A stretch of 64,000 nucleotides of DNA from the NCBI RefSeq assembly GCF_024707505.1, contig NZ_CP102605.1, positions 682,001-746,000 of the forward strand, in the 5' to 3' direction. Position numbers and translations under genes: made by a program. Numbering within the stretch: position 1 is the first letter of the stretch; each line of letters opens with the position of its first letter. Below the pieces are notes generated by a model, which was not told where the DNA came from, made no database searches, and saw only the letters and a program-made list of their open reading frames with translations. Positions 1 to 64,000 of this stretch are shown here, one piece after another. The DNA is from Pantoea sp. SOD02 (GTDB lineage: Bacteria; Pseudomonadota; Gammaproteobacteria; Enterobacterales; Enterobacteriaceae).

Positions 1-568
1 AGTGCAGCATACGCAGCGTGCTTTGATAGGTTTCGCGTGATGGCTCATGCGCTTTGGCAAAGAAGTTGTCGGGGAATCCCAGCTTCAGGGCAAAACAGGA
101 GAGCAAGCGCATGCCCACTTCCCAGCACTGACGCTCAAACTTCAGTACATCATGTTGGAAGCCGGGCAAAGTGGCATCATCCGGCCATAAGCCTTCCATA
201 CGCGGACGCGTCACCTGATACGACTCTTTTTGGTCCGGTTTACCGGTGGAGGGACGAATCTGCGCGCGGTATTCCCAGCCGGCATTGCGGCTGAGTGGAT
301 GACGCGCTTTGTCACTTTGTGGCAGCGCAAAAAAGCGCTCGGCGTTAGCAAAAGCCGCATTGATGTCGTCGAGGGGAATACCGTGGCCGGAAACCTGGAA
401 GAAGCCAATTTCAGTGGCGGCTTGCCACAACTGATCGGCTATTTCGGCTTTACGTTGATCGAAATCTGAGAGATCAATGATGCGCACATCACGCGCCGCT
501 TCCACGCCGCGCGCGCCCATCCGCGATTCTTTTGCCAGTTCATGCATGTCATAAGTGGTCTTTTCCAT
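1..568 (-). CDS. 2-oxoglutarate/Fe(II) oxygenase, isopenicillin N synthase-like (3' end beyond window)
   Basis: The reading frame runs from an ATG at 568 leftward off the window edge, giving about 189 N-terminal residues. A GAGGTG ribosome site lies just upstream. The segment VRIIDLSDFDQ followed by AATEIGFFQVSGHGIP (residues about 28-65) is the N-terminal DIOX_N region of non-haem iron oxygenases of the isopenicillin N synthase type. The iron-binding HxD...H residues would lie beyond the edge and cannot be checked. The gene diverges from a binding protein and an 8-oxoguanine-deaminase-like enzyme, so a role in oxidising a purine or related nitrogen compound is inferred. A near-perfect sigma-54 promoter faces this gene at 710-725. 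Family placement is fairly sure; the substrate is unknown. Confidence 0.8.
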   Translation of the reverse strand, partial: MEKTTYDMHELAKESRMGARGVEAARDVRIIDLSDFDQRKAEIADQLWQAATEIGFFQVSGHGIPLDDINAAFANAERFFALPQSDKARHPLSRNAGWEYRAQIRPSTGKPDQKESYQVTRPRMEGLWPDDATLPGFQHDVLKFERQCWEVGMRLLSCFALKLGFPDNFFAKAHEPSRETYQSTLRMLH

Positions 569-709
569 TGGTGCACCTCGTTATTGAGCGATAACGGATG
601 ACCCACCCGCTGTGTGGCAGTCATCCCCGCGCCTGCTTAACGTGCAGGCGATCGAGCAATGACCCACCGGGTGAAACCACGGTTGACAGCTTCTACTCAT
701 TTTCAGTCA

Positions 710-725
710 AGCAAAGCCTGTGCCA
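710..725 (-). promoter_or_regulatory. Sigma-54 promoter for the oxygenase gene
   Basis: Read on the minus strand, the sequence is TGGCACAGGCTTTGCT. It matches the TGGCACN5TTGCW consensus with the GG and GC dinucleotides at the right distance. The predicted transcript would start near 699, about 130 bases before the oxygenase ATG. NtrC-like sites lie about 80 bases upstream of that start. Confidence 0.75.
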
Positions 726-764
726 GCTCACGGTGCTCCGTTAAATCAACAAGTTAAGCCATCT

Positions 765-781
765 TGCACATCATGCCTGCA
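765..781. promoter_or_regulatory. NtrC-like binding site (weaker)
   Basis: TGCACA-TCATG-CCTGCA resembles the TGCACC-N5-GGTGCA NtrC consensus, with mismatches in the inner positions. It overlaps the stronger site at 778-794 by four bases and lies between the two divergent sigma-54 promoters. It is weak evidence alone and stronger as one of a pair. Confidence 0.4.
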
Positions 782-794
782 CAACGGCGGTGCA
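778..794. promoter_or_regulatory. NtrC-like binding site
   Basis: TGCACA-ACGGC-GGTGCA matches the 17-bp NtrC dyad TGCACC-N5-GGTGCA at 11 of 12 arm positions. It lies about 80 bases from one predicted sigma-54 start and about 135 from the other, a normal enhancer distance for both divergent promoters. Nitrogen-limitation control of both transcripts is inferred. Confidence 0.65.
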
Positions 795-888
795 AAAATG
801 GGCGCCTTGCATCATCAAAGATCAGCGGATGACGCAAAATCTCATCACATTTCAGATTAAACTCAATATTTTCATCGTGTTACATGAA

Positions 889-904
889 TGGCATGCGCTT
901 TGCT
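889..904 (+). promoter_or_regulatory. Sigma-54 promoter for the binding protein and deaminase
   Basis: TGGCATGCGCTTTGCT matches the sigma-54 consensus with one change in the -24 element and correct -24/-12 spacing. The start site would be near 915-917, leaving a leader of about 160 bases before the ATG at 1076. The intergenic stretch 569-1075 holds this promoter, the divergent promoter and the NtrC-like sites. I see no other gene in it. Confidence 0.75.
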
Positions 905-1075
905 AAATCCCCGTTGAGTATAAGCGGTCAGCGTGACAGCAGATTCACGCAGGACATTGCTCTACAGCATTAGCTGTACCTCGTCAGGGGACGATGCGAA
1001 TTACGCATCGTGAGCACGCCATGCGCCGCAACGCCCCTGATGACGACAACAAACTCAACGTTTATTGGGGGTTTT

Positions 1076-2044
1076 ATGACAATGTCGCGTTTCCGTTTCT
1101 CCTTATTCGCTGCTCTGCTGAGCACTTCTGCCCTGTCGCACGCCGCCGACAAACTGGTATTACAAACCACCTGGGTCGCGCAGGCTGAACAAGGCGGTTA
1201 TTACCAGGCGGTCGCCACCGGCATCTATAAAAAATACGGGCTGGATGTCGAGGTGCGCTCCGGCGGGCCGCAGCTGAATAACATGACGCTGCTGCTGGCG
1301 AATCGTGCTGATGTCATCGTCAGCTACGATCTGCAAGTGCTGCAGGGCGTTGAGCGCAACTTCCCGCTGAAGGCCATCGCCGCGCCGTTTCAGTTTGATC
1401 CGCAAGGCATTGTCACCCACGGCGATGTGAAGTCGCTGGATCAGCTGAAAGGGAAAACCGTACTGGTATCAGCCAGCGGACAAGCCAGCTGGTGGCCGTG
1501 GTTGAAAGGCAAATATCAGCTGCAGGATGGTCAGGCGCGCCCTTACACCTTCAACATGCAACCCTTCCTCGCCGACAAAAATACCGCGCAGCAGGCGTAT
1601 GCCACCTCCGAAGTGCAGCAGATCAAACAGGTGCAGCCGGACAGCAAATTCTATCTGTTTGCCGATTATGGCTATCCGGCATACGGCGGCATTCTGGTGA
1701 CGCGCGACGATTTACTGCAGAAAGAGCCGGACGTCATGAAGCGTTTTGTTGCGGCATCGATGGAAGGCTGGCAATCCTACCTCGCCAATCCGGCTGCCGG
1801 TAATGCACTGATCAAAAGAGAGAACCCGCAGATGACCGACGCGATACTTGCCTTCGGCGTGTCGCAAATGAAAGCACTGCATCTGATTGACGGCGGTGAT
1901 GCGGCGAAACAAGGTCTAGGTGTGATGACGGATAAGCGCTGGCAGGCAACGCGTGACTTTATGGTCAACGCCGGTCTGCTCAAAGCCTCCACCGACTGGC
2001 AGAGCGCGTTTAGCACGCAGTTTGTCGCGGCCAAAGCGGAGTGA
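1076..2044 (+). CDS. ABC transporter substrate-binding protein, NMT1/THI5-like
   Basis: This 322-residue periplasmic binding protein has a signal peptide at residues 1-23 (SALSHA, then ADKLVLQTTW). The following segment, with GGYYQAVATGIYKKYGLDVEV, is the NMT1 fold of the nitrate/sulfonate/pyrimidine uptake families. The ATG at 1076 is chosen because GGGGG lies just upstream and the signal peptide begins there; the longer frame from 1010 adds an unlikely leader. No permease or ATPase is present in the window; they may lie left of the edge. Seven bases separate it from the deaminase gene, so the two are probably co-transcribed from the sigma-54 promoter. A purine or purine breakdown product is the inferred ligand. 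Confidence 0.85.
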   Translation: MTMSRFRFSLFAALLSTSALSHAADKLVLQTTWVAQAEQGGYYQAVATGIYKKYGLDVEVRSGGPQLNNMTLLLANRADVIVSYDLQVLQGVERNFPLKAIAAPFQFDPQGIVTHGDVKSLDQLKGKTVLVSASGQASWWPWLKGKYQLQDGQARPYTFNMQPFLADKNTAQQAYATSEVQQIKQVQPDSKFYLFADYGYPAYGGILVTRDDLLQKEPDVMKRFVAASMEGWQSYLANPAAGNALIKRENPQMTDAILAFGVSQMKALHLIDGGDAAKQGLGVMTDKRWQATRDFMVNAGLLKASTDWQSAFSTQFVAAKAE

Positions 2045-2051
2045 GTTACTC

Positions 2052-3467
2052 ATGAGCCAACTGTTAATCAAACACTGCGCCGCGATTCTGACCGGCGACA
2101 AACAGCAACCGCGCAGTAGCGCGCGCGATATTCGCATCCGCGATGGCCTGATTGCGGAGATGGGCGAGCTCGACACTATCACCGATGAAATCGTGATCGA
2201 CGCTCGCGACTGCGTGGTCTATCCCGGCTGGGTCAACACGCATCATCATCTGTTTCAATCGCTGCTCAAAGGCGAGCCGCAAGGGCTCAATCTCAGCCTG
2301 GGCGGCTGGCTGGCCGCGACGCCGTATCGCTTTCGAGGTGCCTTCGATGAACAGACGTTTCGCATCGCCGCGCGCGTCGGCCTGGTCGAGCTGGTGCGTT
2401 CTGGCTGCACCACCATCGCCGACCATCACTATCTCTACTGGCCAGATATGCCGTTTGATGGCGCAGCAATCCTGTTCGATGAAGCCGACAAGCTGGGCGT
2501 GCGCTTCGTGCTGTGTCGCGGCGGTGCCACGCAAAGCCGTGGCTTAGAGAGCGACTTGCCCACCGCGCTGCGCCCGGAAAGCTTTGACAGCATGATGGCC
2601 GATGTCGATCGGCTGGTGGCGCGCTATCACCAACCGCATGATAGCGCGATGCGCCGCATCGTGATGGCGCCGACCACCACGCTGCACTCCACCACGCCGC
2701 ATGAACTGCGCGAAAGCGCGCGCCTGGCACGACAACTCGGCATTCGTCTGCACAGCCATCTGTCGGAAACCGTTGATTACCTCGACGCCGCACGCGCTAA
2801 ATTCGGTATGACGCCGCTGCAATTTTGCGCCGAACACGACTGGATTGGCGACGACGTATGGTTTGCGCATCTGGTGAAACTGCTGCCGGAAGAGATCGCC
2901 ATGCTGGGCGCGGCGGGCAGCGGTATCGCGCACTGCCCGCAAAGTAACGCGCGTCTCGGTAGCGGCATTGCCGATTTGGTGGCGATGGAGCTGGCGGGCG
3001 TAAAGATCTCGATTGGCGTTGATGGCGCGGCCTCGAATGAGGCGGCGGATATGCAAAGCGAAACCCACGCCGCCTGGCAGCTACAGCGCGCACGCAAAGG
3101 CATGCTGGCGCAGCCGCGCTATGCCGGTGGCACTTTTGAAGGCGGTGGCGATGCCGCCAGCATCGAAGATGTGGTGCGCTGGGGCACATCCGGCGGCGCG
3201 CAGGTCTTGGGTTTGAACACCGGCCGCCTCGCACCCGGCATGGCCGCCGATATTGCCGTCTATCGCCTTGACGATCCTCGCTATTTTGGCCTGCACGATC
3301 TCGCCATTGGCCCGGTGGCCAGCGGCGGACGCGCCAGTTTAAAAGCGCTGATCTGCGCAGGAAAAGTGCTGATGCAGGATGATGTGATTACCGGAGTGGA
3401 TTTGTCGGAACTGGGCCGCGACGCTGCGCAAGCGGTAAAAACCTTGCAGCAGCGCGCGGCGGTGTAA
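2052..3467 (+). CDS. 8-oxoguanine deaminase-like amidohydrolase
   Basis: This 471-residue amidohydrolase belongs to the ATZ/TRZ, guanine-deaminase-like group. Metal and catalytic residues are visible: H64/H66 in VNTHHHLFQ, H236 in LHSHLSE, H273 in WFAHLVKL and D324 in IGVDGAASNEAADM. The last motif is what I associate with bacterial 8-oxoguanine deaminases, which convert 8-oxoguanine to urate and ammonia. The ATG at 2052 follows the binding-protein stop closely; an upstream in-frame extension overlaps that gene and is rejected. Isocytosine or another aminopurine could be the true substrate. The divergent oxygenase and NtrC-type control agree with use of an oxidised purine as nitrogen source. 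Confidence 0.82.
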   Translation: MSQLLIKHCAAILTGDKQQPRSSARDIRIRDGLIAEMGELDTITDEIVIDARDCVVYPGWVNTHHHLFQSLLKGEPQGLNLSLGGWLAATPYRFRGAFDEQTFRIAARVGLVELVRSGCTTIADHHYLYWPDMPFDGAAILFDEADKLGVRFVLCRGGATQSRGLESDLPTALRPESFDSMMADVDRLVARYHQPHDSAMRRIVMAPTTTLHSTTPHELRESARLARQLGIRLHSHLSETVDYLDAARAKFGMTPLQFCAEHDWIGDDVWFAHLVKLLPEEIAMLGAAGSGIAHCPQSNARLGSGIADLVAMELAGVKISIGVDGAASNEAADMQSETHAAWQLQRARKGMLAQPRYAGGTFEGGGDAASIEDVVRWGTSGGAQVLGLNTGRLAPGMAADIAVYRLDDPRYFGLHDLAIGPVASGGRASLKALICAGKVLMQDDVITGVDLSELGRDAAQAVKTLQQRAAV

Positions 3468-3472
3468 CAGCG

Positions 3473-4993
3473 TTAAGCCGCTACGTCTTTCTTGCGCAGC
3501 GGTGATTCTGGCAGGAACAGCGACAGCACAAAGGCCAGCAACATCACGCCCGCTGCCATTTGAAAGGCTGAGTGCACCGCATCGCCAAACACCTGCAAAT
3601 AGGCTTGTTGTACATCATGCGGCAAACGATGCACCGCTTGCGGATCGAGCGCACGTGGCAGCTCTTTGCCCTGCTCCACCAGCGTGGTTAAACCCGATTT
3701 CAGCACCTGACTGAACACCGCGCCAAACAGCGCCACGCCAATCGAACCACCCACCGAGCGGAACAGCGTAACCGACGACGTCGCGACACCGATGCGATCG
3801 GGCGTCACGGTGTTCTGCACCGCCAGCACCAGCACCTGCATCACCATGCCCATTCCCATGCCCAATACGCAGGCAAACAGGTAGATATGCCACAGCGGCG
3901 CATCGATGGTCAGCGTGGTGAGCAGCGCCATACCGATGGTCGCCAGCAAGGTACCAAAAATCGGGAACAGCCGATATTTGCCGGTGCGGCTAATAATGCG
4001 TCCGCTGACGATGGAGGTGATCAGCAATCCGCCCATCAGCGGCAGCAGTTGCAAACCGGCTTCGGTGGGCGTTGAGCCTTTTACCACTTGCAGATAGAGC
4101 GGTAAAAACGTCACGCTGCCAAACAGCGACATGCCAACAATAAACGCCATTAAACTGGCGAGCGAGAAGCTGCGATTGCGGAACAGCGACAGCGGAATAA
4201 TCGGTTCCCAGGCGCGGCGCTCCTCATAAATAAAGCCGATCACGCCAATCACACCAAATGCCAGAATGCACCACAGCAGCGGATCGGACCATTCACGCAA
4301 CGTGCCGCCTTCGCTGGTGAACAGCGTAATGCCCACCAGCGCCAAGCTAAGAAACACCGCGCCCGGATAGTCGATTTCATGCGGCTTACGTTTGTTATCG
4401 GTCCTGAACACCGCATTAATGATCACTAGCGCAAACAAACCAAGCGGCAGATTGATGTAGAAAATCCAGCGCCACGACGCATGCTGCACGATAAAGCCGC
4501 CCAGCAGCGGACCAATTACGGTGGCTAAACCGAATACGCCACCAAACAGGCCCTGATATTTACCGCGATCTTGCGGTGGAATCACATCGGCGACCGCCGC
4601 CATGCTCACCACCATCAACCCGCCGCCGCCTAAGCCTTGCAGCGCGCGGGTGAAAATCAGCTGCTCCATATTCTGCGCCAGACCGCACAGCGCAGAGCCG
4701 ATCAGGAATAGAATCACCGAGATTTGCAGCACGGTTTTACGGCCAAACAGATCGCCAAACTTGCCGTACAGCGGCACCACAATAGTGGAAGCCAGCATAT
4801 AGGCGGTGACGATCCACGACAGGCGATCGAGCCCGCCCAGTTCGCCGACGATAGTCGGTAATGCAGTGGAGACGATGGTTTGATCCAGCGCCGCCAGCAG
4901 CATCACCAGTAATAAAGCGCTCATCAGCAGGCGTACGGAAGGAGGATTATCCTGCCCGCCGCCCGACTGAGGCGCGAGTGTTTGGGGTTTCAT
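3473..4993 (-). CDS. DHA2-family (EmrB/QacA-type) MFS drug exporter
   Basis: This 506-residue membrane protein has about 14 hydrophobic segments, the DHA2 topology of proton-driven multidrug exporters. The first segment carries LDQTIVSTALPTIV, a hallmark of the EmrB/QacA group. GKFGDLFGRKTV in the loop after helix 2 is the MFS motif A, and a GPLLGG motif-C segment follows helix 5. I chose the ATG at 4993; TTG 5005 and GTG 5002 are in-frame alternatives. It ends five bases from the convergent deaminase gene. A TetR gene diverges 79 bases away with a perfect inverted repeat between, so repressor-controlled efflux is likely. The transported compound is unknown. Confidence 0.88.
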   Translation of the reverse strand: MKPQTLAPQSGGGQDNPPSVRLLMSALLLVMLLAALDQTIVSTALPTIVGELGGLDRLSWIVTAYMLASTIVVPLYGKFGDLFGRKTVLQISVILFLIGSALCGLAQNMEQLIFTRALQGLGGGGLMVVSMAAVADVIPPQDRGKYQGLFGGVFGLATVIGPLLGGFIVQHASWRWIFYINLPLGLFALVIINAVFRTDNKRKPHEIDYPGAVFLSLALVGITLFTSEGGTLREWSDPLLWCILAFGVIGVIGFIYEERRAWEPIIPLSLFRNRSFSLASLMAFIVGMSLFGSVTFLPLYLQVVKGSTPTEAGLQLLPLMGGLLITSIVSGRIISRTGKYRLFPIFGTLLATIGMALLTTLTIDAPLWHIYLFACVLGMGMGMVMQVLVLAVQNTVTPDRIGVATSSVTLFRSVGGSIGVALFGAVFSQVLKSGLTTLVEQGKELPRALDPQAVHRLPHDVQQAYLQVFGDAVHSAFQMAAGVMLLAFVLSLFLPESPLRKKDVAA

Positions 4994-5010
4994 AACAGAC
5001 ACCAATTGAA

Positions 5011-5032
5011 ATTAATTAAATACCTAATTAAT
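5011..5032. promoter_or_regulatory. TetR-type operator between exporter and repressor
   Basis: ATTAATTA-AATACC-TAATTAAT is a perfect 8-bp inverted repeat with a 6-bp spacer. It lies in the 79-bp gap between the divergent exporter and TetR genes, where an autoregulating TetR repressor would bind. The AT-only arms could arise by chance, but the position is telling. Confidence 0.6.
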
Positions 5033-5072
5033 ATTGATCGCAGTCTGACACGAATCAAGTGAGCGAGTAAAG

Positions 5073-5738
5073 ATGACCGCACGAAAAGTCCCTGCTGACG
5101 AAATGGCCAACGCCGCCAAACCCCGCCGTCCTGGCCGTCCACGCGGTGGCGCCATCAACGTGCAACAGCGCGAACTGCTGCTCGACATCACCTTAGCGCT
5201 GTATGCCGAAAACGGCATCGGCGAAACCTCGCTCAACGCGATTGCGCGCAAAGCGGGCGTTAGTCCGGCGATGCTCAATTACTATTTCCAGTCGCGCGAA
5301 TCGCTGCTGGATATTGTGGTTGAGGAGCGTTTTTTGCCATTACGCCAGCGATTAGTGGCGCACTTTATGGATGATCCGCGTGACCCTGTCACCACATTCA
5401 GTGCCTTTATCCTTGAAGTGGCGGATATCGTCACCACGCACAACTGGTTCGCGCCGCTGTGGATGCAGGAAGTGATGCAAGGTGAAGGTGGTTTAGGGCA
5501 GCACATTAAAAAACGCTTTGGTCACGACGAACGCGATCAGGTGAAAAAACTGATTGAGGGCTGGCAGCAGCAAGGATTACTCAACCCCGATCTGGAGCCG
5601 CAACTGCTGATGACCTCAATTCTGAGTTTGGTGCTGGTACCCTTCACCCGCTTTGCCAACGATCCCGCTTACCACCGCGAAATTATTGTGCAGCATACGT
5701 TGAGTCTGTTTTGCAAGGGTATTCAGCCCACTCCGTAG
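5073..5738 (+). CDS. TetR/AcrR-family transcriptional repressor
   Basis: This 221-residue protein has a basic N-terminal arm (KPRRPGRPRGGA), then a TetR helix-turn-helix around residues 45-75 (GETSLNAIARKAGVSPAMLNYYF). The C-terminal half is the variable ligand-binding, dimerisation domain. It diverges from the DHA2 exporter, the usual arrangement for a drug-sensing repressor. The stop codon TAG (5736-5738) is formed by the GTAGGGTCGCC edge of a palindromic repeat, so the final residues may have been set by insertion of that repeat. The inducing ligand cannot be deduced. Confidence 0.88.
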   Translation: MTARKVPADEMANAAKPRRPGRPRGGAINVQQRELLLDITLALYAENGIGETSLNAIARKAGVSPAMLNYYFQSRESLLDIVVEERFLPLRQRLVAHFMDDPRDPVTTFSAFILEVADIVTTHNWFAPLWMQEVMQGEGGLGQHIKKRFGHDERDQVKKLIEGWQQQGLLNPDLEPQLLMTSILSLVLVPFTRFANDPAYHREIIVQHTLSLFCKGIQPTP

Positions 5739-5903
5739 GGTCGCCATTCATGGCGGTATGCTCGTCACTTAAGCGTCTTTCGGTCACCATAAATGGCGAC
5801 CCTACAAAGGATTGGCGCGTTTTTCGTAGGGTGCGCATTCATGCGCACCTGCATACATATGCAAACTAATGCTTAACTGAGCGGCATTACGCCATGAATG
5901 GCG
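5735..5903. repeat. Cluster of palindromic repeats, including a composite copy with TTAAGC/GCTTAAC ends
   Basis: Four palindromes lie here: a partial GGTCGCC copy overlapping the tetR stop; a GGTCACC/GGCGACC pair; a GGTGCGCATTCATGCGCACC copy; and a shorter CGCCATGAATGGCG. The segment 5767-5878 is a composite unit bounded by TTAAGCGT and GCTTAACT, nearly identical to 9110-9220. The 327-bp gap before the peroxiredoxin gene is otherwise AT-rich, with no recognisable gene. Confidence 0.85.
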
Positions 5904-6065
5904 AACTGGAGTTAAGCAAATTTATCCTCTGCAAAGGATAAGTCTGCCTTTATAGCTCGCCTGCAAAAATAATTTTTCACCCCACCGAAACTTTCCTCCC
6001 TGCTCCAGCGAACTGAATTACTGAGACATCCAAATCGGAACTCCCATTCATCGCAGGAGCAGAAA

Positions 6066-6632
6066 ATGAAACGCATCAAATCCCTCGTATGTACCCTGAC
6101 CATGACCGCCGCATTGGGTCTGTCCGCCTTCAACGCCGGTGCCGCATTGCCGGTGGGCGCGAAAGCACCGAACTTTGAACTGCAGGGCGCGTTAGCTGGT
6201 AAGCCGTTGACCTTTTCACTGCAAAACGCCTTAAAGAAAGGCCCGGTGGTACTCTATTTCTTCCCGGCAGCGTTTAGCGCAGGCTGCACCATTGAAGCAC
6301 ATGATTTCGCTGAAGCCACCGATAGCTTCGCCAAAATGGGCGCGACTGTGGTGGGTGTAACCGCCGGTAATACCGATCAGGTCAGTGATTTCTCCAAACT
6401 GGAGTGCCGCGATAAATTCACCGTCGCCGCCGATCCTGGCGCGAAAGTGGCGGCGCAGTATCAAACCACCATGCAGATGAAAGGCAAAACCTTGTCCGAC
6501 CGTACTTCGTATGTGATCGCGCCCGATGGCAACATTCTGCTGAGTTACACTGACAGAAACCCAGACACGCACATTGAAAAAGCGATGGCCGCCGTTAAGC
6601 AATACGACGCATCTCACCCGCAAACTAACTAA
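6066..6632 (+). CDS. Exported peroxiredoxin (AhpC/TSA family)
   Basis: This 188-residue thioredoxin-fold peroxidase has a signal peptide at residues 1-26 (ending FNAGA). The peroxidatic motif FPAAFSAGCT places the catalytic cysteine at residue 74; a second cysteine sits in KLECRDK and may be the resolving residue. It would reduce peroxides in the periplasm. A GCAGGAG ribosome site precedes the ATG. The DsbD-like gene starts 15 bases downstream and could pass electrons from the cytoplasm to this enzyme. The sigma factor and anti-sigma that follow suggest the operon senses envelope oxidative or metal stress. Confidence 0.9.
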   Translation: MKRIKSLVCTLTMTAALGLSAFNAGAALPVGAKAPNFELQGALAGKPLTFSLQNALKKGPVVLYFFPAAFSAGCTIEAHDFAEATDSFAKMGATVVGVTAGNTDQVSDFSKLECRDKFTVAADPGAKVAAQYQTTMQMKGKTLSDRTSYVIAPDGNILLSYTDRNPDTHIEKAMAAVKQYDASHPQTN

Positions 6633-6647
6633 GCAAAGAGGCCAGCG

Positions 6648-7877
6648 ATGTTAACCGCCATGCTGGCCGCCTTCATCGGCGGCATCATTCTGAACTTAAT
6701 GCCCTGCGTGTTTCCGGTGATCTCGCTGAAAGCGCTCGGCCTGTTGCGCCATACCGATAACGCCGCCAGCGCGCGTCGTGAAGGGATGGGCTTTTTACTC
6801 GGCGTTGTGGTGACCATGATGGCGCTGGCAGGCATCCTGCTGGCGGCACGCGCCGGTGGTGCGGCGGTTGGCTGGGGTTTCCAGCTGCAATCTCCGTTGG
6901 TGATCGCCTTGCTGTCGCTGGTGATCCTCGCCGCCGCGCTTAATCTGCTCGGTGTGTTTGAAGTGGGCTTATCGGTACAACGCGTCGGATCGGTTGACGT
7001 TGGTCGCGGTGCCTTTACACGCTCAGCGTTGACCGGTGCGCTGGCGATTATCGTCGCCACGCCGTGCGCCGCACCTTTTATGGCGAGCGCCATCGGTTAT
7101 GCGCTGGTGCAGCCGCCCGCCGTCGCCTTAGTGATCTTCTTTGCGCTGGCCATCGGATTCGCCGCGCCTTTCACGCTGGTATCGCTGTTCCCGGCGCTGG
7201 CTAAATTCCTGCCGCGTCCCGGCGCATGGATGGATGTGTTAAAACGCGGTCTGGCGTTCCCGATGTTTGGTGCTTACGCCTGGCTGGTGTGGGTGTTGGC
7301 GCAGCAAGCGGGAAGCGCGGCACTGGCAACCTTACTGACAGCCTCGGTGATAGTAGCCTTCGCCGGTTGGCTGTACGGCATGGCGCAACATCGCCACTTT
7401 GCCGGGAAAAGTCACAAGGTGCTGTATGCCGTTACGGCGGTGCTGATCATCGCCGTAATCGCACCGCTTCCTGGCCTTATCAAACCCGGCGCTGGTCTGG
7501 CAGGCGATCAGCTGACGGCAGAAGTGACCAAAGCCAAATGGACGCCACAGGCGGTTGAAGCGCAGCGAGGTCACGGTAAAGCTATATTTGTCGATTTCAC
7601 TGCATCCTGGTGCATCACCTGTCAGGTGAATGAGAAAACCTCGCTTTCAACCCAGGCCGTGAAAGATGCCATCGCCAAAACCGGCACGCTGTACATGGTG
7701 GCAGATTCCACTAAATTTAATCCGGACGTGGATGACACCATGAGTGAGTTCGGTCAGGGCGGATTACCGATGTATCTGGTTTACCCTGCCGATGGCGGAC
7801 CGCCGAAAGTGCTGCCGCAGGTGCTGACACCGAGTATTGTGGTGAACGCGCTGAACCAGGCGAGCAAGAAGGCGTAA
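6648..7877 (+). CDS. DsbD-like thiol:disulfide electron transporter lacking the alpha domain
   Basis: This 409-residue protein starts straight into the membrane domain of the DsbD/CcdA family. C20 in LNLMPCVFPVISLKA and the cysteine in VATPCAAPFMAS are the conserved membrane pair. About eight hydrophobic segments follow, then a C-terminal thioredoxin domain with the active site SWCITC near residue 320. The N-terminal periplasmic alpha domain of classical DsbD is absent, so a separate partner must accept the electrons; the exported peroxiredoxin upstream is the obvious candidate. AAAGAGG precedes the ATG. It is likely co-transcribed with the sigma factor 17 bases downstream. Confidence 0.88.
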   Translation: MLTAMLAAFIGGIILNLMPCVFPVISLKALGLLRHTDNAASARREGMGFLLGVVVTMMALAGILLAARAGGAAVGWGFQLQSPLVIALLSLVILAAALNLLGVFEVGLSVQRVGSVDVGRGAFTRSALTGALAIIVATPCAAPFMASAIGYALVQPPAVALVIFFALAIGFAAPFTLVSLFPALAKFLPRPGAWMDVLKRGLAFPMFGAYAWLVWVLAQQAGSAALATLLTASVIVAFAGWLYGMAQHRHFAGKSHKVLYAVTAVLIIAVIAPLPGLIKPGAGLAGDQLTAEVTKAKWTPQAVEAQRGHGKAIFVDFTASWCITCQVNEKTSLSTQAVKDAIAKTGTLYMVADSTKFNPDVDDTMSEFGQGGLPMYLVYPADGGPPKVLPQVLTPSIVVNALNQASKKA

Positions 7878-7894
7878 GAACAACAAGGCGGATT

Positions 7895-8452
7895 ATGCAA
7901 ACAAGCGATAGCGCGCGCGAAAGTTGGCCCGTGCTGATGGAACAGGCGCAGGCGGGCGATCAGCTCGCCTACACCCGACTGCTGAAAGCGCTGGTGCCGG
8001 TGATTCGCGCGCAAACACGCAAACAGATCGCCGATAACGCACTGGTAGAAGATGTGATTCAGGATGTGCTACTGACGGTGCATCGGGTGCGTCACACCTA
8101 TGATCCTGCCTACCCTTTTTTACCCTGGCTGATGGCGATTATCTCGGCGCGCGCCATTGATGCGCTGCGGCGACGTGGGCGCCATCAGCAGTGGGAAATT
8201 AACGACGACGCGATGCCGGAAGTGGCCAGTCCGCCCGACGCACCACAGCAGGAGACGCAGGAAGAGCTGGCCGGCTACCTGCGCCAGCTGCCCTCGCGTC
8301 AGCGCGACATTGTCGAACATGTTCATCTGCGCGAAATGAGCCTGACGGAAGCAGCCGCGCATAACAATCTGAGTGTTGCAGCGGTGAAATCGCTGTTGCA
8401 CCGCGCGCTGACCAATCTGCGCCGTTTTGGAGCCAATCATGACCGATCATGA
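7895..8452 (+). CDS. ECF-type RNA polymerase sigma factor
   Basis: This 185-residue sigma-70-family protein has region 2 at about residues 25-95 (DVIQDVLLTVHRVRHTY and FLPWLMAIISARAIDALRR). Region 4 near the C terminus contains LPSRQRDIVEHVHLREMSLTEAAAH and a recognition helix (SVAAVKSLLHRALTNLRR). No extra domains are present. The anti-sigma gene begins inside its last codons (8439 against the stop at 8452), implying translational coupling. It probably directs transcription of its own operon; I could not pick a convincing ECF promoter upstream of 6066. Confidence 0.88.
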   Translation: MQTSDSARESWPVLMEQAQAGDQLAYTRLLKALVPVIRAQTRKQIADNALVEDVIQDVLLTVHRVRHTYDPAYPFLPWLMAIISARAIDALRRRGRHQQWEINDDAMPEVASPPDAPQQETQEELAGYLRQLPSRQRDIVEHVHLREMSLTEAAAHNNLSVAAVKSLLHRALTNLRRFGANHDRS

Positions 8453-9068
8453 CCTGTTAATTGAAAAACTCGGGCGCGAGATGCGGCCCGTTAAACCGCT
8501 GCGATCCACTGGCAGGCGTGTCTTCACATGGCTGCTACTGGCGTTACCTTGTGGCATCGCCGCCAGCTTTTTGGTACAGCGCAGTTTCACCGACTGGGCG
8601 CAGCCCGGCGCGTTGCAAGCGATCCTGCAGCTGGTGCTGGCGTTTATCCTCGGCACGCTTGCGATTCGTAGCGCTTTCAACATGAGCATCGCCGGACGCC
8701 GCAGTATCAGCTGGAAAGCGCTGCTGCCGATTGGCTTGCTGTGGCTCGGCATGAGCATCAGCCAGATTCCCGGAGAGGTGCCGATCGAACATGACAACGA
8801 CAGCGCGCGCTGCTTTACCTTTCTGCTAGTGGTGAGCACACCGATGATGGCGCTGATGATCGCCAGCCTGCGCCGCACCCGCGCACTGCATCCGGTGCGC
8901 AGCTTAGCGATGGCGGGCTTGGGCGTTTCCTGCATGGCAGTGACGCTGCTGGCGTTTTGTCATCCGGTGCATCTGCATCCGCTGGATTTTGTCATGCATC
9001 TGGCGGCGATAGTCACGATAGTGGCGATGATGGTACTGGTGGGGAAACGTTGGGTGACGTTGCGTTAA
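8439..9068 (+). CDS. NrsF (DUF1109)-type membrane anti-sigma factor
   Basis: This 209-residue protein has a short cytoplasmic N terminus (MTDHDLLIEKLGREMRPVKPL) and six hydrophobic segments, the layout of the DUF1109/NrsF family. In Caulobacter and relatives NrsF holds an ECF sigma factor at the membrane and releases it on oxidative or heavy-metal stress. Two cysteines (in SARCFTF and GVSCMAV) could be the sensing thiols. GGAG lies nine bases before the ATG at 8439. An ATG 12 bases upstream is in frame but lacks that spacing. Confidence 0.8.
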   Translation: MTDHDLLIEKLGREMRPVKPLRSTGRRVFTWLLLALPCGIAASFLVQRSFTDWAQPGALQAILQLVLAFILGTLAIRSAFNMSIAGRRSISWKALLPIGLLWLGMSISQIPGEVPIEHDNDSARCFTFLLVVSTPMMALMIASLRRTRALHPVRSLAMAGLGVSCMAVTLLAFCHPVHLHPLDFVMHLAAIVTIVAMMVLVGKRWVTLR

Positions 9069-9109
9069 ATACGGATTAAAACGGGGGATGTAGAATCCTA
9101 ATGCTCGTT

Positions 9110-9220
9110 AGTTAAGCGTGAATCGGTCGCCATGAATGGCGACCCTGCAATGGATTGGCGCGTTTTTCGTAGGGTGCGCATTCATGCGCACCTGCATACA
9201 TATCGAATTAATGCTTAACT
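9110..9220. repeat. Composite palindromic repeat with inverted AGTTAAGC ends; overlaps the dlgD stop
   Basis: This 111-bp unit begins AGTTAAGCGT and ends GCTTAACT, giving inverted 8-bp ends. Inside are GGTCGCCATGAATGGCGACC and GGTGCGCATTCATGCGCACC, separated by a linker with GGATTGGCGCGTTTTTCG. It is nearly identical to 5767-5878. Its right end forms the TAA stop of the convergent dlgD gene (9215-9217), so the element marks the gene border exactly. Confidence 0.85.
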
Positions 9221-10234
9221 GAGCGCCGCCAGTTGCTGGACGTCCTGCCAAACCCCATCATCAACCGGAATCCCTTCAACCCTATTACGCTCACGTGTCG
9301 CACGTTGGCGCTGACCGGGCCAGGTGACGTGATTGAATCCCTCCGCAACCTCAGATCCATTCACATACTGCTGAATAGTCTCAGTCAATTGATCGCTGAA
9401 ATCTCTGCCGCTGAGTTGCGCCGGGTCGAAGACCATAAAGATCTGGCTGGCTCCGGTGCAACTGCCTTGCTGGATAGTGTCAATTTCGGCGGTACAACTT
9501 CCGCCTGAAAGTAGAGCGGCCATCGCATCCAGCAAAATTGCCAGACCGGATCCTTTCCAGTAGCCCGTTGGCAGAATACGCATTGATTGCTCGATAGGCG
9601 CAGGATCGCTGGTCAAGTTTCCCTGCTGATCAAATCCGCCGGGATACGGCAGTTGTTCCCCGTTCAAACGCGTCACCTGCAGCTTGCCATATGAATACTG
9701 CGACATCGCCATATCCAGCACCAACGGCCCTTGCTTCCCGGGTACTGCCATCACAAACGGATTATTGCCGAGTCGGGTATTTTTACCGCCCCACGCAGGC
9801 ATGCAAGATTCGGTGTTGGTCCAGCAAATTGCGGCCATTCCCTGTTCTGCCGCACGCCATCCATAGGTGCCACCCCGCATCCAATGCGTCGTGTTACGCA
9901 TCGCTACCAGCCCCATGCCATGTTCACGCGCTAACTCAGTCGCGCGGTCAACGGCCAGAATGGCATTGGTAATGCCCGGCCCGCGCTGCCCATCCCACAC
10001 TTCCATCACGGCCAAACTCTTGACGCGCTCCGGTACGGCGTTCGCATCAACCCAACCTTTCTTCAAATAATCAACGAAGCGTGCGACCCGATTCAGGCCG
10101 TGCGACGGAATGCCGTCGCAACTGGTTTCGGTATGAATTCGCGCGCATAACGCAGCTTGTTTCGCCCCTAGTCCAGCGTTTAATAACGCCTGCTCAATCG
10201 TAGACTGCATAGTTTCAAAGGTGATGCGTGTCAT
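9215..10234 (-). CDS. dlgD: 2,3-diketo-L-gulonate reductase-like (Ldh2/YiaK family)
   Basis: This 339-residue NAD(P)-dependent enzyme of the malate/L-lactate dehydrogenase (Ldh2) superfamily closely follows remembered E. coli YiaK/DlgD. Shared segments include SHGLNRVARF with the catalytic histidine H45, NTTHWMRGGTYGWRAAEQG, SYGKLQVTRLNGEQLP and ILPTGYWKGSG. YiaK reduces 2,3-diketo-L-gulonate to 3-keto-L-gulonate in ascorbate or related sugar-acid breakdown. The gene overlaps the upstream symporter gene by 20 bases, so uptake and reduction are coupled. The C terminus extends a few residues into a repeat that supplies the stop codon. No other yia-type genes flank it, so the physiological substrate could differ. 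Confidence 0.85.
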   Translation of the reverse strand: MTRITFETMQSTIEQALLNAGLGAKQAALCARIHTETSCDGIPSHGLNRVARFVDYLKKGWVDANAVPERVKSLAVMEVWDGQRGPGITNAILAVDRATELAREHGMGLVAMRNTTHWMRGGTYGWRAAEQGMAAICWTNTESCMPAWGGKNTRLGNNPFVMAVPGKQGPLVLDMAMSQYSYGKLQVTRLNGEQLPYPGGFDQQGNLTSDPAPIEQSMRILPTGYWKGSGLAILLDAMAALLSGGSCTAEIDTIQQGSCTGASQIFMVFDPAQLSGRDFSDQLTETIQQYVNGSEVAEGFNHVTWPGQRQRATRERNRVEGIPVDDGVWQDVQQLAALS

Positions 10235-11780
10235 GTTGCTGGTTTCCTTTAGCAGTAAGATTTTCTGCGCGTGGATCGATGCGCTTCATAATGTCGTTTT
10301 TGCCCCATAAACTGGCCCACGGCCAGCCGGTTAGTCTTTCTGCAACCGCGCGCGTCTCTGCGGAGGCTTCGGCGGGATTTCCGCCCGCATGGCGGCGCTG
10401 AATCTCAGCAATCAGCAGCGCGTGATTGTGGCGGTTCAAACTAAAACCACGGGCGCTAAACAGTCCGACAGTCAGGAAAATTAGCGCACCAATGCCGAAT
10501 ACCAGCGCGATGCCGTGAATGGCTTCGGGAGGCTGACTTACTGCACCTTTACCTGCAAAACCATAGGATTGCAGTACCAGCCCGACAATAAATAGCGCTA
10601 CTGCCTGCACAGCTTTACGCACGAAGGTCATCACGCCAGCAAAGATGCCCTCACGACGCTGGCCGGTTAGCATTTCATCGACGTCCGGAATAAAGCTGTA
10701 GATATTCCAGCACACGTACTGGGTACCTGATCGCCCCATTCCCATAACAATCGCTGCGCCCCAAACCATCCACATCTCCGCGCTAATGCCAAACGCATAG
10801 AAGCTGATGAACAGCGCCACGCTGATGAGCATCAAATACTGCGCAAGCTTGTAGGCCGCGCCATTACCAATGTGAATACAGAAAGGGATCCAGGCAGCGA
10901 TGCAGAAGAATTGCACCACCGACATAAAGGTCATGCTGTTGGCGGCATCAATGGCGCTGTGACCCAGCACAAAAATGATGTAATACGCCAACACTGCGCC
11001 AAGCACATCAAGCGCCACATAAGCCCCGAGATACATGCCAACGTGTTGACGGAAGGTGCGCACCTGGAAAGTTGAGAGCAGCGAACGGAACAGCGCTTTC
11101 ATGTCACGTTTGAACTCAACCGGCGCGGGCTTCTCGGTGATCTCGATGGCGCGTTCCCAGGTGAAGAAGTAAAGCCCAAAAATTACGATGGCGAACAGCG
11201 TGGCAAAGATGACTGCCATATACAGGAACGATGAGGAGGCATTATCACCCAGCACTGCAATAATTGCGCCCGGCAGCCAGGCGGCAAGAATGCCGGCTCC
11301 CATTGAGAAGAACATGCGCACGCCAGTCAGACGTGAGCGCACGTGGAAATCGTGAGCCATTTCCGCCGCAAGGGTTTCGTAAGGTACGATGACCAGCGTG
11401 TAGCAGGCATAAAAAAGGATGTAAGTAGCGAGATAGTAGGCAAACCCCATGTCGCTGACCCACATGATGATGTAACTGAAAAACACCAGCGGTGCGCCAA
11501 TCAGGAAGAAAAAGCCGCGACGACCGAAACGCTGCCCAAGCCGATTACGCCAGAAGTTGTCGGTCACGTAGCCCATCAGCGGATCAAAAAATGCATCTAG
11601 CAAGCGCGCAAAAGCAATAACTGCACCTGCTTCTGCTGGGCTTAATCCGCCATAGGTGGTGTAGAAATACATCAGCCACAGGCCAAGAATCGTAAAACTT
11701 CCGCCACCAAAAACATCGCCGCCGCCATAGGCCAGCATGTTTCTTAATTTGATAGGTTTCTCTTCCGAACGGTTAATCAT
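10215..11780 (-). CDS. GPH-family (MelB-like) sugar or sugar-acid:cation symporter
   Basis: This 521-residue protein has about 12 hydrophobic segments and the MelB/UidB/YicJ features of the glycoside-pentoside-hexuronide family. These include LMYFYTTYGGLSPAEAGAV in helix 1 and DAFFDPLMGYVTDNFWRNRLGQRFGRRG after helix 2 (read in two pieces). The long C-terminal tail is cytoplasmic. The ATG at 11780 has AAGGTG eight bases upstream; GTG at 11789 is possible. It is the first gene of a two-gene unit with dlgD, so it probably imports the compound that DlgD reduces or its precursor. Confidence 0.82.
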   Translation of the reverse strand: MINRSEEKPIKLRNMLAYGGGDVFGGGSFTILGLWLMYFYTTYGGLSPAEAGAVIAFARLLDAFFDPLMGYVTDNFWRNRLGQRFGRRGFFFLIGAPLVFFSYIIMWVSDMGFAYYLATYILFYACYTLVIVPYETLAAEMAHDFHVRSRLTGVRMFFSMGAGILAAWLPGAIIAVLGDNASSSFLYMAVIFATLFAIVIFGLYFFTWERAIEITEKPAPVEFKRDMKALFRSLLSTFQVRTFRQHVGMYLGAYVALDVLGAVLAYYIIFVLGHSAIDAANSMTFMSVVQFFCIAAWIPFCIHIGNGAAYKLAQYLMLISVALFISFYAFGISAEMWMVWGAAIVMGMGRSGTQYVCWNIYSFIPDVDEMLTGQRREGIFAGVMTFVRKAVQAVALFIVGLVLQSYGFAGKGAVSQPPEAIHGIALVFGIGALIFLTVGLFSARGFSLNRHNHALLIAEIQRRHAGGNPAEASAETRAVAERLTGWPWASLWGKNDIMKRIDPRAENLTAKGNQQHDTHHL

Positions 11781-12070
11781 CAGCAGCACCTTGTCAGGAG
11801 TTATGTCTTAAGGATTGACCCTTGACTAACTGCCATACAAGAATGTTTCGAATGTTTTGTGAGGGCTGACAAAATTTCAGCGGATCGATTCGACTAAATT
11901 GTGACCGGCAAGACGTTTCTGAAATACTGATGGAAATACAGGGTAACGAAGGAATGGATTCAATTTACCAACAAAAACTAATCGTAATGACTTGCTTCAG
12001 GTTGTAAATGTTTCGCTTCTAAACTATACAATAATAGCAACTCAACTTTCTCTCTAACCCAAGGATCAGT

Positions 12071-12340
12071 ATGAAAAAGTTAATTTTAGGCTTAGTCGTA
12101 AGCGCTTTATCATTCAGCTCATTTGCCGCGCAACTGATGACCAAGGTCGAGTTTGAAAAAGTAAAAGATCAGTATGTCGAGGTTGGCAACATTTCCACTT
12201 CAGGGGAAATGGATGCCGCCAGTGCCAAAGAAGAGCTGTCTAAAATGGCAGATGAGAAAGGCGGCGACATCTATATCGTGACGTCCGCGAATACCAATAA
12301 CAAAATTTATGGTACTGCAATCGTCTACAAGAAAAAGTAA
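12071..12340 (+). CDS. DUF1471 (YdgH/BhsA/McbA)-type small periplasmic protein
   Basis: This 89-residue protein has a clear signal peptide (residues 1-19, ending SFAA). It is followed by a domain with GNISTSGEMDAASAKEELSKMADEKGGD and a final strand IYGTAIVYKKK, the DUF1471 pattern. Such proteins accumulate under envelope, acid or oxidative stress and affect biofilm formation; which role applies here is unknown. AAGGATCAGT precedes the ATG. A strong terminator follows at 12349-12390, so it is monocistronic. Confidence 0.85.
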   Translation: MKKLILGLVVSALSFSSFAAQLMTKVEFEKVKDQYVEVGNISTSGEMDAASAKEELSKMADEKGGDIYIVTSANTNNKIYGTAIVYKKK

Positions 12341-12348
12341 TTGCAAAA

Positions 12349-12390
12349 ACTGCCTCAGCATGAATATGACTTATGCTGAGGCAGTCGTTT
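12349..12390 (+). terminator. Rho-independent terminator after the DUF1471 gene
   Basis: A perfect 13-bp stem (ACTGCCTCAGCAT pairing with ATGCTGAGGCAGT) with an 11-base loop is followed by CGTTTTC. It starts nine bases after the stop codon. Confidence 0.85.
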
Positions 12391-12410
12391 TCAAATGCAA
12401 TAACCTTGAC

Positions 12411-12449
12411 GTAGGGTCGCCATTCATGGCGACCGATACATGCTTAACT
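12411..12449. repeat. Single palindromic repeat with GCTTAACT end
   Basis: GTAGGGTCGCCATTCATGGCGACC is followed by GATACATGCTTAACT. It is one palindrome of the family plus the terminal motif seen on composite copies, located between two convergent genes. Confidence 0.8.
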
Positions 12450-12476
12450 GAAAAACATTAAATCATCTCTGTTTTA

Positions 12477-13613
12477 TTAATGATCAAGATACAGATAATG
12501 AACCCAGCTGGTCATGCGGAGCAATACTTTACGCATCACTGAAACATGGGAAAAGTGATCGGAATAAACAGCAACCTGCGCAAAAATACCATCCGGCAAC
12601 GCATCGACTGCCGCATCAGGATCCAATTCAACCACTGCCAGCACGCCATCCGAACCGGGATCAATGGTTAAAGATTGCAAGGTTCCCTGAGCCTGATAAG
12701 TACCGCCCGAAACCACCGGAATAATTCTCAGCAGTTTTGCGCTGAATACTTGCCCTGGTAGCGCATTAAATACCACTTCCGCTTCGTCACCGGGCGTTAA
12801 ACGCAATAACGAATTTTGTCGAAACTGTGCAATAACCTGACGCTTCTGTTCGGGTATAAAAATCATCACTGGCCGCAATGGCAATGAAGATGCGAAAGAA
12901 CCGGGACGAATTAACACCTGCGTTACGTATCCATCACTCGGCGCACGAATAATCGTTTGATCAAGGTTATATTGCGCCTCAGCTAACTGAGCTCTCAGGC
13001 TGACAATCTGCGATTGCTCACCGCCAACCATGCTATCCAATTGGCTTTTTATCTGCCTTTGTTCAGCAACTGATCCTTTTACCAAAGCATCCTGCGCGAG
13101 ATAGTTTTGCCTTGCATCATCAATATCTTTTTCAGAAAACGGATTTACGCGGGCTTTACTGCCGGAAAGATAACGCTGGTAATTTTTGTATAACCGATCT
13201 CTTTCAGCACTCACATTTGAGGTATTCGCCAGGGACTCCTCTAATTGCCCACGTAACACCTGAATATTATGGATGGCAGTGACGAGGTCAGCATTCAACC
13301 TGTCGACGCGCGCTTTAAACAAGGTTTGATCAAGGCGGAAAAGCATATCCCCCTTTTTAATCCGCATATTTTGTTTGTCAGTGACTTCGGTGACAATACC
13401 GGTCACTTGCGGTGTCACAGGGATGGCGATAACGGCTTTTTGTGCCAGCGAAGTATAGGGATGATTATAATTCATTAACAATATCAGGCCGCTGACCAGC
13501 ACAATACCGCCTAATGCTGCTGTTGGGACTGTCCATTTATTTACCGGTATTCTGAATATTTTGAAAACGGCCCATGCCAGAGCGACATAGGTCAATATAA
13601 TCAGTAAGTCCAT
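12477..13613 (-). CDS. yiaV: HlyD-family membrane-fusion protein YiaV
   Basis: This 378-residue protein has an N-terminal membrane anchor (residues 1-50, with [18 protein letters not shown]). Then come a biotinyl-lipoyl-like half ([18 protein letters not shown]), a coiled-coil hairpin, and the returning half ([20 protein letters not shown]). Length and ending ([16 protein letters not shown]) match remembered E. coli YiaV. It would join an inner-membrane exporter to the periplasm, but no exporter gene is adjacent except the DUF3302 protein upstream. AAAGGGGTGAC precedes the ATG and overlaps the yiaW stop, so the two are co-translated. Confidence 0.9.
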
Positions 13614-13616
13614 ATG

Positions 13617-13931
13617 TCACCCCTTTGGAGAATCCCGGTCTGCCGTCACTTTTTGTTCCAACGCCGTTATACGTTGTTCCAGTGACGCGTTCCCACCTTC
13701 CATTCCCCAGCCTCGATCTGGCCGGTAAAGCGTGGCCCAAATCCATAAAAACGGCCATAAGACGTGGAGTGTAAACAGGCTAACCCAACCCGCGACGTGT
13801 ATTGCATCCGCGTGCGGATGATTACGTGATTTTGCAATGAGATAAGGGATATCGTGGAGCACAATTATCCCGTAAAAGATGACAAGAAAAACAAACACCA
13901 AAACCCCAAGTGCAAAGTAGTTAAGAAACAT
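13617..13931 (-). CDS. yiaW: DUF3302 inner-membrane protein YiaW
   Basis: This 104-residue protein has two hydrophobic segments (residues about 4-26 and 49-66) and the DUF3302 signature HDIPYLIAKSRNHPHADAIH. A short C-terminal coiled coil (SLEQRITALEQKVTAD) follows. It aligns with remembered E. coli YiaW. It is the first gene of the yiaW-yiaV pair, three bases apart. The pair resembles a minimal efflux or envelope-adaptor system; the biochemical role is not known. Confidence 0.88.
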   Translation of the reverse strand: MFLNYFALGVLVFVFLVIFYGIIVLHDIPYLIAKSRNHPHADAIHVAGWVSLFTLHVLWPFLWIWATLYRPDRGWGMEGGNASLEQRITALEQKVTADRDSPKG

Positions 13932-14052
13932 ACCAGCCTCGAATTTAAGAGATGCGTAGGATCAATATAGACCGCATTATTTTTCCTGAACATTTAATTA
14001 GAAAAATAAATTATTCAGCGCTCAAAATAAATAGCAGACTATGGATTTAACG

Positions 14053-14077
14053 TGTACAAGATAATTTATATTGTACA
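14053..14077. promoter_or_regulatory. Inverted repeat TGTACAA-N11-TTGTACA upstream of yiaW
   Basis: Perfect 7-bp arms separated by 11 AT-rich bases lie in the 470-bp gap 13932-14401, which is otherwise very AT-rich and non-coding apart from a repeat at its right end. It could be an operator for yiaW-yiaV, whose start is about 120 bp away. Evidence is symmetry only. Confidence 0.35.
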
Positions 14078-14270
14078 ACTTAAACTGCAAAAGTGAGGAT
14101 AGTGATGATAGGAATAAAATCAGTTGAATGAGCATGTTAATGAATAAAAAATCATTAATTACTTATAGGGATATAAACTAATCATAGGCAGGATGTGACT
14201 TACGTTATTTATATTTTCACCTCAACGCGTTTAGCGCAGGCTTTGCGATCAATACCGGATGTTATGTATA

Positions 14271-14355
14271 TAGGTGCGCATGAATGCGCACCCTACGAAA
14301 AACGCGCCAATCCTTTGTAGGGTCGCCATTCATGGCGACCATTTTACGCTTAACT
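14271..14355. repeat. Composite palindromic repeat, inverted orientation
   Basis: GGTGCGCATGAATGCGCACC and GGTCGCCATTCATGGCGACC flank the linker CCTACGAAAAACGCGCCAATCC, followed by ACGCTTAACT. It is the reverse complement of the 9110-9220 unit with its other terminal motif lost. Confidence 0.82.
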
Positions 14356-14401
14356 AACGTGCATTCGGCCCGGCAAGCCGCCATTTTCTATCAACCGAAC
14401 G

Positions 14402-15469
14402 TTACTGCGGAATCACCTTCTCCGCTTTCAAACGATCAAACAGCTGAGTGAATGAATCGAGCGTTGAACGATAACCGGTGAAGCCCGCTTTGCGGCTCTT
14501 GCTCATGTCAGTGAAGGCTTCCATCGGACGGCCCAAATCTGCATCGGTGTGCCACCAGGATGCCAGTTTAGTGATATCGGCCTCACGCAACTGATAACGC
14601 GCCGCCACTTCGCGCCACGCTTCAGCGGCATCCTGCATGCGCCCTTCCAGCGGCATCATCTGCGTCGGATACGCTGCTGCTTCCACGCCAAAATAGGCCG
14701 CCAGACGTGGCCACAGCCAGTTCCAGCGGAACACATCGCCGTTCACCGCGTTGAAATCCTGATTGGCCGCTTCTGCCGCCGTGGCGGCCCACAGCAGCTG
14801 TTCCGCCAGTAAACCGGCATCGGTGACATCGGACACACCATTCCACTGCTCGGGCGAACCTGGGAAGATAAACGGCAAACCTTGCTCGCGGCACAGCGTG
14901 GCGTACACCGCCAGCGTCTGGCCCATATTCATCGCGTTACCCAGCGCAAAACCGACGATGGAGTGCGGGCGGTGCACGCTCCAGCGATAGCCATATTTCT
15001 CCGCACCGGCAAACACTTCGTCTTCCTGCGCGTAATAGAAGTTATCGACCGGCTGACGTCCCTGCTCTTCGCGGAATGGCGTCACCGGCACTGCGCCTTT
15101 GCCATAGGCTTCGAATGGGCCGAGATAATGCTTCAGGCCGGTCACCAGCGCCACATGCGCGCCATTCTGACGCTCACCCAGCGCTTCAATCACGTTACGC
15201 ACCATGCCGCCATTCACGCGGATATTCTCTTTCTCATTTTCCTGACGCGACCAAACGCTGAAGAACAGCGCATCCGGCTTCTCTTGCGCCAGCGCGGCAC
15301 GCACCGCGTCGGCATCCGTCAGATCGGCGGTCAGGCTGCGGCAACCTTCAGGCACAGCGCCACGTCCGCGTGATAAACCGCTCACCTGCCAACCTTCGCG
15401 CTGCAATTTTTCTGCCAGCGCACGTCCAATCACGCCGCTGATGCCAACAATCAATGCCTGCTTTTGCAT
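14402..15469 (-). CDS. PRISE-type SDR oxidoreductase (progesterone 5-beta-reductase/iridoid synthase-like)
   Basis: This 355-residue NAD(P)-dependent extended SDR has the nucleotide-binding motif GISGVIG at residues 9-15. TGLKHYLGPF (K113) and NFYYAQED (Y145/Y146) are the Lys and Tyr motifs that define the PRISE group. These enzymes reduce the double bond of enones or 1,4-dicarbonyls; plant members act on steroids and iridoids. Bacterial substrates are mostly unknown and reactive enone detoxification is plausible. A LysR gene diverges 100 bases away with a perfect inverted repeat between, indicating dedicated control. Confidence 0.8.
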   Translation of the reverse strand: MQKQALIVGISGVIGRALAEKLQREGWQVSGLSRGRGAVPEGCRSLTADLTDADAVRAALAQEKPDALFFSVWSRQENEKENIRVNGGMVRNVIEALGERQNGAHVALVTGLKHYLGPFEAYGKGAVPVTPFREEQGRQPVDNFYYAQEDEVFAGAEKYGYRWSVHRPHSIVGFALGNAMNMGQTLAVYATLCREQGLPFIFPGSPEQWNGVSDVTDAGLLAEQLLWAATAAEAANQDFNAVNGDVFRWNWLWPRLAAYFGVEAAAYPTQMMPLEGRMQDAAEAWREVAARYQLREADITKLASWWHTDADLGRPMEAFTDMSKSRKAGFTGYRSTLDSFTQLFDRLKAEKVIPQ

Positions 15470-15500
15470 TTCAATTCTCCTCAGTTTCAGTAATGATGAG

Positions 15501-15517
15501 TTTAATTGAGAATTAAA
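15501..15517. promoter_or_regulatory. LysR-type operator between PRISE reductase and its regulator
   Basis: TTTAATT-GAG-AATTAAA is a perfect 7-bp inverted repeat in the 100-bp divergent gap, containing the T-N11-A pattern LysR proteins bind. Its position, 32 bp from the reductase start and 53 bp from the LysR start, suits control of both. Confidence 0.55.
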
Positions 15518-15569
15518 TTCCCATCTCTGGCATTAATTCACGGCATTCACAACCTGAGTTCACGAATCC

Positions 15570-16472
15570 ATGCACGATCAGCGCCTGAAAGATATCGTTC
15601 CCTTTGTTGCCAGCGTCGAGAGCGGCAGCTTTGCCGCCGCCGCTGAGCGCTTGCATCTCACCGGTTCGGCAGTAAGCAAAAGCGTCACGCGGCTGGAAAC
15701 CCGTCTCGGCTCACGGCTGCTGGAGCGCACCACCCGCAGCCTGAAACTCACCGATGCCGGTAACGCCTATTACCAAACCTGTTTACGCATTATGGAGGAG
15801 CTGACAGAAGCCGAAGCGGTGCTGGCGGCGCAGCGCACCATTCCTTCCGGGCGCTTACGCTTAGCGGTGCCGAACACCTATGGACGTCTTGGCGTGATGC
15901 CGCTGCTGATTCCGTTTTGCCGCCAGCATCCGGATGTAGAGCTCAATCTGACGTTTTCGGACCGCTTTATCGATCTGTTTGATGAAGGGATTGATGTTGC
16001 GGTGCGCATTGGTGGCTCACCGGACCTGCCCGCCTCGCTGGGCTGTCGTCAGATGGGCCGCGAACGCATGGTGTTTTGCGCGTCACCGGATTATCTGGCG
16101 CGCGTGGGTCGGCCCAACAGCGAAGCCGAATTGTTGCAGCATCAGGCGATCATGTATGAACGCGTCGATGGCAGCACCAAGCCGTGGCTGTTTACTACGG
16201 AAGATGGCTATCCGCACTGGCGTAACCTGCCGCACCGCATGGCGCTGGGTGATGTGGATGCGCAGATGCAGGCGCTGTGTGCCGGATTGGGCGTGGCGCA
16301 GATGCCATCGTGGCTGGTACGTGAACCGCTGGCGCGCGGCGAGCTGGAGATTATTCTGCCCGAGCAGCAGCCGGACGGTTTGGCCTTAACGCTGATCTGG
16401 CCGCGTCGCAAGCAGCTGCTACCGAAGGTGGATGCGCTGCTGGCGGCGTTGGAGGGATTACAGATCCGGTAG
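15570..16472 (+). CDS. LysR-family regulator of the PRISE reductase
   Basis: This 300-residue LysR protein has an N-terminal winged helix (residues 1-60, with SGSFAAAAERLHLTGSAVSKSVTRLE). The effector domain starts near residue 90 (SGRLRLAVPNTYGRLGVMPLL). It belongs to the large CrgA/DsdC-like group common in enterobacteria. It diverges from the reductase gene, so it likely activates that gene in response to its substrate. No motif identifies the effector. Confidence 0.87.
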   Translation: MHDQRLKDIVPFVASVESGSFAAAAERLHLTGSAVSKSVTRLETRLGSRLLERTTRSLKLTDAGNAYYQTCLRIMEELTEAEAVLAAQRTIPSGRLRLAVPNTYGRLGVMPLLIPFCRQHPDVELNLTFSDRFIDLFDEGIDVAVRIGGSPDLPASLGCRQMGRERMVFCASPDYLARVGRPNSEAELLQHQAIMYERVDGSTKPWLFTTEDGYPHWRNLPHRMALGDVDAQMQALCAGLGVAQMPSWLVREPLARGELEIILPEQQPDGLALTLIWPRRKQLLPKVDALLAALEGLQIR

Positions 16473-16490
16473 ATTCCAAACACGCTTTAA

Positions 16491-16515
16491 GGTCGCCATG
16501 AATGGCGCCCCTACG
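16491..16515. repeat. Single palindromic repeat
   Basis: GGTCGCCATGAATGGCGCCCCTACG is an imperfect copy of the palindromic family, 18 bases after the LysR stop. Confidence 0.75.
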
Positions 16516-16554
16516 GGATTTGTAGCGATGGTGAGTCAGGAAAATGCATAGTTG

Positions 16555-16800
16555 CTGCAGCGCGGGTGTTGAGGCGACATCCTAACCCGCTGAGCGAATG
16601 AGGGATTCCAGGGCGAGCCGCATGGATGCGGCGAGAGGTGGCGCTGAGCAGGAGCGAATCGACACCGGTCCGTCAGGAATCGTGAATGAGTGAAGGTACC
16701 GCGAAGCGGCGGGTTGGGCTGGCGCAGGGCCCGGGAGTGCAGAGGGCGTGGCCAGACGCCCTCTGCTCGGTCGCCGCACCAGGGTACTGCAACTGCCTCA
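16555..16800. repeat. GC-rich structured non-coding element
   Basis: This stretch differs from the surrounding gap in having several hairpins. GCCGCAT-GG-ATGCGGC lies at 16617-16632, and GCAGAGGGCGT-GGCCAG-ACGCCCTCTGC (11-bp arms) at 16739-16766. CCGCGAAGCGGCGGGTTGGGCTGGCGC also folds. Short open frames cross it on both strands but look like by-products of the structure. It resembles larger dispersed intergenic elements of enterobacteria, though I see only one copy here. The 407-bp gap 16473-16879 holds this element between two palindromic repeats and nothing else. Confidence 0.5.
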
Positions 16801-16827
16801 GCAAATGGCGAATGAAAGTCGCTCTGC

Positions 16828-16863
16828 GCTTAACTGAGCGGCATTATGCCATTCATGGCGACC
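16828..16863. repeat. Palindromic repeat with GCTTAACTGAGCG end
   Basis: GCTTAACTGAGCGGCATTATGCCATTCATGGCGACC matches the segment after 5871, with a degenerate palindrome. It lies just downstream of the metI-like stop. Confidence 0.7.
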
Positions 16864-16879
16864 AGCCCAAACACCGCAC

Positions 16880-17530
16880 CTAACGGTGATTCAACCTGCG
16901 CGACAACCTGTCACCAAAAAACTGCAGCACTGTCACCAGCGCCACCAGCACCACAATAACCGTCAGCATCACCTGCATATCAAAACGCTGATAACCGTAG
17001 CGATACGCCAAATCCCCCAACCCACCCGCGCCAATCGCACCTGCCATTGCCGAGGCGTTAATCATCGTCACCAGCGTAATGGTAAATCCGCTGACAATGC
17101 CGGGCCGCGCTTCGGGCAGCAACACATGCCAGATAATATGCCAGCGATGGAAACCCATCGCCTGCGCCGCTTCGGTCAGCCCTTTATCCACTTCGCGCAA
17201 ACTCACTTCGGCGATGCGCGCAAAGAACGGCGTCGCAGCCAATGTCAGCGGCACCACTGCCGCCCACACGCCGTAGGTGGTGCCGACGATCCAGCGAGTA
17301 AACGGAATCAGCGCCACCATCAGAATTAAAAACGGGATCGAGCGGAACAGGTTCACCACCCAGCCCAGCACGCGATTCAGCAGCGGGTTGGGAAACAGAT
17401 CGCCGCGTCCGGTCACTACCAGAATCACCGCCATCGGCAAACCCAGCGCCAACGCCAACAGCGACGACACGCCCACCATCAGCAGCGTATCCAGCAGCCC
17501 AATCCACAAACGATCAATAGCCAGTGACAT
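16880..17530 (-). CDS. MetI-like ABC transporter permease
   Basis: This 216-residue permease has about five membrane segments. The EAA-type loop AAQAMGFHRWHIIWHVLLPEARPG docks on the ATPase. It belongs to the D-methionine/NlpA-linked permease group. Its start lies inside the ATPase gene end (17-base overlap). It is the last gene of the six-gene sulfur operon, so it probably imports a sulfonate, thioether or sulfone rather than methionine itself. Confidence 0.88.
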   Translation of the reverse strand: MSLAIDRLWIGLLDTLLMVGVSSLLALALGLPMAVILVVTGRGDLFPNPLLNRVLGWVVNLFRSIPFLILMVALIPFTRWIVGTTYGVWAAVVPLTLAATPFFARIAEVSLREVDKGLTEAAQAMGFHRWHIIWHVLLPEARPGIVSGFTITLVTMINASAMAGAIGAGGLGDLAYRYGYQRFDMQVMLTVIVVLVALVTVLQFFGDRLSRRLNHR

Positions 17531-18614
17531 AGCCCGGTATCTCCAGTTGATCCGTAATCGGGGTTAACAGCGTCCGCGCGGCGTCCGCGTCATGCTGTGC
17601 ATCGAGCAGCAGCAACATTTGCCCGGTCGGTTTGCTATCCACCCACTCCACCGCGCTATAAATAAGCGTCAGCTCCCCGCCAACTCGCGCACTCAGCGCC
17701 GCTAAATCCGGCTGCGCGCCTTGCCCGGTGTAGCGTAAACGCACCAACAAGCGTGAATCTCCACGCTCGCGCGTCGGCGTCAGCAGCGGTTGAATGGCTT
17801 CCGGCAACGCGCTGAACTGCGGATTTAGCAACTGGCGCGTAGTTTCTTGCTGCGGATCGCTATACACCTGCCACACCGGCCCGCGCTCAATGATTTCGCC
17901 CTGATCGATCACCGCCACCTGATGACAGAGATCGTGCACCACATCCATTTCATGAGTAATCAGCACGATGGTGATGTGGCGCTGTTGATTGATCTTCTTC
18001 AGCAGCGCCAGAATCGAGCGCGTGGTTTCCGGATCGAGCGCCGACGTGGCTTCATCACACAGCAGCAGTTCCGGATCGTGCACCAGCGCGCGCGCAATGC
18101 CGACGCGCTGCTTCTGCCCGCCGGATAGCTGCGCAGGCCACGCGTGCTGGCGCTGTTCAAGGCCGACCAGCGCCAGCAGTTCATCCACTTTGCGCCGCCG
18201 CTCCGCCGCAGGAACGCCCGCGACTTTCATCGGCAGCTCAATGTTTTCCCGCACCGTTTTTGCCGATAGCAAATTGAAGTGCTGAAAAATCATGCCGGTA
18301 CCGCGTCGCCAATCCACCAGTTGACGATCGCTCAGCGTGCCGAGATCGATACCGTCAATCACCACCTGACCGCGAGTGGGATTTTCCAGCCGATTAAGGC
18401 AGCGAATCAGCGTCGATTTCCCCGCGCCGCTGCGCCCAATGATGCCGAAAATCTCGCCGCGCTTAACCTGCAGATCGACGGCTTTCAGCGCGTCCTGAGT
18501 CTGTCCCGGATAGCGTTTACTCAAGCCACGAATCTGCACGTGGATTTTCCCTGCCGTCTCAGCCGTCGGTGACAGCAGCGCATCGCGCTCGCCGGGTAGC
18601 GTCAGGCTCACCAT
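17514..18614 (-). CDS. MetN-like ABC transporter ATPase with NIL domain
   Basis: This 366-residue ATPase carries Walker A (GRSGAGKST), the signature LSGGQKQR and Walker B (LLLCDEATSALD). The C-terminal 80 residues form a NIL-type regulatory domain, as in MetN, where it binds substrate and inhibits transport. Close spacing to the binding-protein gene (2 bases) and overlap with the permease gene show a single transport unit. Neighbouring flavoenzymes point to organosulfur import. Confidence 0.9.
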   Translation of the reverse strand: MVSLTLPGERDALLSPTAETAGKIHVQIRGLSKRYPGQTQDALKAVDLQVKRGEIFGIIGRSGAGKSTLIRCLNRLENPTRGQVVIDGIDLGTLSDRQLVDWRRGTGMIFQHFNLLSAKTVRENIELPMKVAGVPAAERRRKVDELLALVGLEQRQHAWPAQLSGGQKQRVGIARALVHDPELLLCDEATSALDPETTRSILALLKKINQQRHITIVLITHEMDVVHDLCHQVAVIDQGEIIERGPVWQVYSDPQQETTRQLLNPQFSALPEAIQPLLTPTRERGDSRLLVRLRYTGQGAQPDLAALSARVGGELTLIYSAVEWVDSKPTGQMLLLLDAQHDADAARTLLTPITDQLEIPGYVTGY

Positions 18615-18616
18615 GC

Positions 18617-19423
18617 TTACTGGCTCCAGCCCGGCTGATACAGCTTGCCGTAGAAATCATCAAGTTTGGCGCGCACCACCGGCGAATGCTGGTAGATATC
18701 AACGAACTTCGCCAGGCGCGGATCGTTCTGATGACCGTCACGGATCACGAACTGAATCACGTATTCCGGATGCTCTAGCCCATCAAACAGCAGCGCACTG
18801 TTTGGGTCGATGGTCTTCGACAGACGCAGATAGTGTGGATAACCCTGCGCTAAATCGACTTCATCCAGCGAACGCGACAGCTGCACCGCCTCCACTTCAA
18901 TAATCTTCAGATGCTTCGGATTGCTGACGATGTCATCCACGGTAGATTTGAGGCCCGCGCCTGGTTTTAAAGTAATCAGCCTGGCTTTTTGCAGCAGCAG
19001 CAGGCCGCGCGCGCCGTTAATCGGGTCGTTGGCAATCGCCACCGTGCCGCCATCGGGAATCTGGTCAATCGCGGTATGTTTCTTCGAATAGAGACCGATG
19101 TTATTGATGATCGCTGGCGCGAACGGCACCAGATGGAATCCGCCCTGCTGATTGGCGTTCTCAAGGAACGGTTTGTGCTGGAACAGGTTCACGTCGATAT
19201 CACCGTTTTCCACGCTGACGTTCGGCGCGGTCCAGTCGGTGAACTCCACCAGCTCAACGTTTAAGCCTTGTTTCTTAGCTTCGGCAACGGCGGTTTCCAG
19301 CGGCGGCGCAAAGGCGGCGGTAGTGCCGACTTTCAGCGGTCCGCTGTAGTTTTCGGCGGCGACGGCGCTAAACGCCAGCAGTGCGACGCTGGCAGCCAGC
19401 GCAAAATGACGTGCAATGTTCAT
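18617..19423 (-). CDS. NlpA/MetQ-family substrate-binding protein
   Basis: This 268-residue periplasmic protein has a signal peptide (residues 1-22, ending AVA) and the MetQ fold, with VEFTDWTAPNVSVENGDIDVN and NLFQHKPFLEN. Unlike MetQ and NlpA it has no lipobox cysteine, so it should be a soluble periplasmic protein. IANDPINGARGLLLLQKA is the conserved hinge segment. Downstream lie the matching ATPase and permease; upstream is a flavin monooxygenase. The ligand is inferred to be an organosulfur compound. Confidence 0.88.
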   Translation of the reverse strand: MNIARHFALAASVALLAFSAVAAENYSGPLKVGTTAAFAPPLETAVAEAKKQGLNVELVEFTDWTAPNVSVENGDIDVNLFQHKPFLENANQQGGFHLVPFAPAIINNIGLYSKKHTAIDQIPDGGTVAIANDPINGARGLLLLQKARLITLKPGAGLKSTVDDIVSNPKHLKIIEVEAVQLSRSLDEVDLAQGYPHYLRLSKTIDPNSALLFDGLEHPEYVIQFVIRDGHQNDPRLAKFVDIYQHSPVVRAKLDDFYGKLYQPGWSQ

Positions 19424-19443
19424 ATCAGATCCCTGAGGTTAAA

Positions 19444-20805
19444 TTAACGAAGGTTAACGCCGTCGCGCCAGCGCGCCGCCGGATGGCGATCGGGCAAGCG
19501 GTCCTGCTGTTGAAAAATTTTCTGCCGTAACGAACCGGGCTGATACGCGGTCTTGAAGCGGCCGCGCTGCTGTATTTCCGGCACCACCAGATCGATAAAA
19601 TCGCGGTAGCTCTGCGGATTGAGGATGCGCGTCAGGTTAAAGCCGTCGATATCGCCTTCATCGATCCACGTTATCAACGCATCCGCGACCTGACTCGGAT
19701 TACCGACGATCAGCGGATAGCGGCTGCCCATCGCGTGCTGCTCCAGCAAACGACGGCGCGTCCAGCCGCTGAAAGCTTTGCTCACTGATTCAATGGCACG
19801 CGTGTCGCCGGTTTGAATCGGCTCATCCAGTTCGAACGCCGCCAGATCCAGGCCAATCGAGCTGGAGAAGTGCGCGATACCGGCTTCAGGGCTGGCGTAT
19901 TCGAGATAGTTTTTATGCTTCTCCTGCGCTTCGCGTTCGGTGGGCGCGACAATCACGCTGACGCCCATAAAAATGCGCAGATCGTCAGGATGGCGTCCGG
20001 CAGCCACCGCCGCCTGACGCAAACGCGTCGATTGCTCGCGCATTGCGGCAGGTGACGCGGCATTGACAAAGCTGCACTCGGCGTGACGTCCGGCGAACTG
20101 CACGCCGCGCGCCGAGGAACCGGCCTGGAACAGCAGCGGCGTACGCTGCGGCGACGGGCTGCTCAGGTGATAACCTTGCACCTGATAAAACTCGCCCTGA
20201 TGATTGATTTGATGGATTTTGCTGGCATCGGCGTAGCGCCGATGGGCTTTATCCTGCACCAGCGCATCATCCTGCCAACTGCCTTCCCATAACTTGTAGG
20301 TGACATCGAGAAACTCATCGGCCTGATCGTAGCGGCGGTCGTGCGCCAGCAGCTGTTGCTGGCCCATGGCACGCGCGGCGCTATCGAGATAACCGGTAAC
20401 GATGTTCCAGCCGATGCGCCCTTTGGTCAGGTGATCGAGTGTGGAAAGCCGGCGTGCGAACGGATACGGCGCTTCATAACTCAGGTTGGCGGTCACGCCA
20501 AAACCCAGATGTTGTGTCACGCTGGCCATGCCGGAAATCAGCATTAGCGGATCGTTTACCGGCAGCTGAATCGACTCTTTAGCGGTCAGGCCAATGCCTT
20601 GCTGATAGACGTCATACACGCCGAGAATGTCGGCGATAAACAGCCCATCAAACAGCCCGCGCTCCAGCAACCGCGCCAGATCCAGCCAGTAATCCAGCGA
20701 GTTGAAATCCACCGAACGATCCTGCGGATGCGTCCACATACCGTGATGAATGTGCCCAACGCAGTTCATATTGAACGCGTTAAGCAGAATCTGTTTTTGA
20801 CTCAT
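19444..20805 (-). CDS. LLM flavin-dependent monooxygenase, NtaA/SnaA/DszA group
   Basis: This 453-residue FMNH2-dependent monooxygenase has the long-form luciferase-like features of NtaA/SnaA/DszA. Examples are the start LNAFNMNCVGHIHHGMW, HLTKGRIGWNIVTGYLDSAARAMG in the centre and LFQAGSSARGVQFAGRHAE. Such enzymes oxygenate sulfones, chelators or thioethers and need a separate flavin reductase, which is not in this operon. The start overlaps the upstream SfnB-like stop as ATGA. Release of sulfite or an oxidisable fragment from the imported compound is the likely role. Confidence 0.86.
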   Translation of the reverse strand: MSQKQILLNAFNMNCVGHIHHGMWTHPQDRSVDFNSLDYWLDLARLLERGLFDGLFIADILGVYDVYQQGIGLTAKESIQLPVNDPLMLISGMASVTQHLGFGVTANLSYEAPYPFARRLSTLDHLTKGRIGWNIVTGYLDSAARAMGQQQLLAHDRRYDQADEFLDVTYKLWEGSWQDDALVQDKAHRRYADASKIHQINHQGEFYQVQGYHLSSPSPQRTPLLFQAGSSARGVQFAGRHAECSFVNAASPAAMREQSTRLRQAAVAAGRHPDDLRIFMGVSVIVAPTEREAQEKHKNYLEYASPEAGIAHFSSSIGLDLAAFELDEPIQTGDTRAIESVSKAFSGWTRRRLLEQHAMGSRYPLIVGNPSQVADALITWIDEGDIDGFNLTRILNPQSYRDFIDLVVPEIQQRGRFKTAYQPGSLRQKIFQQQDRLPDRHPAARWRDGVNLR

Positions 20806-22004
20806 ATCGTCCCCCGACGCGGCGGCAACACGCCATTCAGCAGATAGTTGCCGATTGCCGGATATTTCCAGCGCACCGGATCGTGCAAGGTGTGGGTGCG
20901 CGCATTGCGCCAGTGGCGGTCGAAGTTGTTTTCGCGCAGGCTGGAACGCGATCCGCCGAGTTCAAACAGCAGATTGCTGGCCTCCAGCGACACTTCCGTG
21001 GTCCAGGCGCGCGCTTTCGCGACTTCCACCGACGCCAGCGCCACGTTTTCGGCACTGGGATCGCGCTGCGCCACGTCAACCGCATCACCGGCAATCGCCA
21101 GCAGTGCATCGCCCGCGCTCAGACGTGCGGCCAGACGACCGGTGCGATCGAGCGTCAACGGATCGTCGCTGGCGCGTTCGACGCCGCTGTCCGGCCATGG
21201 TCGCGCGCGCTGACGCAGAAAATCGAGCATGTCTTCAAACGCCGCCCGCGCAATGCCCTGATCGATAGCCGCATGCATAATCTGCGCGAATGGCCCAACG
21301 GTGCTCGGACGCTCAAATGCCGTCTGGAACGGCACCACATCCTCTGGCCCAATCGCCACATCGCGGAACTGCACGCTGCCGCTGCCGGTGGTGCGCTGAC
21401 CAAAACCGCTCCAGTCATCAATCACGTTAACGCCATGCTGATGGCGCGGCACAAACACCAGCTGCTCTTTGCCGTCATCGGCAATCGCCAGCGTCGGAAT
21501 ACGGTCGGCATACAGCGCGCCGGTGCAGTAAAACTTGTTGCCGTTGAGGCGCAATCCTTCCGCCTGCTGTGAAACCGCCGTGGAACGCTGATGCGCGGCA
21601 GGCGAACTGAATTCCGCCAGCGCATTACCGTGATGCACGCCATCCAGCACCTCTGCGTAGAGCCACTGTTTCTGCGCCTCGCTGCCGTTGATGCGCAGCA
21701 CTTCCAGCGCGTAAAAATGGTTCTGCGGCACCTGACCAATCGATCCGTCGGCGGCGCTCAATATCACGAAAATCCCGGCCAGTTCGGCGGTAGAAATCTC
21801 AATGCCGCCAAAGTCACGCGGCACGGTGATGGCACCGAGCCCGGATTGAAACAGCTGCTGCAATTCAGCGTGCGGCAGTTCACGTTCGCGGTCGCGCTGG
21901 GCTGAACCGGCACGAAAACGTTCCGCCAGTTCCTGCGCGACCTGCAAGGCCTGTTGGGCATGGGTGATGCGCGATGCGCGCTGTTTGGGCGATACCTGCG
22001 TCAT
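20802..22004 (-). CDS. SfnB-like sulfur-acquisition flavoprotein (second copy)
   Basis: This 400-residue acyl-CoA-dehydrogenase-fold protein belongs to the SfnB group used in sulfur starvation. Recognisable segments are GLGAITVPRDFGGIEIS near residue 55, FSSPAAHQRSTAV, DDWSGFGQRTTGSGSV near 225 and RHWRNARTHTLHDPVRWK at the C terminus. It probably acts as a reduced-flavin monooxygenase on organosulfur substrates rather than on acyl-CoA. It starts nine bases after the paralogous upstream gene, with AAGGAG before the ATG. Confidence 0.84.
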   Translation of the reverse strand: MTQVSPKQRASRITHAQQALQVAQELAERFRAGSAQRDRERELPHAELQQLFQSGLGAITVPRDFGGIEISTAELAGIFVILSAADGSIGQVPQNHFYALEVLRINGSEAQKQWLYAEVLDGVHHGNALAEFSSPAAHQRSTAVSQQAEGLRLNGNKFYCTGALYADRIPTLAIADDGKEQLVFVPRHQHGVNVIDDWSGFGQRTTGSGSVQFRDVAIGPEDVVPFQTAFERPSTVGPFAQIMHAAIDQGIARAAFEDMLDFLRQRARPWPDSGVERASDDPLTLDRTGRLAARLSAGDALLAIAGDAVDVAQRDPSAENVALASVEVAKARAWTTEVSLEASNLLFELGGSRSSLRENNFDRHWRNARTHTLHDPVRWKYPAIGNYLLNGVLPPRRGTI

Positions 22005-22013
22005 GGTTGCTCC

Positions 22014-23219
22014 TTAAATCCACGCATGACGCGCAGGCAGCGCATCATTGAGGTAATAGTTGCCGATAGCGTGGGTTTTCCAGCGCACCGGATCGTGCAA
22101 AGTGTGGGTGCGCGCATTGCGCCAGTGACGATCGAGTCCGTGGCGCAGCAAAGTGCCGCGGCTGCCGCCCCATTCCAGCAGTTTCTCGCTGGCCCGCAGC
22201 GCCACTTCGGTGGTGAGTACTTTAGCTTCCGCTACCGCAATCGAGGCGCGCGCGCAGTTTTCGGCGGTCAGCGCCTGTTGATCGATGCTGTCAAGCACGC
22301 GGGCGGCACGCGTTAGCAGTGCGTTGGCGGCGCTCAGTTCGGTGCTGATGCGGCCCACATCGGCGAGGATGTAGGGATCGTCGGCATTGCGGCTGACATT
22401 GGCATCCACCCAAGGTCGCGAGCTGCTGCGCACAAACTCCAGCGCCTCATCCAGCGCGCCTTGCGCAATGCCTGCATCAATCGCCGCCTGAATCAGCTGG
22501 GAAACCGCACCGCGCAGCGTCGGTTTTTCGGCTGCGGGCAGCGACATCAATAACGCCGAATCTACCGCAACCTGCTGCAGTTTCACCGTGCCGCTGGCGG
22601 TGGTGCGCTGGCCGATACCGGACCAGTCATCAATAATCTCTACGCCCGATGCTGGCAGCGGAATAAAGGCCATCTTCGGCTGCTGATCGTGCATTGCGGT
22701 GGTGACCAGAATGTCGGCGAACAACGCGCCAGTGGAGTAGAACTTCTCGCCGGTGAGCTGCAGGCCCTGTGACGTTGTCACCAGCTGTGCCTGCACATCA
22801 CGCGTGTGTTTGGTGTTTTTCTCCGGCCCGCCGTTGCCAAGACGCTTGCCCTGCACCACCGCGCTCAGCAGTTGCTGCTGTTGCGCCGCCGAACCTTCGC
22901 CGAGGATGAACTGAATCAGACCAAAGTGGTTTTGCGGGATCTGCCCCAGCGACGGATCGCTGGCGGAGATCAGACGAAACACCTCGGCCATGGTTTGGTA
23001 CGACAAACCTGCACCGCCAAATTCGCGTGGCACGCTGATGCTGCCAAGTCCCAACGCGGTGAACTGGTTGAGCAGCGCGATGGGATAGATGCGTTGCTGA
23101 TCGCGTTCAACTGCGCCGCCTTTTGCCTGCTCGGCCAGATGGCGTGCGGCAGCGATGGCTTGTTCATCGCTATTTAATACCGCCGCGCGGTTAATAATCT
23201 CGTCACTGTTTTGCGTCAT
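22014..23219 (-). CDS. SfnB-like sulfur-acquisition flavoprotein (first copy)
   Basis: This 401-residue paralogue of the next gene shares FGGAGLSYQTMAEVFRLI, IIDDWSGIGQRTTASGTV and RHWRNARTHTLHDPVRWKTHAIGNY. Two diverged copies in tandem suggest different substrates or successive steps. I use the ATG at 23219; a GTG at 23231 is in frame. It is the first gene of the six-gene unit ending with the MetI-like permease. The 411-bp gap upstream holds palindromic repeats and a GGCAA-N4-TTGCC dyad at 23358-23371, but no regulator gene. Confidence 0.84.
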   Translation of the reverse strand: MTQNSDEIINRAAVLNSDEQAIAAARHLAEQAKGGAVERDQQRIYPIALLNQFTALGLGSISVPREFGGAGLSYQTMAEVFRLISASDPSLGQIPQNHFGLIQFILGEGSAAQQQQLLSAVVQGKRLGNGGPEKNTKHTRDVQAQLVTTSQGLQLTGEKFYSTGALFADILVTTAMHDQQPKMAFIPLPASGVEIIDDWSGIGQRTTASGTVKLQQVAVDSALLMSLPAAEKPTLRGAVSQLIQAAIDAGIAQGALDEALEFVRSSSRPWVDANVSRNADDPYILADVGRISTELSAANALLTRAARVLDSIDQQALTAENCARASIAVAEAKVLTTEVALRASEKLLEWGGSRGTLLRHGLDRHWRNARTHTLHDPVRWKTHAIGNYYLNDALPARHAWI

Positions 23220-23357
23220 AGCTGATTTCACTTTTACTGCACAGCGAAGTGTAAGCCTGCACTGAAAAAGTCAGCAGGCCGTGGAATGAATAACGGATTG
23301 AAAGCGATGATAATCAGCGGGGTTAAAACAAGTAAATAGCGCGGTTATGCTATATCC

Positions 23358-23371
23358 GGCAATGTGTTGCC
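23358..23371. promoter_or_regulatory. Short dyad upstream of the sulfur operon
   Basis: GGCAA-TGTG-TTGCC lies about 140 bp before the first SfnB-like gene. It resembles a sigma-54 element but the GG-GC distance is one base short, so an operator is more likely if it is functional at all. Confidence 0.25.
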
Positions 23372-23505
23372 ATTATTAAGCTATGGATTTAATTAAGCAC
23401 AACAACAGGCTAGCAGCGGCGCTGCGGGCAATTAGCGAGTATAAAAAAGCGGCGAGTAATTCTTAAGATCAAATAACGCAATCAAAATTTAAATAATGCA
23501 TATCC

Positions 23506-23627
23506 CGTAGGGTCGCCATTAATGGCGACCTCATAGCATTGTGCGGAATTTTACAAGGTCACCATAAATGGCGACCCTACGGAATTGTGCGGGATTATAT
23601 AAGGTCGCCATTAATGGCGACCCTACG
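23506..23627. repeat. Three palindromic repeats in short tandem
   Basis: Three copies (cores at 23511, 23557 and 23603) are spaced at exactly 46 bases by related linkers containing ATTGTGCGG. This is a small-scale version of the 49.7-50.2 kb array. It ends just before the stop of the 474-residue hypothetical gene. Confidence 0.85.
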
Positions 23628-23630
23628 ATT

Positions 23631-25055
23631 TTATATTTGTGCATCAAACTGCGCGGCGGCGAAACTTTGGGTGAATTCGTTTTTCGCGCTGTGCGGGATC
23701 TGCACGCTATCGATCAACTTCGCCAGCTGATAGGTTTGCACCGTCTCATTTTGCGTCAGCTGCTGGGAATAATTCGCGGTCAAATCGCCTTTCTTATTCT
23801 GCGTCACCGAAGTCTGGCTGCGCTCTTCGTCATCAATCAAATGGTACTTATAGTTTTGCGACGACTTCTGTTCGGTCAATTTCACCGCCGAGGCAGAATC
23901 CAGCGCGGTGTGGAAGCTGGCCTTGAGTTTAAACAGCGTTTGCTGGGTCAAATCCTGGGTATCGCCATGCGTTTGCGAAGCGGTTTTTTGCGCCACGTTC
24001 AGTGAGAAGGTGTCTTGCTCTTCTGGCTTATATGGATTTCCGGAAACCGGCGTCTGCTGATACGTAGCCGAGAAGTCCGCCAATCCGCTGATCGCGCCGT
24101 TCTTCGCCGCATTGGCATCAATTGACTTCACGCGCTGGGTATTGATGCTTTCCGCCGCTTTACCTTCGGTGGTATTGAGCGCGCGGAAGCTGTCTTTAAA
24201 CAGTGTCAGCATGTCACTATCGCCATGGCCGCGCGAAGCTGCCTGATCGAATTTGCTGCTCCACTGATCCAGTGCCGCCGCCTGCTGTGCCGCGCTGCCC
24301 GCCTGGGTCAGTTTCGACATATCAGTATCAAGTTTGATGCTGACATCGCCGTTATGGAAACCAAGCCAGCGCTCCTGATCGTCGGCATGCAGATTCAGAG
24401 ATTGCGTGACGTTATTGCCATTCCGCAGATCGGTCTTCAAATCGACGCTTTTCAGCACTGAACTATCAAACTTCATCAGATCGCTGATATCAAGTTTGGT
24501 GGTGCTGCCATCCAGGCCATCCAGCGCTTTTTGCAAGCCTGCTGACAGTTGCCCCATCGCTGCCGCTTCATCATTGCTCAGCTGGCCGCCGCTGGTTTTT
24601 AGCTCCACCACCAAGCCGCCCTGCTGACGCGTCATCTGCAAACTCACCTGCACGCCAGATTGCGTAGTGATGGTCAGTGCCAGCGCACTTTGGCTGCTGT
24701 TCTTTGCGCCGCTCACCGCTTCGGTCGCTGGCACGCTCAAGGTTACGTCGCCGCGATTGCTGGCCAGATTGCTCAGTAAGGTGCTGCCGAGACCGTTCAT
24801 GCCGACGCCGCTGGCATGTGCGGCACCGTTGAGCTGCGCTTGCAGGCTGCTGGTGACATCAACGGAACTTTTGACCTGCGCGGGCTCGATTTTGTAAATA
24901 GCAGCGATGGCGTCACTCGCCTCGCTGAAGGTGACTTTGGTGGACGCCTCCGCCGTCAGGGCGTTTTGCGCGGATTTGTTGTTTACCGCTGGCGTCACCA
25001 CCGCATTCGATGCGATTAAATTTCTCAGTACGCTGCTGCCAATCCCATTTAGCAT
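23631..25055 (-). CDS. Unrecognised 474-residue protein, Cys-free, Ser/Gln/Asn/Ala-rich
   Basis: I do not recognise this family. The protein lacks a signal peptide and membrane segments and contains no cysteine. The N-terminal segment MLNGIGSSVLRNLIASN recurs in degenerate form near residue 85 (GMNGLGSTLLSNLASN), an internal duplication. The middle region (about residues 120-190) looks like an amphipathic beta/alpha module (ALTITTQSGVQVSLQMTRQQ); the rest is hydrophilic and likely elongated. Composition resembles secreted or surface-appendage proteins exported without a Sec signal, but that is speculation. It is monocistronic and flanked by palindromic repeats on both sides. Codon use matches its neighbours, so the frame is probably real. 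Confidence 0.75.
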   Translation of the reverse strand: MLNGIGSSVLRNLIASNAVVTPAVNNKSAQNALTAEASTKVTFSEASDAIAAIYKIEPAQVKSSVDVTSSLQAQLNGAAHASGVGMNGLGSTLLSNLASNRGDVTLSVPATEAVSGAKNSSQSALALTITTQSGVQVSLQMTRQQGGLVVELKTSGGQLSNDEAAAMGQLSAGLQKALDGLDGSTTKLDISDLMKFDSSVLKSVDLKTDLRNGNNVTQSLNLHADDQERWLGFHNGDVSIKLDTDMSKLTQAGSAAQQAAALDQWSSKFDQAASRGHGDSDMLTLFKDSFRALNTTEGKAAESINTQRVKSIDANAAKNGAISGLADFSATYQQTPVSGNPYKPEEQDTFSLNVAQKTASQTHGDTQDLTQQTLFKLKASFHTALDSASAVKLTEQKSSQNYKYHLIDDEERSQTSVTQNKKGDLTANYSQQLTQNETVQTYQLAKLIDSVQIPHSAKNEFTQSFAAAQFDAQI

Positions 25056-25134
25056 GAAAATAATCCTCGTTGTGTACTATTCCTGAGTGTTATCGGCGTA
25101 TTAGTGAGCAGCTTTAGCAACCTTTACATTATTC

Positions 25135-25183
25135 GGTCGCCATAAATGGCGACCCTACTGTAGGGGCGCCATTCATGGCGACC
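25135..25183. repeat. Two adjacent palindromic repeats, opposed
   Basis: GGTCGCCATAAATGGCGACCCTACTGTAGGGGCGCCATTCATGGCGACC contains two copies meeting at CCCTACTGTAGGGG, which is itself palindromic, between the hypothetical gene and the amidase. Confidence 0.85.
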
Positions 25184-25308
25184 TTCTCACCACAACCTCC
25201 CAACCTGTCATTCCAGACATATCATCTGTCCGCCTAAACACAGCCGCACTTCACGCAGTGACTTACGTTATTCATCAACACATCTCTCACTCACGAGGTA
25301 AGGTCACG

Positions 25309-26703
25309 ATGAACAACCTGCATTACAAAAGCTTGCTGGAAATTGGCCGCATGATTCAGTCGGGCGAAATCTCTTCGGTGGAGGTCACACAAACCCTGCT
25401 GACGCGTATCGACACGCTCGATCGCGACTTGCACAGCTACTTCTACGTGATGCGCGACAGCGCGCTGCAACAGGCGGCTGAAGCCGACGCCGAAATCGCC
25501 CAGGGCAAAATGCGCGGACCGCTGCACGGCGTACCCATCGCGCTCAAAGATCTGATCTGGACAAAAGATGCGCCCACCAGCCACGGCATGATCATCCACA
25601 AAGATCGTTACCCAACTGAAGACTCTACCTTGGTGGAGCGCTTTCGCGCGGCAGGTGCGGTGATTCTCGGCAAGCTGACGCAAACCGAAAGCGCCTTCGC
25701 CGATCACCATCCTGACATCGCCCGTCCCAATAATCCGTGGGGCAGCGCGCTGTGGACCGGCGTCTCCTCCAGCGGATCCGGCGTCGCCACCGCCGCAGGT
25801 TTATGCTTCGGCTCGATTGGCACCGATACCGGCGGTTCGATTCGTTTTCCCTCCAACGCCAACGGCCTGACCGGCATTAAACCGACGTGGGGCCGCGTCA
25901 CGCGTCACGGTGCCTGTGAACTGGCGGCATCACTGGATCATGTCGGTCCGATGGCGCGTAACGCCGCCGATGCCGCCGCCATGTTGCAGGCAATTGCCGG
26001 TCGCGATGACAAAGATCCCACCTCCAGCAGCGAACCGGTGCCGGATTATCTGGCGTTGATGACGCGCGGCATTAGCAAGATGCGCATTGGCGTAGATAAA
26101 AACTGGGCGCTGGAGAAAGTCGACGAGGAAACCCGCGCCGCGCTGCAATCGGCGATCGCCACCTTGAGTTCGCTCGGCGCGACGCTGGTGGATATCACCT
26201 TGCCCGATACCGAAAAAGCCGCCGCCGAGTGGAGCGCACTCTGCGCCGTGGAAACTGCGCTGGCGCATGAAGACACTTATCCGGCGCAGAAAGATCAATA
26301 CGGTCCGGGCCTCGCTGGCCTGCTCGATCTCGGTCACAGCGTCACCGCGCTGGAGTATCAGCGCTTGCTGCTCAGCCGTGCGGCGCTGCGCGGCGATATC
26401 TCCGCGCTCTTTACTCAGGTTGATCTGATTCTGGCACCGGCCACCGCGTATGCCGGATTGACCTGGGACACCATGACCCGTTTTGGTACCGATCAGGCAC
26501 TGTTTAACGGCGTACTGCGCTATACCAGTGCATTTGACGCCAGCGGACATCCCACCATCACCTTGCCGTGCGGCAAAACCGCCAGCGGCGCACCGATTGG
26601 CTTCCAGCTGGTCGCGGCACATTTCGCCGAAACCACCATGATCCAGGGCGCGTGGGCCTACCAGCAGGTTACCGACTGGCACAAACAGCATCCTGCGTTG
26701 TAA
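25309..26703 (+). CDS. Amidase (amidase signature family)
   Basis: This 464-residue hydrolase has the Ser-cisSer-Lys triad of the amidase signature family. K80 is in VPIALKDL, the cis-serine is in GVSSSGSGVATAAG (about S154), and nucleophile S177 is in TDTGGSIRFPSN. It would hydrolyse an amide to acid and ammonia in the cytoplasm. GAGGTAAGG precedes the ATG at 25309; the longer frame from 25258 is unlikely. A nearby urea/amide ABC importer and ANTAR regulator suggest it releases nitrogen from the imported amide. A terminator follows at 26717. Confidence 0.87.
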   Translation: MNNLHYKSLLEIGRMIQSGEISSVEVTQTLLTRIDTLDRDLHSYFYVMRDSALQQAAEADAEIAQGKMRGPLHGVPIALKDLIWTKDAPTSHGMIIHKDRYPTEDSTLVERFRAAGAVILGKLTQTESAFADHHPDIARPNNPWGSALWTGVSSSGSGVATAAGLCFGSIGTDTGGSIRFPSNANGLTGIKPTWGRVTRHGACELAASLDHVGPMARNAADAAAMLQAIAGRDDKDPTSSSEPVPDYLALMTRGISKMRIGVDKNWALEKVDEETRAALQSAIATLSSLGATLVDITLPDTEKAAAEWSALCAVETALAHEDTYPAQKDQYGPGLAGLLDLGHSVTALEYQRLLLSRAALRGDISALFTQVDLILAPATAYAGLTWDTMTRFGTDQALFNGVLRYTSAFDASGHPTITLPCGKTASGAPIGFQLVAAHFAETTMIQGAWAYQQVTDWHKQHPAL

Positions 26704-26716
26704 ATCCGCCGCCTTC

Positions 26717-26741
26717 ACCGCCCCGACAGCATCGGGGCGGT
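26717..26741 (+). terminator. Terminator after the amidase gene
   Basis: ACCGCCCCGA-CAGCA-TCGGGGCGGT is a perfect 10-bp GC-rich stem starting 14 bases after the stop. It is followed only by CATTTC, so its efficiency is uncertain. Confidence 0.65.
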
Positions 26742-26821
26742 CATTTCACCCGCTCATGGCCTGAAACTTGCTTTAACTCCCTGACTTCCGCCCTTTTTCG
26801 CCATGTTTAGGGGATGCTGAT

Positions 26822-27769
26822 ATGAAAGAGCTTTTCACCACCGACGATCTCGATAACCGCCATCGCTTCGATGCCTGGCGTGATGCGGTGTGTTCGCGTC
26901 TGATCAAAGCCGAAGCGCGCCAGATGCACTCCGGCACTTTTTCCGGCAGCTTTGCCTATTCGATGCTCGGTCACATGGATATTGCCAATCACGTGTCACA
27001 TACCGCGCTGATGTGGCAACGCACGCCAGAATGCATCCGCCGCCATCCTAATCACGATTTCTATCTGGGCTACGTTTGCGCGGGCAGCGGCACGCTGCGG
27101 CAGAATGGCAACCAATCACGCGTCAGCGCGGGCGACGTGGTGATTTACGATGCCGCGACGCCGTTTGATTTTGCCATGGAGAATGTGGCGATCAATATCG
27201 TGCATCTGCCACGTCACATCATGGAGAAGGAAGCGCCTGCCACCGCCAAACTGGCGGGCAAAACCCTGGATCTTACGCGCCCTGGCATGGCATCGCTCAA
27301 GCTACTTTTACAGGAAGCGTTCGTGTTTAATCCCGACCGCGAGAACCCGTTTCTGGCCGAACAGTTCGCCAATACGCTGCTGAATATGATTTCGGTCAGC
27401 GTCAATTTGCAGCACAGCGAAGAGGCGCTGAAGCCGGATCTGTATTCGCGCGTGGTGAGTTTCCTGCGCCACAATCTGCAGGAGCCGGAGCTGTCGGTGG
27501 CGCAGATCGCCAATGCGCATCACGTCTCACCGCGCACCATCAGCCGGGTGTTTGCCGCCCACGGCACCACGCCGATGAACTTCCTCTGGCAGGAACGTTT
27601 ACAGGCGTGTCATCGCATTCTCGCCGAAGGCAAAGCGCGCAATATCACCCAGGTGGCATTGGATCACGGCTTCAGCGATATGTCGCACTTCAGCCTGGCA
27701 TTTCGCAAAGCCTTTGGTTATACGCCCAGCAGCCTGTTACGGCAGCCGGACGCGCCGCTACTTTTGTAG
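26822..27769 (+). CDS. AraC-family regulator (FeaR-like N-terminal domain)
   Basis: This 315-residue protein has an N-terminal AraC-binding-like sensor (residues 1-190; DFYLGYVCAGSGTLRQNG and GDVVIYDAATPFDF). The C-terminal double helix-turn-helix comprises LSVAQIANAHHVSPRTISRVF and ITQVALDHGFSDMSHFSLAFRKAFGYTPS. The sensor resembles those of FeaR and other amine/amide-responsive regulators. It lies between the amidase and the ANTAR gene, whose stop overlaps it convergently by 12 bases. Control of the amidase is plausible. Confidence 0.86.
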   Translation: MKELFTTDDLDNRHRFDAWRDAVCSRLIKAEARQMHSGTFSGSFAYSMLGHMDIANHVSHTALMWQRTPECIRRHPNHDFYLGYVCAGSGTLRQNGNQSRVSAGDVVIYDAATPFDFAMENVAINIVHLPRHIMEKEAPATAKLAGKTLDLTRPGMASLKLLLQEAFVFNPDRENPFLAEQFANTLLNMISVSVNLQHSEEALKPDLYSRVVSFLRHNLQEPELSVAQIANAHHVSPRTISRVFAAHGTTPMNFLWQERLQACHRILAEGKARNITQVALDHGFSDMSHFSLAFRKAFGYTPSSLLRQPDAPLLL

Positions 27770-28336
27770 CGTGGTGATTACGCGCTCCGCGGTGTATTCC
27801 ATGCTGCTGCGCGTGTTCATCGCTTCGCTGCGCATCAAGCGATACGCCCCCGATTCATCCAGCCCGAAGGTTTGCATTAGCACGCCTTTGGCCTGCGCCA
27901 ACCTTTCCCCACGCGCTTTACGCGCCTGCTGCACCGCACGCAACCGCTGGTGATGACGCACGGTTCGTAGCGTGCCGATCATCTGCACAATCAAGGCAAA
28001 CGGATTGATCTCACGCTCGGCGATGGCGTTGGGTTGAAGTTGCAGCAGCAGCGTAAACAGCCGCGCGTTGTGGCTATCCGCCAGCGCGATGATGGGAAGA
28101 TCCCGTTCGCGCGCGCAGTTGAACAGAGTGGATAAAGGCTGCTGCTGATGCACATCGATCGCCACCAGCAGCAGCTGCGTATCCGCAGGGATTGATGCAG
28201 CAGGCGGCCAGCTGTGTTGCGCGTGACAGCCCAACTGCGTCAGCGAGGCGCAAAACGCGCGCACGCTCTGTGAATCAGGATGGAAAATATGCAGCCGGAC
28301 ACCAGAAAGCGTTGCCAGTAATGATTGTTCAGTCAT
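27758..28336 (-). CDS. ANTAR-domain antitermination regulator (AmiR/NasT-like)
   Basis: This 192-residue protein has a receiver-like N-terminal half (residues 10-125, without an obvious phosphoacceptor aspartate). A coiled segment and an ANTAR RNA-binding domain follow (AKGVLMQTFGLDESGAYRLMRSEAMNTRSSMEY). ANTAR proteins bind paired hexaloop hairpins in mRNA leaders and prevent termination, as AmiR does for amidase operons. It is transcribed toward the AraC gene and away from the urt-type operon. A matching pair of hairpins lies in the leader of that operon at 33139-33187, which makes the operon its likely target. Confidence 0.86.
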   Translation of the reverse strand: MTEQSLLATLSGVRLHIFHPDSQSVRAFCASLTQLGCHAQHSWPPAASIPADTQLLLVAIDVHQQQPLSTLFNCARERDLPIIALADSHNARLFTLLLQLQPNAIAEREINPFALIVQMIGTLRTVRHHQRLRAVQQARKARGERLAQAKGVLMQTFGLDESGAYRLMRSEAMNTRSSMEYTAERVITTLQK

Positions 28337-28454
28337 GGTTCACCCTATGCGCATCCCGAATGAGGAAGCCTCACAGTAAGCGAGCGGCTGAATCCGTGCT
28401 TTGCTGATGCTGCCGGGTGCTGTGTCAGGGCGGACAAAGATGCGGAGCGGTTTT

Positions 28455-28478
28455 GTAGGGTGCGCATTCATGCGCACC
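28455..28478. repeat. Single palindromic repeat, GTGCGC variant
   Basis: GTAGGGTGCGCATTCATGCGCACC lies 12 bases after the urtE-type stop. Confidence 0.8.
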
Positions 28479-28489
28479 TTGAATAATGC

Positions 28490-29194
28490 TCAAACATGAA
28501 ACCCCAAAAACTGCTCCGCCACGCTGGCACTCGACTGGGTTTTCGGATCGATCTTCTGCACAATCTGCCCCTTCTCAATCACATGAATCTGGTCAGACAG
28601 CGCATAGAGAAACTCGATATCCTGCTCCACCAGAATGATCGAAATATCCATCTCATGGCGCAGCCGCCGCAACGTCTCGATGATCTCCTCGCAGATATTT
28701 GGTTGAATCCCTTCCGTTGGCTCATCCAGCAGCACCAACTGTGGCTGGCCGCACAGGCAACGCGCCAATGCCAGCAACTGCTGCTCGCCGCCCGATAGCG
28801 CACCGCCCGGTTGCGCCAGCAGGCGTTTCAGGCGCGGAAAACATTCCAGCATCTGCTCGATAATCTGCCCGGCGCGGGAGAAGTGTTTCACGCAGCCCAT
28901 ACGCAGATTCTCCTCCACCGTCAGCTGCGGGAAAATCTGTCGTCCTTGCGGTACAAAACCGATGCCCGCCACCGCCCGCTGATGCGCCTGATAACCAGTA
29001 ATATCGATGCCGTTCAGCGCGATGCGGCCTTGCCAGGCTGGCAGTTCGCCCATAATGGTGCGCAGCAGCGTGGTTTTGCCCATGCCGTTGCGTCCCAGCA
29101 CGCCGGTGAACGATTTTGCGCCGACAAACAGCTCGGATAAGTTCAGCACCGGAATCTTGTTGTAGCCCGAAACCATCTCTTTTATTTCAAGCAT
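28490..29194 (-). CDS. urtE: Urea/short-chain amide ABC transporter ATPase UrtE-like
   Basis: This 234-residue branched-chain-type ATPase has Walker A GRNGMGKTT, signature LSGGEQQLLALAR and Walker B LVLLDEPTEGIQPN. The EGIQPNICEEI segment is characteristic of UrtE. It begins 8 bases inside the end of the urtD-like gene and is the last gene of the five-gene importer. With UrtD it powers uptake through the two permeases. Whether urea or a short amide is carried is uncertain; the ANTAR regulator and amidase favour amides. Confidence 0.87.
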   Translation of the reverse strand: MLEIKEMVSGYNKIPVLNLSELFVGAKSFTGVLGRNGMGKTTLLRTIMGELPAWQGRIALNGIDITGYQAHQRAVAGIGFVPQGRQIFPQLTVEENLRMGCVKHFSRAGQIIEQMLECFPRLKRLLAQPGGALSGGEQQLLALARCLCGQPQLVLLDEPTEGIQPNICEEIIETLRRLRHEMDISIILVEQDIEFLYALSDQIHVIEKGQIVQKIDPKTQSSASVAEQFLGFHV

Positions 29195-29918
29195 GTTTAA
29201 TCTCCAGATTGCCGAGATACGCCTCTTTCACCAGCGGATTTTGCGTCACCTCGCGGAAACTGCCTTCCGCCAACACCGCGCCCTGGTTAAACACCGTCAC
29301 CTGTTGCGCAATCATGCTGATGAACTCCATGTCGTGTTCCACCACCACCACAGTGCTCTGCTGATTGATCGCCTTGATCAGCTGCGCGGTTTTGCGCACT
29401 TCCTGATGCGTCATGCCCGCCGCCGGTTCATCCAGCAGCACCAGCTGCGGTTTGGAGATCAGGATCATCCCCAGTTCCACCCACTGCCGCTGACCATGTG
29501 CCAGTTCCGAGAGCACCGCATGTTGCAGATCGACCAGGCCGATATCCTCCAGCACTTGTTCAATCGCCGCTGGCAGCGCCGCTTTCGCCAGCTTATTGGC
29601 TGCCGCCTGCCACAAGTTTTCCCGCACGCTTAAACCTTCGAACACGCTCGGCACCTGGGTTTTGATGCCAATCCCCAAACGCGCGATTTCCCATGGTCGT
29701 TTGCCGGAGATCACCTGTTCGCGATAGCGACACTCGCCGCGCGTCGGCGTTACCTGGCCACTCAGCATCTTGAAGAAGGTGCTTTTGCCTGCACCGTTGG
29801 GGCCAATCAGGCAGCGCAACTCGCCTTCACGTAAGGTGAAATCCACCTCTTTCACCGCATGCACGCCGCCAAAACTGACGCCCATTTTGCGGGTTTCCAG
29901 TAACACGTTGGTTGTCAT
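29187..29918 (-). CDS. urtD: Urea/short-chain amide ABC transporter ATPase UrtD-like
   Basis: This 243-residue ATPase has Walker A GPNGAGKST and Walker B LVLLDEPAAGMT. The atypical signature LAHGQRQWVELGM (in place of LSGGQ) is diagnostic for UrtD within the LivG-like family. The start overlaps the urtC-like stop by four bases. It pairs with the UrtE-like ATPase. Confidence 0.88.
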   Translation of the reverse strand: MTTNVLLETRKMGVSFGGVHAVKEVDFTLREGELRCLIGPNGAGKSTFFKMLSGQVTPTRGECRYREQVISGKRPWEIARLGIGIKTQVPSVFEGLSVRENLWQAAANKLAKAALPAAIEQVLEDIGLVDLQHAVLSELAHGQRQWVELGMILISKPQLVLLDEPAAGMTHQEVRKTAQLIKAINQQSTVVVVEHDMEFISMIAQQVTVFNQGAVLAEGSFREVTQNPLVKEAYLGNLEIKHA

Positions 29919-30946
29919 TGTTTCACCTCACTGACCTGCGCGCGGCTGGCGGGCGCGGCGGCACGACGCTTGCGCCGCCACAGGCGCTGCAGCGTCGGCA
30001 AAATACCGCCCGGAATCAGCAACACAAACACCGCCAGGATTACGCCGAGCACTAAATTGACATCCACGGTTTGCTGCGCGCCCAGCCGCGTCACCATCCA
30101 CTGCAACAGCACGCAGCTGATCACCGGCCCAAGTAGCGTGCCGCGTCCACCGACAATCACCCAGATGATGATCTGCGCCGACTGACTGATGCTGAATACG
30201 CCGGGACTGACAAACGCGCCCCAGTTCACGTACAAACAGCCCGCCAGTCCAGCAATTGCCGCGCCGATGGCAAAAGTCGCCAGCTTATGCGCCGGCACGT
30301 TGTAGCCGAGCAATCCGGCGCGCTGCTCGTTCTCGCGAATCGCCACCACGGTTTTGCCAAAGCGGCTTAGCAGCACGAACTTCAGCAAGGCGTAGCAAAG
30401 TGCCAGACATCCGGCGGTGACCATAAAGATCGCCTCAGGCGATAAGATGGCATCCGGCTGGAACGGCAGATTAAGCGTCGGCACCGAGGGAATGCCGTTA
30501 AAGCCGCCCAGCAGCGCTTCGCCGATGTGATATTCGCTGCCGGAGGTGGAGTTGACCCAGTTAAACAGCACCAGACTTACTGCCAACGTGATAGCGCCGA
30601 GATAGACATCGCTGACGCCGCCATAAAAAATCACATAGCCGAGCAGTAGCGAGAACAGCGTTGGCAATAGCACCGCCATTACCACCGCCCAGGTCGAATC
30701 GCCCCAGTTGATGGCGCAAATCGCATAGGTATAAGCGCCTAAACCAAAAAACGCCGCCTGACCGAAGCACAAAATGCCGCCGTAACCCCAGATAAATGCC
30801 AGGCTGAGCGACAACAAGCCCATCACCAGAAACACCGTCAGTGACAGCAAGGTGTAGAGCTCGATCGCGCCTGACAGCCACAGCGCCACCAGCACCATCG
30901 CCAGTGAGGTGACGATAATCTGGATCTTTTCCGAGAACAGTTTCAT
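29915..30946 (-). CDS. urtC: Urea/short-chain amide ABC permease UrtC-like
   Basis: This 343-residue LivM-type permease has about ten hydrophobic segments. SLAFIWGYGGILCFGQAAFFGLGAY is the conserved first-loop motif, and GYNVPAHKLATFAIGAAIAGLAGCLY lies near the ATPase-docking region. It overlaps the urtB-like stop by one base. The two permeases should form a heterodimeric channel. Confidence 0.87.
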   Translation of the reverse strand: MKLFSEKIQIIVTSLAMVLVALWLSGAIELYTLLSLTVFLVMGLLSLSLAFIWGYGGILCFGQAAFFGLGAYTYAICAINWGDSTWAVVMAVLLPTLFSLLLGYVIFYGGVSDVYLGAITLAVSLVLFNWVNSTSGSEYHIGEALLGGFNGIPSVPTLNLPFQPDAILSPEAIFMVTAGCLALCYALLKFVLLSRFGKTVVAIRENEQRAGLLGYNVPAHKLATFAIGAAIAGLAGCLYVNWGAFVSPGVFSISQSAQIIIWVIVGGRGTLLGPVISCVLLQWMVTRLGAQQTVDVNLVLGVILAVFVLLIPGGILPTLQRLWRRKRRAAAPASRAQVSEVKQ

Positions 30947-31815
30947 TACAGCGATCTCCTGAAGAAGCGCCCGGTGATGCCCTGCGGCAGCAAACGCAGC
31001 AGCACAATGGCGCTCAGCAACAGCGCAACTGCACCAAACACCGGCGTGGAGAAGTAGGTCACCAGCTGCGAAATGGTGCCGAACAGCGTGGAGGCGGAGA
31101 GCGTACCGGCGATGATGGCGCTGCCACCGCCAATCACCGTGATAAAGGCTTTCGCGATAAAGCTGACGCCAATGGTTGGGATCACGCCGGTAATCGGCGC
31201 TAACAGCGCGCCACCCAAACCCGATAGCGCCGCGCCGAGCCCAAACGTCAGGCTATAGATCTTGCCCGGATTGCTGCCGAGCGCCGCCGCCATGCGCGCA
31301 TTCTGCATGGTGGCGCGCGCGCACAAACCTAAGGTGGTAAAGCGCAGCAGCAGCCACAGCGCACCGAGCAAGCCGACGGCAAACACAATCATGAACAGCG
31401 AATAACCGCTGGTGCTGTAATTGCCAATGCTGACGCTGGGCAGCGGCGAACTGATGCCCAGCGTGGTGTTGCCGAACAGCATGGTGGCAGCACCGATCAG
31501 CGCCAGACTCAGCCCCCATGTCGCCAGCATGGTGTCGATCATCCGTCCGTACAGATGACGGATAATCACGCGCTCTATCACCGCGCCAAACACGCCCACG
31601 GTAAGCGGCGCGATCACCAGCATTGAGATCCAGATCGGCACGCCCCACTGATTGGTGGCCAGAATGGCGCTGTAGCCGCCCAGCATCATGAATTCGCCGT
31701 GCGCCATATTGACGATTTTCATCATGCCGAACACCACCGCCAATCCAACGCTCATGATCACCAGCACGGCGATGGCATTGAGCACTTCAATGGCGTAGAT
31801 AATGAACAGATCCAT
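30946..31815 (-). CDS. urtB: Urea/short-chain amide ABC permease UrtB-like
   Basis: This 289-residue LivH-type permease begins with a membrane segment (IEVLNAIAVLVIMSVGLAVVFGMM). It contains IVNMAHGEFMMLGGYSA, conserved in UrtB, and FGLGAALSGLGGALLAPI later on. It lacks the extra N-terminal domain of long UrtB proteins. It follows the binding-protein gene by 11 bases. Confidence 0.87.
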   Translation of the reverse strand: MDLFIIYAIEVLNAIAVLVIMSVGLAVVFGMMKIVNMAHGEFMMLGGYSAILATNQWGVPIWISMLVIAPLTVGVFGAVIERVIIRHLYGRMIDTMLATWGLSLALIGAATMLFGNTTLGISSPLPSVSIGNYSTSGYSLFMIVFAVGLLGALWLLLRFTTLGLCARATMQNARMAAALGSNPGKIYSLTFGLGAALSGLGGALLAPITGVIPTIGVSFIAKAFITVIGGGSAIIAGTLSASTLFGTISQLVTYFSTPVFGAVALLLSAIVLLRLLPQGITGRFFRRSL

Positions 31816-31826
31816 AGCGGCTCCTG

Positions 31827-33068
31827 TTACAGCTCAATTTGATACTGTTTGGTATCGCGCGGATTTTTCTTCAGATCGCACACCATCGCGGTATCCACCG
31901 GCGCTTGATCGGTGAAGGTTTCCAGAATTTTCATCTGATGGTTTTCTACTTCAGCGATATGCACATCCAGCGAACAGTGATGCGTGGCCGGATCGACGCT
32001 CAGCTTGCCGCTCGGCGAGGTCAGCGTGACGCCGGACTCCAGCGCCTCAATCACCTTCATGCGATCGATATCGCCCGCTTTGCGCACCCCTTCCGCCCAG
32101 ATCAACATGCCCTGATAAGCGCCCATCGCGAGGTCGCTGATGTACGGCGTATTCGCGCCGTAACGCGCATGGAATCGCTCGACGAAGGCTTTGTTTTCCG
32201 GCGAGGGGATTTCCTGCATATAGTTGGCGGCCACCAGAATGCCGTTGCTCTCTTCCGGTGACAGAATGATGTGTTCGTTGCCGCCGCCAAACACCGTGGA
32301 GGCAATCGGGATCTTGCCGCTCATACCGGCCGCATGCCACTGGCGATAGAAGGAGATGTGCGCGCCACCGACCAGCGCTGACCACACCATGTCGGGTTTG
32401 GCGCTCTGGATTTTGGAGATCGCTGCGCCAAAATCGGTGACATCCAGCGGGAAGAATTCAACCGCCATCACTTCACCGCCGTTATCGTGCACCGACTTTT
32501 TCACCCACGCCGAGACGATTTGGCCGTAGTTATAATCCGCTGCCAGCACGTAGACTTTTTTGCCCCACTTCTTCACCGCGTAAGGCACCAGTTTTTCCAC
32601 GGTTTGCGCCGGGGTAGAACCGGAAGAGAAATAGTTGCGATCGCACACGCCGCCTTCATATTGCGCCGGGTAAAAATAGAGCGAACGAAAACGATCCAGC
32701 ACCGGACGAATAACCTCGCGCGAAGCCGAGGTAATGCCGCCGTGCACCACCGCCACTTTATCTTTCAACGCCGCCTGCTGCGCATATTGCGCATAAAGCT
32801 GCATGTTGGATTGCGCATCGTAATTAATCACCTGCAACGGGCGACCTAATAATCCCCCTGCCGCATTAATCTCTTCCGCCGCCAAATTAATCGCGTTCGA
32901 CATTGGCTTGCCGTAGATATCGAGCCCGCCGGATAAGTCGAGAATACTGGCGATTTTAATCGCGTCTTTGCTGTCGGCGGCGAAAGTAAATTTAGGCGCA
33001 ACGCCCGCTGCCAGGCCTAACGCCGAAACTGCTGAACCCTGGATAAATGAACGACGACTAATAGCCAT
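31827..33068 (-). CDS. Urea/amide ABC transporter substrate-binding protein
   Basis: This 413-residue periplasmic protein of the UrtA/FmdD/AmiC type has a signal with SRRSFIQ, a likely twin-arginine motif, ending near FTFAAD. Then follow IKIASILDLSGGLDIYGK, EINAAGGLLGRPLQV and LYFYPAQYEGG. The ATG at 33068 has AGAGG upstream and starts the signal peptide; the in-frame extension to 33176 would translate the regulatory leader and is rejected. FmdD proteins bind short amides and UrtA binds urea; the sequence does not settle which. The gene opens a five-gene operon with a sigma-54 promoter. Confidence 0.87.
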   Translation of the reverse strand: MAISRRSFIQGSAVSALGLAAGVAPKFTFAADSKDAIKIASILDLSGGLDIYGKPMSNAINLAAEEINAAGGLLGRPLQVINYDAQSNMQLYAQYAQQAALKDKVAVVHGGITSASREVIRPVLDRFRSLYFYPAQYEGGVCDRNYFSSGSTPAQTVEKLVPYAVKKWGKKVYVLAADYNYGQIVSAWVKKSVHDNGGEVMAVEFFPLDVTDFGAAISKIQSAKPDMVWSALVGGAHISFYRQWHAAGMSGKIPIASTVFGGGNEHIILSPEESNGILVAANYMQEIPSPENKAFVERFHARYGANTPYISDLAMGAYQGMLIWAEGVRKAGDIDRMKVIEALESGVTLTSPSGKLSVDPATHHCSLDVHIAEVENHQMKILETFTDQAPVDTAMVCDLKKNPRDTKQYQIEL

Positions 33069-33138
33069 AGCAACCTCTTGAAAGGGAAGGGTCAAATTGG
33101 AGTGTTTCCGGGAGGCCGGAGAGAATAAAAGCGAATCG

Positions 33139-33187
33139 GCAGACGGCGTTGTCTGCATTAACAAGAGGGTTGCCACATCGTTGGGGC
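33139..33187 (-). promoter_or_regulatory. Paired hexaloop hairpins, ANTAR-type RNA leader
   Basis: On the minus strand two hairpins occur in order. The first is GCCCC-AACGAT-GTGGC (33187-33172, one C-U mismatch). The second is GCAGAC-AACGCC-GTCTGC (33156-33139, perfect). Both have six-base loops with A at position 1 and G at position 4, the known ANTAR recognition pattern. A 15-base linker separates them. They lie directly after the predicted sigma-54 start and about 70-120 bases before the binding-protein ATG. A clear terminator hairpin with a U-run is not evident, so the antitermination step is inferred. Confidence 0.65.
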
Positions 33188-33201
33188 GTTATTTTTTATG
33201 A

Positions 33202-33217
33202 AGCAAGAAGTGGGCCA
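33202..33217 (-). promoter_or_regulatory. Sigma-54 promoter of the urt-type operon
   Basis: Minus-strand TGGCCCACTTCTTGCT matches the sigma-54 consensus with one change (TGGCCC for TGGCAC) and correct spacing. The start would be near 33191, four bases before the first ANTAR hairpin. An NtrC-like site lies about 110 bases upstream. Confidence 0.7.
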
Positions 33218-33301
33218 AATAATTAACAAGCCGCAGAATGCCGTATTTCGGCGATTAATTACGACGTTTCAGAAAAATATGCGCACGGTTAAATGGCAAT
33301 A

Positions 33302-33318
33302 AGCACTCATATGGTGCA
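33302..33318. promoter_or_regulatory. NtrC-like site upstream of the urt-type operon
   Basis: AGCACT-CATAT-GGTGCA matches the TGCACC-N5-GGTGCA dyad at 10 of 12 arm positions with an AT-rich centre. It sits about 110 bp upstream of the predicted sigma-54 start. Confidence 0.5.
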
Positions 33319-33319
33319 C

Positions 33320-33344
33320 GGTCGCCATAAATGGCGACCCTACA
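33320..33344. repeat. Single palindromic repeat
   Basis: GGTCGCCATAAATGGCGACCCTACA directly abuts the NtrC-like site and ends five bases before the lactonase stop. Confidence 0.82.
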
Positions 33345-33348
33345 AAAC

Positions 33349-34554
33349 TCAATTAAAAAACTTAATATCCGTTGGCGTGGCGATCTTCGCCACTTCACCT
33401 GCGGCTTTTAACGCACCGGTCTCCACATCGAAATGGAACATCGTAATGTTATTGGTGAACACGTTCGCCACATACAGGTATTTGCCGCTGGCATCAAAGG
33501 CGAAAGCACGCGGTTCAATGCCATCCGCTTTGTAGCGCACCGGCGTTCCCAGTGAACCATCCTGCTCAATTTTAAACACCACTAAGCTGTTATCCGAGCC
33601 GCGATTAGCCGCAATCACAAACTTGCCGTTCGGGCTAAGGATAATGCCGCCGCCGCTGCGATACTCGGCGCTGCTGTTTTCCGTGTTCAGTTTGACCTTA
33701 GTCTGCTGCTCCAAACGATCGTCCTTCACCGCAAACACCACCACTTCACCGGCCATTTCGGTGGTGACATAAGCGTGTTTGCCATCCGGGGAAAATACCA
33801 TGTGACGCGGGCCAGAACCGGCTGGGAAGGTGACATCGCGCGAGGTATCGGCGACCAGCGGCTGAGTTTTGCCCGCGTGATAGGCATAAGCGTGCAGTTT
33901 GTCGCCGCCGAGATCCGCGGCGTAAAGGTATTTGCCATCATGCGTAAAGGTGGTGGAGTGCGCGTGGCCGCTATCCTGACGATCTTTCACCGCACCGCTT
34001 CCGCTGGCAAACGGGAAATTCTGCGTCTGCTCGCCGAGCGAACCGTCATGATGAATCGGGAACACCGCCACGCTGGCGCCGCCTTTGGCCACTGAATAGT
34101 TGGCGACAAACAGGAATTTACCGTCCGGGCTGATGGTGGCATGCGTCGGCTGCTGCCCGTGGCTATCCACCGCGTTAATCACGCGAACCTTGCCGCTGTG
34201 ATCAATCGCCAGCGCAGTTACCGCACCGGCGTTCTCTTCATTGGTGGTGTAGGCAAAACGCCCATCGTGCGATTTCACAATCCATGATGGGCTTTTCATT
34301 TTGATGAAATCGAGCGGCGTCAGGGTGCCGTCGCTATTGACCTTCAAACGGTACAAGCCTTCGCTGGGATGACCCGGATTTTGCACTAACGGCGCATCCG
34401 GGATGCTGGTCCATGTGCCCACTAAGGCCGTTTGGTTGTGATGTTCCGCTGCAGTTGCCATTGCACTTCCCGCTAATGTGAAAACAGCTAGCGATAATGC
34501 CACGCTTAGACGTGACGCCAAACCGCCAGACACGGATTTATTGTGATTTTTCAT
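33349..34554 (-). CDS. Exported beta-propeller lactonase-family protein
   Basis: This 401-residue protein has a long signal peptide (ending SAMATAA). Repeating blades with HATISPDGKFLFVAN, TFTHDGKYLYAADLGGD, MVFSPDGKHAYVTTEMAG and FAFDASGKYLYVAN are the pattern of seven-bladed lactonases (PF10282). Cytoplasmic relatives such as Pgl hydrolyse 6-phosphogluconolactone; this one is periplasmic, so the substrate must differ, perhaps a sugar lactone made outside the membrane. The ATG at 34554 is preferred over 34569 because GGTGGG precedes it. The gene is monocistronic, diverging from the LysE-type gene across a 296-bp gap without clear features. Confidence 0.83.
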   Translation of the reverse strand: MKNHNKSVSGGLASRLSVALSLAVFTLAGSAMATAAEHHNQTALVGTWTSIPDAPLVQNPGHPSEGLYRLKVNSDGTLTPLDFIKMKSPSWIVKSHDGRFAYTTNEENAGAVTALAIDHSGKVRVINAVDSHGQQPTHATISPDGKFLFVANYSVAKGGASVAVFPIHHDGSLGEQTQNFPFASGSGAVKDRQDSGHAHSTTFTHDGKYLYAADLGGDKLHAYAYHAGKTQPLVADTSRDVTFPAGSGPRHMVFSPDGKHAYVTTEMAGEVVVFAVKDDRLEQQTKVKLNTENSSAEYRSGGGIILSPNGKFVIAANRGSDNSLVVFKIEQDGSLGTPVRYKADGIEPRAFAFDASGKYLYVANVFTNNITMFHFDVETGALKAAGEVAKIATPTDIKFFN

Positions 34555-34850
34555 TGTGGTACCCACCATAATCGGAATGTTCTTTATAGAAAGCGTTAGT
34601 CGCGTTGGATTTTTTATTGTGATTGCGGTCGATGATGCAGTCCGCTTTACGACTATAGTGGGATTGCTTTGATTCGCGCCGAACGGACGTGATCGTGTTC
34701 ACATTATCGGGGATTTATCCGCCGTTAGAGCACGATTACCTCCAAACCTGTCAGCCGAAAGACCTCAAATGCGTAATTCTTATTATTACTGCGTTTTCCC
34801 GGCATGCTTTAATACAGCTCACTTTTCAAGCCAGGGATGCTGACGTTGCT

Positions 34851-35489
34851 ATGCTGCAGTTTTCAAATGGTTTTCTGCTGAGTTTGTCGTTGTGCCTTGA
34901 TATCGGTCTCGCCAATATCGCCATGATCACGCTGGCGATGCAACGCGGCTATTTTCACGGTTTTTGGTTGGGGATTGGCACCTGCATCGGTGACTTAATC
35001 TATGCACTGCTGGCGCTGGCGGGTATGGCGATTGTGTTGCAGTTCACCGCCGTACGTTGGGTGCTGTGGATTGGCGGCGGTGTGCTGTTGCTGTGGTTTG
35101 CCGGAAAAATGCTGTATGCGGCGTTACAGAAGCAGGCTGCACTGCCGGAAACCGAACAGCAACCCTATCGATCGCTGCTGCGCGAGTTCAGTCGGGGCGT
35201 GATGCTGGCGATGTCATCACCGACCGCGATTTTGTGGTTTGCCAGCGTCGGCGGTGCGTTGATTTCTCGCATGGGACACGGCAGCGCGGCGGCAACTACA
35301 TCCTTCCTCGGCGGCTTCTTTATTGCTGGCGTGGTATGGACCTGCGTGCTGTGCCTGGTCGGCAGCATGGGCGGCAAGTTGCTTGGGCAGCGTTTGTTGA
35401 AGTATTCCTATCTCGCTTCCGCGTTGATTTTTGTCTATTTCGCGATCTATGTGATTTGGTCGGGTTATCGGGAATTTATTCTGGTTTGA
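34851..35489 (+). CDS. LysE/RhtB-family amino-acid or metabolite exporter
   Basis: This 212-residue protein has six hydrophobic segments and LysE-family motifs. These are an N-terminal helix (FSNGFLLSLSLCLDIGLANIAMI) and GYFHGFWLGIGTCIGDLIYALLAL in place of the usual G-x-G-x-x-x-G-D block. The central loop is followed by SPTAILWFASVGG. The start at 34851 fits the family; the frame from 34689 adds a non-conserved leader. The exported compound is unknown, though many relatives export homoserine, threonine or cysteine. Confidence 0.82.
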   Translation: MLQFSNGFLLSLSLCLDIGLANIAMITLAMQRGYFHGFWLGIGTCIGDLIYALLALAGMAIVLQFTAVRWVLWIGGGVLLLWFAGKMLYAALQKQAALPETEQQPYRSLLREFSRGVMLAMSSPTAILWFASVGGALISRMGHGSAAATTSFLGGFFIAGVVWTCVLCLVGSMGGKLLGQRLLKYSYLASALIFVYFAIYVIWSGYREFILV

Positions 35490-35494
35490 TGGGA

Positions 35495-35561
35495 GGTCGC
35501 CATAAATGGCGACCCTACGACGATTCTGCGCGTTTTTGTAGGGTCGCCATTCATGGCGACC
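35495..35561. repeat. Two inverted palindromic repeats
   Basis: GGTCGCCATAAATGGCGACCCTACGACG and TTTTTGTAGGGTCGCCATTCATGGCGACC lie in opposite orientation between convergent genes. Confidence 0.85.
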
Positions 35562-35571
35562 TCAACCAACA

Positions 35572-36372
35572 TCACAACCCGGCAATCCGCTTCAAATCCG
35601 CTTCCGCACCCGGCGCAACCGCCAGCACCTGCGCGCCTTTCAGCAAACGTTCGCCTTCGGTGTTGAACGGGTGATACCAGCCGCCCGCCTCTTTCACCAG
35701 GCAATAACCGGCCAGACAATCCCACGCATGCATATACGGCTCGTAATAACCCACCACGCGCCCGGCCGCGACCCACGCCAGCATCAATGCACCCGATCCA
35801 ATGCGAATAAAATTCCCGCCCGCCGCCAGCAGCGACGCAAGGATTTTCCCCACTTCATCCGGGCTAACGTGGCTGTTGGCACCAAAACCGGTGACATGAT
35901 TTTGCAGCGTGCGACTGGCATCCACCTGCAAGCGCTTGCCGTTAAGCGTCGCACCCTGACCAAGAGCGGCGACGTAACATTCCTGATAAGTGGGCGCGAA
36001 AATCACGCCAATCACCGGCACGCCGTCGTGCAGCACCGCAACGGACACGCACCAGTTCGGCATGCCGTTAAGGAACGGGCTGGTGCCATCGATCGGATCA
36101 ACCACCCACGTATAACCCGATGACCCTTCCTGCAAACCGTACTCTTCGCCGAGGAAACCGTCGTCGGCAAACTGTGCGCGAATCTGCTGGTCGATCATCT
36201 GTTCCACTTCGCGGTCAGCGCGAGACACCACATCCTGCAAATCGTATTTGGTCTCCACCACTAAAGTGTCGCGCTGATGGAAATACTCCAGCGCCTTCGC
36301 GCCGCCGGCGCGTGCCACCTTCTCCGCTAAAATCAGGCGCGATAACAGCGGGTCATTGTCTAATTCACTCAT
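35572..36372 (-). CDS. Inositol-monophosphatase-family phosphatase (HisN/SuhB-like)
   Basis: This 266-residue metal-dependent phosphatase has the family motifs LGEEYG (E76/E77), VDPIDGTSPF (D92, D95, T97) and HAWDCLAGYCLVKEAGG. It hydrolyses a phosphate monoester; family members act on inositol phosphate, histidinol phosphate or fructose bisphosphate. The gene lies 14 bases downstream of an AfuABC-like sugar-phosphate importer, so dephosphorylation of the imported sugar phosphate is a reasonable inference. ATG 36372 fits the AAGGA spacing slightly better than ATG 36375. Confidence 0.86.
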   Translation of the reverse strand: MSELDNDPLLSRLILAEKVARAGGAKALEYFHQRDTLVVETKYDLQDVVSRADREVEQMIDQQIRAQFADDGFLGEEYGLQEGSSGYTWVVDPIDGTSPFLNGMPNWCVSVAVLHDGVPVIGVIFAPTYQECYVAALGQGATLNGKRLQVDASRTLQNHVTGFGANSHVSPDEVGKILASLLAAGGNFIRIGSGALMLAWVAAGRVVGYYEPYMHAWDCLAGYCLVKEAGGWYHPFNTEGERLLKGAQVLAVAPGAEADLKRIAGL

Positions 36373-36386
36373 CATCCATCCTTAAA

Positions 36387-37448
36387 TTAACCGGCAATCA
36401 GGGCCAAACCCTGAGGTTTAAAATCAATCGCGACGTTCGATGCCAGCGGCAGCTGCTGCTCCATTTCGGCATCGACAATAAATAGCGACCCCAATTCGGT
36501 AGCGACTTCATATTCGATATGGTCGCCGAGCCACGTGCTGTGCGTCACTTCGCCGCGCAGTGCGCCCGCGCCTTCTCCGCGCAGCGTAATAAACTGCGGT
36601 CGCACCGACAGCTGTGCCGCGCCGGTTTTCAAACCGTTGCCGCGCACGCGATAGCGCTGGCTGCCAAGCCGCACCAGCGCTTCGCTGCCATCAAGCTGCT
36701 CCACTTCGCACGGCAGAATATTGGCCTCGCCCATAAAGTCGGCGATAAACACCGAGTTCGGCGCGTGATAGAGACTTTCCGGCGCGCCCTGCTGGGCAAT
36801 ATCACCCTCTTTCATGACAATAATCTTATCGGAGACCGCCAGCGCTTCTTCCTGATCGTGCGTGACGTACACCGCCGTGAAGCCGAGCCGCTGTTGCAAG
36901 TCGCGGATATCGGTACGCACGCGGCGACGCAAACGCTCATCAAGATTGGAGAGCGGCTCATCCAGCAGCAGCACCTGCGGCTCCAGCACCAGCGCGCGCG
37001 CCACCGCAATGCGCTGTTGCTGCCCGCCGGAAAGCTCGGATGGCAATCGCTGGCCCTGATGTTCGAGGCCCACCAGCTTCAATCCTCCACGCGCGCGGTC
37101 CTGCGCTTCACGCTTATTCATGCCCGACGACTGCAAGCCATACATGATGTTGTCGAGCGCGCTCATGTGCGGGAACAGCGCGTAAGACTGAAACACCATC
37201 GCCACGTCGCGCTCGTTAGCGGGCAGGTTGGTGACATCTTTGCCGCCAATCAAAATGCGCCCGGTAGTGGGATGCTCCAGCCCGGCCAGCAGCCGCAGCG
37301 TGGTGGTTTTGCCGCAGCCGGACGGACCCAGCAGCGTCACTAGCGTGCCCGGCTCCACCGTCAGCGAGAGATCGGGAATTGCATCAAAACCGGCAAAGCG
37401 TTTCGAAACGTGTTCAAACACCACAGATCCAGCGGTTACGCGTGTCAT
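36387..37448 (-). CDS. ABC transporter ATPase, AfuC/PotA-like
   Basis: This 353-residue ATPase has Walker A GPSGCGKTT, signature LSGGQQQR and Walker B VLLLDEPLSNLD. A C-terminal TOBE domain comes after residue 245 (GEANILPCEVEQLDG, QLSVRPQFITLRGEG). The ATG at 37448 overlaps the permease stop as ATGA, and AGGAGAG precedes it; the longer frame into the permease is rejected. It energises the fused permease. Homologues are often annotated as ferric transporters, but the binding protein here points to sugar phosphate. Confidence 0.87.
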   Translation of the reverse strand: MTRVTAGSVVFEHVSKRFAGFDAIPDLSLTVEPGTLVTLLGPSGCGKTTTLRLLAGLEHPTTGRILIGGKDVTNLPANERDVAMVFQSYALFPHMSALDNIMYGLQSSGMNKREAQDRARGGLKLVGLEHQGQRLPSELSGGQQQRIAVARALVLEPQVLLLDEPLSNLDERLRRRVRTDIRDLQQRLGFTAVYVTHDQEEALAVSDKIIVMKEGDIAQQGAPESLYHAPNSVFIADFMGEANILPCEVEQLDGSEALVRLGSQRYRVRGNGLKTGAAQLSVRPQFITLRGEGAGALRGEVTHSTWLGDHIEYEVATELGSLFIVDAEMEQQLPLASNVAIDFKPQGLALIAG

Positions 37449-39667
37449 ACGGCTCTCTCCTGGGTTAAGGAAGTTGAAGCTGGCGGAATTGCCATATCGA
37501 CCGGACGGGCCACGCGGCGCAGACGCCGTTCGCCCACCAGCCACTGGAACATGCCGATGATCGCTAGCATCACCACAATCAAGACGGTTGAGTAAGCAAT
37601 CGCCACACCGTATTCGCCGTTTTCCACCAACCCGACGATGTAAGAGGTTGCCATGTTGTATTGCGCGCTCACGAGGAAGATCACCGCGCTGATCGAGGTG
37701 ATGGCGCGTACGAAGGCGTAGACCAGCGCGGCGCTGATCGCCGGTTTCAGCAGCGGCAGCACCACTTTGCGCAGCGTGCGGAAGCTGTTAGCGCCGAGTG
37801 TTAATGAAGCTTCATCAAGACTTTTATCCAGCTGACTCATCGCCGCGATGCCGCCGCGCACGCCAACCGGCATGTTGCGGAACACAAAGCAGGCGACGAG
37901 GATCATCGCGGTGCCGGTGATCTCCAGCGGCGGCAGGTTATACGCCATCACATAACTTACGCCGATAACGGTGCCGGGAATGGCGAAGCTCAGCATCAGC
38001 AGGAACTCGAAGGTCTGACGACCGGCGAACTTTTGACGCACAATCAGCCATGCGGTGAGCAGGCCGACAATCGCCGTTAGCGGTGCGGCAATCAGCGCGA
38101 TCTCTAGTGTGGTCCAGAACGAGTTCCACGCCACACCGCTCCACAGCAGATGCCCATCGCTGAAGCTGACGCCGAAGGCGCGCACGTAATGCTCGATGGT
38201 CAGCGCATCATTCAATCCCCACGACTGTACAAAGCCGCCGACCACAATCATGCCGTAGATCACCAGCGTGAACAGGCCCCACGGAATCACCATGCCGTAA
38301 ACGCCAAAGCGCAGCGCGCGCGGCAGCTGCACATGTTTGCCGCCGTCGCCTTTACCGGTGACGGTAGCGAAGTTCTTGCCGCCGAGCCACCAGCGCTGCA
38401 GCACAAAGGCCGTCAGCGTGAAGCACAGCAGAATCATCGCCAGCACCGCTGCGCGGCTCGGATCGTTCTGCGCGCCAACAACCGAGAAGAAGATCTCAGT
38501 GGAGAGCACGCCGTGGCTGCCGCCCAGCACCATCGGGTTACCGAAATCGGCCATGCTTTCGATAAAACTAATCAGAAAGGCGTTGGCTAAACCCGGTGCC
38601 ATCAACGGCAGCGAGACGCGCGTGAAGGTGCGCCAGCGATTGGCGCGCAGCGTTTGTGACGCCTCTTCCAGCGACGGACTGACGCCTTCCACCACGCCAA
38701 TCAGCACCAGAAACGCAATCGGCGTGAACGATAAAACCTGCGCGATCCAGATGCCGGTTAAGCCATACAGCCAGCGGCCCGGTTCGATGCCAAACAGCGC
38801 CGCCAGATGTTCCGTCACCACGCCGGAGCGGCCAAACAGCAGGATCAGCGCCAGGCCAATTACAAACGGTGGCGTGATGATCGGCAGAATGGTCAACATG
38901 CGCAGCGCTTTCTTAAACGGCAGCGGCGTGCGCGTGGCGGCTAAGGCAAACGCCAGACCGAGCAGCGTTGAACCAGCGGCAGTCATCAGCGCCAGCCACA
39001 AGGTGCGCCACGCGGTGCCGCAGGTGCCGCCCGACAAACAGGACAGGCTCCAGATCGACGGGTCCTGAATGTTGCTGATTAAGCCATCCGGCTTGAAGCT
39101 GCCGTCCACGTCCTGCACCGACACCACAAACATGCTGAGGACCGGATAGAGTACGAAGATGCTCACCAGCGCCGTAAGCAGCACCAACGACGCCACCACA
39201 AAGGCGTCGCCTTTCATCACGCCGCGTTCGGCTAGTGCGAAGGAAAACAGCAGCAGGAAAGTGGTCAGCAACAGCAGCGCACCCGCGCCCATCGCCGGTT
39301 GGCCCGATGCGAGCGCGCCGAAGCGATTTTCCAGCCACAGCCAGCTCCAGCCGCTGTAGCCAATGGCGTGGCCTTCAATGATGAGGAACAGTACGCCAAG
39401 TGCGCTGAACAGCAGCAGCAAACGGCTGCGCTGCGCGCCCGGCAAGATGCCGCAACCGGCGCACAGCACGAACAGCGCGATGGCAATGGCAAGCCAAGGA
39501 TGTTCGCCCACTTGCCACAGCGCGGGCGCGTTGGCGCTGTCGTTCCACAGGCTGGTTAACCAGCCGCTGCTGAAGAAACCGGCTTCCAGGCTGAACCACG
39601 GCAGCAGCAGTAACGCTACTGCGCCGATGATCAGCGCGCCTGTCAGACGGCGATTATTTGCATTCAT
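37445..39667 (-). CDS. Fused ABC permease, AfuB/FbpB-like
   Basis: This 740-residue permease contains two binding-protein-dependent transport modules in one chain, each with six membrane segments. EAA-type loops are EEASQTLRANRWRTFTRVSLP in the first half and DEASLTLGANSFRTLRKVVLP in the second. About 160 extra N-terminal residues with four hydrophobic segments precede them. This fused layout is typical of AfuB and FbpB. GAGG sits before the ATG at 39667; GTG at 39670 is less likely. Confidence 0.87.
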   Translation of the reverse strand: MNANNRRLTGALIIGAVALLLLPWFSLEAGFFSSGWLTSLWNDSANAPALWQVGEHPWLAIAIALFVLCAGCGILPGAQRSRLLLLFSALGVLFLIIEGHAIGYSGWSWLWLENRFGALASGQPAMGAGALLLLTTFLLLFSFALAERGVMKGDAFVVASLVLLTALVSIFVLYPVLSMFVVSVQDVDGSFKPDGLISNIQDPSIWSLSCLSGGTCGTAWRTLWLALMTAAGSTLLGLAFALAATRTPLPFKKALRMLTILPIITPPFVIGLALILLFGRSGVVTEHLAALFGIEPGRWLYGLTGIWIAQVLSFTPIAFLVLIGVVEGVSPSLEEASQTLRANRWRTFTRVSLPLMAPGLANAFLISFIESMADFGNPMVLGGSHGVLSTEIFFSVVGAQNDPSRAAVLAMILLCFTLTAFVLQRWWLGGKNFATVTGKGDGGKHVQLPRALRFGVYGMVIPWGLFTLVIYGMIVVGGFVQSWGLNDALTIEHYVRAFGVSFSDGHLLWSGVAWNSFWTTLEIALIAAPLTAIVGLLTAWLIVRQKFAGRQTFEFLLMLSFAIPGTVIGVSYVMAYNLPPLEITGTAMILVACFVFRNMPVGVRGGIAAMSQLDKSLDEASLTLGANSFRTLRKVVLPLLKPAISAALVYAFVRAITSISAVIFLVSAQYNMATSYIVGLVENGEYGVAIAYSTVLIVVMLAIIGMFQWLVGERRLRRVARPVDMAIPPASTSLTQERAV

Positions 39668-39707
39668 CACATACCTCGAATTCGGGTTTTTGTGCGGTGC
39701 TTAACCA

Positions 39708-39773
39708 GGTCGCCATAAATGGCGACCCTACGGGGTATTACCGGGTTTTGTAGGGTCGCCATTTATGGCGACC
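39708..39773. repeat. Two inverted palindromic repeats inside the afu-like operon
   Basis: GGTCGCCATAAATGGCGACCCTACGG and TTGTAGGGTCGCCATTTATGGCGACC separate the binding-protein stop from the permease start. The pair could form a large hairpin that lowers downstream expression relative to the binding protein. Confidence 0.85.
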
Positions 39774-39794
39774 GTCCCACAAACCGCACCGATC

Positions 39795-40823
39795 TCACTG
39801 CGCGCTGGCACCGATCTCTTTATCCCAACGTCCCAACAACGCTTTACGTTTGGCCGAATCGCCGTAGGTTTTGAAGTCGTAATCAATCAATTTGATGTTC
39901 TCAAAGCGCGGCGCGTACTGCGAAATCTCGGCATTACGGTTCGACGGCAGCTGGAAGGATTTGGCCTCTTTCATATGCGATTGCGCTTCGGCGCTCAGCG
40001 CCCAGTCGTACCAGACTTTAGCGTTGGCGAGGTTGCGCGCCCCTTTGACAATCGACATCGAGCCAATCTCATAGCCGGTGCCTTCACACGGCGCGACGGT
40101 CTTGATCGGGAAACCATCCACTTCCATCGCTACCGCATCGTGCATAAACACGATGCCGACGGTGGTTTCACCGCGAGCCGCCGATTTCACCGGCGCCGAG
40201 CCCGATTTGGTGTATTGCGAAATATTGGCGTTAAGCTTTTTCAGGTAATCAAAGGCCTTATCCTCACCCATGATCTGCACCAGCGTTGCCAGCGTGTTGT
40301 AGGCGGTACCCGACGAGTTCGGGTTGGCGATCTGAATCTCGCCTTTGAAGCTTGGGTCCAGCAGATCGGCCCAGCATTTCGGTTCTTTCAGCTTTTTCGA
40401 TTCCAGCAGTTTGGTGTTGTAACCCCAACCGAGCGCACCAGCGTAAATGCCCACCGTGCGGTAACTGGAGTTTTCCGCCTGCTTCTGCGCCCAGTCCTGC
40501 TGCTGATCGAGCAGCGGCGATTTGTACGGCTGCGTCAGCCCCTCTTCCGCTGCCTGCATATGTGGATCGCCGGTGCCTGCCCACCAGATATCGGTGCGCG
40601 GATTACGTGCTTCGCTGCGCAGCCGTGCATAGGCTTCGCCCGCCGAGAGGCGCACCATGCTGACTTTGATATCCGGATGCGCCTTGCTGAAGATGTTGGT
40701 CATGTGTTCGCACACCACCACATCGGCGGAGCAGACCATATTCAGATTTCCCGCCGCCGAGGCGGCAAACGGCAGTGCAGTGCAACAGAGGGATAGCGCG
40801 ATGGCCATTGAGGTGACTCGCAT
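39795..40823 (-). CDS. AfuA-like sugar-phosphate binding protein
   Basis: This 342-residue periplasmic protein has a signal peptide (residues 1-23, ending ASA) and the fold of iron/thiamine/AfuA binding proteins. GIVFMHDAVAMEVDG carries H228-D229, and E252 follows in GYEIGSM. From memory, AfuA of Actinobacillus binds sugar phosphates through His-Asp and a Glu 24 residues after the His; the same spacing is present here. Tyrosine pairs of true ferric-binding proteins are not apparent. CAGGAG precedes the ATG. It is the first gene of afuA-B-C-phosphatase and faces a LacI regulator. Confidence 0.85.
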   Translation of the reverse strand: MRVTSMAIALSLCCTALPFAASAAGNLNMVCSADVVVCEHMTNIFSKAHPDIKVSMVRLSAGEAYARLRSEARNPRTDIWWAGTGDPHMQAAEEGLTQPYKSPLLDQQQDWAQKQAENSSYRTVGIYAGALGWGYNTKLLESKKLKEPKCWADLLDPSFKGEIQIANPNSSGTAYNTLATLVQIMGEDKAFDYLKKLNANISQYTKSGSAPVKSAARGETTVGIVFMHDAVAMEVDGFPIKTVAPCEGTGYEIGSMSIVKGARNLANAKVWYDWALSAEAQSHMKEAKSFQLPSNRNAEISQYAPRFENIKLIDYDFKTYGDSAKRKALLGRWDKEIGASAQ

Positions 40824-40869
40824 AGTGTTCTCCTGGATTGTAGGGTTGGTGCTTCATTGGCACCTTTTC

Positions 40870-40885
40870 TTGCACGTGTGTGCAA
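40870..40885. promoter_or_regulatory. LacI-type operator 1
   Basis: TTGCA-CGTGTG-TGCAA shares its arms with the site at 40979-40994. It lies 47 bp upstream of the afuA-like start. Confidence 0.6.
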
Positions 40886-40978
40886 AGTAGTAATGAACAA
40901 GAAATGTCCTGTCAAACACCACACTGCGCAATTGTTAGTCGATGTCACAAAAATGCAACAAATGAGATCCAAAGCGGT

Positions 40979-40994
40979 TTGCACAGCTTTGCAA
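40979..40994. promoter_or_regulatory. LacI-type operator 2
   Basis: TTGCA-CAGCTT-TGCAA has the same arms and spacer length as operator 1; the centres are 109 bp apart. It lies 47 bp upstream of the lacI-type ATG. Each operator is the same distance from its own gene, and looping between them is possible. Confidence 0.6.
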
Positions 40995-41040
40995 TCTGAG
41001 GCAGACTCAGTGGCAGCCAGATTGTGAAGAGGTGTTGAGC

Positions 41041-42075
41041 ATGCATCATGAGAAAGCGGTGGTCAGTGCGCAGGATGTCGCTGAGCGCGCGGGCGTTTCG
41101 CGCTCGGCGGTATCGCGCGCGTTTACGCCGGGCGCCAGCGTGTCACCGGCGACGCGTGAACGGGTGATGAAGGCGGCGGAAGAGTTGGGTTATCACGTCA
41201 ATCATCTGGCGCGTGGTCTGGTAAGCAATCGCAGCAGTATTGTCTGCCTGATCGTCTCGGAAATTGCCACGCCCTATCGCGCCAGCCTGGTGCGCTGGCT
41301 GACGCAATTTTTGCAGGAAGCAGGCAAAGTGGCGATGCTGATCAACACCGATCGTTCGGATAACAGCGTTTCAGCGGCGCTGCAGCAGGCGATTAATTTC
41401 CGCGCCGATGCCTCGATCATTCTCTCCGGCATGCCGGATCGCACCATCACGCGCCAGTGTTATAAGCACGGCCAGCGCATCATTTTGATCAACCGCGATG
41501 AAGCGTTGCCAGGTTCGCTTAGCATCAATCTCGATGCAGAGAGCGCTGCACAAACTGCGGTGATGGCGTTTCAGCGCGCTGGTTGCCAGCATCTGGCATT
41601 TGCCAATTCGCTGGCGGGCACGCCGAGCCTGAAAAAGCGTGAAGTCGCCTTCGTCATGGCCGCCGAACGGGCAGGATTAACCGTAACTCTCGAACGTTTT
41701 GGTACCACCTCTTACGAGAGCGGCCAAATCCTGGCGCACCGCTTGCTAACGCGCCATCAGCGGCCGGACGGCGTGTTTTGCGTCACCGATTTGGTGGCCT
41801 GCGGGTTTATGGATGAGGCGCGGCACCGCTTTGCCCTGCGCGTGCCGGAAGATCTCTGTTTAATCGGCTACGACAATATCGCGCAGGCTGGCTGGTCTTC
41901 CTACAATCTCACCACCTTTTCCCAGCCGGTTGAGCAGTTCGCGCAGGATGCGGTGAAGTGGCTGATACAAACTGAGCAGGATGAAACCGGCTTCACGCCG
42001 CAAGGTGAACAGCAGCACGACAGCTTGCTGTATCAGGCCGATGTGGTGTGGCGCGGTTCAGTGCGCGGCGGCTGA
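41041..42075 (+). CDS. LacI-family repressor of the afu-like operon
   Basis: This 344-residue protein has a LacI helix-turn-helix at residues 10-30 (SAQDVAERAGVSRSAVSRAF), then the hinge and a periplasmic-binding-protein-like sensor (SSIVCLIVSEIATPYRASL, GVFCVTDLVACGFMDEAR). AGAGG sits eight bases before the ATG at 41041; GTG 41032 is in frame. It diverges from the binding-protein gene with two identical-arm operators between, so it probably represses the importer and itself until a sugar phosphate is bound. Its last 43 bases overlap the convergent LysR gene. Confidence 0.87.
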   Translation: MHHEKAVVSAQDVAERAGVSRSAVSRAFTPGASVSPATRERVMKAAEELGYHVNHLARGLVSNRSSIVCLIVSEIATPYRASLVRWLTQFLQEAGKVAMLINTDRSDNSVSAALQQAINFRADASIILSGMPDRTITRQCYKHGQRIILINRDEALPGSLSINLDAESAAQTAVMAFQRAGCQHLAFANSLAGTPSLKKREVAFVMAAERAGLTVTLERFGTTSYESGQILAHRLLTRHQRPDGVFCVTDLVACGFMDEARHRFALRVPEDLCLIGYDNIAQAGWSSYNLTTFSQPVEQFAQDAVKWLIQTEQDETGFTPQGEQQHDSLLYQADVVWRGSVRGG

Positions 42076-42968
42076 CAAACGTGTTTAACCACGCCACGCA
42101 GCCAGCGGTGCGCGGCATCATTTTCCAGTCGCGGATGCCACAGCTGTGACACGGTCATTTCCGGCGTGGCGAACGGCAGTTCAAACATCGCTAAGGTAGT
42201 GCTGTTTTTGATCAGCGGATGATGCAGAAACAGCGAACGCGGCACTAAGGCGACGAGATCCGATTCCTGCGCCAGCGCCACCGCGCTGGAAAATGCCGGT
42301 ACCAGCGCCGCGACCTTGCGTGTCAATCCGGCCTGCTGCAACGCATCATGAATCGGCCCACCCAGCTCACCGCGCCGTGACGCCACAATATGACCAAAAG
42401 CGGCGAACTGGGCGATATCCAGCTGCTGCGTGAGCGGATGTCCGGCGCGCACCACGCCAACAAAGTCATCGCGAAACAGCGCCTGTAAACGAATCTCCGG
42501 GCCCATATTGCCCAGCACGCCAATCTCCAAATCGATGTTGCCTTCGCGCAAATCGCGCGCGCTTTTCTCGGGCTTGGGCACAAAACTGAGCCACGCGTGC
42601 GGCGCTTGTTCAGCCACGGCTGCGATCAGCTCGCTGCCAAAGGCTTCGACGAATCCCTCATTGGTGCGCAAGGTAAAACAGCGATCCAGCTGACGTAGAT
42701 CCAGCGACTGCGCCGTCGGGCTTAACACCGCACGCGCTTCGCGCACCGTGTGATGGGTGCGCTCGCGGAGCGCTTCAGCATAAGGTGTCAGCACCATGTT
42801 GCGTCCGGCGCGCACTAACAGCGCATCGCCGGTGGTGGCGCGTAAGCGTCCAAGTGTGCGGCTCATCGCCGATTCGCTTAACCCTAAGCGACGCGCAGCG
42901 CCAATCACGCTGCCTTCAATCAGCAGCGCATCCAAAGCAATTAACAGGTTGAGATCGGCATCATTCAT
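42033..42968 (-). CDS. LysR-family regulator
   Basis: This 311-residue protein has the compact winged helix DLNLLIALDALLIEGSVIGAARRLGLSES (seen in two adjoining segments). The effector domain resembles NodD/LinR-like regulators (DRCFTLRTNEGFVEAFG). The ATG at 42968 has GAGGATAA upstream. It diverges from the SDR gene at 43101, its likely target. The 43-bp convergent overlap with the LacI-type gene is unusually long and both frames look real. Confidence 0.85.
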   Translation of the reverse strand: MNDADLNLLIALDALLIEGSVIGAARRLGLSESAMSRTLGRLRATTGDALLVRAGRNMVLTPYAEALRERTHHTVREARAVLSPTAQSLDLRQLDRCFTLRTNEGFVEAFGSELIAAVAEQAPHAWLSFVPKPEKSARDLREGNIDLEIGVLGNMGPEIRLQALFRDDFVGVVRAGHPLTQQLDIAQFAAFGHIVASRRGELGGPIHDALQQAGLTRKVAALVPAFSSAVALAQESDLVALVPRSLFLHHPLIKNSTTLAMFELPFATPEMTVSQLWHPRLENDAAHRWLRGVVKHVCQPPRTEPRHTTSA

Positions 42969-43100
42969 GCGGGTTATCCTCGCCGATCGTGCGCATCGAG
43001 ACAAGGCGTTTGGTGCAGGTTAATACTGTCAATGCTGCGCATTCCGCCTGCCATCAACCGGCGCTACACTCTATCCATCGCAAACACCGAGGAGAACAAT

Positions 43101-43781
43101 ATGAACATTTTACTGATTGGCGCATCGCGTGGACTGGGTTTGGCGCTGGCGGAAACTATGCTGCAGCGCGGTTATCAGGTGGTCGCCACCGGACGTGAAA
43201 ACTCGACCGGGAATTTACAGCAACTGGCCGATCGCTTCCCCGCACAGCTCAGGGTAGAAAGCGTGGATATCAATGAACCCGAACAGGTCAAAGCGCTGCA
43301 TACGCGGCTGGCGGATCGCCAATTCGATATGCTGTTCGTTAACGCGGGCGTGAAAAATGACGACCGCGAAACCATCGCCGATGTCTCAACCGAGGAGTTT
43401 ACCCGCGTTATGGTGACCAACGCGCTGAGCCCGCTGCGGGTGATTGAGACTTTTAAAGATTGCGTCACGGCCAGCGGCACCATCGCCGTGATGTCATCCG
43501 GCCAAGGCAGTTTGACCAACAACACCAACGGCAATTACGAGGTGTATCGCGGCAGCAAAGCGGCGCTGAATATGTTTATGCGTAGCTTCGCCGCGCGCAG
43601 TGGCGGCGAACGCACGATATTGCTGATGGCACCCGGCTGGGTGCGCACCGATATGGGCGGCCCGGAAGCGCGCCTGACCATTGAGGAGAGCATCCCGAAT
43701 CTGCTGAATGCCATGGAAAGTTACGCCGGACGGCGCGGGATCCATTATCTGGATTATTTAGGGCGCGTGGTGCCGTGGTAA
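43101..43781 (+). CDS. Short-chain dehydrogenase/reductase
   Basis: This 226-residue classical-type SDR has the nucleotide motif GASRGLGLA (residues 7-15), NAG at 81-83, catalytic S132 in MSSGQGS and Y149/K153 in VYRGSK. It would oxidise or reduce an alcohol/carbonyl with NAD(P). GAGGAG precedes the ATG at 43101. It diverges from the LysR gene, which probably controls it. The substrate is unknown. Confidence 0.86.
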   Translation: MNILLIGASRGLGLALAETMLQRGYQVVATGRENSTGNLQQLADRFPAQLRVESVDINEPEQVKALHTRLADRQFDMLFVNAGVKNDDRETIADVSTEEFTRVMVTNALSPLRVIETFKDCVTASGTIAVMSSGQGSLTNNTNGNYEVYRGSKAALNMFMRSFAARSGGERTILLMAPGWVRTDMGGPEARLTIEESIPNLLNAMESYAGRRGIHYLDYLGRVVPW

Positions 43782-43800
43782 GCGAGCAGGTCGGCATATC

Positions 43801-43840
43801 GGTCGCCATAAATGGCGACCCTACGGAATTCATGGCGACC
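43801..43840. repeat. One and a half palindromic repeats
   Basis: GGTCGCCATAAATGGCGACC followed by CTACGGAATTCATGGCGACC, a full copy and a half copy, abuts the LysR stop at 43841. Confidence 0.82.
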
Positions 43841-44773
43841 TTATCCAATCGGCTTATTCATTATCAACCCACGCAACACATCCCGCAGCCAGAGGTTGGC
43901 GGCATCTTCGCTGCGCGCGTTATGCCACAGCAGCGACACTTCATAATCCGGCATGCTCACCGGCACGGGCGCGGCGCTCAGGTCATATAACGCGCACCAG
44001 GATGACACCAAACCCTGTGGCACCGTAGCGAACAGCGGCAGACGCTTCAGCAGCATCGGCAGCGCGGAGAAATTCGGCGTCACATAACGCACGCGCCGCG
44101 CCATTCCATGCTGTTGCAACTGCCGATCCAGCGCGCTTTCACTTACGCCGCGATACGACACCAGCGCGTGATCGTAACTAACAAACTGCTGCAGCGTCAG
44201 AGGCGCATCGAGTTGAATCTGCTCACGGTGCCAAACCGTGCTGAAACCCGCACGCAGGATCTTCTCACGCGTAAGATCGCGGCTGGTTTCGTTGCCGACC
44301 GTGATCACCACATCCGCTTGCTGCTGCTCCATCAGCGGAATCGCCTGCCACGGATCGGTGGCAATGACTTTCACATTAACATTCGGCGCCACGCGCGCCA
44401 GTTCTGCCAGCAAATCCGGCATCAGCCAATGTTCCAGCCAGTCGCTCATGCCAATGCGAAAACTGTAGCTATCTTCTGCCGCGTTAAAGGGCTGCTGCGT
44501 GAAGATCACGCGATGCAGATCCTGCATCAGCGGCGCGAACTGCTGCACCAACTGTTCGGCGCGTGGCGTTGGCGTCATGCCCTTTGATGCGCGGACAAAC
44601 AGCGGATCGTCAAACATCTCGCGCAGCCGTTTTAACGCCGCGCTCACCGCCGGTTGCCCAAGATAGAGCCGATTTGCCGCCAGCGTGACGCTGCGCACCT
44701 CGTACATCACCAGCAACACCACCAGCAAATTCAGGTCGATGCGTGCAAAATCATTTTCGTTGATGCCTTGCAT
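43841..44773 (-). CDS. LysR-family regulator of the hydrolase/amidase pair
   Basis: This 310-residue LysR protein has a winged helix with ARIDLNLLVVLLVMYEVRSV and QPAVSAALKRLREMFDDPLFVRAS. The effector domain contains SYSFRIGMSDWLEHWLMPDLL. The ATG at 44773 is chosen; the in-frame extension overlaps the divergent hydrolase gene. The 81-bp divergent gap contains TTTAATCGATTTAAA, a possible LysR site. It likely activates the metallo-hydrolase and amidase genes. Confidence 0.85.
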   Translation of the reverse strand: MQGINENDFARIDLNLLVVLLVMYEVRSVTLAANRLYLGQPAVSAALKRLREMFDDPLFVRASKGMTPTPRAEQLVQQFAPLMQDLHRVIFTQQPFNAAEDSYSFRIGMSDWLEHWLMPDLLAELARVAPNVNVKVIATDPWQAIPLMEQQQADVVITVGNETSRDLTREKILRAGFSTVWHREQIQLDAPLTLQQFVSYDHALVSYRGVSESALDRQLQQHGMARRVRYVTPNFSALPMLLKRLPLFATVPQGLVSSWCALYDLSAAPVPVSMPDYEVSLLWHNARSEDAANLWLRDVLRGLIMNKPIG

Positions 44774-44854
44774 GATTTTAATCGATTTAAATAATGATCT
44801 TACCGCCAGTATAGTGAGGCTTCTTCGCTGCAACCAGGCAATAAGGAGCACCCC

Positions 44855-45676
44855 ATGACGATTCGCGTCGGCGATTGCCGGATTACCAAAGTGAGCGAAC
44901 AAACCGCTGCCTTCCCGCTGGGCGTGCTGTTTACGCCGCATCGCGCGGAAATGAGTGATGAATTAGCCAATCAACCTGCTGAAATGTCGATTCACAGCTG
45001 GGTGGTGCGCACCGGCGAACACACCATCATCATCGATACCGCCACCGGCAACGGCCGCAATCGCGATAACAAACCGCTGTTCCATCAGCTGAATACGCCG
45101 TATGCCGAAAATCTGGCGCGCGCGGGCGTTGATCCGGCGGAGGTGACGCTGGTGCTGATGACACATATTCATACCGATCACGTTGGCTGGAACACCCATC
45201 AACAAGACGGTGAATGGCAGCCGATGTTCCCGAATGCGCGCTACATCTGCTCTGCGCGGGAACTGGCGCATTGCCAGCAGAATCCGACGGCGCAGGAGCT
45301 CTATCGCGATAGCATTCTGCCGCTGATCGCGAGCGGACAGATGGAGACTATCAACGTGCAGGATTCCCCGCTGTTTGCTGGCGTGCTGCGCTATCTCTCC
45401 ACGCCGGGTCACAGCGGCGATCATGCATCGATCGTGCTGGAAAGCGCCGGTGAATCGGCCATCTTTGCCGGTGACGTGATGCACAATGCCATCCAGTTTC
45501 AGTATCCGCACTGGAACTCGCTGTTTTGCGAGGATAAAGCGCTGGCCGTCACTTCAAGGCAACGCGTGATGGACTGGTGCGCACAACATCAGGCAATCTG
45601 GTTCAGCACCCACTTTAATGGCAACTCGTGCGGACGCGTCACGCGCGACGGGCAATGGATTCCGCTGGAGGATTAA
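44855..45676 (+). CDS. Metallo-beta-lactamase-fold hydrolase
   Basis: This 273-residue protein has the metal-binding motif HIHTDH (H104, H106, D108, H109), then TPGHSGDH, FAGDVMH and a final histidine in WFSTHFNG. The arrangement suits lactonases and esterases of the AHL-lactonase/PNP group rather than antibiotic resistance enzymes. No signal peptide is present. AAGGAG precedes the ATG. The amidase gene starts four bases after its stop, so the two act in one pathway, perhaps opening a lactone or lactam whose amide is then cleaved. Confidence 0.85.
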   Translation: MTIRVGDCRITKVSEQTAAFPLGVLFTPHRAEMSDELANQPAEMSIHSWVVRTGEHTIIIDTATGNGRNRDNKPLFHQLNTPYAENLARAGVDPAEVTLVLMTHIHTDHVGWNTHQQDGEWQPMFPNARYICSARELAHCQQNPTAQELYRDSILPLIASGQMETINVQDSPLFAGVLRYLSTPGHSGDHASIVLESAGESAIFAGDVMHNAIQFQYPHWNSLFCEDKALAVTSRQRVMDWCAQHQAIWFSTHFNGNSCGRVTRDGQWIPLED

Positions 45677-45680
45677 CCTG

Positions 45681-47009
45681 ATGCACTACGCTGATTATCT
45701 CACCGCTTCGATTAACGATTTACAGCAGGCGCTGACGCAGCGCACGGTGAGCGCTCGCCAGTTAACCACCTTCGCGCTGCAACGCATTGCCGAAGTGGAT
45801 CAGCCACGCTACAACGCCATTACCTGGCTGTTTGCCGATCAGGCGTTAGCGGCGGCGGACGCCAGCGATGCGCGTCGTCAGCGCGGAGAAGTGGCGGGAC
45901 CTCTGGAAGGGATTCCAGTGCTGATCAAGGACAATATTGAAGTACAAGGCTGGCCGACCAGCGCCGGTTCGGTGCTGCTGCGTGAGGTTATCGCCAGCGA
46001 TGATGCGCCGCTGGTGACTCGACTGAGAAAAGCAGGCGCGATACTGATCGGCAAAACCGCCATGCATGAGCTGGCGGCAGGCATTACCGGCGCGTCGTCG
46101 TTGAGCGGTTTTACCCACAATGCGTGGGTTGAAGGCCGCTCGCCGGGCGGATCGAGCAGCGGTTCCGCCGTGGCGGTCGCGGCCGGTTATGTGCCGCTGG
46201 CGATCGGCAGCGATACCGCCGGATCGGTGCGCATTCCGGCGGCCTTTAACGCATTGTTCGGACTGCGCATGACGCGCGGCGCCATCAGCACCGACGGCAT
46301 CGTGCCGCTGTCGCCAACCCAGGATATTCCCGGCCCGCTGGCGCGGTCGGCGGCGGATCTGCGTTTAGCCTCTGAGATTTTGAGCGGGCAACAGTTTGCC
46401 GAAAGCGATGAGCCGCTGCGCATCGGCATCTGGCAGGAAGGTTTTGCTGCCGATGAAGACGAAATTAATCAGACGGTGCGCGCGGCGCTGGTGGATTTCG
46501 CGCCGCGTGAGGTGAGTTATCCGCAGCTGGAGACGTTGGCCGCCGACGCCAATATCATCGGCTACGAATTTGCCGGTGCGCTTGCGGCGTATCTGGCGGA
46601 TAAACCGCAGGCGCAGAGCCGCACGCTGGCGGAAGTGGTGGCGTCCAAACGTTACCATCCGCAGCTGGAAACGGTGTTTACCACGCGGGCGCAGCATCCG
46701 GGCGTGGAGAGTGAATGTTATCAGCAGGTACAGCAGCGTCAGCGCGAATTGTATCTGCAGCTGGCTGAATTTTTCGCCGCGCAGCAGATTAATCTGCTGG
46801 CTTATCCAGTGGTGCGCCGTGCGCCGGTTAAGCACGGCGAGATGCAGGAAGGCAGCAACGCACTAATTTCAGCGGTGACCGGCGCGCCGGCGATCAGCAT
46901 TCCGGCAGGATTCAGCGCCGAAGGTTTACCGATTGGGCTGGAGTTGCTGGCGCTGCGTGGGCGGGAAGATTTGTTGCTGAGTGTGGCGGATAAATTCAGG
47001 TGCGCATAA
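45681..47009 (+). CDS. Amidase (amidase signature family)
   Basis: This 442-residue amidase has triad residues K83 (PVLIKDN), the cis-serine near S159 (SPGGSSSGSAVAVAAG) and nucleophile S182 (GSDTAGSVRIP). GGAGGATTAACC precedes the ATG at 45681. It is co-transcribed with the metallo-hydrolase. The stop codon TAA (47007-47009) lies inside a GGTGCGCATAAATGCGCACC repeat and the last residues are encoded by it, so the original C terminus may have been altered. The substrate is unknown. Confidence 0.86.
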   Translation: MHYADYLTASINDLQQALTQRTVSARQLTTFALQRIAEVDQPRYNAITWLFADQALAAADASDARRQRGEVAGPLEGIPVLIKDNIEVQGWPTSAGSVLLREVIASDDAPLVTRLRKAGAILIGKTAMHELAAGITGASSLSGFTHNAWVEGRSPGGSSSGSAVAVAAGYVPLAIGSDTAGSVRIPAAFNALFGLRMTRGAISTDGIVPLSPTQDIPGPLARSAADLRLASEILSGQQFAESDEPLRIGIWQEGFAADEDEINQTVRAALVDFAPREVSYPQLETLAADANIIGYEFAGALAAYLADKPQAQSRTLAEVVASKRYHPQLETVFTTRAQHPGVESECYQQVQQRQRELYLQLAEFFAAQQINLLAYPVVRRAPVKHGEMQEGSNALISAVTGAPAISIPAGFSAEGLPIGLELLALRGREDLLLSVADKFRCA

Positions 47010-47018
47010 ATGCGCACC
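46999..47018. repeat. Palindromic repeat containing the amidase stop codon
   Basis: GGTGCGCATAAATGCGCACC is a perfect 20-bp palindrome of the GTGCGC variant. Its central TAA terminates the amidase reading frame. Confidence 0.85.
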
Positions 47019-47022
47019 CTTC

Positions 47023-47430
47023 TTAACCGTGCAACGCCAATCCCTTAATCGCCTTATCCACTGCCTTCTTCGGGCCGCGCAGCGCAATGCCGACCAGATT
47101 CAAATTATCGGCATCCTCGGCCATAAACACTTCGCGGTTCGCCGCGTCGTGGCCGGTGGAGAACATCGCTTCCACGTAAGGAATAATGGTTAACTCACGC
47201 TCCAGCCCCTGACGATGCGCGCGCTGCAAACCGGATAAATCTCCCGCAAACACCAGCATCGGCTGGCCCGCCATATTGCCGTAGTGACGCGCTTTGGCAT
47301 CAACATAGGGCTCGCCCATCATCTCGGGTGCGGCGGACGCCACGCCGGTGGCAAGAAACGCCACCACATTCAGGCGCTGCCAGGTAGCTAAATCATCACG
47401 TACGATCAGGGCGATTTTGGTATCAAACAT
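47023..47430 (-). CDS. DUF2000-family protein
   Basis: This 135-residue protein matches DUF2000 by FDTKIALIVRDDLATWQRLNV near the start, YVDAKARHYGNMAGQPMLVFAG in the middle and GPKKAVDKAIKGLALHG at the end. Relatives are small cytoplasmic proteins with a peptidyl-tRNA-hydrolase-like fold and no firm function. The ATG at 47430 is preferred over a TTG nine bases upstream. It lies 34 bases after the AraC gene in the same direction and may belong to its transcript. Confidence 0.78.
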   Translation of the reverse strand: MFDTKIALIVRDDLATWQRLNVVAFLATGVASAAPEMMGEPYVDAKARHYGNMAGQPMLVFAGDLSGLQRAHRQGLERELTIIPYVEAMFSTGHDAANREVFMAEDADNLNLVGIALRGPKKAVDKAIKGLALHG

Positions 47431-47464
47431 CTGCAACAACTCTCCAATGACAACGAAAACCTCA

Positions 47465-48322
47465 TCATCTAAGAGTAGGCGGGGATGCGTATAGAACGTT
47501 TGTGCAATGACGTTGATAAGCGGCGGGCGTCATACGATAGGCGCGCTGGAACCAGCGGCCGAGATGACTTTGATCGGCAAATCCTACCTGCGCCGCAACG
47601 TTTACCGGTTCAATGCCCTGCGCCAGCAAGGTGCGTGCGCTGCGTAAGCGTAACCGCACCAGATAAGCATGCGGCGATTGGCCGAACGCCTGTTTGAACT
47701 GGCGCGTCAGGCGGAAACGATCGATGCCGGAAAGGCGCGAAAGCTCATCCAGTCCAATATCCTGCGCCATAAAATCGTGCAGATAGTCGCGCAGCAGCTG
47801 CATCTGACGCATCGCTTCGCTGTGCTGCACGCTGGGTTTGGTATCCAGATGGCGCGATAGCATGGTAAGCAAGTGATCGAGACTTTGATCGCGCGCCAAA
47901 CGCCCTTCGCCCTGATGCACCGCAAACCAGGCTTGCTGAATGGCGCTGGCTAACAGCGCATCGTCGGTCAGCGTGTGGCGAAAAGCGCCTTCGATGTTCG
48001 ATACATCGCCCAATCCGCGCCGCTGCATCATCTCCGCCACCCAACTCTGCGGCAAATAGAGCATCACGTAGGTGAATCCCTCAGCGTCCGGCGCGTGTCC
48101 ATCGTGTACCGCGCCCGGCTCAATCAAAATCGCCCGACCCGGCGTGCTGGTGTGTAGCGAACGGTGGCAGTTGAAGCGTTGTAAACCTTGCTGCGTCACG
48201 CCCACCAGCAGTTCGTCGTGATCGTGCGGATCGTATGCGTGTCCGCGAAAATGCGCGTTGACGCTTTCAATCCCGGTTTCATCGTCACGACGAAAATCAA
48301 CCCAATCGTTTTTGGCTGGCAT
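47465..48322 (-). CDS. AraC-family regulator with cupin sensor
   Basis: This 285-residue protein has an N-terminal cupin (HAYDPHDHDELLVGV, ILIEPGAVHDGHAP). The C-terminal double helix-turn-helix comprises IGLDELSRLSGIDRFRLTRQFKQAFGQSPHAY and VNVAAQVGFADQSHLGRWFQRAYRMTPAAY. The type often controls adjacent exporters or amino-acid genes. It sits 21 bases downstream of the DASS transporter and upstream of the DUF2000 gene, suggesting a three-gene unit. The start at 48322 is a close call with 48328. Confidence 0.84.
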   Translation of the reverse strand: MPAKNDWVDFRRDDETGIESVNAHFRGHAYDPHDHDELLVGVTQQGLQRFNCHRSLHTSTPGRAILIEPGAVHDGHAPDAEGFTYVMLYLPQSWVAEMMQRRGLGDVSNIEGAFRHTLTDDALLASAIQQAWFAVHQGEGRLARDQSLDHLLTMLSRHLDTKPSVQHSEAMRQMQLLRDYLHDFMAQDIGLDELSRLSGIDRFRLTRQFKQAFGQSPHAYLVRLRLRSARTLLAQGIEPVNVAAQVGFADQSHLGRWFQRAYRMTPAAYQRHCTNVLYASPPTLR

Positions 48323-48343
48323 AAGCATTCTCAGGCAGAGATA

Positions 48344-49642
48344 TCAGGCATAGCCTAGCAGCCGAAACCACAGATAATCCAGCGGTAACAGCAACAGCAC
48401 GCTAAGCAGAAAAATCAGCGCGCACAGCTGCAAACCGGCCTTCGCTGGAACATTGCCGAGTCCCATCGCCACCACCACCGGCGATGCCTGATACGGCAGC
48501 AGCGGCGTGGCGTAGGCAAACACTTGCAACATGATTACGGTGAGCAGCGGAAAGCCGGACGCGTTCGCCAGCTCTTGCGCCATCGGCGTCACCATCGCCG
48601 GTACGCCGTTGGCGGTGAGCACAAAATTCAGCAGCGATACCAGCGCATTAAGCACTGCGAAATTGCTGAAGGATGGATGATCCTGCAACGGCAATACGCT
48701 AAGCAGCGCATTGGCGATCATCCGTCCCAGACCGGAATCCACCACCAGCGTGGCGACGCCGAGAATCCCGGCAATGTAGATGCAGGTGCGGAAATTCACC
48801 CCGCTGGCGAAGTCATCGCTGGAGATAAACCCCACGCGCGGCAGCAAACAGATGCAGGCTGCCGCCATTCCTACCCATGCAGCCGGTAAGCCGTGCACGC
48901 TGTCGGTCATCCACAGTAGCAAGGTGATCGCCAGCAGGCCAATCAAGCGCCATTCGCTGCGGCTGAGCGCGCTTAAGCTATCGCGCTGTTGCACCGCTTT
49001 GGGCTGAGCTCGAAACAGAAATAGCAGGCAAGCAATCAACAACAATCCTTTAGCGATACCCACCACCGGCATGTGCAGCAACCACCACGGCAACCATTGC
49101 AGATGCAGCTGATACGCGCTCTCCGCCGCGCCGCTCAGCACCAGATTCGGCACGTTGGCGGGCAAAATACTGGCCGATAGCTGGAAGGTGCCAAATCCCA
49201 CCGCCAGCGCCAGGCCAATATTGCCGCGGCTACCCGCTTTGATTCCCGCGCGTTCGCCCATCGCCAGCACCACCGGCATCAGCAGCGCAATGCGTCCCAT
49301 ATTTGAGGGCATGACAAACGCCAGCAGATAAGTCAGCAGCACGGTGCCTGCAATCATGCGCGGCCAGCTCTGGCTGAGCGGCACCATCAGCCAGTTGGCC
49401 CAGCGCTGCGCCAGGCCGACTTTGCGGATCGCCGCGCCCAGCACAAAACCGCTCAGCACCAGCCAAAACGCCGACGAGGCAAAGCCGCTGAATACGCTGC
49501 TGGCGGGAGCCAGCTGTAGCAACATCGCCGCCGCGAAAAACAGCAGCGCGGTGACGTATTCCGGCAAACGTGCGCTGGCCCACAGCAAAATGGTGATGCC
49601 GACCACCAGCGCGGTGAGCCAGAAGTTGAGATCTGCGGTCAT
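48344..49642 (-). CDS. SLC13/DASS-family anion permease
   Basis: This 432-residue protein has about 11-12 hydrophobic segments and ArsB/NhaD- or DASS-like signatures, such as FVMPSNMGRIALLMPVVLAMG and NFVLTANGVPAMVTPMAQEL. The latter matches the second carboxylate-binding SNT-like motif in degenerate form. It would import di- or tricarboxylate, sulfate or a related anion with sodium or protons. It is the first gene of a likely unit with the AraC and DUF2000 genes. The substrate is not deducible. Confidence 0.82.
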   Translation of the reverse strand: MTADLNFWLTALVVGITILLWASARLPEYVTALLFFAAAMLLQLAPASSVFSGFASSAFWLVLSGFVLGAAIRKVGLAQRWANWLMVPLSQSWPRMIAGTVLLTYLLAFVMPSNMGRIALLMPVVLAMGERAGIKAGSRGNIGLALAVGFGTFQLSASILPANVPNLVLSGAAESAYQLHLQWLPWWLLHMPVVGIAKGLLLIACLLFLFRAQPKAVQQRDSLSALSRSEWRLIGLLAITLLLWMTDSVHGLPAAWVGMAAACICLLPRVGFISSDDFASGVNFRTCIYIAGILGVATLVVDSGLGRMIANALLSVLPLQDHPSFSNFAVLNALVSLLNFVLTANGVPAMVTPMAQELANASGFPLLTVIMLQVFAYATPLLPYQASPVVVAMGLGNVPAKAGLQLCALIFLLSVLLLLPLDYLWFRLLGYA

Positions 49643-49665
49643 TGGTGAACTCCCTTTCTATTTCA

Positions 49666-49690
49666 GGTCGCCATGAATGGCGACCCTACG
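49666..49690. repeat. Single palindromic repeat at array edge
   Basis: GGTCGCCATGAATGGCGACCCTACG, a perfect-core copy in the opposite orientation to the array, lies between the DASS gene start and the array. Confidence 0.82.
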
Positions 49691-49701
49691 AAAAATGTGC
49701 C

Positions 49702-50214
49702 GATCATTTGTAGGGTCGCCATTTATGGTGACCATCCGAAAAAAGCGCCGATCATTTGTAGGGTCGCCATTTATGGTGACCATCCGAAAAAAACGCCAAT
49801 CATTTGTAGGGTCGCCATTTATGGTGACCATCCGAAAAAAGCGCCAATCATTTGTAGGGTCGCCATTTATGGTGACCATCCGAAAAAAGCGCCAATCATT
49901 TGTAGGGTCGCCATTTATGGTGACCATCCGAAAAAAACGCCAATCATTTGTAGGGTCGCCATTTATGGTGACCATCCGAAAAAAACGCCAATCATTTGTA
50001 GGGTCGCCATTTATGGTGACCATCCGAAAAAAGCGCCAATCATTTGTAGGGTCGCCATTTATGGTGACCATCCGAAAAAAGCGCCGATCATTTGTAGGGT
50101 CGCCATTTATGGTGACCATCCGAAAAAAAGCGCCGATCATTTGTAGGGTCGCCATTTATGGTGACCATCCGAAAAAAGCGCCAATCATTTGTAGGGTCGC
50201 CATTTATGGTGACC
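49702..50214. repeat. 11-unit, 48-bp tandem array derived from the palindromic repeat
   Basis: Units begin at 49702, 49750, 49798, 49846, 49894, 49942, 49990, 50038, 50086, 50135 and 50183. All are 48 bp except one of 49 bp (an extra A) and a truncated last unit. Each has RATCATTTGTAGGGTCGCC, ATTTATGGTGACCATCC and an A-run before a G/A-variable CGCC. The palindrome arms are GGTCGCC and GGTGACC, one mismatch that is a G-U pair in plus-strand RNA. Because 48 is divisible by three, several frames stay open across it, but these encode only a 16-residue repeat and are not genes. The 657-bp gap 49643-50299 holds only this array and flanking copies. Confidence 0.95.
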
Positions 50215-50220
50215 GAAAAA

Positions 50221-50304
50221 CGCTTAACTGACGAGTCTTACGCCATAAATGGCGATCCTACAAGTTCGTGCGGGTTGCTGGTCGCCATAAATGGCGACCC
50301 TACG
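50221..50304. repeat. Two palindromic repeats closing the array
   Basis: ACGCTTAACTGACGAG (the family's terminal motif) is followed by CGCCATAAATGGCGATCCTACAA and GGTCGCCATAAATGGCGACCCTACG. The last CTA (50300-50302) is the stop codon of the LysR gene on the minus strand. Confidence 0.85.
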
Positions 50305-51202
50305 AGTGGGCTAGCTGCGTGAGCCAGCGGATCAGCGCGTCGCTGCCTGGCTGGCTGAGCGAGCGCTGCGGCCAGGCAAGAAAATAGGGTTTGCTGAGCG
50401 GCAGGCTAAGTGGATCGACGATCACCAGATCGCCGCGCGCCAGTTCGTTGCTAATCAAACGCCGCTGACCGAGCAGCAAGCCCGCGCCTGCCACGGCGGC
50501 ATCAATCGCCAGCGAGGTGAGATTGAAACTGAATGATGGCTGCAGTGGCGGATCGTCAATGCCCCTGGCCTGAAACCAGCTGCGCCAGTCGGGTAAGAAG
50601 CGCCCTTCGTTACCCCAGTCGAGGTGAATCAGCGGCGCGTGCTGCAACACATCCTGCCCGACAAAACGTTGCAGTAGCGCCGGACTCGCCACCGGCAGCA
50701 CCTCATCAAGGAACAGCAAATGCTTGTCCAGCTGCGGATAGCGATCTTCACCAAAACAGATAACAAAATCGGCGGGCGTGGCGTTGAAATCTACCTGCGT
50801 ATGCGTGCCGTGCAGCGCTAAATCGATATCAGGACATTGCTCGCGCCACTGCGCAATATTCGGCAGCAGCCATTTTGAGGCCAGCGCTGGCAACGAGTAG
50901 AGCGTTAAACGCGGTGTTGATGCCGCATGACGCAGGTTTTGCTGGCCGAGGTGCAGAATGTCGAACGCCTCGGTGACATAACGCAGATACTCTTTGCCCA
51001 TCTCCGTCAACATCACGCCGCTTTGGGTGCGCACAAACAGCGCGCTGCCCAACTGTTCTTCCAGCTGGCGAATCTGCTGGCTCACCGCAGCGGGCGTTAA
51101 CGCCAGTTGCGCAGCCGCTTTCGCCAGGCTGCCCAGCTCCGCCGCCACTTTGAACGATTGAATGACGCTGATTTTGGGCAAACGCGGTGATGGCGCGGGC
51201 AT
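50300..51202 (-). CDS. LysR-family regulator, GcvA-like
   Basis: This 300-residue protein has a winged helix with LAKAAAQLALTPAAVSQQIRQLEEQLG. The effector domain contains TPRLTLYSLPALASKWLLPNI, the pattern of the GcvA/AmpR group. It diverges from the oxygenase gene across a 99-bp gap and probably controls it. Its stop codon is provided by the adjacent palindromic repeat, so the extreme C terminus may be shortened or extended relative to relatives. Confidence 0.86.
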   Translation of the reverse strand: MPAPSPRLPKISVIQSFKVAAELGSLAKAAAQLALTPAAVSQQIRQLEEQLGSALFVRTQSGVMLTEMGKEYLRYVTEAFDILHLGQQNLRHAASTPRLTLYSLPALASKWLLPNIAQWREQCPDIDLALHGTHTQVDFNATPADFVICFGEDRYPQLDKHLLFLDEVLPVASPALLQRFVGQDVLQHAPLIHLDWGNEGRFLPDWRSWFQARGIDDPPLQPSFSFNLTSLAIDAAVAGAGLLLGQRRLISNELARGDLVIVDPLSLPLSKPYFLAWPQRSLSQPGSDALIRWLTQLAHS

Positions 51203-51301
51203 TAAGGTTTCCTTAGCAAGGTGTTAAATTTTTATCGTTACGTATTAACATATCAGCGAGTTACAGTCTTTACACACCTGTAACACATGAGAAGTGAAAC
51301 T

Positions 51302-52072
51302 ATGTCTGCCTTGATTCGTTTCGATCTGCATCCGCTGGCCGATGCCGACTGGCGTCGCGCCTGCCGTGAGCAACTTAATCAGCACGGCGCATTAGTTTTG
51401 CGTCAATTCCTGCAGCCCGCCGCGCTGCAGGCCATCATTGCCGAAGGTGATGCGCAGCGCCATTTGGCGTATCACACCGCCAGCAAACACAATGTTTATC
51501 TGATGAAGAAAGATGAAGCTTTTAGCGCCGATCATCCGCGTAATCGCGATGTCATCAGCACTAAAGGCTGCATCACCGATGATGTGATTGCCGCCGATTC
51601 ACCGCTGCGTCAGCTCTACAATGATGAACTGTTTAAAAGCTTCCTGTGCGATGTGTTGGGAGAAGAGGCGCTCTATCCGTATGCCGATCCGCTTTCGTCG
51701 ATCAATCTGCATTTCGCGCCCGACGGGCAGGAACTGGGCTGGCACTTTGATAACTCGTCGTTCGCCATCACGCTGCTGGTGCAGAAGCCGCGCGCAGGCG
51801 CGGTGTTCCAGTACGTGAAGGATCTGCGCGACGCCGATGCCGGCGAGATGAATTTCGACGGCGTGGCGGCGGTGCTGGACCAGCGCCAGCCGGTAGACGC
51901 GCTGGCGATTGATGCCGGGGATTTGGTGCTGTTCCGTGGCCGCAATTCGCTGCATCGCGTCACGCCAACTGAAGGCGACATCACCCGCATGCTGGCGGTG
52001 CTGGCGTATAACACCGAGCCGGGCATTGCGCTGTCGGAAACCGCCCGCATGACATTTTACGGACGCTTATAA
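51302..52072 (+). CDS. HalD/ArpA-like 2-oxoglutarate/Fe(II) oxygenase
   Basis: This 256-residue non-haem iron enzyme has iron ligands H148 and D150 in LGWHFDNSSFAI, H218 in NSLHRV, and R229 as the likely 2-oxoglutarate anchor. ISTKGCITDD and YPYADPLSSINLHFAPDG resemble the group that includes amino-acid halogenases, but the ligand aspartate is present, so it should hydroxylate rather than halogenate. The start at 51302 is chosen over an ATG 15 bases upstream. The divergent LysR gene is its probable regulator; a free amino acid is a likely substrate by family analogy. Confidence 0.78.
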   Translation: MSALIRFDLHPLADADWRRACREQLNQHGALVLRQFLQPAALQAIIAEGDAQRHLAYHTASKHNVYLMKKDEAFSADHPRNRDVISTKGCITDDVIAADSPLRQLYNDELFKSFLCDVLGEEALYPYADPLSSINLHFAPDGQELGWHFDNSSFAITLLVQKPRAGAVFQYVKDLRDADAGEMNFDGVAAVLDQRQPVDALAIDAGDLVLFRGRNSLHRVTPTEGDITRMLAVLAYNTEPGIALSETARMTFYGRL

Positions 52073-53140
52073 ATCGATTAATGCCCGCCAGCCGCGCACA
52101 AAGATTTGCTGAGTGCGAAAGGCTACCAGCGCCCGCCAGTCAGCGTCGGCGGGCCAGAATCCTTCCACCAGTTCCTGCTTAATCGCCTGCCCGCTTTCAC
52201 TGGCTGGATCGCCTTGCAGATGCAGCCAGTGATCGTCGCGCACGCGGCGATGCATCTCCTCGCCGGGATAGGTGCCGCACTCCACCACCAGCGGCAAAAT
52301 CTGCGTGCTCGAAAGCGAGGTCAGCAGGAATTGCGACACATAGCCGGTGGCCGTCGCGGTGACGCCGGTTTCGCTGTCGCGTCCCGCGCCGGTGAACAGC
52401 AGCGTTAACCATTCGCCGTAAATCGCGTTGCCCCAGTCATGTGCGGCGAAGCGCTGCTCGGCAATCGACAGCAGCATCGGATGTCCCCATGCGCCCGCGC
52501 CGGTGTGCAGATCGAAGCTGATGATGGTTTTGGCCTGCGACAAATGATGGGCGATGATGGTTTCCAGCGTGCGATACGACCAGCTTGGCTGTTGGCCGCC
52601 GTAAAAGAAACCGTCTGCCGCGCCATATTGACCTGCTTCCACCACGCGTTTTACCACCTGCCAACCGGCGCTGTTCAGCGTTTCCGCTAACAGGTTATCG
52701 GCGCTGGCGCGATCGCCATGATAAATGCCATGCCACGCGGCGTAATCAGGATTGGCGGGTGCGGGCTGTGAAAAATCGATGAAGTTGCGATTGAGGTCGA
52801 TGTTGTCTTCATTGACGCGGCGTAAATGCGCCGCGCCCCACGGATTGAGCAGATGCAGCATCACGATGGCGGTGTCAGCGGGCAGCGCCGTGAGGTTAAA
52901 GGTATCCAGCCAGGCAATTTGGCAATCGGATCCGTAATAGCCTTCCACGCCGTGCGTGCCGGAGATCACCAGCATCAACCGGGATGCGTTGGCATCGCCG
53001 ATTACCGCTACATCGGTGAAAAGATCCTCTCCTTGCGGACCGGGTAACGGATGCGCGTAAGAAGTTAATGCACCGTTTTGCCGTTTGACGGCGGCGAGAA
53101 AACGGGCGCGTTGAGTTGGGTAGTGAGGTAAGTTTTGCAT
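52067..53140 (-). CDS. DUF2817 family M14-type metallopeptidase
   Basis: This 357-residue cytoplasmic protein has the zinc-carboxypeptidase-like motif SGTHGVEGYYGS (H63, E66). NEDNIDLNRNF and ISFDLHTGAGAWGHP follow with the third ligand histidine. DUF2817 proteins are predicted hydrolases of small amides or peptides. No signal peptide is seen. The gene converges on the oxygenase gene with a 6-base overlap. Its substrate may be related to that oxygenase's amino acid, but this is only positional. Confidence 0.82.
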   Translation of the reverse strand: MQNLPHYPTQRARFLAAVKRQNGALTSYAHPLPGPQGEDLFTDVAVIGDANASRLMLVISGTHGVEGYYGSDCQIAWLDTFNLTALPADTAIVMLHLLNPWGAAHLRRVNEDNIDLNRNFIDFSQPAPANPDYAAWHGIYHGDRASADNLLAETLNSAGWQVVKRVVEAGQYGAADGFFYGGQQPSWSYRTLETIIAHHLSQAKTIISFDLHTGAGAWGHPMLLSIAEQRFAAHDWGNAIYGEWLTLLFTGAGRDSETGVTATATGYVSQFLLTSLSSTQILPLVVECGTYPGEEMHRRVRDDHWLHLQGDPASESGQAIKQELVEGFWPADADWRALVAFRTQQIFVRGWRALIDL

Positions 53141-53178
53141 GATTTTTTGAATGAGTGTGGGTGCGGTTGGTGAGCGAA

Positions 53179-53202
53179 GTCGCCATAAATGGCGACCCTA
53201 CG
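53179..53202. repeat. Single palindromic repeat
   Basis: GTCGCCATAAATGGCGACCCTACG lies between the peptidase start and the binding-protein stop. Confidence 0.8.
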
Positions 53203-53214
53203 TGCATATGACTT

Positions 53215-53985
53215 TTACGGATAGACCTTAAACTTGAAGTACTTCTTCGCCAGTTGATCGTAAGTGCCGTTGCTGTGCAGTTCAGTAAGCGCGGTGTTGA
53301 TCAACTTCAGATTGGCTGCATCATCTTTGCGCAATCCAATGCCCACACCATTGCCCAACACTTCTTTATCCACCAGCGTAGCGCTGATGACGTAGTCTTT
53401 GCCTGCTGGCGTGTTAAGAAAACCTTGTTCTGCCGAAACCGCATTCGCCAGGCTGGCATCAAGACGTCCCGCCACCAAGTCCGGGTAAATCTCCATCTGA
53501 TTAGGGTAAGAAACCACACTCACGCCTTTGGTTGCCCATTGCGCTTTGGCGTAGGTTTCCTGAATAGTGCCCTGCGCGACGCCAATTCTTTTGCCACGCA
53601 GCGCGTTAATGTCTCCGGTTAGCGGAGCGTTGGCCGGTGTAAGTAACGCGCTCGGCGTGACATAGAGCATATCGCTGAAGGCTACCTGCTCGCGGCGTTT
53701 CTCGGTCATCGACATCGCCGAAAGAATGGCATCAAACTTTCTCGCCTGCAGCGCCGGAATACTGCCATCAAAACCGATCTGCACCCATTGGCACTTCACT
53801 TTCGCCTGGGCACAAATTGCGTTACCGAGATCGATATCAAAGCCCTGCAGCGAACCGTCGCTGGCTTTGGATTCAAACGGCGGGAACGTAGGATCAACGC
53901 CGAAACGCAAGGTTTGCTGAGCAAAAGAAGCGTGGCTAAACGCGCTCAGTGAAAGCAGTAAGGCAAAGGACAAACTTTTCTTCAT
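53215..53985 (-). CDS. Lysine/arginine/ornithine-type amino-acid binding protein
   Basis: This 256-residue periplasmic binding protein has a signal peptide (residues 1-22, ending ASFA). SBP_bac_3 features include LRFGVDPTFPPFESK, LQGFDIDLGNAIC, FDAILSAMSMTEKRREQVAFSD and GKRIGVAQGT. The RKFDAI...T.KR set resembles HisJ/ArgT, which bind basic amino acids. No permease or ATPase gene is adjacent, so it must share a transporter encoded elsewhere. The 259-bp gap to the next gene shows no clear feature. Confidence 0.87.
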   Translation of the reverse strand: MKKSLSFALLLSLSAFSHASFAQQTLRFGVDPTFPPFESKASDGSLQGFDIDLGNAICAQAKVKCQWVQIGFDGSIPALQARKFDAILSAMSMTEKRREQVAFSDMLYVTPSALLTPANAPLTGDINALRGKRIGVAQGTIQETYAKAQWATKGVSVVSYPNQMEIYPDLVAGRLDASLANAVSAEQGFLNTPAGKDYVISATLVDKEVLGNGVGIGLRKDDAANLKLINTALTELHSNGTYDQLAKKYFKFKVYP

Positions 53986-54244
53986 TGTTATCTCCGGCAG
54001 GTAGCTAAATTCACAACGTCATACAGAGTTAATAACATGGTGGACATGATCCCACTACAGAAATTACGGATTTAATGCAGAGTAAATACTTATAATTGTT
54101 AGTAGGTTAGCTTTTATTGATGCCCCATTAAGTTTTACTTAATGCTCGCCAGGTGCATGTCATTCTTTTGTCATAACTCGCTCACGCTGGTGTCAGAGCC
54201 GATTGCATATCCTGATGGCCTACCTTCCTATCAGGAGCATTACG

Positions 54245-55006
54245 ATGAAATTGAACAAACTTACCTTTGCAGCGGGCATGCTGCTGGCTATCGCAGGCGG
54301 CGCGGCGCAGGTTCAGGCGCAGCCGATTAAGAATATTGTGCTGGTGCATGGCGCGTTCGTCGGCGGTGCGGGCTGGCGTCCGGTGTATGACCGTTTAACG
54401 CATGACGGTTACAAAGTGACGCTGGTACAAGAACCGCTGACCGGCTTCCCGGAAGATGTGACGGCGACGCGCCGCATTATCGATCAGCAAAATGGCCCGG
54501 TGATTTTGGTCGGCCACAGCTACGGCGGCGCGATCATCACTGAAGCCGGTAACGACGCTAAAGTGGCTGGGCTGGTTTATATCGCAGCGCATGCGCTGGA
54601 TAACGGCGAAACCGAAGCCAGCAACGGCAAAAAATTCCCCAATAGCGCACATCCGTTTGCTAAATCCAGCGACGGTTATCTGACCATCGCGCCGGAAAAT
54701 TACCACAGTGATTTCGCTGCTGACTTACCGGCGGCGCAGGCCGATTTTGAAGCGCACGCGCAGATGCCCACCAACTCAGCTGTGTTCACCGCCAATATTC
54801 CTGACCCGGCGTGGAAGGCCAAGCCTAGCTGGTACATGGTGGCGAAAGCTGACAAAATCATCAGTCCCGATCTGGAGCGCATGTACGCCAAACGCGCGCA
54901 CAGCCACACGGTGGAGATTGCCGGCGCCAGCCATTCGGTGTACCAATCGCATCCTGATGACGTCGCGAAGTTGATCGAGCAAGCCGCGTTACACGCCCAG
55001 CCCTGA
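54245..55006 (+). CDS. Exported alpha/beta hydrolase
   Basis: This 253-residue protein has a signal peptide (residues 1-25, ending QVQA) and the fold of EstC/hydroxynitrile-lyase-like hydrolases. [12 protein letters not shown] forms the oxyanion region; the nucleophile serine lies in VGHSYGGAI, with an acid in ADKIISPD and the histidine in [12 protein letters not shown]. Esterase activity in the periplasm is likely. CAGGAG precedes the ATG at 54245. A response regulator gene starts 23 bases downstream, so the enzyme may be in the same transcript as the two-component system. Confidence 0.85.
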
Positions 55007-55029
55007 AACCCTATCCCGCGGAGAAGCGC

Positions 55030-55704
55030 ATGAAAATTTTGGTGATTGAAGATGAAGCCAAAGCGCGCGATTACATGCGCAAAGGATTGACCGAAGCGGG
55101 ATTTATCGTCGATGTGGCAGAAAACGGCCAGGATGGTTTGTTCTATGCGCAGGAGCATCATTACGATTTGATTCTGCTCGACGTAATGATGCCCGGCATG
55201 GACGGCTGGCAAGTAATGGCGGCGCTGGATAAGCAGATCCACACGCCGGTGATTTTTCTCACTGCCAAAGGGACGCTGGAGGATCGTATCAAAGGGCTGG
55301 AACTGGGCGCAGATGATTATCTGGTCAAGCCCTTCTCGTTCGCCGAACTGCTGGCGCGCGTGCGCACCCAACTGCGGCGCGGCGGGCAGCAGAAGTTGCC
55401 GGATGTTCTCCAGCTGGCCGATTTGCAAGTGGATATCCTGAAACGTCGCGTTGAGCGCGGCGGTCAGCGTATTGATCTCACCAATAAAGAGTTCAACCTG
55501 CTGCACTTGTTCCTGCTGCATCCCGGCGAAGTGCTGACGCGCACCCTGATTGCCTCGCGCGTGTGGGACATGAATTTTGACAGCGACACCAACGTGGTCG
55601 ATGTGGCAGTTAAACGCCTGCGACAGAAAATAGATGGCCCGTTTGCCCAGCCGCTGATTCACACCGTGCACGGCGTGGGCTATCGCTGCGAAGCCGAATC
55701 ATGA
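55030..55704 (+). CDS. OmpR-family response regulator, CusR/CopR-like
   Basis: This 224-residue protein has a receiver domain with phosphoacceptor D51 ([14 protein letters not shown]), K103-type lysine in [12 protein letters not shown], and a C-terminal OmpR winged helix ([48 protein letters not shown]). It is closest to the heavy-metal group (CusR, CopR, IrlR). Its last codons overlap the sensor kinase start by four bases. No metal-export genes are nearby, so the signal and targets are open. Confidence 0.87.
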
Positions 55705-57080
55705 AAACCCGTTCGCTGGCCGCGCGCCTGTCGCTGCTGCTCAGCGCCACAGTGATCGTCATCTTCTCCCTCAGCGGCATCGCACTTTATCATTCGCTGG
55801 CGACACAAATTGGCGTGCGCGACGATGCCGCGTTGCTAACGCGCATCGATCAGATCCGCACGCTGCTGCGCGATGAAGATGCGATTACGCTCATTCAGCA
55901 AAAGCCGCGTTTGTTCGCCAACATGCTCGGCAATACCGAATCGTTATTGGTGCTGCGTTTTACGGGCCAGCCGCCGCTGATTGTGGTCAATCCCGGCCAG
56001 CGCCCGATTCCTGCGATCACGCCGGTTCCAGCCGATCAACCGCTGGCGCTGTCATCGGTGCATCATCTCGCCGCCGCAGATGGTACGCCGTTTATCTCGG
56101 CAGCCGCGCTGGCGCCAACGCGTGATGGCAACGGCCAGATTGAGATCATTACCGGCCGCCTGATGAGCGACCGCACGCAAACGCTCAACAGTTATCGCGA
56201 TCAAATCATCCTCGCCACCGCACTGGCGGCTTCGCTGGTGGCGGCAATCAGCATCTGGCTGGTGCGGCGCGGCTTAATACCGCTGCGTCGGTTGGCGGCG
56301 CAGGCGGATGCCATTGACGTGCGCCATTTGTCGCAGCGCATGCCTGAACAGGCGGCAGCGGAATTGCAGCCGCTGGTGGCGGCTTTTAATCAGATGCTGA
56401 GTCGCCTTGAACGGGGTTATCAACAGTTGAGCCAGGTTTCTGCTGATATGGCGCATGATCTGCGCACGCCGATTAGCACACTCATAGGCCAAACCGAAGT
56501 GGCGCTGAGTCAGACGCGCAGCGTCGGCGATTATCAGGCGCTGCTCGGCTCCAATTACGAGGAGCTGGAACGGCTGGCGAAGATGATCGACAACATGCTG
56601 TTTCTTGCCAAAGCGGAAGATGCCAGCCAGGCAATGGATTTGCAGGACATCGATCTGGCGCTGCTCGGCGAGAAGTTGCAGGACTACTTTGACGGCATGG
56701 CGGAAGAGCAGTCGATGCGGCTGGAGATGGCGCTGCACGGCGAACTGCGCGCCGATCCGCAACTGCTGCAACGCGCGCTGGCGAATCTGATGGCGAACGC
56801 CTTGCGCTACGGCGATCGAGATTCCACCGTGCGAGTTTTCAATCAGGGCAGCAGTTTGATGGTGGAGAATCAGGGTCCGGCGCTAAGTGTTGAACAGCAG
56901 GCGCGCATCTTTGATCGCTTCTGGCGCGCTGACGCGTCACGTCATCAGGGTAGCAGCGGTTTAGGATTATCGATTGTGCGCAGCATCATGCGGCTGCATC
57001 AGGGAAGTTGTGAGGTGCACAGCGAAGATAGGGTGAACCGTTTTACGTTGCGGTTTCCGTCGGTTGGATGCGGCCATTGA
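55701..57080 (+). CDS. Heavy-metal-type sensor histidine kinase, CusS-like
   Basis: This 459-residue sensor has two membrane segments (about residues 10-31 and 168-188) flanking a periplasmic domain of about 135 residues. A HAMP domain is followed by the phosphorylated H252 in [11 protein letters not shown]. ATPase motifs are [21 protein letters not shown] and [13 protein letters not shown]. The periplasmic domain lacks the Met/His-rich metal sites of CusS, so the stimulus may not be copper or silver. Translation is coupled to the response regulator. Confidence 0.87.
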
Positions 57081-57083
57081 AAC

Positions 57084-57173
57084 GGTGCGCATAAATGCGC
57101 ACCCTACGAAATCGCGCTATCGGGTCGGCCCCGATGTTGCAAACCTGCCGTAGGGTCGCCATTTATGGCGACC
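57084..57173. repeat. Two palindromic repeats, one of each variant
   Basis: GGTGCGCATAAATGCGCACCCTACG and GTAGGGTCGCCATTTATGGCGACC are separated by a 41-bp linker between the kinase and the nitroreductase. Confidence 0.84.
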
Positions 57174-57180
57174 GCAAACT

Positions 57181-57834
57181 TTAAATAAAGGTAAAGATCT
57201 CGTCACGCGGCAAGCGTGATTTCGGCAATGCAGCGTTGAAATCCGCCTCGCTGCGATAGCCCAGCGACACCAGCACTACGCTGGTAAAGCCCTTCTCGCG
57301 CAGGCCCAGCGCCTGATCCAGCGCGCGCTGGTCAAAACCTTCCATCGGCGTGGCATCAATCCCCAACATCGCCGCACCCAGCAGCAATCCACCCAGCGCC
57401 AGGTAAACCTGTTTTTCCATCCACTGCGGCACATCGCGCTGCTCGTAACGATGCATATCCACGTAGCTGCGACGGCTCTTATCCTGCCCCGCTTTGCCTT
57501 CTGGTTTGGCGAAACGACCATCTTCCTCTTCCTGCGCCAGTACATTCTGTAAATGCGCTTCATCCAGATCGGTACGCATGCACAACGCGATAACGTGCGA
57601 CGCGTTCAGCACTTTCGGGCTGTTGTAGACAAATGCGCCCTCGGTGGATTTGGCCATCTGCTCGCGACCGGCGGCGGTCGATGCCACCACAAAATGCCAC
57701 GGCTGCGAGTTCACCGATGACGGGCTGTTGCGCAGCACGTTCAGCAGGGTTTCGATTTCATCCTGCGGCAGGCTTTTACCGCCCTCAAACGCTTTGACGG
57801 TGTGACGACGAACGACTGCATCATTGAGTGTCAT
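57181..57834 (-). CDS. nfsB: Oxygen-insensitive NAD(P)H nitroreductase NfsB-like
   Basis: This 217-residue FMN enzyme has the same length as E. coli NfsB and shares RRHTVKAFEGGK, SPSSVNSQPWHFVVAS, DGRFAKPEGKAGQDK and ALPKSRLPRDE. It reduces nitroaromatics and quinones with NAD(P)H in the cytoplasm. It is monocistronic, flanked by palindromic repeats on both sides, and its promoter region contains a repeat pair starting about 40 bp upstream. Confidence 0.87.
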   Translation of the reverse strand: MTLNDAVVRRHTVKAFEGGKSLPQDEIETLLNVLRNSPSSVNSQPWHFVVASTAAGREQMAKSTEGAFVYNSPKVLNASHVIALCMRTDLDEAHLQNVLAQEEEDGRFAKPEGKAGQDKSRRSYVDMHRYEQRDVPQWMEKQVYLALGGLLLGAAMLGIDATPMEGFDQRALDQALGLREKGFTSVVLVSLGYRSEADFNAALPKSRLPRDEIFTFI

Positions 57835-57873
57835 GGTCTATTCCTTATATTGTTCAAATAGAGAATGTTTTAC

Positions 57874-57940
57874 GGTCGCCATAAATGTCGACCGTACGGA
57901 TGTTCGGTGCTGTTTTGTAGGGTCGCCATTTATGGCGACC
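57874..57940. repeat. Two palindromic repeats upstream of nfsB
   Basis: GGTCGCCATAAATGTCGACCGTACGG is a mutated copy, with symmetric G-to-T and C-to-G changes. It is followed by GTAGGGTCGCCATTTATGGCGACC. Confidence 0.82.
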
Positions 57941-57946
57941 GCATCA

Positions 57947-58948
57947 TTAAAATCCGCTCAACACAATCTTACCGCGTGCGCGACCGCTCTCGATCAGCGC
58001 ATGCGCCTTGCGCAAATTGGCGGCATTAATAACGCCGTGATGTTCGCCAGCGGTGGTTTGCAGAGTTTGGTCATCAATCAACTGGCTCACGCGCTGAAGA
58101 ATCTCATGCTGGCGTTGCATATCGGCGGTATGGAACAGCGAGCGGGTAAACATCAATTCCCAGTGCAGCGAAATCGCTTTGCGCTTCAGCGGTACCGCAT
58201 CCAGCGTTTCGGGATCGTCGATCAACGCCAGCTTGCCCTGCGGCGCGAGGGCATCAATCAGCTGATCGTAATAGCTGTCGGTGTGCGTCAGCGAGGCGAC
58301 ATAGCGCACCTCTTTATGCCCAATTGCCGCCAGTTGTTCGCCCAGCGGTTGAGAATGATCAATCACGTGATGCGCGCCGAGTGAACGCACCCAATCCGCC
58401 GTTTCCGGGCGGGATGCGGTGCCGATCACCGTCAATTTGGTTAGCTTGCTTGCAAGCTGCGTCAGCATGGAACCAACGCCGCCGCCTGCGCCAATGATCA
58501 GCAGCGCAGCGTCGTCATCGGCCTGCACCTCCAGACGATCAAACAGCAGTTCCCACGCAGTGAGTGAAGTCAGCGGCAGCGCGGCGGCATCGGCGTGGTT
58601 CAGCGAACGCGGTTTATGCCCGGCGATGCGTTCATCCACCAGCCCATATTCGGCATAGCTGCCGGCGCGCGTGATATCACCGGCGTAAAACACCTCGTCG
58701 CCCGGCTGGAACAGCGTGACCTCTGCGCCCACCGCTTCCACCACGCCTACCGCATCCCAACCCAGAATACGCGGCTTATCGGTTGGCGCACCGGCGCGCA
58801 CTTTGGTGTCCACCGGATTCACCGCGATAGCATGAATTTTTACCAGCAGATCGCGCGCGCCCGGCGTTGGCTTATCAACCTCCAGCTCATACAGCGCATT
58901 TTCATCGGAAATCGGTAAACCGTTTTGGCTATAAACAATGGCTTTCAT
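57947..58948 (-). CDS. Zinc-type alcohol dehydrogenase/quinone reductase-like protein
   Basis: This 333-residue MDR-family oxidoreductase has a GroES-like N-terminal part (LLVKIHAIAVNPVDTKVRAG, LGWDAVGVVEAVG). The Rossmann part contains LLIIGAGGGVGSMLTQLAS and GTASRPETADWVRSLGAHHVIDH. The zinc-binding Cys/His residues are absent, as in quinone reductases, so it is NAD(P)H- but not zinc-dependent. It likely reduces an enone or quinone. It diverges from a LysR gene with a perfect dyad between. Confidence 0.85.
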   Translation of the reverse strand: MKAIVYSQNGLPISDENALYELEVDKPTPGARDLLVKIHAIAVNPVDTKVRAGAPTDKPRILGWDAVGVVEAVGAEVTLFQPGDEVFYAGDITRAGSYAEYGLVDERIAGHKPRSLNHADAAALPLTSLTAWELLFDRLEVQADDDAALLIIGAGGGVGSMLTQLASKLTKLTVIGTASRPETADWVRSLGAHHVIDHSQPLGEQLAAIGHKEVRYVASLTHTDSYYDQLIDALAPQGKLALIDDPETLDAVPLKRKAISLHWELMFTRSLFHTADMQRQHEILQRVSQLIDDQTLQTTAGEHHGVINAANLRKAHALIESGRARGKIVLSGF

Positions 58949-59040
58949 CAGGCAGATCCTTATTCATCAGCAGGTTTGGTGAAGTGAATTCAGCATAGCG
59001 GGCCGCCGCGCAATGAAAAATGCCAGTTGCAGGTGAACAC

Positions 59041-59059
59041 TTTCACTTTTAGAGTGAAA
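59041..59059. promoter_or_regulatory. LysR-type operator between dehydrogenase and regulator
   Basis: TTTCACT-TTTAG-AGTGAAA is a perfect 7-bp inverted repeat in the 130-bp divergent gap, 20 bp before the LysR start. A further GTGAACACTTTCAC half-match lies alongside. Confidence 0.6.
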
Positions 59060-59078
59060 ATCCCTGCCGACTACCACG

Positions 59079-60017
59079 ATGAATAAGAAGATGATCCGAC
59101 TGGAAGATGTCACTCTGTTTGTGCGTTCCGCCGCACTCGGCAGCTTTTCACGCGCCGCGCGCGAGGTGAATTTGCTGCCCGGACAGGTCAGCGCGGCAAT
59201 TCAGCGGCTGGAGCGGGAACTGGATCGGCGCTTGTTTGCCCGATCAACCCGCAGCCTGCGCTTAACCGCCGAAGGGGAAAAGTATCTGCCTTACGCGCAG
59301 GAGATGCTGGCGCTGATGCATGCCGGTGCCGATAGTTTGCAGAGCGATGAAGATGCGCTGAGCGGCGAGCTGAAAATCGCACTGCCGTCGGATATTGGCC
59401 GCAATATTCTGCTGCCGCTGATCACCGACTTTTGCCGCGAGCATCCGGCGCTGGCGGTGCGTCTCTCCTTTTCTGATCAGATCAGCGATGTGTTCCGCGA
59501 TCCGGTGGATATCGCCATTCGCTACGGCAAGCTGGAAGACAGCAGCTACGTGGCGCTACCGCTAGCGGAGGACAATCGCCGCGTGATGGTGGCGTCACCA
59601 GATTACCTTGATCGTCACGGTCGCCCGCAAATGCTGGAGGAGATCGCCCAGCACCATCATGGCCTGCTGTTTATTATGGGCGGCCACGTTTACGACAAAT
59701 GGACTTTTCCGCAGGATGGCATGCGCCGCCAGATCACGGTGAAAAGCCGCATGCTATGTGATGACGCCGAAGTGGCGCGGCGCTGGGCCATCGCCGGTAT
59801 GGGCATCGCCTATAAATCGTGGATTGATGTGTGTGACGATGTGCTGGCCGGCAGGCTGGAGCGCGTGCTGCCGGAGATGCCGGGAGAAAGCACGCCGCTG
59901 CACCTTATCTGCCCGCATCGCAAGCAGTTTTCCCCGGCGATCCGCGCGCTGCATGAGGTTTTGCGTACCCCTCTGCGGGCGTTAACGGCGAAGCTCCAAT
60001 GCCAATCAATGCCGTAA
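59079..60017 (+). CDS. LysR-family regulator of the dehydrogenase
   Basis: This 312-residue LysR protein has a winged helix with LGSFSRAAREVNLLPGQVSAAIQRLE. The effector domain contains SGELKIALPSDIGRNILLPLI and DVFRDPVDIAIRYG. It diverges from the dehydrogenase gene and probably regulates it in response to a reactive carbonyl or quinone. An ATG 12 bases inside (MIRLEDV) is an alternative start. Confidence 0.86.
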   Translation: MNKKMIRLEDVTLFVRSAALGSFSRAAREVNLLPGQVSAAIQRLERELDRRLFARSTRSLRLTAEGEKYLPYAQEMLALMHAGADSLQSDEDALSGELKIALPSDIGRNILLPLITDFCREHPALAVRLSFSDQISDVFRDPVDIAIRYGKLEDSSYVALPLAEDNRRVMVASPDYLDRHGRPQMLEEIAQHHHGLLFIMGGHVYDKWTFPQDGMRRQITVKSRMLCDDAEVARRWAIAGMGIAYKSWIDVCDDVLAGRLERVLPEMPGESTPLHLICPHRKQFSPAIRALHEVLRTPLRALTAKLQCQSMP

Positions 60018-60030
60018 ATAGCGGGGTTTT

Positions 60031-60054
60031 GTAGGGGCGCCATTCATGGCGACC
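60031..60054. repeat. Last palindromic repeat of the window
   Basis: GTAGGGGCGCCATTCATGGCGACC lies 13 bases after the LysR stop. No further copy appears in the remaining 3.9 kb. The 673-bp gap 60018-60690 beyond it is strongly AT-rich and I see no gene in it. Confidence 0.82.
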
Positions 60055-60690
60055 TGGTTTCTACTCGCACAATCTTATTTCGCCTCAGGTCAATAGGTAA
60101 TTATCCCTAATTCCACTTAACCCAATTGAGACATTAGATATGTTAATACCTAATGGAACCAAAAGCCTCACCATTACAAAAACTGACTTAGCTTATGTAA
60201 ACTTTTTATAAAATCTCATGAAAATGAGAATGAGGACACCAACATTTTGTTCAATATTCGGAGATTTTAACGAGATAACATTATTATTTGATCTTTTTTT
60301 GATCACTTGTCAGTAAATATGTTAAAAAACAACTCCACAAATGACACTGGATAATTTTAATGACGAAATAAGCCTCAATTTTTAACGTTTTTTGTCCTTC
60401 TGACAGACTCAATATTGTTTACTGCGCTTAATAAATAATACCAAAAAACATCAAAAAAGGCTTAATAGAGACTCTCAAATACATGTTAAAAGCCAGAATT
60501 AACATCTATTAACCTTATTAAATTTTCGTTATCCCATTAAGAAAATCCCTTGCTAGCGCTGCCCTCGTTGTTTAACGGCTATTAAATCCTCATTAACAGT
60601 AGTGATTAATTTATACTTTTGCCGATATATTACTTAACAGCTATTCATATTCTAAGTTGAAGAAGCCCCAGCTTCTCGTAAGGGAAAAAA

Positions 60691-61446
60691 GTGTCAGTCA
60701 TTTTCGATATGGAACACCGCCAGCTGATCAACGACGAGATCATCATCGAACTGAGTCGCCAGCAAACCGAGTGTTTATCTTTGCTGGTATCCGCTAAGGG
60801 AAATATTGTCAGCAGAAAAGAAATTATGGATTGTTGTTGGGCTGATAGAGGTTTGATCGTAAGTGATTCATCAGTGCGCGTGGCGCTCTACCAGCTAAGG
60901 AAACAGTTGGCAGCGGCAGGCGTATCTGAAGGAGCATTGGTCACTGAGGTTGGCAGCGGTTATCGCTTGCGTAATGGCTATTTAGAACTGCCTGGAATGC
61001 AACATATTGATGATGCAGTGGAAAGCACTGCATTAAATGGTGATGAGATCACTCTCGTCCAACCACTGACCATCCCGTCTACACGTGGTTCCCGCTCGAT
61101 GATGAGAGCCGAGTTGCTACTCTTTATTCTGTGTATGGTATCACTGACACTGTTGGCGGGTTGGTTACATATGAAGTCTCTTTTATATCCCGTACATTAT
61201 GTAACGCTCCACGAGCAGGATAATTTGCATATTCTGGTGCAGAAAGGTATGCGCGCGAATGCTGAGGATATCAAAAATCGTTTTCTCTCAATTGAAAAGG
61301 TAAACCCTTACAGCTTTTCTACAGCATGGATTTATGTGAATAGAAGTATTTTGCAGCATGGGAATTTGTCGACATTAGTTTGCGATCGTGAGATTACTCA
61401 ACTAGAAAAACTGTGCTATTCGCTGAATTTTCAGGAGGGGGAATGA
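60691..61446 (+). CDS. ToxR/CadC-like membrane-bound transcription regulator
   Basis: This 251-residue protein has a cytoplasmic OmpR-type winged helix (residues 15-95; LSRQQTECLSLLVSAKGNIVSRK and SDSSVRVALYQLRKQL). It then has a linker, a single membrane helix (about 140-160) and a periplasmic domain of 90 residues. Two periplasmic cysteines (C231, C242) could form a disulfide, as in ToxR. The GTG at 60691 is preferred, with AAGGGA upstream; ATG 60709 is an alternative. The next gene overlaps its stop and encodes a small membrane-anchored protein, as in toxRS. AT-rich DNA suggests acquisition by transfer. Confidence 0.8.
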   Translation: MSVIFDMEHRQLINDEIIIELSRQQTECLSLLVSAKGNIVSRKEIMDCCWADRGLIVSDSSVRVALYQLRKQLAAAGVSEGALVTEVGSGYRLRNGYLELPGMQHIDDAVESTALNGDEITLVQPLTIPSTRGSRSMMRAELLLFILCMVSLTLLAGWLHMKSLLYPVHYVTLHEQDNLHILVQKGMRANAEDIKNRFLSIEKVNPYSFSTAWIYVNRSILQHGNLSTLVCDREITQLEKLCYSLNFQEGE

Positions 61447-61928
61447 ATATTCATCGTTTAGGTATGATTCTTGCCGGTTTAGTTTTGTTTCCAGCGGCAG
61501 GTTGGTTTAGTGCACCTTATGTGGCTCTGTCTATGGCCCCTAATTGCAAAGCAAATTCTGTTAATGTATTTCATGAGGCTGGACGAGAAGTGATTACACA
61601 TTCGCATTGGTGGTTTAGTTCAGGAATGCAAGGCGGAAATGGCACTTATTCGACGGAGATTCGGTATAAGGATCTCAGCGGCGCGGAAACGGTCAAAAAC
61701 ATCTTGCGTTCTTATGAATTAAAATACAGTTTAAAATCATCACACTGGCGAGTCGAAACCACCCGAGTGACACGGCTTAGCGGTGAAGACAATCATGACA
61801 GTGACATTGAGCGCTACATTGACCCGCTGGTGAAGACCGCTTTTACCGCGCCGATTATGATGTTCAAATTACCTGGCAATAATTACATGCTCGGGATAAA
61901 TGAACGTCCTCGCACCCTTTGCCAATAG
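61443..61928 (+). CDS. Small membrane-anchored protein, candidate ToxS-like partner
   Basis: I do not recognise a named family. The 161-residue protein starts with a hydrophobic helix (residues 5-25) that would anchor it with the rest in the periplasm. It has two cysteines, C35 and C160, near the ends of the periplasmic part. AGGAGGGGG precedes the ATG, which overlaps the regulator's stop as ATGA, so the two are made together. Size, topology and coupling resemble ToxS, which stabilises ToxR; sequence similarity is not evident. A strong terminator follows. Confidence 0.72.
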   Translation: MNIHRLGMILAGLVLFPAAGWFSAPYVALSMAPNCKANSVNVFHEAGREVITHSHWWFSSGMQGGNGTYSTEIRYKDLSGAETVKNILRSYELKYSLKSSHWRVETTRVTRLSGEDNHDSDIERYIDPLVKTAFTAPIMMFKLPGNNYMLGINERPRTLCQ

Positions 61929-61937
61929 TCAAATATA

Positions 61938-61978
61938 AAAACAGCAGACGCCGGACAATTAATCCGGCGTCTGCTGTT
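61938..61978. terminator. Bidirectional terminator between convergent genes
   Basis: AAACAGCAGACGCCGGA pairs perfectly over 17 bp with TCCGGCGTCTGCTGTTT around a 7-base loop. A-run and T-run ends allow action in both directions, ending the ToxR/ToxS-like unit and the FKBP gene. Confidence 0.9.
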
Positions 61979-61986
61979 TATAACGC

Positions 61987-63588
61987 TTAGATGTTGGTCT
62001 GTTGTTCAGAAGTCACAATTTCAGCAATTCGCAACACATAGATCATCGTGGCGCCTGGTGGTATTTTTGGTGCGTAACCTTTATCGCCGTAGGCTTTCTC
62101 GGGCGGGACCACCATCGTCAAACTGCCGTGATTGCGTAACTCGCGGATAGCCGCCTGGAACAACGGTGGGAAATCATTAATCGGCTGAGAGAGTACTTTA
62201 TCGGCCAGTTCCATATCCTGCACCACTGTTCCATCGGTGAGCATCTCTTTTACAACAATGGAAACCGTAGCATCTTCAGGGATAACATCATCGCCAGCGT
62301 AATCAACCTTGTACCAGAAGCCCGTATCGGAAGATTTAACCCCTTTCTGCTTCTTAAATTTTGCGAGATATTTTTCACCCTCTTTCCGCTTGTCAATGAC
62401 CGTTTTGGCGCGTGCTTTGTTAGCCACCTCATCAGCGTCCTGCTTTGCCTGCTTCAACTCTACAGCAGAGAGTTTCAGTTGATTTTCATCAATGAATACA
62501 TCCTGGATGCCGGCGAGCATGCTGTTTTTGTCTGTCGCTACGCCCATTTCCTTATGTTCGTTTTCCAGTGCCAGAATATCCTGCGCCAGTGACACGCCAA
62601 TGGCATAAGATTGTTTGCCTGCCGCGCTTTTCAGCAACTCAGGCGAGGTTAAGGCATCCTCGCGATGTTTAAGGGTGTCACGCTCTGCCTCTACGGATTT
62701 AAGAGTTACAGCCAACTCAACCCTTTCACTCTCTTTCTCTTCTAACATCCGCTTTAGATCTTCAAAATGCTGATACTGTGCCGCCTGAGATTCGTTAATT
62801 TGCTGTAAGGAGATTAGATTTTTTTGCAACTCCTTCACCTGCGCTTTATCGGCAGTGTCTTGCTCTGCGAGTTTTTGCTGTAAGCCCGCAACCTGCTCAT
62901 TTAACTTAGCGATCTCAAGCTGCGAAGCCGCTAATTCTTGCTGCTCTTTTTTCACGTTAGCCTGAAATGCACGCAGGTTATCATCATGTTCGTCACGCTG
63001 CTGCTGATGTGTTTGCTGCAAAATCTCAAGTTGATTACGCAGTTCATCATTGTTGGCACGCATGGTGTCATTCAGCTCTTTAGCCACTAATTCGCGCTCT
63101 TTGCTGGCGGCAATCAGTGCTTTAACGTCTTTTTCACTGGCCGTCAGACTGAGAGCTTTACGAACCCCGGCAGCGAACTGCTGCAAATTATCCAGGCTTT
63201 GTGTCAGTGTGAGCGCGGGAGCCGTTTTTTCTGCAGTCGACGCCTTTTCTTTTTGCGCAGCCTGTAACGCCGCTTCAGCGGCTTGTTTTTCAGCTCGCAG
63301 TTTTTTTAATTCGCGCTCTTGTGCCGCTAAAGTCGCTTGTTGCTCATTTGATCGCCGTACTGATGGTTTCTTTCCGGTTGATAAAGCCTTGGGCTTTTCT
63401 GCATTCAGCATGTCAGAGGATTTATTTTCAGGCTGTGATTCCTGATGCGCCTGATATTCCTTCGCAAACAGCAGTAATTCTGGAATACCCGATGAATCCG
63501 CCTGGGCCTTAATAGGCAAACCCCAATACGGGATAATCACCATAAAATAGATGACTATTTTTTTTAACATTAAACGAGAAAAAGCCAT
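61987..63588 (-). CDS. Exported coiled-coil FKBP-type peptidyl-prolyl isomerase
   Basis: This 533-residue protein begins with a hydrophobic signal or anchor (residues 8-30, ending near KAQA). A Lys/Glu/Gln-rich coiled coil spans roughly residues 80-330. An FKBP N-terminal dimerisation-type segment follows (KQSYAIGVSLAQDILALE), then an FKBP catalytic domain (LSQPINDFPPLFQAAI, VVPPEKAYGDKGYAPKIPPGATM). FkpA and Mip lack such a coiled coil, so this is about twice their length. ATG 63588 has AAGG six bases upstream; TTG 63600 is in frame. It probably acts as a periplasmic chaperone, perhaps for the neighbouring membrane regulators. Confidence 0.8.
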   Translation of the reverse strand: MAFSRLMLKKIVIYFMVIIPYWGLPIKAQADSSGIPELLLFAKEYQAHQESQPENKSSDMLNAEKPKALSTGKKPSVRRSNEQQATLAAQERELKKLRAEKQAAEAALQAAQKEKASTAEKTAPALTLTQSLDNLQQFAAGVRKALSLTASEKDVKALIAASKERELVAKELNDTMRANNDELRNQLEILQQTHQQQRDEHDDNLRAFQANVKKEQQELAASQLEIAKLNEQVAGLQQKLAEQDTADKAQVKELQKNLISLQQINESQAAQYQHFEDLKRMLEEKESERVELAVTLKSVEAERDTLKHREDALTSPELLKSAAGKQSYAIGVSLAQDILALENEHKEMGVATDKNSMLAGIQDVFIDENQLKLSAVELKQAKQDADEVANKARAKTVIDKRKEGEKYLAKFKKQKGVKSSDTGFWYKVDYAGDDVIPEDATVSIVVKEMLTDGTVVQDMELADKVLSQPINDFPPLFQAAIRELRNHGSLTMVVPPEKAYGDKGYAPKIPPGATMIYVLRIAEIVTSEQQTNI

Positions 63589-63870
63589 ACGCACCTTCAA
63601 ATCGAGTAATAGCCGCTAACATAAAATTAACGCACGAAATATCATTTTCGCGCGTAATTATGATTGCTGTGCGGTGTGGACTAAAGAGGGATAAAGCGGA
63701 ACTTCTGAATCATAATGATTAAAATTAGGGCTAGTCCATGGCTGTTACGGCACTTCCTAAGCTAGCGCTTACTTCCGGGACAAAGCTATGTTTGCAGACT
63801 TAGGAAAAATCGACATCATTTTCAGTGGGGAACGCACTATCATCAACATTACGGCCATCTAAATAAATCA

Positions 63871-64000
63871 TTACTTTATCGACTCAGCGCGGTCGGACAA
63901 ACTCTTTAGCAATGACTGTTTGATTTCCGCACATAGCCGATTCACTTTATATCGATACAGTGCATCAACGGTATCCTGAGTTCCATTATTCACTTTATTT
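63871..64000 (-). CDS. Partial unrecognised gene, C-terminal 43 residues
   Basis: An open frame enters from the right edge on the minus strand and stops at TAA (63871-63873). It ends with the hydrophilic, helical-looking segment LCAEIKQSLLKSLSDRAESIK. It is open for all 130 available bases, but that length can occur by chance in this AT-rich block. The gap 63589-63870 shows no other gene. Confidence 0.35.
   Translation of the reverse strand, partial: NKVNNGTQDTVDALYRYKVNRLCAEIKQSLLKSLSDRAESIK

Follow-up and report, generated by a model that had tools for sequence, protein, structure and literature searches.

A probable divergent nitrogen-scavenging cassette in Pantoea with predicted sigma-54 promoters placed next to xanthine riboswitches

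Analysis of 64,000 nucleotides from Pantoea sp. SOD02 (the whole stretch is referred to here as the window) led us to a divergent nitrogen-scavenging cassette that probably responds to two inputs, nitrogen limitation turning it on and xanthine turning it off. Judging from the sites present and from the classes to which the elements and genes belong, we put the probability of this reading at about three in four. The window lies on the second contig of the 5.15-Mb genome, a replicon of 927 kb whose five top plasmid matches were all Pantoea megaplasmids. On the minus strand, the cassette encodes a 2OG-Fe(II) oxygenase of the isopenicillin N synthase type (positions 2-568, truncated by the window start; Pfam PF03171 and PF14226). 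On the plus strand, it encodes an NMT1/THI5-type ABC substrate-binding protein (1082-2044, PF09084; start 1082 taken from annotated relatives, with 1076 as the other choice), followed by an amidohydrolase-superfamily deaminase of the isoxanthopterin-deaminase type (2052-3467; NCBIfam PRK12393).

An Rfam scan of positions 500-1150 detected the xanthine riboswitch aptamer (NMT1 RNA, RF03054) on both strands, above the gathering score of 36 in each case. One aptamer occupies the leader of the binding-protein gene (911-967, plus strand; 49.9 bits, E 4.4e-10) and the other that of the oxygenase gene (649-703, minus strand; 45.7 bits, E 6.3e-9), the latter being also present in Pantoea relatives. 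An earlier note on this DNA had not noticed the two riboswitches and had not foreseen feedback by xanthine. No further xanthine riboswitch was found anywhere in the genome. The riboswitch is patchily distributed, with RF03054 exceeding its cut-off in 2 of the 369 genomes drawn evenly from the class, in 23 of 392 drawn from the family and in 17 of 398 drawn from the phylum. The NMT1 motif was reportedly first described by Weinberg in 2017. Downstream of the plus-strand aptamer we propose a putative expression platform (981-1071), in which a helix 981-990/1034-1043 and the GGGGG at 1067-1071 would compete for one CCCC stretch; in foldings of both leaders, pairing of the ribosome-binding site and the preferred fold shifted with the 3' end chosen. 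As stated in passages of Yu and Breaker (2020, PMC7373994), the class is an OFF switch whose other members bind xanthine or urate and repress, and xanthine or urate methylated at N1, N3 or N7 is not accepted by the aptamer; isoxanthopterin was among the compounds bought by these authors for structure-activity tests.

The window was searched for sigma-54 promoters with the 16-bp pattern TGGCACGNNNNTTGCW. Only two matches with at most one mismatch were found, TGGCACAGGCTTTGCT at 710-725 (minus strand) and TGGCATGCGCTTTGCT at 889-904 (plus strand), each with one mismatch, so that the two outward promoters lie exactly where the earlier note had put them. The match counts by themselves show no excess beyond chance, with 19 sites of up to two mismatches in the window against 19.9 expected, and 76 sites of up to one mismatch genome-wide against 53 for the reversed pattern. 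Both promoters were, however, kept in Pantoea SO10, BRR-3P and At-9b, and the spacing between the -24 GG and -12 GC elements was conserved in the orthologues. Weak as bare matches, the two promoters are made credible by this conservation together with their fixed distance to riboswitches in relatives (see below). Between the 16-bp match and the T that precedes stem P1 lie exactly 10 nt in each leader. Usual sigma-54 promoter geometry sets the start position relative to the 16-bp element, which places the predicted starts at 915 (plus strand) and 699 (minus strand), 1 nt before stem P1 in both cases, and each message would thus begin with its aptamer. A gene for the sigma factor itself, rpoN, is present in the genome.

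The pairing of promoter and riboswitch was examined across relatives in the best 80 of 363 deaminase loci. A covariance model of our own was built from 32 aptamers and used to scan 87 sources, and 124 of its 125 matches (84 sources) were analyzed, one match at E 0.19 being left out. Because the model included only five flanking bases per side, the promoter lay outside it. Among the best 80 of 363 PRK12393 loci, 77 had a model match and 35 had two or more. For 124 of 124 aptamers, the best sigma-54 match within the last 150 nt preceded the model start by 6-11 nt, in four of them in a tie with farther sites. At least 8 of 12 sigma-54 positions agreed in all 124, compared with 3.4% of shuffles; agreement at 9 or more positions was seen in 112 (0.5% of shuffles) and at 10 or more in 91 (0.06% of shuffles). 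When leaders were collapsed at 80% identity, 77 of 77 still reached at least 8 of 12. The alternative of chance sigma-54 matches, with transcription of the leaders from sigma-70 promoters, would suit the near-background counts in window and genome, but at the other tabulated offsets at least 8 of 12 positions agreed in only 1-17 of the 124 aptamers, which makes this explanation highly improbable.

Leaders detected through the riboswitch alone formed two more sets. In the family draw, limited to leaders fitting a regular expression, 27 of 27 distinct leaders had at least 9 of 12 positions at 6-11 nt, 18 of them repeating leaders among the 124. In the phylum draw the same holds for 17 of 24 aptamers; two more, both in genome G962, had 9-10 of 12 at 21-25 nt, and the remaining five had no match of at least 9 of 12, two of these having 8 of 12 at 22 and 28 nt. 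These 24 aptamers come from 31 listed places, after six in the window's genome and two others of its genus or family, and one that had no locus, were set aside; both G107 aptamers were counted here as well as among the 124. The promoter count does not include two riboswitch matches from the class draw that fell below the threshold (G217, G316). Given 17 of 24 in the riboswitch-only phylum set, the sigma-54 link seems to be common rather than universal, whereas in the deaminase-bearing lineages the comparison of leaders argues very strongly for it. Among the papers available to a literature search, none had both 'xanthine riboswitch' and 'sigma54'. In the portion of its main text available, Yu and Breaker (PMC7373994) names no sigma factor, and in the available part of a xanthine riboswitch crystal-structure paper no mention of sigma54 or pterin was found.

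The aptamers also fell into two subtypes by the base preceding CAUUGC, A or U. In the DNA, this base was A in 72 of 84 deaminase-strand aptamers and T in 34 of the 40 aptamers of the opposite strand, which is the oxygenase side in divergent loci; the remaining bases were unread or G, with one A. So consistent a difference near the ligand pocket could alter P2a pairing or specificity.

Two overlapping NtrC-like dyads had been proposed between the promoters, and only one of them held. The dyad TGCACAACGGCGGTGCA at 778-794 (plus strand) fits the searched pattern exactly, scores 12 of 14 positions against the consensus TGCACYANNNTRGTGCA (class criterion, an upstream TGCAC-N7-GTGCA) and is kept in SO10 and BRR-3P; counted from its centre, the two aptamer models lie 125 nt and 83 nt downstream. 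The leader of At-9b has a better dyad, 13 of 14, at another place. The weak dyad at 765-781 (plus strand) has two mismatches and is not kept in relatives, and finds no support as an NtrC site. As with the promoters, matches to the dyad pattern with up to two mismatches were no more frequent in the window than expected (32 versus 35.6). In dissimilar leaders, dyads of at least 12 of 14 were found in 21 of 77 (0.4% of shuffles) and of at least 11 of 14 in 54 of 77 (3.4% of shuffles). All ten Pantoea leaders reached a score of 12, these coming from six source loci in which divergent pairs can share one dyad. Of the 66 representatives outside Pantoea and the window, ten had a dyad of at least 12 of 14, including 2 of 20 from Acinetobacter, and none was seen in the representatives of Citrobacter, Enterobacter, Pluralibacter, Mangrovibacter, Franconibacter and Duganella. 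Since such dyads are rare outside Pantoea, control in those lineages may depend on weaker sites or on a different activator. With ntrC present in the genome, an NtrC input appears well supported by the leaders in Pantoea, and in other lineages it is suggested only by weaker sites.

The deaminase scored 751 bits against PRK12393 (cut-off 543), and failed the 8-oxoguanine deaminase model (NF006055/PRK08203) with 383.8 bits for a cut-off of 532. Of the genes named in the earlier note, the oxygenase (2OG-Fe(II)) and the binding protein (NMT1-type) are confirmed, as is an amidohydrolase, and 8-oxoguanine-deaminase-like as a functional label is not. No protein in the genome exceeded the cut-off of the 8-oxoguanine deaminase model. 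The window enzyme is 63.2% identical over 465 residues to 2PAJ, which we take to be isoxanthopterin deaminase, and shares NTHHHLFQ and APTT with it. A paper by Hall in 2010 is said to deal with this enzyme, and a library screen of it reportedly turned up only pteridine substrates. Among 81 cluster members (eight of 86 loci had no deaminase frame in the ORF clustering and stand outside this count), 77 carried APTT or APTS and three paralogues APCS, and L086 was unreadable. The APCS of these paralogues matches that of 3HPA and 7WW2, in contrast to APTT in the window deaminase. Of the three, the one beside the cassette of Pantoea At-9b (L012:11570-12928) exceeded the PRK08203 cut-off, and those beside the cassette of another Pantoea (L024:11465-12823) and about 6.5 kb from that of Alkanindiges (L029) were judged by motif. 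The L012 and L024 paralogues lie on the strand opposite to the deaminase transcript.

The closest fetched relatives of 2PAJ, at 80-84% identity in tblastn, were Paraburkholderia and Caballeronia genes (L095, L098-L100); a closer relative was sought in plasmid records, where the best was only 64.8% identical. The operons of these Paraburkholderia and Caballeronia genes contain a riboswitch match of modest score, 31-37 bits with our model (E 1.7e-5 to 4e-4), and also encode a binding protein, a Rieske oxygenase, an ATPase and a permease. By class, then, the sequence comparisons place the deaminase in the isoxanthopterin-deaminase type (PRK12393/2PAJ). Sargasso Sea enzymes of the 2PAJ family deaminate isoxanthopterin and pterin-6-carboxylate, according to a passage in PMC5270733.

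Two loci deserve separate mention. In a Pantoea that lives as a symbiont in the stink bug Euschistus servus (L086), the frame of the binding protein could not be recovered intact downstream of the riboswitch, and those of the deaminase and the oxygenase were short, owing to cassette decay or sequencing error. A locus titled Chryseobacterium (L027) has a deaminase 81% identical to that of the window and the gene order of Citrobacter L026, and is perhaps a mislabelled assembly.

The whole oxygenase gene, read to the left of the window (L009:14591-15568), encodes 325 amino acids with both isopenicillin N synthase-type domains (DIOX_N and 2OG-FeII_Oxy). The iron/2OG pattern HTD..HRV..RxS was present in 57 of 59 cluster members. 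Its best solved relative was thymine dioxygenase, a methyl-oxidising enzyme (109.5 bits), with ethylene-forming enzyme and TraH close behind in score.

Neighbourhoods were called by tblastn over the whole stretch, with thresholds of at least 150 bits for transport genes and at least 200 bits for oxygenases. In the best 80 of 363 loci, a binding protein was found in 79, an ATPase in 76 and a permease in 75, and the oxygenase slot held a 2OG enzyme in 51, a Rieske enzyme in 22, both in none and neither in seven. Weak relatives of the 2OG oxygenase (92-118 bits) were seen in three Rieske loci (L069, L072, L073). The closest solved relatives of the Rieske enzyme were NdmA (136 bits), SxtDIOX (128), SxtT (125) and NdmB (106). 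This alternation of 2OG and Rieske enzymes in the same operons lends some support to the proposal that a non-haem iron oxygenase acts in place of a known hydroxylase; that the window enzyme is a non-haem iron oxygenase was borne out. HpxO, allantoicase or PuuE was encoded in the fetched stretch in 21 of the best 80 of 363 loci (19 Acinetobacter, one Alkanindiges and one Prodigiosinella), and a xanthine dehydrogenase gene in none of these 80 deaminase stretches.

Fifteen stretches from 14 genomes were chosen by the riboswitch alone. At identities of at least 55%, ten of them encoded the 2OG oxygenase and four the Rieske enzyme, the fifteenth having an oxygenase relative of 30% identity only. 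A PRK12393-type deaminase was present in three of the 15, namely L191 and L192 (62-63% identity) and L187 (NCBIfam). The scanned frames also included CDA-fold deaminases (L182, L184, L187) and a PRK07583 amidohydrolase (L193), and one stretch, L195, had a xanthine dehydrogenase gene. We had considered the deaminase as the core of the riboswitch regulon and rejected it: with the enzyme in only three of 15 stretches, versus a 2OG or Rieske oxygenase in 14, the oxygenase is the core. The common logic is an importer, a deaminase of varying fold and an oxygenase of one of two folds, upstream of xanthine.

Elsewhere in the genome, a chromosomal stretch encodes guanine deaminase, xanthine dehydrogenase and HpxO, each of which exceeds its cut-off, and xanthine should therefore be usable. 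A sigma-54-like site with two mismatches, TGGTACAAAAGTTGCA, lies at L161:8876-8891, roughly 30 nt ahead of the open frame of chromosomal hpxO; by count such sites occur at chance level (3 versus 5.7 expected), but hpxO may share the nitrogen input.

The cassette has no ATPase or permease of its own, and the nearest permease in the genome, 58% identical, belongs to a second cluster of this replicon, at a distance of about 300 kb (G000:C2:373158-381790; L160:6158-14790). This cluster comprises an FAD oxidoreductase, a permease, an ATPase, an NMT1 binding protein, a creatininase-family protein, an amidohydrolase (PRK07583-like, below the cut-off of that model), a PDR/VanB-type reductase and a LysR regulator, and a scan of it with the riboswitch model gave no match. 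In Klebsiella and Rahnella, a cluster like it is joined to the cassette. The second cluster may supply the ATPase and permease that the cassette lacks. Similar operons were seen in Comamonadaceae (L178) and Pseudosulfitobacter (L180). Plasmid pADP-1 has a relative of the second-cluster amidohydrolase of Klebsiella at 43% identity (L179:8947-10278), where it adjoins an ABC transporter and the cyanuric-acid genes of this atrazine plasmid.

The proposed mechanism is as follows. Under nitrogen limitation, phosphorylated NtrC bound near 778-794 would activate sigma-54 RNA polymerase at both promoters, a step read from the sites, their conservation and the presence of rpoN and ntrC. The binding protein would bring in an exogenous guanine- or pterin-like base, perhaps handing it to the ATPase and permease of the second cluster. 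The PRK12393 deaminase would free ammonia and the oxygenase would move the product towards xanthine, which chromosomal xanthine dehydrogenase and HpxO, whose genes are present, would then degrade. As xanthine or urate accumulates, translation from both transcripts would drop, since each is predicted to start within about 1 nt of an aptamer of this OFF-switch class.

Regarding the substrate, a pterin such as isoxanthopterin is our tentative first choice. This assignment follows from homology to 2PAJ, the activity attributed to that enzyme and the passage in PMC5270733 cited above. An N-methylated guanine such as 7-methylguanine comes second and seems unlikely, and an oxidised or plain purine, third, is less likely still. 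The methylated-purine route would import a 7-methylguanine-like base, deaminate it to a methylxanthine and demethylate this with the oxygenase to xanthine, the riboswitch ligand. The methylxanthine demethylases NdmA and NdmB are two of the solved proteins nearest to the Rieske alternative, thymine dioxygenase is the best solved match of the 2OG enzyme, and deaminases of other folds occupy the slot in other loci. Moreover, an aptamer that rejects N-methylated xanthine and urate (PMC7373994, in the passages available) would report the demethylated product only. On the other hand, ethylene-forming enzyme and TraH score nearly as well as thymine dioxygenase against the 2OG enzyme. The screen of 2PAJ, which reportedly gave only pteridines, may also speak against this route, and we regard it as improbable, though not as much as the salvage of an oxidised purine.

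In that last scheme, the deaminase would convert 8-oxoguanine to urate, and hydroxylation of xanthine by the oxygenase would likewise yield urate. It draws on the relatedness of the PRK12393 and PRK08203 families (384 bits), on xanthine and urate being the riboswitch ligands, and on the Rieske alternative being 28.6% identical to a Rieske protein encoded beside HpxO in Prodigiosinella, which is taken to be HpxD-like from its position. Against it, the deaminase lies below the PRK08203 cut-off, cassette deaminases carry APTT or APTS where the 8-oxoguanine types carry APCS, separate paralogues of the latter type occur near the cassette in L012, L024 and L029, and guanine deaminase and xanthine dehydrogenase are already in the genome. 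We consider it quite unlikely. The prediction of a nitrogen-limitation regulon for salvaging an oxidised purine accordingly survives in part: nitrogen limitation and a purine-like base are favoured by the presence of rpoN and ntrC, the recurring sigma-54 promoters and the urate genes in 21 of the best 80 of 363 loci, whereas the 8-oxoguanine chemistry is not supported, given the grouping of the deaminase with 2PAJ and the separate paralogues in three relatives.

A bacterial pathway from pterin to xanthine passes by isoxanthopterin, oxylumazines and xanthine-8-carboxylate, and we know of no genes assigned to it. It is possible, if doubtful, that sigma-54 promoter and xanthine aptamer form one inherited unit and that the cassette belongs to a nitrogen-limitation regulon converting pteridines to xanthine. 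If so, this would give that old pathway a genetic basis, with the 2OG or Rieske oxygenase as pteridine hydroxylase, and would explain a xanthine OFF switch on genes preceding xanthine. Speculatively, the pteridines could be isoxanthopterin from insects or products of folate or pterin breakdown; in part of a review (PMC11121863), isoxanthopterin is described as a possible storage-excretion form of nitrogen.

Returning to the two-input cassette, our preferred reading, the xanthine riboswitch class would gain a likely transcriptional context, nitrogen limitation acting via sigma-54, and a physiological reason, namely that scavenging stops once xanthine-level nitrogen is available. In addition, a widespread deaminase is shifted off its 8-oxoguanine label, and a short substrate list is offered for an oxygenase family to which Yu and Breaker assigned no function.

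The cassette can be compared with several known systems. The Klebsiella hpx purine system serves in the use of purines as nitrogen source, and its Rieske pair HpxDE acts before HpxO. By this description, it resembles the cassette in its nitrogen-source role and in an oxygenase step before HpxO, and differs in using a Rieske pair instead of the 2OG enzyme of the window. Prodigiosinella L059, in which a Rieske/reductase/HpxO set lies some 6 kb away from the deaminase, is like Klebsiella hpx in this respect; HpxDE is described in a passage of PMC7373994. The available part of PMC9513972 reports a Variovorax/Agrobacterium pterin deaminase, an instance of bacterial pterin deamination, with an endoribonuclease gene downstream, a neighbour reminiscent of the RidA gene beside the linked second-cluster amidohydrolase in Klebsiella and Rahnella. 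Kinship of this pterin deaminase to either amidohydrolase, likened here by description, is no more than a lead. Isoxanthopterin deaminase 2PAJ is alike in its NTHHHLFQ and APTT motifs, the function of the window enzyme being a prediction from sequence. The closest counterparts are the xanthine riboswitch operons of Yu and Breaker (2020), which, in the passages of PMC7373994 available, have the same aptamer as here (above gathering score in the window) and the same kinds of genes, a pcbC-type dioxygenase, an NMT1/TauA binding protein and a PRK12393 amidohydrolase, with opposing aptamer pairs already in Hydrogenophaga. Compared with those operons, the cassette described here has predicted sigma-54 starts, an NtrC-like site between them and a deaminase placed with 2PAJ.
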